In this document: positions 1-36,812 of the stretch, piece by piece
How positions within the stretch are numbered: the first letter of the stretch is position 1
Layout of the letters: each line of letters begins with the position of its first letter
Source of the DNA: a virus
Length of the DNA: 36,812 nt
Virus record (IMG/VR): IMGVR_UViG_3300035698_009921
Coordinates: 1 to 36,812 of that record
Strand: one strand, 5' to 3'
The notes under the pieces: generated by a model
Told to the model about the DNA's origin: nothing
Seen by the model: the letters and a program-made list of their open reading frames with translations, nothing else
Databases searched by the model: none
Made by a program: the position numbers and the translations under genes

Positions 1-2330
1 ATGGTGGTAATGCTATTATTAATGGAGGAGCAAAGGGACTTAAATTTGCTGGAGGAGTTGATGGTGTTGACGGATTTGTATTAATTGGTTCGGCAGATAC
101 TCAATCAACTTTATTTGGATATGGTTCTCCTTTGAGTATTGATTCTGATGGAGATTTAACAACAACAGGAACAGGAACTTTTGGAAGTTTACTTGTTGAT
201 AAAATATATATTAATGATGATGATATTTATACAGCTAACGCAGCAGCAAACTTAGATGCAGATGATATTAATATCACTACAGGTAATGGTGGAGAAAGTA
301 GTCCTGGCGGTAGTGCTTATGATGGTGGAGATGTTAATATTACATCAGGTAACGGTGGAACAGTAGGTCCAGGTCTTGCAGGTAACATTAATTTATTAAC
401 AGGAACAGGTGATACTTGCGGTGCTATTACTATAAAAACAGGTGCTGGTGGAGCTACTGCTGGTAACATAACTATACAATCACAAAATTCTGCAACAAAC
501 GATTTAGGAGAAGTCCATATTAAAGGAACAGTTTATGGGGGTGATGCAGGTGTATTATATTTACAAGAAGATGGTGGGGGAACAGTCATTGGTGATAATG
601 GAGCACACGCAGGAATAAAAGTATATGTTCAAGGTGATACTGGTGGAGTTGTTGATAGTCCTTCAGTATGTCAATTTATAGCAAGCACAGCACGTGGAGG
701 TGGCGCATCTGCTGATGGTGGAGATACAATATTTGAAGCTACAGGTGGAGGAATTGCAACAGAAGGTAATTATGATGGTGGTGATGGAGGAGATATAATC
801 TTTAATCCAGGTATTGCTGGTATTCCTTTTGGTACTGGTTCTGCGGGAAGTATTGGTAATATTTTACTTAATGGACAAGTAATTGGTTCAACTAATATAT
901 CAGTAGGAACATCATCTCCTTCCGCAGGATTTAGAGGAACAGGAGATATTTATGCAACAAGTGGAATTAAAGCTATGGAAGGTTTATATTCAGAAGCAGT
1001 TGCTTTTGGTGCAGGATTAGAGGTAGGGGATAATGCTTTAGTAACTACTTATACAAATGCATCGAATGGCGATGCCTCATTAGTAGCATCTACACAAACA
1101 CTTACAGATTCTCATGCAAGTTTTACTTCTGCTTATATAGGACAGTTTATTAAAATTATCAGTTCAACTCCAAGTTTTACAGGTGCAACAGGAGAGATAG
1201 TAGCAGTACCAAGTGGGACAACTATTGTAATAAGTTTCGCTACAGCAGGTGGAACTGCAGTTTCTGACTCATCAGCTATGAGTTTTATTATCTATCCTCA
1301 ACCTAATTTCTTTGTTGGTGATAATGGAGATATTCATGCTAGTGTGGGAGAAAATCAAGATGCGTCATTTAAAATAAACTCACCTTATGGCGCTAATGAC
1401 CATTCAATACATGCAGTTGTAACAGCAGGAATTAATGGACATTGTGGATTTGATATGGATATAGACGCACATACTTATGGTGGCGTATCAGGATATTGTC
1501 TTAATTATGATGCTACAGCTTATGTAGCTGGAATAACTGGACAAGGCATTAATATGATTATTAATAATTCAGGTGCAACTGGTGGAGATTTACATGGAAT
1601 AGATGTAGCTGTAACTGATACGGCAAATACTGATATGGAAACAGTAGCAGTGGGTTCAGGACCAGGTGTAGATGTAATTCATCAACATTTAGGTACAGCA
1701 GCAGCAATAGTTTCAGCGTTTACTTACGATTTAAGTACAACAACATATACAGATGTTACTACAGCTTTTGGTTCAACAGGAACAAATGTTCAGATGTTTA
1801 CTGGAGATAATGATGAAGTTTTAATAGGTTCATTAACAAAATTTGACCAAGTTAATGTAATATTATCTGTAAATTCAAGTACAACAATAGCTCCAACATT
1901 TGAATATGTGATAGAAGATGATAGTTGGACAACATTCACACCATCAGATGATACTGCAGGATTACAGAATAGTGGAACTATGAGGTTTGATAGTGATAAT
2001 TTAACTTCTTGGGCTATGAAAACAGTAAACGAAGTAACAGGTGGCGCAGTTGCAGGAAGTACAGATTATTATTGGATTAAAATAACAAGAACAAGAAATA
2101 ATGTTGCTACACCTCCAACTGAAAGTACAATAAAAGTTACAACTACAGGTACGTTCCATACTTGGGATAAAGAGGGTAGATTAGGTATTAAAACATTTAA
2201 TCAAGCAGCAGAACCAACAACAACAGATTTACCAGCTGATTTGTTTTGTTTCTGGACTGATACAGATGATAGTAAATTATATATTTGTTACAATCATGGT
2301 GGAACAATTAAGACCACTGAAATGACATAA
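1..2330 (+). CDS. Fibre-like structural protein, 5'-truncated by the window edge
   Basis: The reading frame is open from base 3 with no stop, so the gene begins upstream and the TTG at 132 is not a real start; about 775 residues are visible. The first 280 residues are very rich in Gly, Asn, Asp and Thr in short GG/GN-rich repeats, as in beta-helical or collagen-like phage fibres. The middle is Ala/Gly/Thr-rich with predicted beta strands. The C-terminus carries a pattern common at the ends of phage fibre proteins: a WTDTDDSKLYICYNHGG-like strand pair. It probably forms a virion-surface fibre for receptor contact. Codons are unusually T-ending (GGT, GAT, GCT, ATT) compared with the capsid genes downstream, which suggests separate acquisition. 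No enzymatic motif was recognised. A head fibre is an alternative to a tail fibre. Confidence 0.6.
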   Translation, partial: GGNAIINGGAKGLKFAGGVDGVDGFVLIGSADTQSTLFGYGSPLSIDSDGDLTTTGTGTFGSLLVDKIYINDDDIYTANAAANLDADDINITTGNGGESSPGGSAYDGGDVNITSGNGGTVGPGLAGNINLLTGTGDTCGAITIKTGAGGATAGNITIQSQNSATNDLGEVHIKGTVYGGDAGVLYLQEDGGGTVIGDNGAHAGIKVYVQGDTGGVVDSPSVCQFIASTARGGGASADGGDTIFEATGGGIATEGNYDGGDGGDIIFNPGIAGIPFGTGSAGSIGNILLNGQVIGSTNISVGTSSPSAGFRGTGDIYATSGIKAMEGLYSEAVAFGAGLEVGDNALVTTYTNASNGDASLVASTQTLTDSHASFTSAYIGQFIKIISSTPSFTGATGEIVAVPSGTTIVISFATAGGTAVSDSSAMSFIIYPQPNFFVGDNGDIHASVGENQDASFKINSPYGANDHSIHAVVTAGINGHCGFDMDIDAHTYGGVSGYCLNYDATAYVAGITGQGINMIINNSGATGGDLHGIDVAVTDTANTDMETVAVGSGPGVDVIHQHLGTAAAIVSAFTYDLSTTTYTDVTTAFGSTGTNVQMFTGDNDEVLIGSLTKFDQVNVILSVNSSTTIAPTFEYVIEDDSWTTFTPSDDTAGLQNSGTMRFDSDNLTSWAMKTVNEVTGGAVAGSTDYYWIKITRTRNNVATPPTESTIKVTTTGTFHTWDKEGRLGIKTFNQAAEPTTTDLPADLFCFWTDTDDSKLYICYNHGGTIKTTEMT

Positions 2331-2344
2331 ACGAGGCAAGAAAA

Positions 2345-2740
2345 ATGAAAAGACTAAACATGAATCTAGAATTGAACAAAGAAGTATCAGAACAATTAGC
2401 AAAAGAAAAAGAAATACATAAAGACGCAATAACAGAACCAGTAGAACTTGCAAAAATATGGATAAAGAAAGCTATCCAAAACGCATGTGTTAAACCAAAA
2501 CTTGGACAGAATGGACTACAACCTACAGTGAATCCTTCAATGGAAGAGCATGATAAGTTCGTCAAGGTAAGTAACTGTTTAATGAGTGCAAAAGATGGTA
2601 TAGCTGTAATTGAAGATGATACTTTTAAATGGCTAAAATCAAAATATGAAGAAGCACAATTGCCAATGCAATCAGGTATTTCAGATATACTTATTGCAAT
2701 ACGAAACAAAATAAATGAAGCAGAAGTAGATAAAAAATAA
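2345..2740 (+). CDS. Small helical phage protein of unknown function
   Basis: A 131-aa charged, mostly helical protein starting 14 bases after the fibre-like gene; GAGGCAAG lies just upstream of the ATG. The central part has an E-DDTFKWLK-like segment and the last 30 residues form an amphipathic helix. Small helical proteins of this size often follow tail or fibre genes in phages, but I recognise no family. The next gene begins three bases after its stop, so the two are probably co-translated. No signal peptide or membrane segment is visible. Confidence 0.6.
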   Translation: MKRLNMNLELNKEVSEQLAKEKEIHKDAITEPVELAKIWIKKAIQNACVKPKLGQNGLQPTVNPSMEEHDKFVKVSNCLMSAKDGIAVIEDDTFKWLKSKYEEAQLPMQSGISDILIAIRNKINEAEVDKK

Positions 2741-2743
2741 TAA

Positions 2744-3241
2744 ATGAAACAATTTATCGAACTTGAAAGAGACTTGAAGTCAAATGAGGAGTTTAGAGAA
2801 CTCGCAATGGACATAGCTCAAACTATATTCACGAAGAGTCAAGAGAACCTTATTGAACCAATGCCATGGGGAGACAAAAACAATCCCCAGAAACGACATC
2901 CAAAACCAACAAAAATAACCGATCAGAGTTTAATTCTATTAAGTGGAGTCCCACCTTACTGGGAAAGTGGAACAGTTCTGGCTATACGATATGACGCAAT
3001 ACATTCTTCATGGGTAGAATACGGAACACCACCACACGCAGTAAGCGAAAAAGGCGTACAATCAATCCAGCAATGGGTAAAAAGAAAACTTGGCAAACGA
3101 GGAGAAAAAGAATCTCGGAGATTTGCAGACAGGATAGCATGGAAAATCAGAAAATACGGAATGGACCCTCATCCCTTTGTAAGACCGGCAGTAGATGCAA
3201 CAGCACAGCAATTCAAGATGGTCAAAATCACAATGGAATAA
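2744..3241 (+). CDS. HK97 gp10-like head-tail/neck protein
   Basis: This 165-aa protein shows hallmarks of the HK97 gp10-like family: a helical N-terminus, a central WVEYGTPPH motif (about residue 89) and a C-terminal DPHPFVRPAVD motif (about residue 143). Family members sit at the neck between connector and tail and help complete the head-tail joint. The ATG comes three bases after the previous stop. Its place upstream of the prohead protease is unusual, because gp10-like genes normally lie between the connector and tail tube genes, which here are about 17-20 kb downstream. It could instead be a minor virion protein that borrowed this fold. Family assignment is fairly secure; exact role is inference. 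Confidence 0.7.
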   Translation: MKQFIELERDLKSNEEFRELAMDIAQTIFTKSQENLIEPMPWGDKNNPQKRHPKPTKITDQSLILLSGVPPYWESGTVLAIRYDAIHSSWVEYGTPPHAVSEKGVQSIQQWVKRKLGKRGEKESRRFADRIAWKIRKYGMDPHPFVRPAVDATAQQFKMVKITME

Positions 3242-3243
3242 CC

Positions 3244-3258
3244 AAATATTTAAATATT
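3244..3258 (+). promoter_or_regulatory. Archaeal TATA box (AAATATTTAAATATT)
   Basis: A palindromic TTTAAATA-type box starting just after the gp10-like stop codon and about 37-51 bases before the ATG at 3295, the right spacing for a start site near 3280. The same motif recurs before the genes at 6399, 13425, 20073 and 22881. Confidence 0.65.
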
Positions 3259-3294
3259 AGATTACATGGGATAAGAAAGGAGGCAAACAATATA

Positions 3295-3606
3295 ATGAAG
3301 GGAGATGGAAATGGGAACTTAACCATACCAGGTTGGTTCTTAGCAGTGATAATAATCGGAATAACAGTGATAAGCTCGGTGGCATCCGTTGTCGCAGTAG
3401 GAACGACATTAAAAAACAATGTAGATTCCCTGCAAAAAGAGTGGGACATAGCAGGACCACTCCACACAGAAACCATAAAAGAAATGAAGGATGACCTTCA
3501 ACAATGTGAAACAACAGATGTGATGATCATAACCAAGCTGGAAAACATCGAGAAAAAAATAGACCAACTTGATGAGAAACTTGAAAGATTACAGGGTGCA
3601 AAATGA
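3295..3606 (+). CDS. Small membrane protein with coiled coil
   Basis: I start this gene at ATG 3295 because AAAGGAGG lies just before it and a TATA box lies 37-51 bases upstream; the frame is open further upstream but overlaps the gp10-like gene. The 103-aa product has one hydrophobic helix at about residues 13-36 and then a long coiled coil (about 45-102, with LENIEKKIDQLDEKLERL). This layout recalls phage membrane-associated lysis or tail-assembly accessories such as XhlA-like proteins, though those carry the helix at the other end. Its stop overlaps the protease start by four bases (ATGA). Function unknown. Confidence 0.65.
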   Translation: MKGDGNGNLTIPGWFLAVIIIGITVISSVASVVAVGTTLKNNVDSLQKEWDIAGPLHTETIKEMKDDLQQCETTDVMIITKLENIEKKIDQLDEKLERLQGAK

Positions 3607-4877
3607 ACTTCTTAAACGAAATAATAAAAACAGGAAAACCAAAACAATTCCCAAAAGACGAAATTCTCAACGAAGATGACAGACTGGTAAGAAGCTGGAT
3701 GTCCGTAGAAATCAAAGACAAGCAGGGAGACATCATACCGGTGTCTGCAATCAAGAAAGTCCTGAACACATGGTTCAAAAGAGGAGCAACAATGATTGAC
3801 CAGCACACCAACAGACCAATAGGGAAAGGACTGAACTGGCAAGAGAAAGAACACCCAGCAACAGGCAAACAAGGAATCGTTCTGGATTATCAAGTATTCA
3901 AAGATTACAGTATCGATGACAATGTCTGGAATGAAATCAAAGATGGAAAGCGAACCGGACTAAGTATCGGTGGTAGATCCTTATCAGCTCCAACAATGAA
4001 AAAGGATGGAGACACAGGAGAGATGGGTAAATATCATAAAGCAATCGAACTGTACGAAGTCAGTCCAGTAGATGCACCAGCAAACCAACTATCCAACACA
4101 ATCTCACTTAATTATATGGCTAAATCACTAAAAGAAGAAGACTCTGAGAAGCTCCTTAAAGATTTACAAAAAGGATATTCAGGAGAAATCGAGAAGCCAT
4201 TCGCAGGATTTGAAAACTTCGAAGCGTGCACATTAGCACAAAAAGAGAAGGGCCACAATGAAGATGCAGCAACAAGAATCTGTGGATTCATTATGCACAA
4301 AACAGAGAAGAAATTCATGAAGCCAAAGGATCAAGAATCTAATGAAGAAGAAGTTCAGAAGGAAGTCGGTCCAGGAGGACATGTCCCAGACAAGACAGGA
4401 CCACATGGTGCTGGAGAAGGTCCAGGAGAAGGAAAAGCAGATGGCAGTGGATTAATTGAAGAGAAGAAAATCAAAAAAGAGATGGTACCAGGAGGAATTG
4501 CCGAAGGCAAAACTATCAAGGACCTCGAAACCAAATACAAATCAACCGAAGACGAGATAACAACACTACTCGCCCAAGGAATAAAAGTAGAACGAGAACA
4601 TACAGATGATGACAAGGTAGCACAAGAGATTGCCATGGACCATCTTTGGGAAGACAAGGAATACTATACTAAGCTCAAATCAATTGAGAAAGCAGACATT
4701 AAGAAATGTCACATTAGAAAAGCAGATATTAAGAAGGAATGGGCAATAGATTTTTTAAAAGATATTGACGAATCATTCGAAGAAAAAGGAGGATACAAGA
4801 TGTCCAAAAACAAAAGAACAAAATACACTTATACCAACAAGGGATGGCCTGACGAGTTTGTCAAGTCCGTCAACTAA
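3603..4877 (+). CDS. Prohead serine protease, XkdF-like, with two extra C-terminal modules
   Basis: Residues 1-170 resemble the XkdF/S78-type prohead protease: MIDQHTNRPIGK with probable catalytic His68, GLSIGGRS with Ser121, and VSPVDAPAN near Asp157. Such enzymes cleave scaffold and capsid N-termini during head maturation. Downstream come a FENFEAC/CGFIMHKTEK Cys-pair module (about 199-236), a Gly-rich GPHGAGEGPGEGKADGSGL linker (about 266-284) and a DUF5661-like segment (about 293-360; VPGGIAEGK and EHTDDDKVAQEIAMDHL). At 424 aa it is about twice a minimal prohead protease. It overlaps the upstream gene by four bases and abuts the downstream one. The protease call is solid; roles of the C-terminal modules are unknown. 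Confidence 0.8.
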   Translation: MNFLNEIIKTGKPKQFPKDEILNEDDRLVRSWMSVEIKDKQGDIIPVSAIKKVLNTWFKRGATMIDQHTNRPIGKGLNWQEKEHPATGKQGIVLDYQVFKDYSIDDNVWNEIKDGKRTGLSIGGRSLSAPTMKKDGDTGEMGKYHKAIELYEVSPVDAPANQLSNTISLNYMAKSLKEEDSEKLLKDLQKGYSGEIEKPFAGFENFEACTLAQKEKGHNEDAATRICGFIMHKTEKKFMKPKDQESNEEEVQKEVGPGGHVPDKTGPHGAGEGPGEGKADGSGLIEEKKIKKEMVPGGIAEGKTIKDLETKYKSTEDEITTLLAQGIKVEREHTDDDKVAQEIAMDHLWEDKEYYTKLKSIEKADIKKCHIRKADIKKEWAIDFLKDIDESFEEKGGYKMSKNKRTKYTYTNKGWPDEFVKSVN

Positions 4878-6338
4878 ATGCCGAAATCAGCAACAATAGA
4901 GAAAGGTAAGACTTATCTTGCACCAGGACAAACAGCACCTCAAGGAGCCAAAGTCCAGCAAGGAGCTCGTGGTGGAAAATACTACGAAGAAGGAGCTGGT
5001 GGAAAAGAATCAACACCAAAAGAGAAGCCTGAAGCGAAGACAGAAGCAAAACCAAAAAGGAATGAGAAGGCTCCACCAGGCAAAATCAGCTTTAATAAAC
5101 TTAATCGATTATTTGATGAAGGCAAACTCTCAGAAGAAGAATTTAAATTATTAAGCTCAGGAGAGAATGTACATCATAACGAAAAAGACACTCAATCTGA
5201 AGGATCCAAAGAAAGCCCAAAAAGCTGGGGATACGATGAAGGAAGCAAGACCGAATCCGAAGACTTCAATGGAGACAAAGTCGGAGTAGGAAGCAAAGTA
5301 AAAGTTCATCCAGAACTAACAACAGACCCAGCAGACCACAAAGGCGATGAAGGAATCGTTGTAGGAGTCAACAAGGATGGAGACGTTCTAATCGAATTTA
5401 ACGAAGGGAAAAAATATGGAGCATACACCCCAGACTCAGTAATTGGAGAGGGAGGGGATGAATCACAAGGTTTGTCACGAAAAAAAGAACAAGAACTAAG
5501 ACAGCAACATCCTCAATCTTATGATGCACTTGAAGCAGCACAAGCAATTGTTAAAAACCCAAGAATGGCTTCTGAAACAGTAGGTTCTATAGCAGAGAAA
5601 TACTATAACCCAGCATTAAAAACAGCAATGGAATACACTACAAATGAAAAAGAAAAAGAAATCCTACAGGATGCAATCGCTATGAATGACAAAGAAGATT
5701 CTAATAACCCAGAATCAGACAAGAAACCTAAGACCGAAGCACCAAATGGAAAACACTGGGCAGACAAAAGCAATCATGGAAAGGATCCTCGATTAAAAGA
5801 AGTTAACGAATCGGACTTGGACCCAATCGAGAGCAAACAACTCAAGGACATGACTGCAAAAGGAACAGAGAGAAACGATGCACTTCAAGTTATAATCAAT
5901 TCATCAGAAGGAGATTCAAGTCAATTAAGCGATCAACTTGCAGACATCGGAGAAGCACAGGATTCAGAAGTAAAAGAGGAAAACAAGAAGCCAGAAGATT
6001 CCTCTGGATTTAATTTTAAAAATATCAAATCAAAACTTAAAGAAATAAATTCTTTGGTAACTGGCAAAGAATTAATAGATGCAGCATCAGTAGCTTCTAA
6101 ATTAAGCCAAGAAACAGGGTCAAAGGGACCAATAGAGATGGATGATTTATCTGCACATTTGAAATCAATTGCAAGTAAAGAAGGACCACTTACAGGAAAC
6201 GCAATATCATTCGTAAGAAATTACATCAAAGACATAGAAGGTTGGATAAGCAGAAAAGAATCATCCAACAAAAACAAGTCAATGGACACCAATATAATGA
6301 AAGAATTGCTCAAACCAGCATCAAAACAAAATATTTAA
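4878..6338 (+). CDS. Disordered minor head protein with SH3-like domain
   Basis: A 486-aa acidic, Lys/Glu/Ser-rich, mostly low-complexity protein whose ATG immediately follows the protease stop. Near the N-terminus is the motif APQGAKVQQGARGGKYYEE (about residues 20-38), a short module I recognise from archaeal virus and phage head proteins. Residues about 130-190 form an SH3/KOW-like barrel (VGVGSKVKVHPE, then GDEGIVVGVNKDGDVLIEF). The C-terminal 130 residues are helical. Position between protease and capsid suggests a head protein or scaffold component, possibly a protease substrate. No catalytic motif was seen. The stop codon lies inside the TATA box of the next transcription unit. Confidence 0.6.
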   Translation: MPKSATIEKGKTYLAPGQTAPQGAKVQQGARGGKYYEEGAGGKESTPKEKPEAKTEAKPKRNEKAPPGKISFNKLNRLFDEGKLSEEEFKLLSSGENVHHNEKDTQSEGSKESPKSWGYDEGSKTESEDFNGDKVGVGSKVKVHPELTTDPADHKGDEGIVVGVNKDGDVLIEFNEGKKYGAYTPDSVIGEGGDESQGLSRKKEQELRQQHPQSYDALEAAQAIVKNPRMASETVGSIAEKYYNPALKTAMEYTTNEKEKEILQDAIAMNDKEDSNNPESDKKPKTEAPNGKHWADKSNHGKDPRLKEVNESDLDPIESKQLKDMTAKGTERNDALQVIINSSEGDSSQLSDQLADIGEAQDSEVKEENKKPEDSSGFNFKNIKSKLKEINSLVTGKELIDAASVASKLSQETGSKGPIEMDDLSAHLKSIASKEGPLTGNAISFVRNYIKDIEGWISRKESSNKNKSMDTNIMKELLKPASKQNI

Positions 6339-6343
6339 ATATA
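6331..6343 (+). promoter_or_regulatory. Archaeal TATA box overlapping a stop codon
   Basis: ATATTTAAATATA spans the TAA at 6336-6338 of the preceding gene and lies 56-68 bases before the ATG at 6399. It probably drives the scaffold-like/capsid pair, which needs high expression. Confidence 0.65.
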
Positions 6344-6398
6344 AGAATGAACAGTAGTATACTAAATGTATACAAAAACTACCCCGGAGGTAATCTAA

Positions 6399-6998
6399 AT
6401 GAAAAAAGAAGAATCAGATGAAGAAGCCAATCCTAAGACCAGATTGGACGATATGGAAGATAATATTAAGTCCATGAAAAAAGGAATTGAAGCTCTTTCT
6501 AAAATGCTTACAGCAAAACTTGCAAAAGAAGATACTGAGGAAAAAGACGAAAAACCAGAACCAAAAGAAGAACCAGAAGAAGAAAAAATCGACAAGAAGA
6601 AAGAAGTAGGCACAACCGAAGTTCCAGTAAAGAATGAAGGTACACCTAAACCAGGACAAAACAATGTCAAAATCCCTCAAGCTCCAGTAGGAGAAACAGA
6701 CGAAACTGCAAAACCAGAAGGAGACAAAGGAAATGTTGAATTTGTCGCAAAGATGGTCGAAGCAAGAGCACAAGAGATCGTCAAAAGTATGGGAATCACA
6801 AAAACTACAACACCAAGAACACAACATGGCGCTGTAGACATCACAAAGAATGATACAAAAAAGGCCGAATTCGCAATGGACCTATTAAAACGAGCAAAAG
6901 AAGGAACACTTTCGACTGCTGACATGAATAGGGAAACCAAAGACTTTGTCAAGAGCGAATATGAACGAAGAATATCAAGCGTTCTTGGAGGTAACTAA
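6399..6998 (+). CDS. Scaffold-like acidic protein preceding the capsid gene
   Basis: A 199-aa, Glu/Lys/Pro-rich protein directly upstream of the major capsid gene, preceded by CCGGAGG. Residues 1-45 form a coiled coil (DDMEDNIKSMKKGIEALSKML), followed by a disordered Pro/Glu/Lys linker and a helical C-terminus (about 112-199) ending EYERRISSVLGGN. A coiled-coil, disordered, helical protein in this position is typical of scaffolding proteins that guide procapsid assembly and are then cleaved or expelled. An alternative is a capsid-associated delta-domain-like protein. The call rests on position and composition, not a recognised family. A GGAGG inside its end serves as the capsid gene ribosome binding site. 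Confidence 0.55.
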   Translation: MKKEESDEEANPKTRLDDMEDNIKSMKKGIEALSKMLTAKLAKEDTEEKDEKPEPKEEPEEEKIDKKKEVGTTEVPVKNEGTPKPGQNNVKIPQAPVGETDETAKPEGDKGNVEFVAKMVEARAQEIVKSMGITKTTTPRTQHGAVDITKNDTKKAEFAMDLLKRAKEGTLSTADMNRETKDFVKSEYERRISSVLGGN

Positions 6999-6999
6999 G

Positions 7000-8205
7000 A
7001 TGAGCGGCGAAATAATTAAAACCATAGAAGACATGGAAAAGATTTATTACAGTGCAGCAGGACAATCTTTCCTAAATTCAGATGACATGATGAGTCCAAT
7101 GTTAATGAAAAACGATGCACCAGTAATCACAACCACAACTGGAGTATATAATGCAGTGTACGGAGCACAGGCTTGGGTACAACTTAACATGGAAGCAAAC
7201 ACAGTTGGATTCTTACCAAAGAACCCATGGGCAAGATCAGGATGGAGAGTAATCACAGCACGATCTAATACCGAACCTTATGGTGGAGTAGCAGAAACAG
7301 CATCACTTCCAGACACAACTAAGCCAACATTCGCAGAAGTCAGCACTAAGCCAAAACTAAGTGCAGTAACATTCGAAACTGGCGAGATTCAAGAATACTT
7401 AGCAACCCAAGGTGGGGACGACGCATTCGCAGCAATGTCAGATATGAGAACATATATGGCAGTCGAGCATAAGGAAGACTTGAACAAACAGTTAAATACT
7501 GAAGGTGGAACACTTGCATCATACAACTTCGAATCAATGGATAGGGTATGTTCAAACTATGCAGAATTATCTAACAAGTCATCTGACCAGAGCACAGCAA
7601 TAGGTGCTGGCGATTTGGATATCTATAGCCTTGACAAAGATGGTGGAGCAACATTCGCAGATGCATACGTATCTCAGACAGCAACTTCTGGAACAATGAG
7701 AAGCCTAACTGATGGATTATTAAACAGCCTTCTACAGAACACCCTATCAAACGGTGCAAACCCAGACGGTCAAATAATCCAAACAGGATATGACGCATGG
7801 AGTTCTATCAACCAGTTATACGACCCACAAGTCAGATATAACTTGATTGGAGCAGCACAAGTTCAACCAGGAGTAAACGGAATCAAGACCCTAAAAGGAA
7901 CTGGAGTAGGACTAACAGTAGCAACATTATTCAACAAGCCAATAATCCTGTCTAAGAACACAGTAGCAGAAACTGGTGGAATAAGCAGAATCTACATGGT
8001 AGATATCAGCAACCCTGAAGGATTCGACTTGCCAAGATTAGGTATGAAAGTTGCTAAACCAACCCAATACTTCGAAGCAGGAATGAACCAAGGAACTCCG
8101 TTCCCAGTAGACAAGTTCAGTACAAAAGGAATGTATAGAACTATGGGCGAGTTAATCTGTACTTTCTTCAAAGCACAGGGTAAAATCCGAGACTTGAACG
8201 CTTAG
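7000..8205 (+). CDS. Major capsid protein, HK97-fold type
   Basis: I choose ATG 7000, one base after the previous stop and eight bases after GGAGG, rather than the in-frame ATG at 6946 inside the scaffold-like gene; this gives 401 aa. The position after protease and scaffold, the length, the helical N-arm, the Gly/Ala/Thr-rich composition, an E-loop-like region (about 75-110, with TEPYGGVAETASLPDTTKP) and the C-terminal half (LIGAAQVQPG, GLTVATLFNKPIILS) fit HK97-fold major capsid proteins of archaeal caudoviruses. Its codons are strongly biased (GGA, GCA, AAC, ATC), as expected for a highly expressed gene. A T-rich terminator follows. Confidence 0.75.
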   Translation: MSGEIIKTIEDMEKIYYSAAGQSFLNSDDMMSPMLMKNDAPVITTTTGVYNAVYGAQAWVQLNMEANTVGFLPKNPWARSGWRVITARSNTEPYGGVAETASLPDTTKPTFAEVSTKPKLSAVTFETGEIQEYLATQGGDDAFAAMSDMRTYMAVEHKEDLNKQLNTEGGTLASYNFESMDRVCSNYAELSNKSSDQSTAIGAGDLDIYSLDKDGGATFADAYVSQTATSGTMRSLTDGLLNSLLQNTLSNGANPDGQIIQTGYDAWSSINQLYDPQVRYNLIGAAQVQPGVNGIKTLKGTGVGLTVATLFNKPIILSKNTVAETGGISRIYMVDISNPEGFDLPRLGMKVAKPTQYFEAGMNQGTPFPVDKFSTKGMYRTMGELICTFFKAQGKIRDLNA

Positions 8206-8215
8206 AAATAAGCAA

Positions 8216-8233
8216 TTTTTATTTTTTTATTTT
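8216..8233 (+). terminator. T-tract terminator after the capsid gene
   Basis: The runs TTTTTATTTTTTTATTTT start 10 bases after the capsid stop, matching archaeal oligo-T termination without a hairpin. TTTAAATT at 8231-8238 could also act as a weak TATA box for 8267, but the leader would then be very short. Confidence 0.5.
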
Positions 8234-8266
8234 AAATTAATAACGATCCAAGGAGGCACGAAAGAA

Positions 8267-8941
8267 ATGAGCACAAAAATCCGATTAATAAACATGACGT
8301 CAGGGTGTGACTGTAGAACATATTCAGCACCAAGTGGCCTATCATACGAATTCTATATGGGAAGATTTACTGAAGTTAAAGATTCAGCAGATGCTCTTCA
8401 CTTTTTAAATGCAGCAAACGGAACAGCATTTGAAGTAGAGAAAGGACCAGTAAAGAAAGCTATTGATGCATTAAAGAAACTCATCAAAGAAAAAGTCGTA
8501 GACGAAGAAAAAGCACCAGACGAATCAGGAATCCTCGATACAGACCCAGACGCACCAATTGACGCAATAGATCCAAGTGAACCAACTGCGGATGAAACAG
8601 TAGCAGAAATCCCAGAAGGGGATCAGAATGACAATCCCAAAAAGGATGATGAAGAAAAAGCAAAATGTCCTATTTGTGGGGGAATGAATGTACATTATCA
8701 AGATGGTTGCTTGGATTGTAAAGAAGCAGAATCCAAAAAGGTAGTGGATGATGAAAAGAAAGAAGTGTTATTCACACATGAAGGATTAAAGGCACTCAAC
8801 GGAAAACAACAATCTTTTTTAATCAAATCAACAACAACAACTGCAATACCAAGATTAGAATCTGGTAAAATTGAATTATTGCTCAAGCTTCAAACAGAAG
8901 GAGCAAATCTCGTAGAACTTTTAAAAGGCTACGTAAACTAA
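8267..8941 (+). CDS. Acidic protein with zinc-ribbon, probable virion-associated
   Basis: A 224-aa protein with AAGGAGG 10 bases before its ATG. Residues 1-60 look like a small folded domain (GCDCRTYSAPSGLSYEFYMGRF), followed by an acidic disordered stretch (about 80-130). A zinc-ribbon-like CPICGG...CLDC knuckle lies near residues 134-151, and the last 50 residues are a helical domain (HEGLKALNGKQQSFLIK). It lies between capsid and decoration genes, so a head role is plausible but unproven. No family was recognised. Confidence 0.6.
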   Translation: MSTKIRLINMTSGCDCRTYSAPSGLSYEFYMGRFTEVKDSADALHFLNAANGTAFEVEKGPVKKAIDALKKLIKEKVVDEEKAPDESGILDTDPDAPIDAIDPSEPTADETVAEIPEGDQNDNPKKDDEEKAKCPICGGMNVHYQDGCLDCKEAESKKVVDDEKKEVLFTHEGLKALNGKQQSFLIKSTTTTAIPRLESGKIELLLKLQTEGANLVELLKGYVN

Positions 8942-8984
8942 ATTAAACCAGTAAACACTGACGATAAGATAGGAGGAAAGCAAA

Positions 8985-9245
8985 ATGACATTCGCACAAA
9001 CAAGAGTTCGAAGAACAGTAATTGGAAACATGGTCATGGAAATATGGACCGCAACATTTACAGGAGTAGAATCAGGCAATCTCGCAACAGGACTTAATTC
9101 TATTGAACAAGTATTCGTTCAAGGAGACACTGTAAGGGCATCAATGACAGTAGATCATACTACAACCGCAGGAACGGTGGCAATAGCCTCAGTCACATCA
9201 GATGACGTCGCAACTGTAACTGTCATGGGAAGAAGTAAAGCATAA
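8985..9245 (+). CDS. Small beta-rich probable capsid decoration protein, copy 1
   Basis: An 86-aa Thr/Val/Gly-rich beta protein (RRTVIGNMVMEIWT, then DHTTTAGTVAI and VTVMGRSKA) preceded by GATAAGATAGGAGGA. Small beta-sandwich proteins coded just after the major capsid protein are typically head decoration proteins. The neighbouring gene is about 77% identical (66 of 86 residues by hand alignment). There is no signal peptide. A small tail-tube or head-completion role is an alternative. Confidence 0.6.
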   Translation: MTFAQTRVRRTVIGNMVMEIWTATFTGVESGNLATGLNSIEQVFVQGDTVRASMTVDHTTTAGTVAIASVTSDDVATVTVMGRSKA

Positions 9246-9274
9246 ATACAATGATAAGATAGGAGGAAATAAAA

Positions 9275-9535
9275 ATGGCATTCACACAATCAAGAAAAAG
9301 AAGAACCGTAATCGGAAACATGGTTATGGAAATCTGGACAGGAACATTCACCAGTGTAACAGAAGGTAATCTTGCAACAGGAATAGGTTCAATTGAAGGA
9401 GTAATTGTTCAAGGAGATACCGTAAGAGACGCAACAACTGTAGACCACACCACTACTGCAGGAACAGTAGCAATCACAGGAGTTACAACTGGAGACGTTG
9501 CAACAATCACCGTAATGGGGAGAAGCAAAGCATAA
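9275..9535 (+). CDS. Small beta-rich probable capsid decoration protein, copy 2
   Basis: This 86-aa paralogue of the gene at 8985 has the same length without gaps and the same ends (RRTVIGNMVMEIWT near the start, VMGRSKA at the end). Differences cluster at residues 2-8, 23-30, 37-54 and 68-73, probably the exposed loops. The leader (GATAAGATAGGAGGAAA) was duplicated with the gene. Two isoforms may decorate different capsid sites or vary surface loops; this is inference. Confidence 0.6.
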   Translation: MAFTQSRKRRTVIGNMVMEIWTGTFTSVTEGNLATGIGSIEGVIVQGDTVRDATTVDHTTTAGTVAITGVTTGDVATITVMGRSKA

Positions 9536-9555
9536 ATACAATGGAGGCACTAAAG

Positions 9556-11391
9556 ATGAATAAAACAATTTTAATCGGAATGTTAACAATTCTTCTAATA
9601 GTGGCTACTATCCAAGCATTGCCTCAAGGTGCAATAACAATCAATTCTCCTTCCGACAATACTTGGACTAATTTGGTAAACTATACATCTGGCTTCAATT
9701 TTTCAGTAAATGATAATGAAGGCAATTATAGTGTAAATTGTAGTTTATACATTGGAACGCTCTATAATATACCACTGATCATAGCAACAGCAAATTCAAG
9801 TTATGCATCAAAAGTGATATATCAAGAGACGACAACTGTGTTTTATATGGATCATTACTTTCCAACTAATGACACAACATATTATTGGACAATAAAATGT
9901 ATTAACGACACACATCTACCATCAGTAGCCTCGGATTTGAGAACATTAAAACAAGGTGTAACAACACCAACACTATCAATAAATGAAATTAGTTTCACAA
10001 ACGGAACTTATGTAACATTACCTATGAGGTTCGAAGTAACTGCAGTAGATAATGGAACACAAGGAGACGCACTGACAGTAACGATCAGAAATGCAACAGG
10101 ATATAGTCATGAATCTGCAAGTGTGTATAATGGAACAGCAACAAATATCACATGGAGTCCTTCAGACGGAACCTATGTAGTAACTTTAAATGTTTCAAAC
10201 CCATCAGGGAACACAGCAATCAATGACACAATATATACGGTATACGTGGACACAACAACTCCAGCAGTAACATGGGAGAATCCAGCATCAGGAGCAGTAA
10301 CAGCCAACGATTATCAAGTATTGAATTTCTCATTAACAGAACAGAATGTAGATACAATTCTATTAAACTGGAGTGGAACAACCGAAACAATTGGAATCGG
10401 AAATTGCACAGATTCAGCACCAAATTATAACTGTTCATTTAATAAGACCGGAGCCGCATCAGGAAGAAATGTCGGGTATGAATTAATAATAAACGACAGT
10501 GCAGGAAACGAATTGGAAACAACATCCAGAAGTATCAGCATAAACAATACATCACCAACAATAACAACATACAACTGGTCAGTATCAGGTAGCACAGCAT
10601 CGTGGAGATTCTTAATAACAGGAACAACTCCAGCAACATGCTTCGCTAAATTATACTACGCAAATGGAACCTATGTGAGTACATCAACAGGAACCCTTGG
10701 CACAATCGGGTCAACAACCAATTGTTCAGGAAATTTTACAGAACCAGACGTAGACAAAGATGGTGGAGTCCGAGCTGAATATAACGTGACAGATGACGCA
10801 GGCAACAGCGCACTTGCAAATCATACAGGAATTGTAAATGAACTTTATGCAGGATGGAACATCATAACATATGCAGATTCAACAAGAAACTCAAGCACAA
10901 TCTGTGGAGAAATAGGATCATGCACACAAGTCGCTTGGTATAACAACTCAGGGCAAGCATACGTGACTTATTCAACCAGCACACCAGGAACAAACAATGC
11001 AACATCAATCTCCCCAGGAGACGCAATGCTTGTGTATATCTCAGCAGACAGCGCATACATTGCAAACAACAATCTTCCAGGAGCAACAGATTCAGCAAGA
11101 CACATAACATTATATGACATGGGATGGAACACAATGGGCCTGATTTTAAATGCAAACATATCAGCAGTGTATAATGCACCATCAAATGATACAGGGCTAT
11201 TAAACATCAGCTATGCATCATTATATAATGCAGACACCGAAACATTCAGCACATGTAAACGATCATCAGGCTTATGTGCAGGAACATCGACAGCAGCAAC
11301 GAATATAGACTTGCCATTGGGATACGCAGTATGGGTACTGACAGACCAAAACGGTAATTATACTATAAACAGAACAGAGGTGTCAGGATGA
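9556..11391 (+). CDS. Secreted Ig-like, sequon-rich surface protein
   Basis: I start at ATG 9556, eight bases after GGAGG, because it places a classical signal peptide at the N-terminus (hydrophobic residues about 4-19, cleavage after ATIQA); the ATG at 9541 would bury it. The 611-aa product has several Ig/FN3-like beta domains, e.g. around residues 25-125, 135-235 (ending TIYTVYVDTTTP) and 235-335, then a C-terminal region with two GWN-type motifs (GWNIITY near 434, GWNTMGL near 523). N-x-S/T sequons are very frequent, fitting archaeal N-glycosylation. There is no C-terminal anchor, but its stop overlaps the start of a membrane protein (ATGA), suggesting the two act together. Exported, possibly an adhesin or cell-surface mask. 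Catalytic motifs were not seen. Confidence 0.65.
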   Translation: MNKTILIGMLTILLIVATIQALPQGAITINSPSDNTWTNLVNYTSGFNFSVNDNEGNYSVNCSLYIGTLYNIPLIIATANSSYASKVIYQETTTVFYMDHYFPTNDTTYYWTIKCINDTHLPSVASDLRTLKQGVTTPTLSINEISFTNGTYVTLPMRFEVTAVDNGTQGDALTVTIRNATGYSHESASVYNGTATNITWSPSDGTYVVTLNVSNPSGNTAINDTIYTVYVDTTTPAVTWENPASGAVTANDYQVLNFSLTEQNVDTILLNWSGTTETIGIGNCTDSAPNYNCSFNKTGAASGRNVGYELIINDSAGNELETTSRSISINNTSPTITTYNWSVSGSTASWRFLITGTTPATCFAKLYYANGTYVSTSTGTLGTIGSTTNCSGNFTEPDVDKDGGVRAEYNVTDDAGNSALANHTGIVNELYAGWNIITYADSTRNSSTICGEIGSCTQVAWYNNSGQAYVTYSTSTPGTNNATSISPGDAMLVYISADSAYIANNNLPGATDSARHITLYDMGWNTMGLILNANISAVYNAPSNDTGLLNISYASLYNADTETFSTCKRSSGLCAGTSTAATNIDLPLGYAVWVLTDQNGNYTINRTEVSG

Positions 11392-12272
11392 AATCAACAA
11401 ACTTTTTTATTTATTTTTTGATTGTACTATTTTCAGTAGGAACAGTATCGGCAATAATCTTCCCATTACCAATCAATGGAAGAATTGACTCAACAAATGT
11501 TCAATACCAGAAAGTAGAAATAACTAATCAAAGGACCGGAGTCACAGTTCAGACCGAGACAAACACAAATGGAGAATACTTATACGACTGGGCAAACTCA
11601 GATGACAAAGGTGGAACAATCTCAAGATATGCCAAAGGTGATCAGTTTTTAATTAAAATATTAGGATGTTCAGCTTATGCAAGCAATTGCATCAAGACGC
11701 TAACCTATACAGGCCAGCCAGAAATATTCCAAGTTTGGGACTTAAGCAGTATAACTCTATCACAACAATGCCCAGCACCTACAACATGCCCGGCTTGCTC
11801 ATGTGGAGGAGGCAGTAGCGTCATATATACATGCACAGAAGAACAAGCAAGGAAAATAGTAAACTGCTCAGAAGTTGAGTACCTACCCGAAGAATGTCCA
11901 ACAACCGAATGCCCAGTAGTAGATTGCTCAACAGTAATCGACCACACACCATACGAGAGTTGCGATTCATGTTGCACAGCCGAAACATGCGAAGAAACAA
12001 TATGCGAAACATGCGATGAACAGAATAATGATTTATTAGGAATCATAGCAGGAATAGCAGCATTTATTCTTACACTTGGTGGAGGAATGCAAATATACAG
12101 AAACAGGAAAGGTGGAATAACTCTACTACACAGACATAGGGGAATCAGAGGATATCACAATCCAGATACTCAGCATAGAAACCCTAAGTATAAACATGCA
12201 AAATTGACTACATCACCAGCTCAATACGCAAAGGACATAAAAAAGATAGAAGAAACAGGAGGACTGATTTAA
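11388..12272 (+). CDS. Cysteine-rich type I membrane protein with carboxypeptidase-regulatory-like domain
   Basis: A 294-aa protein with a signal peptide (residues 1-22, ending VGTVSA), then a beta-sandwich like the carboxypeptidase-regulatory domain (about 25-118; GRIDSTNVQYQKVEITNQ, TNTNGEYLYDW). Next is a stalk of about 90 residues with 15 cysteines, mostly in C-x2/3-C pairs, one transmembrane helix (about 216-238) and a basic cytoplasmic tail of about 55 residues (HRHRGIRGYHNP). The architecture suits an outward-facing disulfide-bonded stalk anchored in the host membrane. It shares a four-base overlap with the secreted Ig-like gene, so it may be its anchor or partner. Function is not known. 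Confidence 0.65.
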   Translation: MKSTNFFIYFLIVLFSVGTVSAIIFPLPINGRIDSTNVQYQKVEITNQRTGVTVQTETNTNGEYLYDWANSDDKGGTISRYAKGDQFLIKILGCSAYASNCIKTLTYTGQPEIFQVWDLSSITLSQQCPAPTTCPACSCGGGSSVIYTCTEEQARKIVNCSEVEYLPEECPTTECPVVDCSTVIDHTPYESCDSCCTAETCEETICETCDEQNNDLLGIIAGIAAFILTLGGGMQIYRNRKGGITLLHRHRGIRGYHNPDTQHRNPKYKHAKLTTSPAQYAKDIKKIEETGGLI

Positions 12273-12812
12273 ATGCCAGTATCACCACACCCAATAGAAA
12301 TAACAGTTTATAACAAAGACAACTCGACACTCCTTGCAGGAGCAAACGTGTATGTAAGAAATGCAACAAAACGAACCACAAGTTCAGAGACAACAACTAA
12401 CGCAAGTGGATTGGCAGAAATAGACTTGGCAAATCTCCCAGTAGCGTCAGGACTTACAGCACAGTATGAGGTAGGAGATGAAATCCTTGTAATTGCATAT
12501 AATGGAAATTATCACGATGCAGCATCATACACAGTAGCAGGAGCAAGTAATACAGAAACACTTTATATGAATCCAGTAAGACACAACCCTGACCTTAATT
12601 CAGAAACGGTAAAAACCATTATATTGGGAAATACAGAGTCAACAGTGTACTACGCAAAGGTTTTTAATTTACCAGATGGCAGATTACTTGCACACATCGA
12701 ATGCCCAGCAAATGATTCCAAGATTGCATACGTAGATTGTCTACAATGTCATGGTGGAATAGTTATCGAAAGAGAACACCAGGGACTGATTGTAACTGCA
12801 GTAATAAAATAG
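12273..12812 (+). CDS. Beta-sandwich protein, probable structural or accessory
   Basis: The ATG follows the previous stop directly. The first 100 of 179 residues match a carboxypeptidase-regulatory/transthyretin-like sandwich (IEITVYNKDNSTLLAGANVYV, TTTNASGLAEIDL, YEVGDEILVIAYNG). The C-terminal 75 residues are another beta region ending GLIVTAVIK. There is no signal peptide, unlike its two upstream neighbours, so it is likely intracellular and perhaps virion-bound. A CLQCH string near residue 151 fits the heme-c pattern but is probably chance. Co-transcribed with flanking genes. Confidence 0.5.
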   Translation: MPVSPHPIEITVYNKDNSTLLAGANVYVRNATKRTTSSETTTNASGLAEIDLANLPVASGLTAQYEVGDEILVIAYNGNYHDAASYTVAGASNTETLYMNPVRHNPDLNSETVKTIILGNTESTVYYAKVFNLPDGRLLAHIECPANDSKIAYVDCLQCHGGIVIEREHQGLIVTAVIK

Positions 12813-12823
12813 GAGGAATAAAA

Positions 12824-13345
12824 ATGACACTAAACGAACCAGACCTACAAGTCAAAGTTAATGTAAAAATAGCAAAGAGGGAATTTATACCAGACCCACA
12901 GGGAGATATCATAGGGCTGGATGGAACACCAGGGAATTATGGAGACTGGGCAGCTCAAGAAGTTCACAATTTACTAACATCAGCAGGGAGAGACTTTCTT
13001 CATGAGCAAGGATACGAAACATCCGGACTCGGAACAAATGGTGGGAATTATCTCGCACTGACAGTAAACGCAGATGCCGCAGCAACTGCAGATACAACAT
13101 TGACAGGAGAAATAACTGACGATGGTCTCGAAAGAGCACAAGGAGCAATTGCACACGTAGCAGGAAATACAACTTCAACCGTAGCAAAGACATTCACAGC
13201 AAGTGGAACACATACAGCCGTACAAAAAAGTGGCTTGTTTACAGCATCCACTGCAGGAACTATGGTACATGAAGCGACATTCTCCAGCGTAAATCTGTCA
13301 GCAAATGACCAGCTCGCTGTAACATGGACAATCACACTGTCTTAA
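12824..13345 (+). CDS. Phage structural protein, fibre/virion type
   Basis: I start at ATG 12824, which follows TAGGAGGAATAAAA; an in-frame ATG at 12737 lies inside the previous gene. The 173-aa product matches a layout frequent in phage tail-fibre or virion proteins: an N-terminal helix segment (NLLTSAGRDFLHEQGY), then NYLALTVNADAAATADTTL, ITDDGLERAQG, a TFTASGTHTAVQKSGLF strand pair and a beta-rich end. Known relatives contain a YLALGTG-x-DT-x-L-x2-E-x2-R signature, of which most is visible. Probably virion surface. Followed by a T-tract terminator. Confidence 0.6.
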   Translation: MTLNEPDLQVKVNVKIAKREFIPDPQGDIIGLDGTPGNYGDWAAQEVHNLLTSAGRDFLHEQGYETSGLGTNGGNYLALTVNADAAATADTTLTGEITDDGLERAQGAIAHVAGNTTSTVAKTFTASGTHTAVQKSGLFTASTAGTMVHEATFSSVNLSANDQLAVTWTITLS

Positions 13346-13349
13346 ATCC

Positions 13350-13363
13350 TTTTTTTATTTTTT
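13350..13363 (+). terminator. T-tract terminator
   Basis: TTTTTTTATTTTTT four bases after the stop at 13345 and directly before the next TATA box, marking a transcription-unit boundary. Confidence 0.55.
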
Positions 13364-13367
13364 CAAA

Positions 13368-13379
13368 ATATTTAAATAT
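13368..13379 (+). promoter_or_regulatory. Archaeal TATA box for the GT-MTase/surface-enzyme unit
   Basis: ATATTTAAATAT lies 46-57 bases before the ATG at 13425, which also has AAGGAGG. It gives this accessory unit its own promoter. Confidence 0.65.
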
Positions 13380-13424
13380 CAGTACAGCCAGAGATATGGT
13401 AAGTATTACAAGGAGGCAAACGAA

Positions 13425-14780
13425 ATGAAAAAAGAAGACTATAAGAACGTAAAAATCTCAATCTGTGTCCCAGCTTATGGAACCGTAACAGCAACATGGC
13501 TGATAAGTTACATGAAATTCATGCAAGATGCAATCAACAAATTCTCAGTAACCTCATTTATACACGAACAACAGCCAGTAAGTGTAAGTAGAAACATATT
13601 AGTAGACATGGCACTCACAAAGGATCCTGATTATATTTTATTTGTAGATGCAGACAATATCATTCCACCAGGAACAATCGAGAAACTGATTGACACAATG
13701 GAAAAGACTGAAGCTGAATTCGTAACAGCAACATACTTCTCAAAACAACCACCATACTATCCAGTGATCAGGCAATACAAATCAGGAGGATTCTGGAAAG
13801 TAGACAACCCAGCACTCGGCCAACAATTCGAAATAGGTGGAGCAGGGTTCGGATGTTGTTTAATTAAGAAACGAGTATTCGCAAAATTACAAAAACCATA
13901 CTTTAAATTTAGTCACGAAACATGGGGAAGAAAGGATATCACACTAAGTGAAGATTTATACTTCTGCAGACAAATGATAGCAACCAAACAAAAGATGGTA
14001 TGTGATACAAGTGTCGTGTGTCCACACGTAGGTGGAGCAATTGACGTAATGGAATACATGAACTTCGCACCAATCAGGCAAAGCACAATGATGGATCGTG
14101 AAGAATTATTAAAAGATTTAAGGGGATTCACTGGAAGGACCGAAAACGAAGTTGACTTGGATGTCATGGTAGGACCAGGATTAATGAAAGAAGCTTGGGA
14201 GAAAGCCAAACCATCAACATTCGAAGAACAAAAGAAATTCTATAAAGAGACAGATCGATACTTATATGACCTAAGTCTCTGGCATTTTTCAGACAGAAGA
14301 AAATGGGACATCGAACTCGCAACCAAAATGAACCGAGAGCTCAAAGATAAGCCTGATTTAAAGGTCTTAGATTTAGGATGTGGAATAGGTCAGAATTCAA
14401 TAATGTTGGCAAGATTAGGGTGCAAAATGACTCTCGCAGACCTTGATAGCGTAACGCTTGGATTCGCAGAACATAGATTCAAAGAACATGAAATCCCATA
14501 CAAAATATGGAAGACAGACCTTGAAGATATGCCACCAGAAGAAAAGTACGATTACATCCTCGCCCTTGATCTATTCGAACACTTACCAATTGAAGAAATG
14601 AAGAAATACGCTGACAAAATAGAGAAACTTAAACACAAAGGAACCAAAGTTATAATGACAAACAGCTTCGGACAAGACTCAGGTGGAGTAGTATATTCAC
14701 ACCCAATGCACTACGACGAAGAAGAAGGACATAAAGATATCATAAACAAAATCAAACACGAAGGACCAGATGGTAAGTAA
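13425..14780 (+). CDS. Glycosyltransferase (GT-A) fused to a SAM methyltransferase
   Basis: Residues 9-220 resemble a GT2-type GT-A glycosyltransferase: ISICVPAYGT at the nucleotide-binding strand, the DxD motif VDADN (Asp75, Asp77), and LSEDLYFC with Glu176/Asp177 in the acceptor/catalytic-base position. Residues about 290-430 form a class I SAM methyltransferase: VLDLGCGIGQNS (motif I, Gly318), a following acidic strand end (TLADLD) and YDYILALDLFEHL (motif IV). It probably transfers a sugar and methylates it, or modifies a polysaccharide or glycoprotein in the cytoplasm. The gene overlaps the giant surface-enzyme gene by 11 bases, so glycosylation of that protein, other sequon/Thr-rich surface proteins, or host glycans is a reasonable inference. 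Complete, with no missing key motif. Confidence 0.75.
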   Translation: MKKEDYKNVKISICVPAYGTVTATWLISYMKFMQDAINKFSVTSFIHEQQPVSVSRNILVDMALTKDPDYILFVDADNIIPPGTIEKLIDTMEKTEAEFVTATYFSKQPPYYPVIRQYKSGGFWKVDNPALGQQFEIGGAGFGCCLIKKRVFAKLQKPYFKFSHETWGRKDITLSEDLYFCRQMIATKQKMVCDTSVVCPHVGGAIDVMEYMNFAPIRQSTMMDREELLKDLRGFTGRTENEVDLDVMVGPGLMKEAWEKAKPSTFEEQKKFYKETDRYLYDLSLWHFSDRRKWDIELATKMNRELKDKPDLKVLDLGCGIGQNSIMLARLGCKMTLADLDSVTLGFAEHRFKEHEIPYKIWKTDLEDMPPEEKYDYILALDLFEHLPIEEMKKYADKIEKLKHKGTKVIMTNSFGQDSGGVVYSHPMHYDEEEGHKDIINKIKHEGPDGK

Positions 14781-17700
14781 TACAACAAAAGTCGGAAGTT
14801 TAGTCATTGTAGTATTCATAACTTTTTTTTCTTTTCAATACTTTGAACAAGTCCGAATAGATTTCAGAGATACAAATACAGTATTTAAAGTTTGGGAAGA
14901 TACTAAATTCGTTAAGTCAGGCACAGAATATGTTAGATTGTTTGACGGTTCTAAATTAATGAGAGCTAAACAAAGGAATAATGAATTTAATATTAGAGAT
15001 GGTAAAACTATCGTTAATAAATATGCTGAATTTAAAGATGGTATTGAAGTTGAACAAAGATATGTATTTAATAATATAATCGATAATATTGAACAAATAC
15101 CATTATCAGAACAGATTTGTATACATAATGGTAAGGGTAAAATATTGGAATGGTTGATTGATGATATATATTATGATGGAGATACTGTTGATATAATAAG
15201 TCCTTTTTCTTTTGGAAAAAATATGAAAATTACATTTCAAGATGGATACTATCGAGCAAAAGTTTATCAACAAATTTCTAAAGATAAGATTATTGTTAGG
15301 TATCGAATAGATTCAGATGTTAAATGTTTTAATGTAAAAATGTTTGATCCAGAAGATAATATTAATGTAATTAGAGTTCAAAATGCAACAGCATATTCTA
15401 ATACTGTAGGGGTTTCTGCCAAAGCAACTTTTTCACAAGCAATCGTTGAAAATAATTTATTAGTTGCTATTTCATTTTGTAGAAATGGAGATGATGCAGA
15501 TTTACCTATATCAGCAACAATATCTGGAGAAAATTGGACTAATGCATTTATAAATTATTATAAAACATTAGAAAGTTTTACTGATAGAAGAGGTCTAGCA
15601 GTTTTTTATAAAATAGCTGGACCTGATGAAAATGAAACAGTATCTATTAATTGGAGTTTTTCTGACAAACGAGATTGTTTAATGCTACAAGAATTTAATA
15701 CAACTATAGCTGATTATAATTTTACGTTTGATACTAGCGTTTACAATCATTCAATAACTTCATCAGTTTCATCAATTTCAACAAATACAACAGGTATATC
15801 AACAAATAATGATTCTTTTATTTTAACTGTAGTTGGAACAAGAGATGAATCTGGTAATGCAACATGGACTAATGATATTAGTGATAATTTATACTATTTT
15901 GATTCTGTTGGTAATAGAGCTATAAATTCTGGTTTTGGTGTAGATAATGTATCAAGTGCAAAAGAAAGTGTCGCTACATATGGTACTGCAAGATTATCAA
16001 ATTCGGGAATTTTAGTTTTTAGTTTAATTGATGAAGTTACTACAACTACAACTACAACTACAACTACTACAACAACGACTACTATTGTTAATGCATTAAA
16101 CCTTACAACCGATTTAAAAGAATGTTGGGACATGGATAGTTTAGATTGTAGTTGGACAGGAACAAGAAACATGAGTCCAACTGGAACTCCTCAACCATAT
16201 TTAGATACTGTAACTAATAAAGTCGGAACTGGTAGTTATTATTTTGATGGACAAAATTGTTTTACTTTTGAAAATGATAATGCTTTAGAAGGATTTAAAG
16301 AAGTCACTGTTGCTTATTGGACATGGAAAAATTATACAGATGCCGAAGAACGTTATCCTTATGCAAATCAAGATAATTCAGCTAATAATCGTTCGCTTTG
16401 GACTGGATTTTATCAAAATAAATATTTATTCGGAATTAATAATGATTGGGTGCAATCATCTGCTGATGCAGCTACAAAAGAATGGATACATATTGTTTTT
16501 ACATATAATGGAACACATAGGAAAATTTATCAAAATAGTATTTTAAATTTAACTGATGTAGACACTTTGGGAGATTTAGGGACTACATTATCTAATTATT
16601 CAATAGGATGTAGACATAAGGATAATACTTTAGAAAAATTCTTTATTGGTGGTGTAGATGTAGTAGCAACATGGAATAGATCATTAAGTGCTGAAGAAGT
16701 TACATCAATATATAATAGTTCATTCGGGCAAACATGTAATGAGATGACTAACACAACTACAACGACTACGACTACGACTACAACTACTACGACTACAACG
16801 ACTACTACTTTAGGACCGACAATAGAAACTGTAGCTTGTTTTGGCGATTCTTTTACAGATGGATATTCATGTATAGATAGGACTAATAACTATTGTACAT
16901 TATTGAACATGACAGCAAATTATACTACATATAATTATGGAGTTAGCGGTGAAACAACTGAAGATTTACAAGCTAGAACAAGTGATGTTTTAGATAAAGG
17001 TTATAATATAACTCTTATTCAAGTTGGAGCAAATGATATTAAATTAGATGCTTATATTCCTTTAGCACAATTTTATATTAATCTATCAAATCTTACACAA
17101 GAATTAGTTGATAATGGTAGTGATATTTATATTGCAACTTTAACACCTTGTAATAAATCAGATGAAAGACCATGTTCAGATGAAAATATTGTAAACTTAA
17201 CTCATAGAAATAATATTATAAGACGAATATCACATGAACAACAAGTAGGTATAGTTGATTGGATGGAAGATGTATTTCATAATGCATATAATGATTCAAA
17301 GATTTGTGCTGCAGATACTCATAGAATGCATCCCAATGAAAACGCACACATCGAAATGAACGCATCAATGTTTGACACTTTACAATTAGGAATAATACCA
17401 TTTGATTGCGATATAAATCCTGATGATTGTTGGGATTATTCTGCTACTCAAACAAATTTAAATCAAACTACTACAATTTGGTATCCTTATGCTGAATGGA
17501 ATTTTACTAATCCAGATTGGACTGGTAACGCTTTTGATTTAGAAGCTAATGCTACATTTGATAACGGTTACACTATACACATGTTTTATGATAGCGGAAC
17601 ATCTTGGCTTATGAGATTTATGTGTAATGACACAGGCATTTTTAATTTTACAACATCTTCCAGTGATAATGATTTAAATTTGATAAGTGGTAATGTGACA

Positions 17701-19329
17701 TGTTCTGGAAATGAGAATGGAATGGGAAGATTAACATATGTTACTGTAGGTGATGCTAGTAAGTTTTATGTAGGCGGGTGGGAAAAAGCAATAATTCCAA
17801 TATGGGATATGGTTCCTCCAGATGTTAGAGTTCCAGCATCTATTGAAACAAGTTTTATAGATACATGGTTTACTAATAATATTTACAATGGATTTTTAGG
17901 AGGACATACAATGAGTCCTGGAAATAAATGGTATAACTGGTCTTGTGATGGAACATGGGACGATGCTGGTTGTAATACAAGTAATCCAGATCCAGATGCA
18001 TTCGCATATTATGAATATATTATCGAAAAATCATATAATAATGATTCATTTTTTCATATTTGGATGTGGTGGGATATGGATGCTGGACGAAAATTGGGCG
18101 ATATTTATCATGAAACAAAAGAGAACAATGCTACAAACCGAGAAAGACTTAGAAAATATATGGCTGATAGATGGGGAGCAATACCTAATTTAATAATTGG
18201 AGAAGGCTTTGATAATAATGAAAATGATAATACTACTATACTAAATAGTTGGTATGATACTATACAAAATAGAACACCTTATACTATTATGCTTGGTGCA
18301 AGGAATGAAAAAAATACTTATGTAGAAATATGCACAAATTGTAATTATATTTCTTGGGAAACTCAGGGAGAATTTACACCGCTAACTTATTTAAGATTCA
18401 ATACATCACAGAGTTATTCAGAACCAACACGACCTGTATTTGAAGAAGATAGATACAGAATAGAATCTGGTACTGCCGATAAACCGATACATAATGCTAC
18501 TTATATGAGTCAGATTATGTGGTGGTTATCAATGAATGAAGGTGTGGGAGGAATCTTTTCATATTTAATTGATCAACTTAGTGGCGGTTCTTATACTAAT
18601 GAGAATGGATATCCTGCAGAATATCAAACAGTTATATCAGCATGGTCAGATTTTTGGAATAATAGAACCAATGATACAACAGAAAGATTCAGTGTTGAAA
18701 TGGCTTATTGTAATGAACTTTCAAATAATGCAACTACTTATTGTATGAATGATAGCATCAGAAGCATTTTTTATAATGAACTGAACACTACATTTACAAA
18801 TATAACTTTAACAGAAATGGGTAACATTACAGCATGGGATGTTATGAATAATAGTCAAATAGAATTAGGGTTTCAATCTGCAGGAGTATATGAATATACA
18901 GCTCCGTATGAAACTCAATGGGTATTCGATATAGTTTATGGAATATCACCAGTAGGTCTTAGTATTAATTTAAGTTTTGGACCAGCAGGAACGTCTATTT
19001 TTAGATACGAAACATGTGGGCCAGATTTTGAGAATGCATCAGCATTGCCAGAAGGACAAGACAATACTTATGGGATTGATTATGTTTGTAATAATGGAAC
19101 TGCAGGAGCAGGGGATATAGGCTTAAAATTAGCAGGAGCATCAAACACAAACTGGACAATATGGGCAAGCAATATCAGTGTAGATTCTAATCTCATAAAC
19201 TTAACAACAAGCTATCAGACAATATATTCACAACTCGCACAAGGATCATGCACATACTTCTGGTTTAAGGCAAACTGCAGTTATGTGAACCAAGGACCCG
19301 GAACTTATGAACAATATCAAATAAGCTAA
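14770..19329 (+). CDS. Giant signal-anchored protein with LamG-like, SGNH esterase and glycosidase-like domains
   Basis: This 1519-aa protein has an N-terminal hydrophobic anchor (about 7-24), then a module (about 28-198) shared with the protein at 27232 (IRF: FGKNMKITFQ, RYRIDSDVKCFNVKMFDP). A beta domain (about 205-420) leads to a Thr run (424-438), a LamG/concanavalin-like domain (about 445-655; GSYYFDGQNCF, GVDVVATWNRSLSAEEV) and a second Thr run (662-680). An SGNH hydrolase follows: GDSF with nucleophile Ser694, GVSGET, GAND with Asn755, and DTHRMHPN with probable His854. Residues about 1015-1330 look like a TIM-barrel glycosidase of DUF4038/apiosidase-like type (WGAIPNLIIGEGFD with Glu1145, ISWETQGEF with Glu1197). 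It probably deacylates and cuts surface polysaccharide. T-ending codons differ from its neighbours until about 19000. The glycosidase family is tentative. Confidence 0.7.
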   Translation: MVSNTTKVGSLVIVVFITFFSFQYFEQVRIDFRDTNTVFKVWEDTKFVKSGTEYVRLFDGSKLMRAKQRNNEFNIRDGKTIVNKYAEFKDGIEVEQRYVFNNIIDNIEQIPLSEQICIHNGKGKILEWLIDDIYYDGDTVDIISPFSFGKNMKITFQDGYYRAKVYQQISKDKIIVRYRIDSDVKCFNVKMFDPEDNINVIRVQNATAYSNTVGVSAKATFSQAIVENNLLVAISFCRNGDDADLPISATISGENWTNAFINYYKTLESFTDRRGLAVFYKIAGPDENETVSINWSFSDKRDCLMLQEFNTTIADYNFTFDTSVYNHSITSSVSSISTNTTGISTNNDSFILTVVGTRDESGNATWTNDISDNLYYFDSVGNRAINSGFGVDNVSSAKESVATYGTARLSNSGILVFSLIDEVTTTTTTTTTTTTTTTIVNALNLTTDLKECWDMDSLDCSWTGTRNMSPTGTPQPYLDTVTNKVGTGSYYFDGQNCFTFENDNALEGFKEVTVAYWTWKNYTDAEERYPYANQDNSANNRSLWTGFYQNKYLFGINNDWVQSSADAATKEWIHIVFTYNGTHRKIYQNSILNLTDVDTLGDLGTTLSNYSIGCRHKDNTLEKFFIGGVDVVATWNRSLSAEEVTSIYNSSFGQTCNEMTNTTTTTTTTTTTTTTTTTTTLGPTIETVACFGDSFTDGYSCIDRTNNYCTLLNMTANYTTYNYGVSGETTEDLQARTSDVLDKGYNITLIQVGANDIKLDAYIPLAQFYINLSNLTQELVDNGSDIYIATLTPCNKSDERPCSDENIVNLTHRNNIIRRISHEQQVGIVDWMEDVFHNAYNDSKICAADTHRMHPNENAHIEMNASMFDTLQLGIIPFDCDINPDDCWDYSATQTNLNQTTTIWYPYAEWNFTNPDWTGNAFDLEANATFDNGYTIHMFYDSGTSWLMRFMCNDTGIFNFTTSSSDNDLNLISGNVTCSGNENGMGRLTYVTVGDASKFYVGGWEKAIIPIWDMVPPDVRVPASIETSFIDTWFTNNIYNGFLGGHTMSPGNKWYNWSCDGTWDDAGCNTSNPDPDAFAYYEYIIEKSYNNDSFFHIWMWWDMDAGRKLGDIYHETKENNATNRERLRKYMADRWGAIPNLIIGEGFDNNENDNTTILNSWYDTIQNRTPYTIMLGARNEKNTYVEICTNCNYISWETQGEFTPLTYLRFNTSQSYSEPTRPVFEEDRYRIESGTADKPIHNATYMSQIMWWLSMNEGVGGIFSYLIDQLSGGSYTNENGYPAEYQTVISAWSDFWNNRTNDTTERFSVEMAYCNELSNNATTYCMNDSIRSIFYNELNTTFTNITLTEMGNITAWDVMNNSQIELGFQSAGVYEYTAPYETQWVFDIVYGISPVGLSINLSFGPAGTSIFRYETCGPDFENASALPEGQDNTYGIDYVCNNGTAGAGDIGLKLAGASNTNWTIWASNISVDSNLINLTTSYQTIYSQLAQGSCTYFWFKANCSYVNQGPGTYEQYQIS
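16039..16083 (+). repeat. Poly-Thr codon array 1
   Basis: Fifteen consecutive ACN codons, mainly alternating ACT/ACA, encode a Thr linker before the LamG-like domain. The in-frame triplet array can change length without breaking the gene. Confidence 0.85.
16753..16809 (+). repeat. Poly-Thr codon array 2
   Basis: Nineteen consecutive ACN codons (ACA/ACT/ACG mixtures) encode the linker between the LamG-like and SGNH domains. Probably an extended, possibly O-glycosylated spacer. Confidence 0.85.
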
Positions 19330-19330
19330 A

Positions 19331-19996
19331 ATGGCAACCGAAACAGATAGAGGAACAAACATCAGCGTGAAGCTGAAGATAGGAATAACAGAATCAACCA
19401 CAGTATCTGAAACAGTAGATCCACAACAGACACTAATAAGAGGATTATCTGAGACAATAACAATCAGCGATGCATTAACCAAACTCTACATAGGTTTGAG
19501 AGCAATAAGCGAATCTGTAATTGATTCAGATGCCCTGGCAAGAGTTGAAACATTAATCCGAACAATCGGAGAATCTGTGACAATTTCTGACAATATCGCA
19601 AAAGCTCAAACACTAATCCGAACAATGGCAGAATCAATAACTGTAGCAGACTTACTCGAATCATTAAAAGCATTTTTTGTAACAATTAGCGAAACGATAT
19701 CATTGACTGAATCAATAGATCGGGTTCAAACTTTAAACAGGGAACTAAGCGAAACCACAAGTGTGTCGGAATCATTATCTCAGCTTTCTACTCTTATAAG
19801 ATCATTGAGCGAATCGATAACAATATCTGAATCAGTTACAGGAGAAACTGTAGCAAATAAAGCATTAATTAGTGAGATCGTAGAGATCGCAGATTCGGTA
19901 GCGGTATTACTAAGGGCAGTTATTAAACCAACATTCAGAGCAATAGAAACAGATCCACAAGCAACAGCATCGATAACAACTCCCCGAACATCCTAA
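19331..19996 (+). CDS. Protein of seven 20-residue SE/SD repeats
   Basis: Starts one base after the preceding stop. Of 221 residues, about 34-173 consist of seven gapless 20-residue repeats with consensus TLIRxxxESxTISDxLxxxx, followed by a degenerate eighth. The alternating Leu/Ile and Ser/Glu/Asp pattern suggests a beta-solenoid or helical rod. Similar SISD-type repeats occur in archaeal surface proteins and some phage fibres. No signal peptide is present, so a virion fibre or shaft is more likely than a secreted protein. Function unknown. Confidence 0.6.
   Translation: MATETDRGTNISVKLKIGITESTTVSETVDPQQTLIRGLSETITISDALTKLYIGLRAISESVIDSDALARVETLIRTIGESVTISDNIAKAQTLIRTMAESITVADLLESLKAFFVTISETISLTESIDRVQTLNRELSETTSVSESLSQLSTLIRSLSESITISESVTGETVANKALISEIVEIADSVAVLLRAVIKPTFRAIETDPQATASITTPRTS
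19430..19849 (+). repeat. Seven diverged 60-bp coding repeats
   Basis: Exact 20-codon periodicity with no indels. The DNA copies have diverged, so this is selected protein structure rather than a recent expansion. Confidence 0.75.
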
Positions 19997-20030
19997 AGAT
20001 TAGATCCTAAACAAATCAAGACTCGAAACA

Positions 20031-20040
20031 TTTAAATATA
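20031..20040 (+). promoter_or_regulatory. Archaeal TATA box for the connector gene
   Basis: TTTAAATATA lies 33-42 bases before the ATG at 20073, with GGAGG in between. Confidence 0.6.
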
Positions 20041-20072
20041 ATTTACCCTAAAGAAGATGGAGGCAAAGAACC

Positions 20073-20972
20073 ATGGGAATAACAATAGTTGCGGACCAAC
20101 CCCCTGCAGCATCACCATACGACCAATGGAAGGTGTACAGGGCAACAACAGAAACAGGAACTTATAGCTTAATTACAACTCAAGCAATAACGGATTTAAC
20201 ATATTACGACCAGAACGGTGCCAGTACAAGTTGGTACAAAATAAGCTATTATGACGAGAGCGAATCAGCAGAATCAGGATTGTCAAGTGCAATCAAGGGA
20301 CTATCAACAACATACACAACAGTTCGAAAAATCGAATCATTTCTACAAAAATATACAACATCGGACTCTACTAACCCAGACATACAAGAAATGACAGATA
20401 TTATTAATAGAAAAGAAGACGAAATAGATTATGCAACAGGACATGCTTGGAGAGTAAGGTATTCAGGAACCCAATCAGGCCAAGACACAACAGCTAAATA
20501 TGAAACTTATGACTTTTATGGAGTACATGAAAAACATACAGGAACCCCTATTTATTTGAAACATAGAAAAATCTACGAATTAGATGCAGATGAAGGGGAT
20601 GCCCTCGGATTTTGGAACGGTGAAGAGTGGGAAAATTGGATAACATTAAGAACTGAAGGAAGAGCAAACGACTTCTGGTTCGACTACACCAGGGGAATCA
20701 TGTATGTAAAAGGCTACATCTGGAGCCAGAAACCACAAGCATTCAGAATCAAATATAGATATGGTGAAACATTTTTAAACCGAGACATTGAAGACATAGC
20801 AACAAAGCTGGTTGCAATCGATATGCTCACAGGAATGGACCCAAGAAGTATGATTGTGCAAGAAGGAAGTCCAGTAATGTCACACGCACAACGAGTAGAT
20901 ATCTGGACAAAAGAAATCGACACAAAACTAAACAGATACAAGGAATGGCAAGTGCCATCAATAGACTTTTAA
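20073..20972 (+). CDS. Head-tail connector (adaptor)-like protein with N-terminal FN3-like domain
   Basis: A 299-aa protein with ATGGAGG upstream of the ATG. Residues 8-78 look like a fibronectin-III domain (YDQWKVYRATTETGTY, LTYYDQNGASTSWYKISYYD, SGLSSAIKG). The rest has a connector-like pattern: a helical start (DIQEMTDIINRKEDEIDYATGHAWR), a central beta region and a C-terminal helical pair (DIEDIATKLVAIDMLTG, VDIWTKEIDTKLNRYKEW). Adaptor proteins of this type join the portal to the tail. Position after the head genes and before the tail terminator and tube supports the call. The exact connector family was not verified. Confidence 0.55.
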   Translation: MGITIVADQPPAASPYDQWKVYRATTETGTYSLITTQAITDLTYYDQNGASTSWYKISYYDESESAESGLSSAIKGLSTTYTTVRKIESFLQKYTTSDSTNPDIQEMTDIINRKEDEIDYATGHAWRVRYSGTQSGQDTTAKYETYDFYGVHEKHTGTPIYLKHRKIYELDADEGDALGFWNGEEWENWITLRTEGRANDFWFDYTRGIMYVKGYIWSQKPQAFRIKYRYGETFLNRDIEDIATKLVAIDMLTGMDPRSMIVQEGSPVMSHAQRVDIWTKEIDTKLNRYKEWQVPSIDF

Positions 20973-20988
20973 TATTCACTCAAACTTT

Positions 20989-21067
20989 ATGCCGAAGGGA
21001 AGGTTCAGTCCACACACCTCTTCCTCCCCCGAGGCATTACAATTAATACAAGTACCACAAGGAGGAA
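20989..21067 (+). promoter_or_regulatory. Structured 5' leader of the thermosome gene
   Basis: This stretch is GC-rich against an AT-rich background. ATGCC (20989-20993) pairs with GGCAT (21033-21037), enclosing GGGAAG/CTTCC. In a competing fold TTCCTCC (21021-21027) pairs perfectly over 7 bp with GGAGGAA (21061-21067), the ribosome binding site region. The two folds share bases, as expected for a translational switch or RNA thermometer. This is seen by eye only; no folding energy was computed. No convincing TATA box lies in the 101-base spacer. Confidence 0.4.
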
Positions 21068-21073
21068 ACAAAG

Positions 21074-22672
21074 ATGACACAAAATAATGTATTGCCAGAA
21101 GGCGCAACAAGAAACCAAGGAGCAAACGCTCAACAAGTAAACATAACCATTGCAAAAATGGTGGCTGGGATTGTCAAGACAACTCTCGGACCAAAGGGAA
21201 TGGACAAACTTCTCGTTGACAGTTTAGGAGACGTAACTGTAACAAATGACGGAGTAACAATTCTAAGAGAAATGACCATTGAGAATCCAGTCGCAAAGAT
21301 GATGGTAGAAATCGCTAAAACCCAAGAATTAGAGGTAGGCGATGGAACCACAACTGCAGTAGTATTGGCAGGAGAACTTCTGAGTAACGCTGAAGAATTA
21401 ATCAAGAAAAAGATTCATCCAACAGTCATAGCAAAAGGATATCAGATAGCATGCGACAAAGGAATAGATATCCTTAAAGAAATGGCAATCGATATCAAGA
21501 AGAAACCAGAATATGAAATAATTTTAAACCAGATAGCAATGACAGCAATGACAGGCAAGGGAGCAGAATCTGACCGAGAACACCTTGCGAAAGTAGTAGT
21601 TGATGCAATTCTTAAAGTAGCTGAAGGAGATAAGGTAGACCTTGACTCAATCATGGTAGAAAAGAAGACCGGAAACTCAGTAAAAAATACACAAGTCATA
21701 GAAGGAATCGTACTTGACAAGACAAAGATACATCCAAATATGCCAGACAGCGTAAAGGCCGCAAAGATTGCGATCATAGATTCAGGAATTGAAATAAAGA
21801 ATCTTGAAATGGATGCTAAGATTAACATTAATAGTCCTCAGCAAATGCAAGAATTCATGTTAAATGAAGCAAACGAGATAAAAGGAATGATTGACCAGGT
21901 CACAGCATCAGGAGCAAACGTCCTTATTTGTGGGAAAAACGTGGATGAATCAGCACAACACTTCCTAACAAAGCAAGGAATCTTCGCAATGCAAAGAATA
22001 TCTCGAGAAGATTTAAATCGGATAAGCAAAGCAACAGGAGCGAAGATCGTAACAAGTATAACCGACTTGACAGCTGAAGACTGTGGAAAAGCAGGAGAAG
22101 TCTCACAAGAATTTATAGGAGATTCAGATATGATTTTTATAAAAGAATGTGAAAACCCAAAAAGCATAACCATCATGGTAAGAGGCGCAACTGAACAAGT
22201 CACCTCAGAAGTGAAACGAGCATTGGAAGATGCAATGGGAGATATAGCGACTATGGTAAGACAACCAAATGCAGTTGGAGGAGCAGGCGCACCAGAGATG
22301 AAACTCAGTGAAGCACTTCAAGAATTCTCAAAACAACATAAAGGAAGAGAACAACTTGCGATTCAGGCATTCGCCAAAGCAATGGAAATCATCCCAGAGA
22401 CTCTGGCAGAGAATGCAGGACTGGACCCAATCGACATCATGGCTGAATTACAGTCAGATATGCTAACAGGCACAACTAAGTGGCCAGGCATTAATGTCTT
22501 CACAGGCAGAGTAATGGACAGCTGGAAAGAGGGAGTAATTGAACCATTAAGGGTCAAGACTCAAGCAATCAGTTCAGCCGCAGAAGTTGCAACAATGGTA
22601 TTGCGAATAGATGACGTAATCAGTATAATGCACAACCCAGACGAACTCAAAGCACAGAGAGCACAGATGTAA
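21074..22672 (+). CDS. Thermosome subunit (group II chaperonin)
   Basis: At 532 aa it is close to the usual archaeal thermosome length. Clear motifs are [12 protein letters not shown] (about 37-48), [22 protein letters not shown] with the catalytic Asp in GDGTT (about 94), and [12 protein letters not shown] (normally GGGAPE, so one Gly is Ala). The ALEDAMGD segment follows the family around the intermediate-domain Asp. The apical region, AGLDPIDIM and LRIDDVISI near the end are intact. The C-terminal Gly/Met tail of many thermosomes is missing (ends RAQM). It would form an ATP-driven double ring that folds proteins, here perhaps capsid, tail or giant surface proteins. Flanked by the connector and tail terminator genes, it is part of the virus region rather than a distant host locus. 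Confidence 0.92.
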
Positions 22673-22707
22673 GATAATCACGAATACTGCACAGAACAGA
22701 AGAAATC

Positions 22708-22740
22708 GGCTGAGGGGATTCCCAATGAAGCCTTTATTTT
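22708..22740 (+). terminator. Hairpin plus T-rich tract after the thermosome gene
   Basis: GGCT (22708-22711) pairs with AGCC (22729-22732), enclosing GGG/CCC, followed by TTTATTTT. This terminator lies 36 bases after the thermosome stop. Confidence 0.5.
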
Positions 22741-22750
22741 AATTTAAACG

Positions 22751-22765
22751 AAATATTTAAATATT
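22751..22765 (+). promoter_or_regulatory. Archaeal TATA box for the tail unit
   Basis: AAATATTTAAATATT lies right after the thermosome terminator and about 116-130 bases upstream of the apparent start at 22881. A 24-codon frame (22796-22870) begins near the expected start site but has no ribosome binding site; I do not call it a gene. Confidence 0.6.
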
Positions 22766-22880
22766 CCATTGTTCATAATCAATATTAAATAATAAATGCT
22801 AATAAGAACAAGTATTCTTTTCAGGAGCACAAGCAGACACGAACCAGGCATTGCAAATGTATGTAAGTAGGTGAAACAAA

Positions 22881-23312
22881 ATCGTTGATGCAATAACTAC
22901 AGCCAAAACTTTAATTACAGCTAATTGGACACCTGCAAACACAGACAGTATGACTCCAGTAATCGATTTAATTATTAACCGAAAACTTATCGATATGGGA
23001 AACAGTGACTACGTTCTAATTTATGATATGGATGAGCAAATACAGCCATTCGGAATAGGAGCACAAGATTGGGCTCATGAGGACATAGTATCAATCGACA
23101 TCAGGACCACATACAAACGTGCAGCAATGACTGACATAAGAGCACATTTAATAAAAATGAAGGATGAAATATATAGGATCCTAAAAGCAAAAGTCGTAGA
23201 TCCAGATTCAGACTTCCAACTTGCCATTCTAAAACACAAAAAAGACTTATCTGACAAGAACATAGGACTTGGAAGAATGGTCATAGATGTAAGTTTTAAG
23301 AAATGGTGTTAA
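22881..23312 (+). CDS. Probable tail terminator/neck protein, start codon not canonical
   Basis: The first in-frame ATG is at 22950, but the frame reads sensibly 23 codons further up (IVDAITTAKTLITANW...TPANTDSM) back to an ATC at 22881 placed six bases after AGGTGA, where ATG would be expected. Stop at 22872-22874 limits it. From 22881 the product is 143 aa; from 22950 it is 120 aa. The pattern of an N-terminal helix, beta strands (YVLIYDMDEQIQPFG, EDIVSIDIRTTY), a helix and a final strand (GRMVIDVSFKKW) fits phage tail terminator proteins, which cap the tail tube at the neck. The tail tube gene comes next but one, which supports this. Confidence 0.5.
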   Translation: MVDAITTAKTLITANWTPANTDSMTPVIDLIINRKLIDMGNSDYVLIYDMDEQIQPFGIGAQDWAHEDIVSIDIRTTYKRAAMTDIRAHLIKMKDEIYRILKAKVVDPDSDFQLAILKHKKDLSDKNIGLGRMVIDVSFKKWC

Positions 23313-23331
23313 ACGCAAAGAGGCGATACAA

Positions 23332-23478
23332 ATGAATAAAACACAAATGATAGCAAAAATCAAACAAACCACTAGCTTGGTAGAATTTTATAAATTAAAA
23401 GAAAATATCCTTGTAATCTTAGAGCCAGCTGGAGAACCAGCAAAGCCAAGTAAAGTCAAGGACAAGGAGGAAATCTAA
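23332..23478 (+). CDS. Small hypothetical protein
   Basis: A 48-aa frame starting at ATG 23332 after AGAGGCGATACAA; a helical N-terminus (MIAKIKQTTSLVEFYKLKE) is followed by a Pro/Lys/Glu-rich end. Its last codons contain AAGGAGG, the binding site of the tail tube gene, which begins one base after its stop. The tight fit supports a real small gene. Function unknown. Confidence 0.5.
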   Translation: MNKTQMIAKIKQTTSLVEFYKLKENILVILEPAGEPAKPSKVKDKEEI

Positions 23479-23479
23479 A

Positions 23480-24430
23480 ATGACATGCCCAGCAACAGTA
23501 TCATGGTTAGGCTACGGATGGGAAACCACATTCGGAACAGTTTCCACATCAATGAATAAAGCATTCGGTCATGGTGTTAAAATCAGCAATCTGAACCGAA
23601 AAAACAACATCGAAAAAGTGTATCAATCAGGAAGCAAAAATGCACAAGTCCTTCAAGAGAAAAGATACGAAGGATCCTTGACAGCAGAATTCGTACTTGC
23701 AAACCCTTGGTTCTATCATGGAGTCCTTGGAGCAGTGACAGACTCAGCTACGTCGTCACCATTCACACATACATTCTCCGAAGCTGACGATTTAACAAGT
23801 ATATCTCTTGCAAACAATATACAAACAGCAGCAGTAAGACAAGCTCAATTATTGGGTGGAGTTTTTAATTCTGTGACGATATCATCAGCAATAAACGAAC
23901 TGGTAAAAGTTAGAGCAGATATACCATTCGCAAATGAAACATTCTCAACATCAACATCCAGTAAAATAACAGAATCATACGACCTTTATTCATTTGCACA
24001 TGGAACACTTGAATTGCCAGACGGAAGTACACTTGCACAAGTTCAAAACTTCGAAACAACAATAAACAACAATGCAGAAATGATATATGGACAAGGAAGT
24101 AGAATCGCACAATGTGCAGTAAGCAAACAAAGAGATTATTCAGGAAGTATCACTATGGCACTATCGGCATCAGCTGACTTATTAGAGAAATGTTATGGTG
24201 CATCAACAGGGCCAGCAGACACTGTAGCAGAAAGTGCAGACTTAGTTCTGACATTTACAAATGGCTCAACAGGAACATTATCAAGAAGTATCACATCAAC
24301 ATACACAGGAGTAAAAATAGACGAAGATAGTATGCCACAAGACCCAAGTCAAGTAATCATGGAAGACGTATCAATCATGATGCGAAGTTTATCAGTAGCA
24401 GCAATCGACTCAACAGAAACAGCAGTCTAA
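23480..24430 (+). CDS. Major tail tube protein
   Basis: A 316-aa beta-rich protein placed between the tail terminator and the tail assembly chaperone, the canonical tube position. The pattern WLGYGWETTFGTVSTSMNKA, then EKRYEGSLTAEFVLANPWF and a long Thr/Ser-rich beta region fits tail tube proteins of archaeal and bacterial siphoviruses or myoviruses. No sheath gene is seen beside it, so a flexible non-contractile tail is likely. Strong ribosome binding site (AAGGAGGAAATCTAA). Confidence 0.7.
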   Translation: MTCPATVSWLGYGWETTFGTVSTSMNKAFGHGVKISNLNRKNNIEKVYQSGSKNAQVLQEKRYEGSLTAEFVLANPWFYHGVLGAVTDSATSSPFTHTFSEADDLTSISLANNIQTAAVRQAQLLGGVFNSVTISSAINELVKVRADIPFANETFSTSTSSKITESYDLYSFAHGTLELPDGSTLAQVQNFETTINNNAEMIYGQGSRIAQCAVSKQRDYSGSITMALSASADLLEKCYGASTGPADTVAESADLVLTFTNGSTGTLSRSITSTYTGVKIDEDSMPQDPSQVIMEDVSIMMRSLSVAAIDSTETAV

Positions 24431-24444
24431 ATAGGAGGAATAAA

Positions 24445-24858
24445 ATGACAGATGTACAAGTAACACAACCACAACAAGAAGAAACCCCAGAACCGGTCTA
24501 TATCGAAAAGACAATAGATATCGTAAAAGCAGGGAAACCACGAAAGGTAAGAGTAAGAGAAATCCCAATAGATTGGGAAGGAAAAGAAGAAATTGTAGTT
24601 ATCAAGAAAATGTCATTCGGAGAACGTGCAAAATTCTCAGATAAATTCTTAAAAATCGAAATGGAAGGAGACAAACCAAAGACAGGCATTGACATGGGAT
24701 TAATGCAAATCGAGTCACTGTTGGCAGGAATCCACGAAGCACCATTCGAGATAACCAGAGACTATATCGAATATGAACTTGATGGACAAATAGGAGAACA
24801 ACTACATAAAGAAGTTGAAGCACTCAACAAATTAACAGGTGCTCAAAAAAAAAAGTAA
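24445..24858 (+). CDS. Tail assembly chaperone, short form (gpG-like)
   Basis: A 137-aa acidic protein between tube and tape measure, behind ATAGGAGGAATAAA. A disordered Gln/Glu/Pro-rich start is followed by a small alpha/beta domain (VRVREIPIDWEGKEEIVVIKK, EIEMEGDKPK-type region and ESLLAGIHEAPFEITRDYI). It ends at TAA 24856-24858, directly after a run of ten A. In siphoviruses this short product and its frameshifted extension coat the tape measure protein during tail assembly. Confidence 0.7.
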   Translation: MTDVQVTQPQQEETPEPVYIEKTIDIVKAGKPRKVRVREIPIDWEGKEEIVVIKKMSFGERAKFSDKFLKIEMEGDKPKTGIDMGLMQIESLLAGIHEAPFEITRDYIEYELDGQIGEQLHKEVEALNKLTGAQKKK

Positions 24859-25070
24859 GATGGGCAGTTAAACATGGTACTCAAGATAAAAGCATTCAAA
24901 AAGTATTAACTTATTTCAGACTAAAATATTATTTAAATATGAGCCAAGAAGAAGTTGATAATACTGAAGCAATGATCATCGACATGTATCTGATTGCCCT
25001 TGAAGAAGTTAAAGGCAAAGGTGGAGCGAACCAAGAGGAAGACGAAATCGCTCAAGCATTTATGGGATAA
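24445..25070 (+). CDS. Tail assembly chaperone, long -1 frameshift form (gpG-T-like)
   Basis: At 24845-24854 lies C-A10-G. A -1 slip there avoids the TAA at 24856 and opens a frame (KVRWAVKHGTQDKSIQK...) that runs to TAA 25068-25070, three bases before the tape measure ATG. The predicted fusion is 208 aa. The extension has no start codon of its own near its beginning and carries YLNMSQEEVDNTEAMIIDM, a pattern typical of the T part of tail chaperones. Slippage could be ribosomal or by RNA polymerase on A10. No downstream pseudoknot was checked. Confidence 0.75.
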
Positions 25071-25073
25071 AAA

Positions 25074-26648
25074 ATGGCAGAAAGTTACGGTATGAAAGTA
25101 TGGCTTGATTTTCAAATCAAGAATATGAAGAAGATCCAGGCAGAAGTCAAGGAGAAACTTGGCAATGTAGATATGGAAGCAATGCTTGGAAAGGCAAAAG
25201 AGGCATCTAAGCAGATACAATCCTCTTTCGGAAAAATAGATCTAAAAGGAATAACTAAAGCACTATCCCAGAAGCAGGGAGCAGTACAAAAAGCTGGAGA
25301 ACTGGGAGCAGAATCAGGAACTCTCGGAAAATTAGCAGCAACAGCTGGTGCAGTTGTAGGAGTTCTATTCGTAATTAAAAAGATAGCACAGAAAGCATTA
25401 AATGAAATAGTCAAGAGTTCACCATACTTGCAAGGCATAATGAGCGTAATGAGCAGGGCGTGGACAAATGTATGGCGACCTTTCGGTGATTTTCTGGGAA
25501 ACTTACTGAGGCCATTGGCGGTAGCGTTATTAAAAATGTCAGTCAAGTGGCTACAATTTACCAGGACAGAAACAGGAGAAGCAGTGGTAAAAGGAGCAAG
25601 TGGAGCCGCAGCAGGAGCCGGAATCGGAGCAGGGGTCGGAGCAATAGCAGGAGGAATAGCAGGAGGACCAATAGGAGCACTTGCAGGAGCAGGAGTTGGC
25701 GCACTTACAGGTGCAGGAATCGGAGCATCAATAGCATTATTAGGTGATGCAATTGAAGGAACAAAGAATCTGGCAACGGTTGCAAGCGCATGGACCGATA
25801 AATTATTGGAAACATTTGGAATAGATACAGATGCAATGAAAACTGCAGTAACCACATTCTTCTGGGTAACAATACCTGAATTTTTCACAGAAAAAATACC
25901 ACAATTTATCAGCGATTCAATTGATTCAATGGGAAATATTGGAGCATGGATATGGTTAAAAATAACAGGAGTCCTTGGACCAGCATGGGAAAAATTAAAA
26001 GAATTCTCAACGTGGGTATGGGACAAAATAACAACATCCCTTGCAACAGCATGGGAAAAATTAAAAGAATTCTCAACGTGGGTATGGGACAAAATAACAA
26101 CATCCCTTGCAACAGCATGGACCAAACTGGGAGAGTTCTCAGGATGGATATGGGATTTAATCACAACAGCATTAAACAGCGTATCAACAAAGCTGGGAGA
26201 GTTTGCTGTATGGTTATGGGAAAAAGTCACATCAATCTGGTCATGGAGTAAAGACCTTGGACAATGGCTATATGATAAAATCACAGGCGCACTATCAAAC
26301 ATTGGAGATAAACTTGTAAACATAGGACAATACATGTACAACAAAGTGACTTCCAGTATAAGTAGAGCATTTGAAAATTTCAAATTCGGATGGTCATGGG
26401 GATGGTCACAGGGAAGCCACCAAACAGGAGCAAATTATATCCCAAGGGATGGATTATATAATCTACATGCAGGAGAAAAGGTAGTAAACTCTTCCAGGAC
26501 TGCAAGAGAAGATAAAGCAAACAGTATAATTTTTAATCCATCATTCACAATCAATGCAACAGGAGCAGGAGTTGCAGAAATAGAAAGCACGATCAGGAAT
26601 TCAACCAGAATGCTGGAATTTGAAATCAGAAGACGGAGCCTAATATGA
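25074..26648 (+). CDS. Tape measure protein
   Basis: A 524-aa protein just after the tail chaperone. The N-terminus is helical (IKNMKKIQAEVKEKL). A hydrophobic helix lies around 87-105, and an Ala/Gly-rich membrane-like segment around 170-225 (GAGIGAGVGAIAGGIAG) could insert into the host membrane at DNA entry. Trp-rich about 22-residue repeats follow at about 285-430 (AWEKLKEFSTWVWDKITTSLAT), the first two identical. The C-terminus (GANYIPRDGLYNLHAGEKVV) is a tape-measure end motif. It sets tail length; at 524 aa the tail should be short for a siphovirus. Confidence 0.85.
   Translation: MAESYGMKVWLDFQIKNMKKIQAEVKEKLGNVDMEAMLGKAKEASKQIQSSFGKIDLKGITKALSQKQGAVQKAGELGAESGTLGKLAATAGAVVGVLFVIKKIAQKALNEIVKSSPYLQGIMSVMSRAWTNVWRPFGDFLGNLLRPLAVALLKMSVKWLQFTRTETGEAVVKGASGAAAGAGIGAGVGAIAGGIAGGPIGALAGAGVGALTGAGIGASIALLGDAIEGTKNLATVASAWTDKLLETFGIDTDAMKTAVTTFFWVTIPEFFTEKIPQFISDSIDSMGNIGAWIWLKITGVLGPAWEKLKEFSTWVWDKITTSLATAWEKLKEFSTWVWDKITTSLATAWTKLGEFSGWIWDLITTALNSVSTKLGEFAVWLWEKVTSIWSWSKDLGQWLYDKITGALSNIGDKLVNIGQYMYNKVTSSISRAFENFKFGWSWGWSQGSHQTGANYIPRDGLYNLHAGEKVVNSSRTAREDKANSIIFNPSFTINATGAGVAEIESTIRNSTRMLEFEIRRRSLI
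25981..26120 (+). repeat. Perfect 66-bp tandem repeat in the tape measure gene
   Basis: Bases 25981-26046 are repeated exactly at 26047-26112, with the start of a third copy to 26120. The unit encodes 22 residues (AWEKLKEFSTWVWDKITTSLAT). The lack of any silent difference indicates a recent duplication. Confidence 0.9.
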
Positions 26649-26818
26649 ACGACACACCAGAAGAAAGGGAAAAAAAAGCACAAGAGATCATCAACTCAAT
26701 AAAAACTGAATCAAAGGAAGAAACAATGGAACAGAGAATCAAAAACATAGAATCAATAGTAAGCACAATCAGGATCCAGAACATAAAAATCTGGGAAAAA
26801 CTAAACGGTAAGAAATAA
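26645..26818 (+). CDS. Small helical protein in the tail module
   Basis: A 57-aa protein that overlaps the tape measure stop by four bases (ATGA) and shares its last base with the next start (TAATG). It is nearly all helix, with heptads (MEQRIKNIESIVSTIRIQN). Coupling on both sides supports a real gene. Possibly a tail-assembly accessory; function unknown. Confidence 0.6.
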   Translation: MNDTPEEREKKAQEIINSIKTESKEETMEQRIKNIESIVSTIRIQNIKIWEKLNGKK

Positions 26819-27222
26819 TGGGAAATTCCACGTTAGGAGGAGTAACACTCCAAGGAGACTCGTATGCATTTATAGCAAGTAACGGATGCAGAAAAGAAGC
26901 GTTAATCACACCAATGCCTTTATATTTATTAAATTCAGACCAAACAGACGTATTCGATTATGGGGGAACAATTCGAACTTTCTCAATTGAAGGAATCTAT
27001 ATCGGAGCAAGCAAGGCCGCATGTAAAACTTTTATAGATTCATGCGAAGCATTAATACAAGGCCATCAAGACATAGATAGTGGCTATCCTATAACATTCA
27101 CAGACGACTATAGAGGAACACCAAAAGTGAAAGTAATGGATTTCTCAAGCGATAATGTAGCAGGAGAACCTTTTATAATCAGATGGTCTTTTAAAATAAT
27201 CCAAAGTAGCACAAACGCATAA
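26818..27222 (+). CDS. Distal tail/baseplate-like protein
   Basis: A 134-aa beta-rich protein right after the tape measure region. Features include a central helix (AACKTFIDSCEALIQGHQD) between strands, then YPITFTDDYRGTPKVKVMDF and a closing strand (PFIIRWSFKIIQ). This layout and position fit small distal tail or hub-associated proteins that bridge tube and hub. The family is not certain. In frame and coupled to the upstream small gene. Confidence 0.5.
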   Translation: MGNSTLGGVTLQGDSYAFIASNGCRKEALITPMPLYLLNSDQTDVFDYGGTIRTFSIEGIYIGASKAACKTFIDSCEALIQGHQDIDSGYPITFTDDYRGTPKVKVMDFSSDNVAGEPFIIRWSFKIIQSSTNA

Positions 27223-27231
27223 GAGCAGCAA

Positions 27232-30162
27232 ATGGAAAAGACAAAGCAAATCATCGGATACATAACAATACTTTTAATAATCATATCAGGAGTAACTTAT
27301 ATTTATTTTAAAGACAAAGTAGCAATCAGAATCGACGAAGACAAAACTGTGTTTTATACAAACATTTCAGGAAGATACTTGATATCTGCTCAGCAAAACG
27401 ATAGAATATTTTCAGGAACAAGTATCGTTGACAGAGTCACCAAATCAATCCAACTGACAAACCGAACAGAAGGAAACAAATACATTAAAGAAAGAAACAC
27501 TGAATACGAAAACGGAGAAAGGATCGTGCATTCTTGGACTTTTAATCCTTATTCTGCAGCAATAGAAGACTTTCCATTATTAGAGAAAATATGTGTGTAC
27601 AACGCAACAGGCAAATTCTACAGATATTCACTGGATAAATTAGTAGATGCAGGACCCAAAAGAAAACTTATTGAAGAAACATCAGCAGAGTTCGGAAGAA
27701 ATATTAAGATAACATTCGAACCAAACTACAGATGGGCTTGGATAGGATACCCATACGGAAGCGACAGCTTCGCAGTACAATACGACATAGACTCAGATGA
27801 AGAATGCTTCGATATAAGACTATTCGATCCAACGCCAATGAGCCTTTATATTTCTGGATATGAAAGAAATATCAACGTAGAAATAGAATCAGCAATCAAT
27901 ATAACAACCAACGCAACACCGAATAACATAACATGTATAGACATTTTGAATCATCCAGAAGGTGGCATTAATTTGTCATGCAAAGAAAACTCCACATATT
28001 ATGATTTTACATTAACATACTTTAATCAATCAGGATTTAATGACAGCACAACATCTAAGAACCTTTCAGTAAATGCAGATTATAATAATGGCACTGCATG
28101 TGCACAAGAATGGGCAAATATTTCCACATCATGTGGGGGACTGGATTCGGGAACGTATGAGGTAACAGGATCGTGGGATGCTTCCTATCCTGCAGTACAA
28201 GCATACGATGGAATCTACACCATACTTGGACTTGCATATTCAAATACAGACGGAAGTGTATACGTAAATTATACAAAACCATACTTCGCTACAAACGAAA
28301 GCCTGTGGAGGATTGCTCATTATTCTAATAATGGAGGAGGAGACGTAATCCATGATAATAATTATGCAATTCCTGACGGTTGCTGGAATAACGGAAAAGA
28401 TAATTTAGTATTTAGAATGAGATCATACAATTCAAGAGGAATAGTAACATTCTCATGTTATGATTCTACAGATAGCGAAATAATAGTATTTACAGACACT
28501 GATTTGGTAGTGGCTATTGCTGAAGAGGCAATGTCTTGGAAGTTCACAAATACATCAAATGATACTTTTTATATAAAAGGACACGAGTTCGATGATGTTT
28601 ATAATTTATCTTTTTACTTAGAAGGAAGACAACTTCAAGGAAACTATCCAACAGGCGTAAATATTTATGTGAATGAAGTTGAAACTAACTCAATCGCACT
28701 TATTACAGAAGTAGATACAGGACAAACAACAACATTCGCAGATGGAGAAAGCGAATCCTCAACAACATTCAATACGTTTAATATAACTATTAACGATGCA
28801 GACTATGGAGCATTTTCAGGATCAACAATAACATCAAATATGACTTTTAATATTACAGGAAAAGAAGTAAATAAAACATGTTACCAGGAAAGTGCAACCA
28901 TAGAAGATCAGGCAGGAACAGACACAGAAAACTGTGGGCTTTTTTATAATGGTTCTTATGTTTTCACAGGAACATGGTTGAGACAATCGGCAGCAAATGA
29001 TGGAAGCTTTTCAGGATGGACATCCGGGTCAGCTGGAGGAACTGTATACATGTACATAAATTATACAAAGCCAACACTTGCAAAATCAGCAGAATGGACA
29101 GCCAGATATGTATCTGGAACATCTTCACCGACATTGACAAGTACACTCCCCTCAACATGTTTCGCAAATGACCCGATCCAATTAAGGATAAGTCTCACAC
29201 AATACACACCACAAGTATATTCATGTTACACAGGAAGTGCATGGAGCACAGTCTGGTCAGTAAGTGGATATACCTTTTTTGAAGAAGCAATAGAATGGAC
29301 AGTAAACACAGGATACCCTGCAAATCTTTGGATAAATGTCGGAGACATAGTCGCAAACAAAAGCTGGAATTATACTGCAGAATTAAGTACAACTCAAACA
29401 GTGACAGTTAATTCAACAGTAATAGAAGACTATATGGACTCTTGCGAATTCTCGGGAGGAGTGTGCAATGTCCCGATTTGGGTATTTTCAGAACAAGATG
29501 GTGGTGTTTTAATAGACGATTTAAAGGTAAATTATTCAAACCCAATAAATCCAGTAACAATATCAGGAAGTTATATAGAAGATTATCTACGGACCCAAAC
29601 AGGATCCGTTAATATCCCGATTAGATTCGAAGCAAGTAGCAATGGAGATATTGAAGTCTCAAATGTTTCATACAAATATAAAGGTGGGAATCAAACAATT
29701 AAAATCAGAGCTCACACTCCCAGCTACGATACAAATGTCACATATAACGTAACTTATTTTTATAGCAAATACAACAAATCTCCCCCATACTCATGGACAA
29801 ATGTTGTGTTTTTTCAACCAAAAACAAACAACAGTAAAAATATAACAGCATACTACCAAACAGCATCAAGAGCAATTTTAAATTTCACATCATACACCAG
29901 GGGACATGAATTCAATATATCAGCATACATAAATGAAACTGACTCTTGTTTAAATTTAACATTAAGCACGAACAGCACCAAATCTGCAGGAAATGTAATA
30001 AGCAACACAAGCGAACAAAATATGTTTAATCAAAATTCAACAGAAAACAAATATTTATGGGCTTGGGCAGATTTATATGATTGCGATTCAAGCGTAAAAA
30101 AATACCTTCAGCCTAAATTTATCTTTGAAAGTTGTTGTACAAATTGTGAGGTGTGTCCATGA
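27232..30162 (+). CDS. Large signal-anchored surface protein in the tail module
   Basis: A 976-aa protein with an N-terminal anchor helix (about 7-26). Residues about 30-208 are homologous to the same region of the 1519-aa protein at 14770 (shared RID-x-TVF, FGRNIKITFE, IDSDEECFDIRLFDP). The rest is beta-rich and sequon-dense. Two related domains occur at about 287-436 and 549-689; both have VNYTKP/INYTKP, a central Cys-Asn segment, an SCY strand and EEA-x2-W. The C-terminus ends Cys-rich (ESCCTNCEVC). No catalytic motif was found. It lies between distal-tail and hub genes and overlaps the hub start (ATGA), so expression is tied to tail genes even though its N-terminus looks exported. Confidence 0.65.
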   Translation: MEKTKQIIGYITILLIIISGVTYIYFKDKVAIRIDEDKTVFYTNISGRYLISAQQNDRIFSGTSIVDRVTKSIQLTNRTEGNKYIKERNTEYENGERIVHSWTFNPYSAAIEDFPLLEKICVYNATGKFYRYSLDKLVDAGPKRKLIEETSAEFGRNIKITFEPNYRWAWIGYPYGSDSFAVQYDIDSDEECFDIRLFDPTPMSLYISGYERNINVEIESAINITTNATPNNITCIDILNHPEGGINLSCKENSTYYDFTLTYFNQSGFNDSTTSKNLSVNADYNNGTACAQEWANISTSCGGLDSGTYEVTGSWDASYPAVQAYDGIYTILGLAYSNTDGSVYVNYTKPYFATNESLWRIAHYSNNGGGDVIHDNNYAIPDGCWNNGKDNLVFRMRSYNSRGIVTFSCYDSTDSEIIVFTDTDLVVAIAEEAMSWKFTNTSNDTFYIKGHEFDDVYNLSFYLEGRQLQGNYPTGVNIYVNEVETNSIALITEVDTGQTTTFADGESESSTTFNTFNITINDADYGAFSGSTITSNMTFNITGKEVNKTCYQESATIEDQAGTDTENCGLFYNGSYVFTGTWLRQSAANDGSFSGWTSGSAGGTVYMYINYTKPTLAKSAEWTARYVSGTSSPTLTSTLPSTCFANDPIQLRISLTQYTPQVYSCYTGSAWSTVWSVSGYTFFEEAIEWTVNTGYPANLWINVGDIVANKSWNYTAELSTTQTVTVNSTVIEDYMDSCEFSGGVCNVPIWVFSEQDGGVLIDDLKVNYSNPINPVTISGSYIEDYLRTQTGSVNIPIRFEASSNGDIEVSNVSYKYKGGNQTIKIRAHTPSYDTNVTYNVTYFYSKYNKSPPYSWTNVVFFQPKTNNSKNITAYYQTASRAILNFTSYTRGHEFNISAYINETDSCLNLTLSTNSTKSAGNVISNTSEQNMFNQNSTENKYLWAWADLYDCDSSVKKYLQPKFIFESCCTNCEVCP

Positions 30163-31628
30163 TTAAGACCACCGACGTATTTATATCAATACCGAAAAAA
30201 AGAGACACGCAGGCTAACATTTTAATTAATTCTGACGATGTAACATCTCAAGTAGCAGAAAGCTCATGGAGTAAACCATTATTAAGCCTTGGAATCGGTG
30301 GATTCAGTTTAAAATTAAGTAACAACGGAGGACAAATCTCAGACAAATACAAAAAAGGAGATGTTGTTTATTGTTATCTTGACAACACAGATGGAACAAG
30401 GTTGCAATTTAGAGGAAGAATCGATTATCCAAGAGAGAACTTACAGAAGGAAGGACAATACTTAGAAATCGAAGGCAGACATAGATCATACTTTCTGAGC
30501 GAAAGAAGGGTCTGCTACAGGGCCACAAGCAAAGACTGTGGTCAAATTCTGATAGATATAATAGGTCAATTTGCATCAGAATGCACCTATAATAACGTAG
30601 AAGTAACAGGAGTCCTGACAGACGTAAACTGGGATTATAAACCATTCCATGAATGTGTAACAGAACTAATGAGCAAGAGTGGATACGATGCCTATGTAGA
30701 TGATGACCTCGATATCCATTTATTTGAAGCGAACAGTATATTAAACGGAGATGAGGCAGTAGCTGAAGGAGATAACTTTTTACAAAATACAGAATCAGGA
30801 AACGATGACTATTACGAAAAGACCAGAGTAACAGTGATAGGAAAAGACGATGTAGGAATCCCTATAGTTTATACAGCGATCAACGGAATAGATGACACTA
30901 CAGAAGGTAGAGAAGATGATGGAATTCGGGAAGTATTTGTCAGGGACCTATCAGCCAACACAATGGAGAAAGTCAAAATTATAGCCCAATCGACCCTCTC
31001 AGAGTATACTAATAGAGCACCCCAAGGAATCTTCGACAGCTTTGGAATTGAAACACTTACACCAGGAGAAAATCTGTGGGTAGCTGTACCAAGACAAAAA
31101 ATAATGGGAATCTATAAAGCACTTGAAATCACACATACATTCGGGAGTAAAATGGGAGGATGGCGAACAAGATTAATAACTGAATTTAGACCACAAGATA
31201 CAAGAGAAATATTCTCAAACGTAATACAAAAAAATTCAAACTTAAGTAATGCTGACAATTTTAATAAATTAAATTATTCTTACAATATACCATTCGATGA
31301 TGATACTTTGACATATTCGAGTACTAACGCAACAATCTCTGAAGGATCCTTATATTTAGATGACGGGCAAGCATCGGGAGAATGGGTATCAAACGTAGTA
31401 GTTGCACCATCAAACGTGTCTGAGATAGAACTCAGAGTAGTAGGAACCAACCTCGGAGGAACAACCTTTTTTTATTCATTAGATGATGGATTCTCATGGA
31501 CCCAAATGGTAGATCGAGTAATTCAAGTTCCAGGACAAGCAGGAAAAAACATCAAAATCAAAATTAGCCTTGCAACTTACAGCTCTGCAGCACCAGAGAT
31601 TAAAAGCATGGCTGTACTATATTCATAA
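30159..31628 (+). CDS. Tail hub/baseplate protein
   Basis: I use ATG 30159, whose ATGA overlaps the preceding stop; GTG 30153 is possible. The 489-aa product has the layout of gpD/gp27-like hub proteins: an N-terminal barrel (FSLKLSNNGG, GDVVYCYLDNTDGTRLQFRGRID), a helical/LysM-like middle (CGQILIDIIGQFASE, FHECVTELMSKSGYDAYVDDD) and a second barrel (GENLWVAVPRQKIMGIYKALEITH). An extra C-terminal beta domain (about 380-489) may bind fibres or host glycans. It closes the tail tip. The position after the tape measure and distal tail genes is canonical. Confidence 0.75.
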   Translation: MIKTTDVFISIPKKRDTQANILINSDDVTSQVAESSWSKPLLSLGIGGFSLKLSNNGGQISDKYKKGDVVYCYLDNTDGTRLQFRGRIDYPRENLQKEGQYLEIEGRHRSYFLSERRVCYRATSKDCGQILIDIIGQFASECTYNNVEVTGVLTDVNWDYKPFHECVTELMSKSGYDAYVDDDLDIHLFEANSILNGDEAVAEGDNFLQNTESGNDDYYEKTRVTVIGKDDVGIPIVYTAINGIDDTTEGREDDGIREVFVRDLSANTMEKVKIIAQSTLSEYTNRAPQGIFDSFGIETLTPGENLWVAVPRQKIMGIYKALEITHTFGSKMGGWRTRLITEFRPQDTREIFSNVIQKNSNLSNADNFNKLNYSYNIPFDDDTLTYSSTNATISEGSLYLDDGQASGEWVSNVVVAPSNVSEIELRVVGTNLGGTTFFYSLDDGFSWTQMVDRVIQVPGQAGKNIKIKISLATYSSAAPEIKSMAVLYS

Positions 31629-31640
31629 GGAGGTAACCAA

Positions 31641-31928
31641 ATGGGAATAGAAACGATTTTATTGGGAGCAGCAGCAGGAGTAACATACGGACTGACAGTA
31701 TATTCAAAGAAAGAAAATGTAGAGTTTGATTATAAGAAGTTTGGAACAACTGTAGCACTGGGAGCATTAGCAGGAGTCATTCACACAGTGGCAAATTATC
31801 CAGTAGATGCAGCATTTGAATTTGGAATAAGCATTGGAGCAATAACAATAATTGAGAATGCATCCAAAGCAATCTATCGAAAAGTCATTAAACCATTAAT
31901 GGATAAATGGAACAGTAGATATACGTGA
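31641..31928 (+). CDS. Holin-like small membrane protein
   Basis: A 95-aa protein with AAGGAGG before its ATG and about three hydrophobic segments (about 4-21, 33-51 and 57-76), then a basic C-terminus (KVIKPLMDKWNSRYT). Small membrane proteins at the end of a tail module are often holins, but no lysis enzyme lies next to it and archaeal lysis is poorly known, so another membrane role is possible. Confidence 0.5.
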   Translation: MGIETILLGAAAGVTYGLTVYSKKENVEFDYKKFGTTVALGALAGVIHTVANYPVDAAFEFGISIGAITIIENASKAIYRKVIKPLMDKWNSRYT

Positions 31929-31943
31929 TCCTTAGCAGGATGT

Positions 31944-32009
31944 GGTGAGGGCCAGCTTTCTTTTACCGATATCACCCCCAAGTCGCAAAGCCCTCATCCC
32001 TTTTTTTTT
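31944..32009 (+). terminator. Strong hairpin with nine-T tail, possibly two-state
   Basis: GGTGAGGGC (31944-31952) pairs with GCCCTCATCC (31990-31999) over 9 bp with one bulge, followed by TTTTTTTTT (32001-32009). GGTGA can alternatively pair with TCACC (31972-31976). GC content is well above its surroundings. It ends the tail operon, or is a small structured RNA. Confidence 0.55.
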
Positions 32010-32176
32010 AATCAATTTAATGTACGATTACGAATTCTTAGAAAATTTTAAAAAGAAACAATACTTTGAAATATAAAAATGGAGGCACACTACAAGGTAT
32101 TACCAAAAAAAGAAAAAAGAAAGAAGTTATTAAAAAAAGTCGATATTGTCAATAAAGACTTCTAATATAGCTGAAT

Positions 32177-32190
32177 TATATAAATATATT
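32177..32190 (+). promoter_or_regulatory. TATA-like box for the early module
   Basis: TTATATAAATATAT lies about 130-143 bases before the ATG at 32320, longer than usual, so an extended A-rich leader or a second unseen promoter is implied. Confidence 0.4.
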
Positions 32191-32319
32191 GATTTAATGA
32201 ATTATAAGAATAATAACTAAAGAATCAAAAGAAGCAAAAAAAAGAATAATAACGACAACCTAAGCGAAACAAAAAAAAGTATGACCACAAAGTATGACCA
32301 GAAAAACAGGAGGCAACAA

Positions 32320-32544
32320 ATGAAAAAATATATAGAAGAACAAGAAGAATCTAACAAATGGATCCAAGCTAAAAAAATAAAAAAAACCATCAAGAGCAAG
32401 AAGGTAGCAAGGAAATGTAGTGTCTGTACATATTACCACAGATTAAAACAAGGAAAACCAATATCACCAGAATGTCAACACCGACTCTTCACCAACACCG
32501 AAGTATTTTGCACACAATATATGCCAGATGAGGACAGAGAATGA
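32320..32544 (+). CDS. Small zinc-finger-like protein
   Basis: I start at ATG 32320 because CAGGAGGCAACAA precedes it; the ATG at 32281 has no binding site. The 74-aa protein is Lys-rich at its N-terminus and has CSVC, then PECQH and FCTQY, giving four Cys in a plausible zinc site. Acidic end. It overlaps the next gene by four bases. Probably nucleic-acid or protein binding; family unknown. Confidence 0.6.
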   Translation: MKKYIEEQEESNKWIQAKKIKKTIKSKKVARKCSVCTYYHRLKQGKPISPECQHRLFTNTEVFCTQYMPDEDRE

Positions 32545-32921
32545 AAGCTAAACAATCAGTCAGTTCTGTCAAATGGACACAGAAGAACAGAATATATTTA
32601 GAGACATTGGGAATTCTGGATGCAAGGTCAGGAAAGACCAGAAAGAACGGACCAAGCCTAAATAAATTTATTAACGATTGTATGACCCAGATTCTGGAGA
32701 CAGGAAAAAATCCAACATCACTTCAAGCAACACCAGAAGAACTTGGAAGTGCTTGGATACAACACCAAGTTGCAGTCAGGAATAAAGCGATCGCGAAAAT
32801 CACAGAAGAAATAATGATGATTGCGAATTTAAAAACAATCAAGTCCAAAACAATGCCAAGGATAGAGATAGAAGTAGAAGAAATCGATTGCAGACAGGAA
32901 GCAGAATACCCCTCAAAATAG
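32541..32921 (+). CDS. Ribbon-helix-helix-like small protein
   Basis: A 126-aa protein overlapping the preceding gene by four bases (ATGA). The segment from about 9 to 52 (VKWTQKNRIYLETLG, then SLNKFINDCMTQILE) recalls ribbon-helix-helix DNA-binding proteins; a helical middle and an Ile/Glu-rich tail follow. It could be a transcription regulator of the early module. The match is by eye only. Confidence 0.5.
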   Translation: MKAKQSVSSVKWTQKNRIYLETLGILDARSGKTRKNGPSLNKFINDCMTQILETGKNPTSLQATPEELGSAWIQHQVAVRNKAIAKITEEIMMIANLKTIKSKTMPRIEIEVEEIDCRQEAEYPSK

Positions 32922-32948
32922 GTAGTATTCCTCTGTATAAACGATGGT

Positions 32949-32962
32949 TTTTTAAAGTATAA
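32949..32962 (+). promoter_or_regulatory. TATA-like box
   Basis: TTTTTTAAAGTATA lies about 50-60 bases before the ATG at 33011, in an 89-base gap that otherwise holds only the ribosome binding site. Confidence 0.45.
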
Positions 32963-33010
32963 CATCCTTGTAATGTATAAAGCGGGTAAAACCGACAGGA
33001 GGCAAACCAA

Positions 33011-33154
33011 ATGAAGCACGAAACAAAGCAGAACGAAAACAGCCCAACAACTGGAACCACCACAGTAGCACAAGCAGAGAAACTGCTTTTTAATGCAACA
33101 AAACCCAAAAGGAAAAGCAGAACTTACGAATTTGAAGACAAGGAGTTGTTCTAA
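33011..33154 (+). CDS. Small hypothetical protein
   Basis: A 47-aa frame with ACAGGAGGCAAACCAA upstream. The N-terminus is Thr/Asn-rich and disordered; the end (KRKSRTYEFEDKELF) is charged. The next gene starts one base after its stop and uses the AAGGAG in its final codons. Function unknown. Confidence 0.5.
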   Translation: MKHETKQNENSPTTGTTTVAQAEKLLFNATKPKRKSRTYEFEDKELF

Positions 33155-33155
33155 A

Positions 33156-33392
33156 ATGGTCAAAGTAAACTGCTGTGACATCTGCTACTCAGAGAAAGAA
33201 AAACTAACAAAAGCAAATCGATACATGACACTGAAGGGACACCCAGAATTAAAGACTTTTTTCTGTCCAGACTGTGAAAGCAAAATACCCAAGATGCAAG
33301 AAGTCGGACTCCCAAATTATATCATCTGGAGATACGCACTGGATGGATGCAAAATCTCAGAAGAACAAGCCAAAGAAATGGCAAAGAGGTAA
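33156..33392 (+). CDS. Small zinc-ribbon protein
   Basis: I start at ATG 33156, after the upstream gene's stop and an AAGGAG site. The 78-aa protein has CCDICY near residues 6-11 and FFCPDCESKI near 36-45, a C-x2-C/C-x2-C zinc ribbon, followed by a helical C-terminus. Probably a nucleic-acid-binding or regulatory mini-protein of the early module. Confidence 0.6.
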   Translation: MVKVNCCDICYSEKEKLTKANRYMTLKGHPELKTFFCPDCESKIPKMQEVGLPNYIIWRYALDGCKISEEQAKEMAKR

Positions 33393-33397
33393 TCAAA

Positions 33398-33490
33398 ATG
33401 GATGAGGAATACTGGAGCAGTTATGGGTTCGAAGACTACGACCAATTTTTGTCAGAATATGGAAACGAAGTGGATGAATATGGAAACTGA
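33398..33490 (+). CDS. Acidic, tyrosine-rich 30-residue mini-protein
   Basis: ATG 33398 follows GAGGTAATCAAA. The 30-aa product (DEEYWSSYGFEDYDQFLSEY and on) has ten acidic residues, five Tyr and no Lys or Arg. Its codons match local preference (GAA, GAC, TAC, GGA), better than the frame starting at ATG 33402. It could be a DNA-mimic-like or binding peptide, or may not be made. It overlaps the next gene's start. Confidence 0.35.
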   Translation: MDEEYWSSYGFEDYDQFLSEYGNEVDEYGN

Positions 33491-33731
33491 AACAGATAGC
33501 AGATTCCAAGAGACACCAGAACATCTAAGAGTAATAACAATCCCAAGCCCTTGTGGAGACTGCGTAGGAAAAAACTGCAGAACTTGCACAAAAGACACAG
33601 AAGAAAAAGAAAGAAGCAAGTGTCCACAGTGTGGAAAGATGACAGTGGAAGAAGGAGTAATGCCAGAAGACGGAGCAGACTACCCAATCCACCACTGCAC
33701 AGACTCCAAATGTGGCTGGTGGGGAAGTTAA
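33480..33731 (+). CDS. Double zinc-knuckle small protein
   Basis: The start is uncertain: ATG 33480 (83 aa) overlaps the previous stop; 33474 or 33402 in the same frame are alternatives. After a PEHLRVITIPSPCGDC segment, cysteines come as CGDC, NCRTC, CPQCG and HCTDSKCGWWGS, giving two probable zinc sites. The last resembles the zinc ribbon of RNA polymerase/TFIIS-type proteins. Likely DNA/RNA-associated; function unproven. Confidence 0.55.
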   Translation: METETDSRFQETPEHLRVITIPSPCGDCVGKNCRTCTKDTEEKERSKCPQCGKMTVEEGVMPEDGADYPIHHCTDSKCGWWGS

Positions 33732-33732
33732 A

Positions 33733-33843
33733 ATGAGAAGAGAAATCATCGACTGGGCAGAAGAACGATACAAGTTCTTCGGGTCTGGAATCACAAACAC
33801 AATTTATTTTTATTTAGTATTTTTTTTAAGAAGAACGTATTAA
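33733..33843 (+). CDS. Possible 36-residue peptide
   Basis: ATG 33733 starts one base after the preceding stop. The peptide has a charged start (MRREIIDWAEERYKF) and a hydrophobic end (TIYFYLVFFLRRTY). The T-rich DNA that encodes the end (33803-33827) may instead be a terminator, so coding status is doubtful. Confidence 0.3.
   Translation: MRREIIDWAEERYKFFGSGITNTIYFYLVFFLRRTY
33803..33827 (+). terminator. Possible T-rich terminator
   Basis: TTTATTTTTATTTAGTATTTTTTTT fits oligo-T termination after the zinc-knuckle gene, in conflict with a 36-codon frame at 33733-33843. Confidence 0.35.
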
Positions 33844-33860
33844 ACAGGAGGACGAAACAA

Positions 33861-34331
33861 ATGAAAAAAAACCAAATTAGTAGAAAACACGTAGGAAAGA
33901 AAGTAACCTCAGAACAAGACTTTATTATATCTGAGATTTATAAAAAGAAGAAATGCACAACATGGCTTCAAGCGAAACATGAATACTTCGAGAACCAAGC
34001 AAAGTACGACAAGGAGATTAAATTCGAAGAAGACGTCACAGGAGCAGACGAAGACGATATGAAAGCAGTGGTAAAGGACATCAAAAAAAGAAAGGACACC
34101 ACAGCAGAACGAATCGTACAATCCTGCGAGAAAGAAGTCGAAAAGATAACAATAGAACTAAAGAAAAAGAGCCGAACCTTAACTATTTCTGAAACAAAAC
34201 TCGGAATCACAATGGTACTAACCAAGGAAGACTGCTTAAAGATGGGCTTCAAAGGAACTGAAATGACCAGAGACGCAATCAAGGCAGTCAGAGCAAAACT
34301 CGGTCTACCAGAAAAACCAATCAGGAGTTAA
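33861..34331 (+). CDS. Hypothetical helical protein
   Basis: A 156-aa Lys/Glu-rich protein with AACAGGAGGACGAAACAA before the ATG. It is mostly helical, with a coiled-coil middle (about 60-110) and a C-terminal small domain (TKEDCLKMGFKGTEMTRDAIKAVRAKLG) resembling a helix-turn-helix-like or SAM-like end. No known family recognised. The next gene starts one base after its stop. Confidence 0.6.
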   Translation: MKKNQISRKHVGKKVTSEQDFIISEIYKKKKCTTWLQAKHEYFENQAKYDKEIKFEEDVTGADEDDMKAVVKDIKKRKDTTAERIVQSCEKEVEKITIELKKKSRTLTISETKLGITMVLTKEDCLKMGFKGTEMTRDAIKAVRAKLGLPEKPIRS

Positions 34332-34332
34332 A

Positions 34333-34644
34333 ATGAAATTCGAAAAACAGTTCCCAAGTTTGAAAAACAAATGTGTTATATCGATGGATGCAGAAATAGG
34401 TTCAAGAAACCTTAAAATGATAAGTGGAGCTCCCCCCCAAGACAAGGCACTAAAGAATATTGCAGGATTTATTTTCACAGGGAATGGATTATACAAACTG
34501 GAAGATATCCGAAAACACTGTCTTGATAAAAAGAAAGTGTTGAAATTAATAAATCGGAATATAGAATACTCCAAAACTATGGGTAATCCAGTTATAGTCA
34601 ATAGATTAAAAGAATTAAAAAAAGAATTAGAGGAAAACCAATGA
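34333..34644 (+). CDS. Hypothetical protein
   Basis: A 103-aa basic protein with a folded-looking N-terminal half (CVISMDAEIGSRNLKMISG, IAGFIFTGNGLYKLEDI) and a helical, Lys/Glu-rich C-terminus (VNRLKELKKELEEN). It overlaps the next gene by four bases. Not recognised. Confidence 0.55.
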   Translation: MKFEKQFPSLKNKCVISMDAEIGSRNLKMISGAPPQDKALKNIAGFIFTGNGLYKLEDIRKHCLDKKKVLKLINRNIEYSKTMGNPVIVNRLKELKKELEENQ

Positions 34645-34823
34645 AACACAAAATACATATAGACAATTATTCAGGAGAGCCACTTATTTTATATTTAGGC
34701 AATCAGGCATCTCCAGAACCAGAAATGACAATACAACTTGGAAAACAAGAAGGCAAAGACATCTATCTAGAAGAAGGATGTAACAGAATATCAATCAACA
34801 AAGGATTCACCAAGGAGGAATAA
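34641..34823 (+). CDS. Small hypothetical protein
   Basis: A 60-aa beta-rich protein (HKIHIDNYSGEPLILYLG, MTIQLGKQEG) overlapping the upstream gene by four bases. AAGGAGG in its final codons serves the next gene. Not recognised. Confidence 0.5.
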   Translation: MKHKIHIDNYSGEPLILYLGNQASPEPEMTIQLGKQEGKDIYLEEGCNRISINKGFTKEE

Positions 34824-34825
34824 AA

Positions 34826-35458
34826 ATGGAAGAAGAAGAACGAGACGTAAGTCCAGAACAAGAAATGGAAATCAGGAAAGAGCAAATGAAAGAGGACACA
34901 AGAAAGGAAGATGTACCAGTAAAGAAAACAACAAAAGGAGAAGACATAGTAGAACCTCAACTGTTTGGAGTAATAGAAAGCAAACCAAGACATCACGACT
35001 TAGACTATGATGCAATGATTAGAAAGTCAATCGATATTCCAGGAGAAAGGAGAGCATTGGAGTCCAAAATGGCAGCACTAATCAACAAACAAAACTTGAT
35101 AGAAATAAGTCTCAAAAGAATCCAGAACAGAACATATCAGGAAGTCTTCGATGACAAATTCGGAACACAAGTGGAAGTCAAGGTTGACAAAAAAGGCTGG
35201 ACAAAAGAAGAGAAAGAAGCATACGAGCCGAAGTTCACAACAGAGTATAAACCAAAATACACAAACGAGAAGTCAAGAGAAATCGAAGTAGACCAGAGAC
35301 TAACAAATGACGAAGAATGCATCCAGCTGAACGAAGACAAATACACAACACTGGACAACATTAACAAGACTAAATCAGAAGACAACGAGCTCAGAAGAAT
35401 GATGAGAATGATGGAAAACGTCATAGAATTAATGAAATTAAAACTGAGGATGATCTAA
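34826..35458 (+). CDS. Acidic coiled-coil protein upstream of the annealing protein
   Basis: A 210-aa, highly charged protein. The first 50 residues are disordered. A helical region (about 75-105; ERRALESKMAALINKQNLIEISLKR), a Lys/Glu/Thr-rich middle and a C-terminal coiled coil (RRMMRMMENVIELMKLKLRM) follow. The downstream DUF1071 gene begins at the base after its stop, so a role with recombination is possible. No family recognised. Confidence 0.6.
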   Translation: MEEEERDVSPEQEMEIRKEQMKEDTRKEDVPVKKTTKGEDIVEPQLFGVIESKPRHHDLDYDAMIRKSIDIPGERRALESKMAALINKQNLIEISLKRIQNRTYQEVFDDKFGTQVEVKVDKKGWTKEEKEAYEPKFTTEYKPKYTNEKSREIEVDQRLTNDEECIQLNEDKYTTLDNINKTKSEDNELRRMMRMMENVIELMKLKLRMI

Positions 35459-36391
35459 ATGGAAGAACAAATAATCGAAGGAAAACTAACATACGTAGCA
35501 AAGACTGCAGGATTAAAACTAAACGACCAATCGAAGTGGTACAATCCAACACCAGAAGCAAAAGAAAGGATCCTTCCAAAAATGGAAAAATTAACAGCAT
35601 TGATAGGAAGCCAAGTCAAGCTACAGATTACAGACACAGGAAACTACAGGTCTGTAGAAATAATCAAAGCCAAAACCGAAGTAGAAGAAGCAGAAGAAGC
35701 ACTGGAAGAAGCATACGAACATGGCGAACCAGAAGGAGATGCAGCACAAGATACATTCAACGCAGAACTCTCCAAGGCACAAGACATTGTAGATGAATCA
35801 AAATCTAAGATGACAGGACAAGGACCAGACAACAAAGTTAAACAATCCTTCTCAGGAGTCAAGATAGAAGAAGAAAAGGTTCCCCCGACACCCCCTCCAA
35901 AAGAAGAAGAAACCGAAGAGGAAATCCATACAGGATATGAAGCGAGTCCAATAAAAAAAATATTTAAAGAACTGCAGTTGCTTCACAATGTTCAACAATG
36001 GAATGAGAAATACTTCGACAATTTGAATAAAATAGGATGCGACGTAGCAAAGAAAAATAAATTAAATTATATTAGCTGGGCAACAGCTTGGGAAGCACTA
36101 AAGAAACAACACCCAGATGCAACCTACGAAGTACACGAAAACAAGAATGGAATGCCATACTTCCATGATGACAGAGGAGCCTTCGCAAAGGTAAGTGTCA
36201 CAGTATGCACAATAACACACACAATCCACCTCCCAGTAATGGACTTCAAAAACAAAGGAATGCAACTGGATGAAATGTCAACTTTCGACATCAACAAGAC
36301 AGTCCAAAGAGCACTGGCAAAAGCGATCGCAATGCATGGACTCGGACTTTATGTATTTAGAGGCGAAGACTTGCCAGATGATGGACAATGA
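35459..36391 (+). CDS. Single-strand annealing protein, DUF1071/Sak3-like, with N-terminal extension
   Basis: Residues about 195-306 carry the DUF1071 signature: LNYISWATAWEALKKQHPDA, then AKVSVTVCTITHTIHLPVMD and FDINKTVQRALAKAIAMHGLGLY, ending VFRGEDLP. Proteins of this phage family anneal complementary single strands during recombination and replication. The N-terminal about 75 residues look like a small barrel (LTYVAKTAGLKLNDQSKWYNP, VKLQITDTGNYRSVEI) of OB-fold type. An acidic, Pro/Glu-rich linker (about 75-160) joins it to the annealing domain. It would act on viral DNA in the cytoplasm. Coupled to the next gene by a four-base overlap. Confidence 0.8.
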   Translation: MEEQIIEGKLTYVAKTAGLKLNDQSKWYNPTPEAKERILPKMEKLTALIGSQVKLQITDTGNYRSVEIIKAKTEVEEAEEALEEAYEHGEPEGDAAQDTFNAELSKAQDIVDESKSKMTGQGPDNKVKQSFSGVKIEEEKVPPTPPPKEEETEEEIHTGYEASPIKKIFKELQLLHNVQQWNEKYFDNLNKIGCDVAKKNKLNYISWATAWEALKKQHPDATYEVHENKNGMPYFHDDRGAFAKVSVTVCTITHTIHLPVMDFKNKGMQLDEMSTFDINKTVQRALAKAIAMHGLGLYVFRGEDLPDDGQ

Positions 36392-36561
36392 TAACATGTC
36401 CTTCCTGTAAAAAGCAGTACGAACCAATGCTGAAGAGAGAACATCCAGAGCAATGTATCCAACAAGAGTTCCCAAATGCACCAGCTTGGCAAAGGGAACA
36501 ACATATCACAGGAATATGTAGTGACGAATGCTGGGACAACTTTCTGGGTGTACCAGAATGA
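36388..36561 (+). CDS. Small zinc-binding protein
   Basis: A 57-aa protein overlapping the annealing-protein stop by four bases. CPSCKK at residues 4-9 and ICSDEC near 43-48 form a likely zinc ribbon. It overlaps the next gene by four bases. Function unknown. Confidence 0.6.
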   Translation: MITCPSCKKQYEPMLKREHPEQCIQQEFPNAPAWQREQHITGICSDECWDNFLGVPE

Positions 36562-36689
36562 CAAAATGTGAAACTTGCAAGAAGGAAATAGAAGGAGAGT
36601 ATGCATGGGCAGGAGTCAAGAACGACTCCATAGTCCACTATCACAAGAAATGCATACCCAAAGTAGAATCCAAGGAGGAAACCAAATGA
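36558..36689 (+). CDS. Small zinc-binding protein
   Basis: A 43-aa protein starting in the stop of the previous gene. CETCKKEI near residues 4-11 and HYHKKC near 27-32 give a treble-clef-like Cys/His site. AAGGAGG in its final codons serves the next gene, which overlaps by four bases. Function unknown. Confidence 0.55.
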   Translation: MTKCETCKKEIEGEYAWAGVKNDSIVHYHKKCIPKVESKEETK

Positions 36690-36812
36690 AAATAATAAAA
36701 ACATTAAGAGCATGGCACAAAGACAGAAAACAAGTAAGCATGGAGAAGCACGAAATCGACTATGTAAAAAAGCTGGCAAAGAAATATCTCAAAGCAACTG
36801 AAGGAGTGCCAG
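36686..36812 (+). CDS. Basic hypothetical protein, 3'-truncated by the window edge
   Basis: Forty-two codons are visible from ATG 36686 with no stop. The start (IIKTLRAWHKDRKQ, HEIDYVKKLAKKYL) is basic and helical. AAGGAGGAAACCAA precedes it. Too short to identify. Confidence 0.55.
   Translation, partial: MKIIKTLRAWHKDRKQVSMEKHEIDYVKKLAKKYLKATEGVP

Follow-up and report, generated by a model that had tools for sequence, protein, structure and literature searches.

A candidate membrane-anchored glycan esterase/glycosidase encoded between the head and tail genes of an archaeal tailed virus

On which surface, and at which stage of infection, would a tailed virus use a large protein that joins a predicted membrane anchor to lectin-like and glycan-active domains? 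The question is raised by a gene at 14770..19329 of IMG/VR record IMGVR_UViG_3300035698_009921, positions 1–36,812 of which (36,812 nt, 35 genes) make up the stretch analysed here, hereafter the window.

Domain architecture of the 14770..19329 gene

The original prediction of one viral gene held: the locus is a single open frame of 1,519 aa with an ATG start at 14770. An AAGGA motif lies shortly upstream, and the first 11 bp overlap the preceding GT2/methyltransferase gene. The virus carries an HK97-type capsid gene set, its MCP matches those of haloarchaeal tailed viruses at ~31%, and its thermosome is ~50% identical to those of many archaea. Assignment to an archaeal tailed virus is thus supported by gene content and, with the domain profiles below, so is the earlier description of a virus-encoded, archaeal, multidomain carbohydrate-active protein. 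Because the thermosome is about equally close to that of many archaea, it is uninformative for host assignment, and we distrust assignment from bins, since one related contig was binned as archaeal and another as bacterial. The protein had no match in PHROGs or, by tblastn, in 50,697 phage records; short-pattern scans of limited sensitivity, using the barrel, the whole protein and family alignments, found no relatives in 2.9 million viral contigs, and a search of 87 archaeal and 147 bacterial genomes, run without a positive control, was likewise negative. The gene comprises:

14770..19329, +: whole gene, predicted exported modular glycan-active protein, 1,519 aa
14788..14850, +: signal-anchor hydrophobic segment by hydropathy, about residues 7–27 (within 2–27)
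14854..15384, +: N-terminal module, residues ~29–205, terminating in IDSDxxCFxxxxFDP, sequon-free
15385..16038, +: residues 206–423, a presumed domain with no family match
16039..16083, +: poly-Thr linker 1, residues 424–438
16261..16701, +: LamG/concanavalin A-like lectin domain, residues 498–644, PF13385
16753..16809, +: poly-Thr linker 2, residues 662–680
16837..17349, +: SGNH/GDSL hydrolase, residues 690–860, with S694, GVSGE 724–728, N755 and H854
17491..17664, +: DUF5060 domain, residues 908–965, PF16586
17725..18669, +: putative glycoside-hydrolase barrel, residues ~986–1300, profile detection limited to the first half, up to ~1141
18958..19323, +: C-terminal module, residues 1397–1518 (~120 aa), common to two related viruses

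Both a lectin-like domain and an SGNH hydrolase had been proposed, and Pfam profiles recovered both. Laminin_G_3 (PF13385) matched residues 498–644 (E = 1.7e-11, 45 bits against a cut-off of 27.6, model positions 7–150 of 151), and Lipase_GDSL_2 (PF13472) matched residues 690–860 (E = 9e-18, 65.8 bits against 32.9, model positions 1–176 of 178), the latter region also matching PF00657 (E = 1.7e-8) and solved SGNH esterases (E = 1e-5). The catalytic motifs are retained at the residue numbers first given, with Ser694 in GDSF, Asn755 in GAND (753–756) and His854 in HP, together with the block II Gly in GVSGE (724–728); esterase activity is predicted. In SGNH block V the third residue ahead of the catalytic His is usually Asp; here it is His851, and the nearest Asp, D849, lies two residues earlier; a two-residue loop insertion could restore the block-V Asp. 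The expected poly-Thr linkers are also present, as two runs coded by a mixture of ACA, ACT and ACG. Residues 206–423 gave no Pfam match over cut-off.

The C-terminal enzyme had been described as a DUF4038-like barrel, a description that survives only in part. The DUF4038/apiosidase-like families PF13204 and PF12904 did not match the barrel even at E = 10, and assignment of residues 1301–1395 to a PF12904-like sandwich was dropped for want of profile support. DUF5060 (PF16586) is clear at residues 908–965 (E = 9e-7, 29.5 bits against a cut-off of 27.2, model positions 8–70 of 70), a region that also weakly matches PDB 4n0r. Alignment to DUF5060 glycoside hydrolases with hhalign gave Prob 97 across residues 918–1141, and the barrel-only score was 37.2, against 15.9 ± 2.2 for shuffles; the same comparison found nothing in residues 1142–1400, the second barrel half scoring at background. 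AlphaFold2 prediction of residues 898–1395 as a single sequence gave an unusable model (pLDDT 33). Like the DUF5060 glycoside hydrolases of PDB 4n0r, Rhizobium, Monoglobus and Halocatena, the protein has DUF5060 followed by a putative barrel, and it retains their strand-4 lead-in, RYxxYVxARxxAYxN. Those enzymes differ in being cellular, ~500 aa long and free of lectin or SGNH domains in the same chain, and past the first half of the barrel no relationship to them is detectable. In Monoglobus, an SGNH gene directly follows the DUF5060 glycosidase gene, a precedent for the enzyme pair. The barrel fold and glycosidase activity are thus far putative. The catalytic pair originally named, Glu1145 and Glu1197, was not borne out. 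E1145 (GEGFDNNEN) lies just past the stretch that aligns with the strand-4 lead-in of the family, and E1151 is as good a candidate; E1197 (SWETQ), a poor choice, precedes RPVFEED (1221–1227), which is the better strand-7-like motif, making E1225 and E1226 better candidates for the second acid. By motif order, the candidate acids are E1145 or E1151 with E1225 or E1226.

Anchor, sequons and the variable slot

Hydropathy analysis agreed with the proposed membrane anchor, identifying one N-terminal segment (residues ~7–27) as the sole TM-like segment of the protein, with modest hydrophobicity (KD 1.6–1.7). The protein contains 61 N-glycosylation sequons, whereas 28.0 are expected from composition (z 7.3, 0 of 1,000 shuffles), while the reversed motif occurs 24 times and NP[ST] not at all; residues 206–423 alone give a z of 2.5. 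Enrichment is confined to 3 of the 35 window genes (z 6.4–7.3), all of which start with a hydrophobic segment, and across the virus clade the two properties are associated (Fisher p = 2.7e-6). No enrichment was found in HCTV-1 or vir519, or in nine HFTV1 proteins, including the deacetylase-like turret head. These patterns suggest that the protein is exported and N-glycosylated, on the assumption that the host glycosylates N-X-S/T sites. The other two sequon-rich genes are:

9541..11391, +: predicted exported gene, 616 aa, Ig-like, adjoining the MCP gene and conserved there in relatives
27232..30162, +: second anchored gene, 976 aa, sharing the N-terminal module of the target

A fold search on the 9541 protein returned generic Ig-like domains only. 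The N-terminal module is 30% identical to residues 15–216 of the 27232 gene product (E = 9e-24; hhalign Prob 98.8), which bears a homologous anchor. At the other end, the C-terminal module occurs in two related viruses, fused in one to an unrelated anchored protein and free in the other. It matches its L016/L067 counterpart at 47–50% and the stand-alone protein L068:9225–9782 at 45%; the L068 copy carries a signal peptide of its own and lies in the same slot. Neither end module was found in 87 archaeal genomes. The target gene sits among virion genes, between those for head and tail, and its immediate surroundings are:

13425..14780, +: left slot border, GT2 glycosyltransferase and SAM methyltransferase fusion, overlapping the target start
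20073..20972, +: right slot border, conserved gene, phrog_17057

The relatives L016 and L014 have a different gene in the slot, and L004 and L007 have none; the locus is best read as a variable cargo slot. Signal-bearing repeat proteins of relatives were considered as tail fibres, an identity that we do not claim, there being no phage match.

Site and purpose of the protein

From these observations we infer a cell-surface site and purpose: with a probability of about one-half, the protein would be a modular glycan esterase/glycosidase that is N-glycosylated, anchored in the membrane and exposed on the infected cell. The infected archaeon would export and N-glycosylate it, the signal anchor (residues 7–27) holding it in the membrane with ~1,490 residues outside. 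The LamG domain on its Thr-rich stalks may then bind surface polysaccharide, with ester-bound acyl groups taken off by the SGNH domain and glycosidic bonds cleaved by the DUF5060-type glycosidase. The anchor and C-terminal modules are shared parts; the enzymes that they flank would be the cargo of this virus. The coat of the infected cell would be stripped or altered, most likely in cis, and perhaps that of touching cells in trans, leaving progeny freely released or competing viruses unable to bind, in the manner of a neuraminidase. The modest hydrophobic segment, the unrecognised second barrel half and the replacement of the SGNH block-V Asp by His all count against this explanation.

A virion role, in which the protein forms a turret, fibre or tail-tip depolymerase that binds and trims the coat of the next host at entry, as in HFTV1 or SGNH phage tail fibres, is a real but unlikely alternative. 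It fits the location, since head and tail genes surround this one and the glycan deacetylase-like virion protein of HFTV1 (its turret head, with galactose-binding-like and polysaccharide-deacetylase domains) is encoded in a comparable stretch; the slot occupant also varies among close relatives, as receptor-binding genes do. SGNH domains are common in phage receptor-binding proteins (PMC13123978). However, the signal anchor and strong sequon enrichment are both missing from the characterised virion enzyme tested, and a relative secretes the C-terminal module separately. The original view, that the protein may act on the host's own or a neighbouring cell surface and not as an ordinary tail spike, gains independent support from the sequons, the paralogous anchor module and the free secreted C-terminal copy.

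The same exported enzyme pair, directed at surface glycans, might instead be made late and, at egress, take apart S-layer glycans or the polysaccharide of the host envelope, and a glycosyl hydrolase has been suggested to destabilise the S-layer in HRTV-DL1 (PMC10384203). We regard a release or lysis enzyme as improbable, however, as no lysis gene was identified adjoining the target, the anchored, stalked architecture is not endolysin-like and two relatives lack the gene entirely. More doubtful still is an exported passenger of cellular origin that has lost catalytic activity and acts at the surface purely as a lectin or adhesin. An adhesin could well have a LamG domain and stalks, and the absence of the block-V Asp from its usual place and the unrecognisable second barrel half also favour this reading, but Ser694, the block II Gly, Asn755 and His854 are retained and a candidate Glu is present where motif order calls for each of the two acids.

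Beyond display on the infected cell, we raise speculatively, and at rather long odds, that viruses of this clade make some of their machinery for adsorption or release beyond the cytoplasm: two or three large glycoproteins of the morphogenetic module would be exported, N-glycosylated and held at the surface, modifying glycans and perhaps joining the departing particle. Such a glycoprotein system, using the secretory pathway, would have no counterpart in any characterised tailed virus that we know of.

Relation to known systems

The known surface-glycan enzymes of tailed viruses belong to the virion and serve entry. The turret head of HFTV1, gp31, resembles the target in coming from an archaeal tailed virus, in joining a carbohydrate-binding-like and a glycan-modifying domain in one chain and in being encoded between head connectors and tail tube, and it has been shown in the virion (PMC12494034). 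It differs in its zinc polysaccharide deacetylase-like fold, its length (413 aa) and its lack of an N-terminal hydrophobic segment (KD 0.47) and of sequon enrichment (z −0.7). The SGNH receptor-binding proteins of phages (G7C gp63.1, Klebsiella prophages) are likewise viral and expected to de-esterify surface polysaccharide; unlike the target, they are virion tail fibres or spikes of bacterial phages, and the parts of the source consulted report no DUF5060 glycosidase or LamG domain in the same chain (PMC13123978). Glycosylation, predicted for the target, is found in structural proteins of other archaeal viruses, namely SSV1, SSV19 VP4, which has a putative glycoside hydrolase core, and HRPV-1-type spikes (summarized in PMC10384203). 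Those viruses are mostly membrane-containing, whereas the present one is tailed, with HK97-type capsid genes. The sequon signature may offer a cheap way of picking exported proteins from archaeal virus genomes. If the protein is exported, anchored and, as is probable, glycosylated, an archaeal tailed virus would be remodelling the coat of the very cell it has infected, as enveloped animal viruses are well known to do; to our knowledge, this strategy has not been described for archaeal tailed viruses.

Genome context of a putative surface protein

The frame at 14770–19329 on the plus strand encodes a protein of 1,519 aa (hereafter the target), in a linear 36.8-kb record from a tailed archaeal virus.

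Genes assigned in the record, by start coordinate, with basis of assignment
3603, S78-type prohead protease (family search)
6946, SU10-like capsid protein (weak match)
23480, tail tube (family search)
25074, tape-measure-like protein (no family match; position and composition)
35459, Sak annealing protein (family search)

The capsid protein is 31–32% identical to those of the haloarchaeal tailed viruses HCTV-1, HCTV-5 and HVTV-1 and 25% identical to that of a Methanofastidiosa virus. An archaeal thermosome gene (NF041082, E=2.5e-205) sits within the morphogenetic module at 21074–22672, with syntenic copies in the related viral loci L004 (57%) and L067 (78%). Neither terminase nor portal was recognised within the 36.8-kb record, which is therefore probably incomplete. 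An 86-aa gene occurs in tandem duplicate (8985–9245 and 9275–9535), as it does in L067.

Domains of the target

Matches to LamG (residues 498–644, E=1.7e-11), SGNH hydrolase (690–860, E=9e-18) and DUF5060 (908–965, E=9e-7) each exceeded their own Pfam cut-offs; among the virus records searched, several being fragments, all three were found in the window only. Solved SGNH esterases matched residues 688–840, and the original prediction had correctly placed the catalytic Ser694, Asn755 and His854. The third triad member is uncertain, because His851 occupies the usual Asp site three residues before the histidine and D849 lies two residues farther off. The poly-Thr runs are written with mixed Thr codons and thus are no simple one-codon repeat.

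A DUF4038-like barrel with Glu1145 and Glu1197 as candidate acids had also been proposed. DUF4038, a better-known relative with a catalytic Asp/Glu pair (PMC4032388), had no match in the target. Our reference set was five DUF5060 glycosidases from plasmid records, one from the haloarchaeon Halocatena, which group with the putative glycoside hydrolase PDB 4n0r (Shinella member, E=1e-104). Against their alignment, hhalign gave Prob 97 across residues 918–1141; without DUF5060, the barrel scored 37.2 versus 15.9 ± 2.2 in 40 shuffles, a score resting on RxxxYxxxRxGAxPNL, the lead-in ahead of strand 4. Residues 1142–1400 scored at background against this alignment, and AlphaFold without an alignment gave no usable model of the barrel region. 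Motif order suggests E1145 or E1151 as the strand-4 acid and E1225 or E1226, within RPVFEED, as the strand-7 acid; Glu1145 stays a candidate, and Glu1197 falls in the place of the family's preceding strand. The C-terminal enzyme is probably a glycosidase.

A variable slot and an export signature

Comparison of related loci and the closest virus revealed a constant slot with a variable occupant, and showed that the target's end parts are modules reused in other, putatively exported proteins. Residues 11–200 resemble the start of the gene at 27232 (30% identity, E=9e-24). In the most closely related virus, with 90% identity in the capsid protein, the slot is occupied by a 790-aa anchored protein sharing only its last ~122 aa with the target (47–50%). 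L068, which belongs to the G003 virus, encodes the C-terminal module as a free protein of 185 aa that carries a signal peptide of its own (MKRVLSCILVLIALISNVSAS), directly ahead of the conserved slot-border gene. Of all single findings, this separately secreted copy argues most strongly that the target's C-terminus lies outside the cytoplasm. L014 carries a 1,557-aa sequon-rich protein between the capsid protein and its homologue of the border gene 20073, and neither L004 nor L007 has a slot gene. At the other border, 13425–14780 encodes a GT2 glycosyltransferase–SAM methyltransferase fusion, whose L004 version has a second methyltransferase-like domain.

N-X-S/T sequons were counted in 35 window genes, with expectations from shuffles of each protein. 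Enrichment was found in the target (61 versus 28.0 expected, z 7.3), gene 9541 (37 versus 15.9, z 6.4) and gene 27232 (42 versus 17.7, z 6.9), the remaining 32 being at chance. Composition fails to explain the target's excess, because the reverse motif S/T-X-N occurs only 24 times and N-P-S/T is absent. A hydrophobic segment opens all three sequon-rich genes; gene 11388 has such a segment and no enrichment. The two features were associated when the window was pooled with 17 related loci, of which some share a virus record: 11 genes had both, 14 had the segment but no enrichment, 5 had enrichment but no segment and 104 had neither (Fisher p=2.7e-6, with non-independence among genes of related viruses). 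The segment threshold was KD 1.9, which the target, at KD 1.72, does not reach. Neither feature was found in proteins of at least 200 aa from the HCTV-1 structural half and vir519. Nine HFTV1 proteins, one being the turret head protein that carries a deacetylase-like domain, likewise lacked sequon enrichment; among them, hydropathy was borderline in the tape measure only.

Gene 9541–11391, immediately following the capsid genes, encodes a conserved Ig-like protein predicted to be exported and glycosylated; most related viruses for which sufficient sequence is available have it, and AF2 models it as tandem Ig-like domains (pLDDT 60). The conserved protein at 11388–12272, which adjoins it in relatives, combines a signal peptide with a further TM close to its C-terminus. 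In L068, 564–9782 holds six consecutive sequon-rich frames, some without a start signal. They include DUF2341 and segments rich in repeats, and may be a single long exported protein split by frameshifts.

Possible site of action and known parallels

The best reading, given the domain content, the export signature and a GT2/methyltransferase gene that overlaps the target's start, is a cell-surface glycan-remodelling enzyme. Such an enzyme could act in cis, clearing polysaccharide ahead of release or masking receptors against other viruses, or in trans, on touching cells. It is possible that the target is instead a virion protein: the archaeal parallel that has been characterised, HFTV1 gp31, forms part of the virion as a turret protein, and its gene has a similar position. 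Archaeal viruses are also known to have glycosylated proteins in their virions, and even the tailed HRTV-DL1 gave glycostained bands (PMC10384203). Against a virion role, gp31 lacks both the export signal and the sequon enrichment that the target has.

Every single domain is already known, as are glycan-modifying proteins of archaeal tailed viruses, and SGNH de-esterifying proteins have been described in phages (PMC13123978). An exported, sequon-rich viral protein joining anchor, lectin, esterase and DUF5060 glycosidase was absent from all collections searched, and a limited literature search found no description of one. In Monoglobus, an SGNH gene directly follows a DUF5060 glycosidase gene, the two being separate neighbours there, whereas the virus carries both in a single chain.

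Follow-up and report, generated by a model that had tools for sequence, protein, structure and literature searches.

Does the short gene between the tail tube and tape measure genes of an uncultivated, probably archaeal virus specify two tail assembly chaperones, the longer one reached through a −1 shift on a run of ten adenines, and if so, which agent slips there, the ribosome or the RNA polymerase? We addressed both parts of this question in IMG/VR record IMGVR_UViG_3300035698_009921, whose 36,812 bases constitute the stretch of DNA analysed here (the window), together with related contigs and more distant archaeal loci.

Overlapping frames at a poly-A junction

The zero-frame gene, encoding a putative G-like tail assembly chaperone of 137 residues, occupies positions 24445–24858 on the plus strand and ends in GCT CAA AAA AAA AAG TAA, with its stop codon at 24856–24858. 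The A10 run spans 24845–24854 (+) and places two slippery heptamers in frame within the overlap, A_AAA_AAA at 24846–24852 and A_AAA_AAG at 24849–24855. An initial annotation had correctly located a C-A10-G slip site at the chaperone end but set the stop two bases beyond it; the TAA in fact adjoins the G directly, without a gap. In the −1 frame, an extension at the position of T runs from 24852 to 25070 (+), where 72 codons (KVRWAVKHG...AFMG) are closed by a TAA at 25068–25070, and it ends, as had been claimed, just before the tape measure ATG at 25074. Joined to the G part, it gives a product of 208 residues. The two other frames contain seven stops each across the extension region, and 15 of 5,000 dinucleotide shuffles of this region reach an open frame of such length (71 codons). 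The A10 is the only run of at least ten A in the window, which by itself is not significant in a genome that is 40% A.

ATGs do occur inside the −1 frame, at 24939, 24972, 24984 and 25062. The first of these lies 28 codons beyond the junction, downstream of the conserved VRWAVKHG stretch, so that the entire extension can be obtained from no ATG; the extension thus lacks a start of its own in this sense, although not in the sense of being free of internal ATGs. A conserved downstream RNA stimulator was considered and rejected: no stem is predicted downstream of the window junction (z +1.77 over 90 nt), and clear structure appears at one of 11 folded junctions, that of L104 (z −4.75).

The gene order is tube, chaperone, tape measure. 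Upstream lies the tail tube gene (23480–24430, +; Pfam Phage_tube_2, E 6e-17; PHROG minor tail protein, E 4e-23) and downstream the tape measure gene (25074–26648, +; PHROG tape measure, E 1e-9), and the chaperone is thus located between the two. Antisense to the tape measure gene is a 423-residue open frame (25112–26383, −), probably a composition artefact. A separate region of the window, 14770–19329, encodes a 1,519-residue protein with concanavalin-like lectin and GDSL lipase domains, which is possibly a host-binding protein.

Conservation of the −1 layout and identity of the two parts

A nucleotide search for relatives returned one short match, to a Vibrio phage, and no match was obtained by searching named phages for the chaperone with tblastn, by a single-protein scan with the chaperone or by a tape measure alignment scan. 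The close contig L002 was found by a tail tube scan and L089 by a thermosome scan, its tube and chaperone being located with local profiles; the remaining relatives came from chaperone-profile and tube-profile scans. Together these give 12 uncultivated viral contigs with this tail tube, the window included, of which L100 and L101 stop short of the junction, leaving ten that can be read; records of the Haloarcula viruses (HCTV) were counted separately.

All ten readable contigs possess a chaperone ORF, an A-run of 7–11 and an extension in the −1 frame, and none among them shows a plain fusion or a +1 relation. The junction run is A11 in L089 and L097, A10 in the window, L102, L103 and L104, and A9 in L096, L099 and L107. 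The exception to this A9–A11 range, found at nine of the ten junctions, is L002, whose A7 forms the heptamer A_AAA_AAC and is followed by TGA. The initial annotation had proposed comparing slip sites across related viruses, and this comparison returns the −1 layout throughout; among the relatives read, the two frames never occur as individual genes with proper starts, nor does the fusion that an error in the A-run might be hiding.

The contigs are not clones, their G parts being 17–69% identical in pairwise comparison. Eight of the ten extensions match a joined profile of five rows (window, L002, L089, L096 and L097), the matches beyond these rows being L099, L102 and L103; the extensions of L104 and L107 were assigned by position and frame. 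The joined G-T proteins of the window and L002 are 67% identical, and across 60 aligned codons of the extension the two differ at 24, 13 and 35 sites at −1-frame positions 1, 2 and 3, respectively. Judged by this substitution pattern, the −1 frame encodes a protein under constraint. In two relatives the chaperone is adjoined by HNH-like endonuclease ORFs (judged by eye); that of L002 (6596–7093) lies where the tape measure gene begins, that of L089 (14648–15121) between tube and chaperone. L089 also has an in-frame TAG within its tail tube gene (14355–14357), beyond which the frame still matches the tube profile; nonsense mutation, error and readthrough are all candidate explanations.

Modelled with AlphaFold2 (pLDDT 75.9), the G part aligns best, using VIA-align, with YqbN (3klu, Z 8.2) and the HK97 tail assembly chaperone (2ob9, Z 6.7), next with 3fgx (Z 5.8) and 5ir0 (Z 5.6), after which the following entry drops to 3.9; by VIA-align's own note these are middling values. 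YqbN and 3fgx are presumably of phage-tail origin. In BFVD, proteins named as tail assembly chaperones are among the matches of the same model, one at rank 4 (E 1.3e-3) and Mu FS-gp41 at rank 19. A plain Foldseek search of the PDB with the G part yielded no match at E ≤ 0.001, and Pfam gave no family match for either chaperone part of the window. On the strength of the model, the predicted fold of the 137-residue G part resembles that of known tail assembly chaperones. The T part is modelled as helical, and searches by sequence and by fold matched it to neither lambda T nor any other T; its earlier description as T-like therefore stands with respect to position, but not to sequence or fold.

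The −1 layout in ten of ten contigs, the third-position bias of substitutions, the predicted chaperone fold and the order tube–chaperone–tape measure support the view, put forward at the outset, that this locus follows the lambda G/GT design. Counting against it are the missing stem in the window, the unmatched T part and a profile comparison with HCTV-16 (below).

Known systems and the probably archaeal setting

Lambda G/G-T shares with the window its gene order, tube (V), G, T and tape measure (H), and a −1 shift late in G, the lambda site GGGAAAG being in frame 24 nt upstream of the G stop. The window differs in its A10 slip site, in parts that lack a Pfam match and in a host that is probably archaeal. 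The host assignment draws on two features of gene content. The first is a complete group II chaperonin gene (thermosome subunit; 21074–22672, +; phmmer against solved archaeal chaperonins, E 2e-162), which lies within the tail region, outside the recoding, and is also present in L088 (78% identity) and L089 (57%); best genome matches of the window copy are 56–57% identical in Woesearchaeota/Nanoarchaeota and about 53–55% in Methanothrix. The second is that the nearest named tail tubes are those of Haloarcula viruses, with one Rossellomorea phage matching more weakly. Because of the thermosome gene and these tubes, we consider an archaeal host likely.

Haloarcula viruses HCTV-16 and HCTV-1 provide the closest named comparison for the tube: both are archaeal tailed viruses with a homologous tube (about 31% identity; 31.9% between the window and HCTV-16), directly followed by a joined chaperone feature. 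The HCTV-16 record annotates this feature as a 'putative programmed translational -1 frameshift', and HCTV-1 has the same feature without the note. They differ from the window in the G_GGA_AAC site (the site of HCTV-16), higher G+C and two extra ORFs before the tape measure gene, and a profile comparison of the window-family chaperone parts with those of HCTV-16 was not significant. The chaperone gene of HCTV-2, likewise an archaeal virus, has an A-rich −1 site, A_AAA_AAC, identical to the heptamer of L002; unlike the window site, it is given as a heptamer, with no long homopolymer stated in the relevant passage of the source (PMC5009743).

More distantly, tail tube profiles matched none of 12 archaeal genomes. 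In larger sets defined by phylum, they gave one match among 371 genomes for the phylum of a Woesearchaeota locus (G001), six among 392 for that of a Methanosaeta locus (G007) and two among 193 for that of a Parvarchaeota locus (G010, a set overlapping that of G001), all of them distant, and none among 28 for that of a Hadesarchaea locus (G012). Tube profile matches in genomes provided nine distant archaeal places, eight of which were read (L127 was left out). At these eight the profile gave no match to the second frame, which was assigned by its position between the tube and a tape-measure-like ORF; so assigned, it is −1 at seven of them, the eighth being +1. The slip site is G_GGA_AAC in four of the eight (high G+C) and A_AAT_TTT in L118, and no standard heptamer was found in L119 or L123. 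The apparent +1 second frame, in L125, resembles the +1 reported for HSTV-2.

Outside viruses, poly-A sites of magnesium chelatase genes also direct −1 shifts at 7–11 As, in a gene cluster that includes Methanocaldococcus and Methanococcus, although the passage describing them concerns a cellular enzyme assayed in E. coli only (PMC3711429). A −1 shift at A-AAA-AAT in a Sulfolobus fucosidase gene, of ~10% in vitro, is cited in the relevant section of a review (PMC8211752). Programmed −1 events are less rare in archaea than the initial annotation implied, since for this very gene they have already been published in haloarchaeal tailed viruses. Frameshifted −1 chaperones are therefore already known in archaeal tailed viruses, one of them with A_AAA_AAC, and the kind is not new.

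The slipping agent

That −1 recoding takes place at the A10, by whatever agent, we regard as highly probable. The ribosome is, with moderate confidence, its main agent, and we read the locus, with the same moderate confidence, as yielding two tail assembly chaperones through programmed −1 recoding by the ribosome at this run. Most readings would end at the TAA at 24856 and give the G-like protein, while a minority would slip one base back on the A-run and continue in the −1 frame to give the G-T protein; on the ribosome, tandem lysine tRNAs would shift from AAA AAG to AAA AAA. By analogy with lambda, the tape measure protein may be bound through the G part, and tail tube subunits recruited through the T part.

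We favour the ribosome because L002 retains the layout with an A7 in A_AAA_AAC and because haloarchaeal relatives use G-containing heptamers, at which polymerase slippage is not expected. Against the ribosome counts the length of the run, ten As being more than ribosomal slippage needs. In E. coli reporters of the magnesium chelatase poly-A sites, the share of frameshift product was 10% with 7 As, 40% with 9 and 63% with 11, and as the assay is described in the passage concerned, such protein-level data alone do not separate ribosome from polymerase (PMC3711429). Should these rates apply to A10, far more long product would be made than the ratio of 30:1 cited for lambda (in the corresponding passage of PMC5009743), and a G:GT ratio so far from that of lambda would be a testable oddity.

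The alternative agent is RNA polymerase, which may slip at the A10 and produce mRNAs with one additional A (or two fewer), from which ordinary translation would yield G-T; a run of at least nine would then be kept for this purpose. This is possible, if doubtful, and the distribution of run lengths speaks for it in several ways. Runs are A9–A11 at nine of the ten junctions regardless of codon phase, although about seven As would suffice for a ribosomal heptamer when the run starts at codon position 2 or 3. We compared 198 ORFs of at least 100 residues (57,285 codons, ten records) with 400 synonymous-codon shuffles, which do not preserve codon-boundary context. Of 14 sense runs of at least nine As, nine fall on the chaperone junction and five lie elsewhere; outside the junction 20.5 were expected, and none of the 400 shuffles had five or fewer. 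Two of the five sit in one 128-residue ORF that is perhaps not a gene. A smaller set of 129 ORFs likewise contains one such outside run for 13.2 expected. Ratios of seen to expected are 0.89 for A5, 0.91 for A6, 0.86 for A7 (a tally of outside runs that includes the L002 junction), 0.70 for A8 and 0.24 for runs of at least nine. A6–A7 runs in the ribosome-slippery phase, summed over the 198-ORF set, number 106 for 119.7 expected, compared with 133 for 146.6 in the other phases, and are not specially avoided. With the slippery phase no rarer and the long runs depleted, these viruses appear to tolerate ribosomal heptamers and to avoid runs of at least nine except at the junction. Rare exceptions to this avoidance are A10 runs in two long ORFs away from the chaperone, L133 4959–8687 (−; 1,242 residues) and L140 2800–4758 (+; 652 residues). 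Nine is also the length at which avoidance sets in for a large proportion of bacterial genomes (PMC1088944).

The same depletion would, however, follow if replication slippage or mutation removed long runs, the layout is retained in L002 with its A7, and ribosomal slippage may itself rise with longer A-runs. As for literature on slippage by archaeal RNA polymerase, the passage found dealt with DNA polymerase. The suggestion in the initial annotation that A10 would also permit polymerase slippage thus gains some support from the run-length statistics, which replication instability fits equally well. We would entertain only tentatively that this lineage sets its chaperone ratio by RNA polymerase slippage, alone or with the ribosome, at the retained A9–A11 runs, with the A7 and G_GGA_AAC relatives using the ribosome alone; if true, the recoding agent would have been switched inside one gene family, in archaea.

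Separate production of T, by re-initiation or internal initiation beyond the G stop, is improbable: the G stop and the start of the extension almost coincide, and TTG codons lie near the junction in L096, L103 and L107, but the window has no ATG near the junction, and conserved residues continue across it in the nearest relatives. Long homopolymers are error-prone, yet it is very unlikely that a sequencing or assembly error in the A-run conceals a plain fusion, since runs of 7, 9, 10 and 11 with differing flanks all maintain the −1 relation, whereas errors would mix frames.

With −1 recoding, probably ribosomal, as the preferred reading, the frameshifted tail chaperone is extended from haloarchaeal viruses to A-rich, uncultivated and probably archaeal viruses. 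What is unusual here is the length of the run: a long poly-A is kept at the junction and avoided elsewhere in the coding sequence of these viruses. The locus offers a compact test of whether the archaeal ribosome or the archaeal RNA polymerase slips on long A-runs, a test to which the natural series found in one gene family, A7, A9, A10 and A11, lends itself well.
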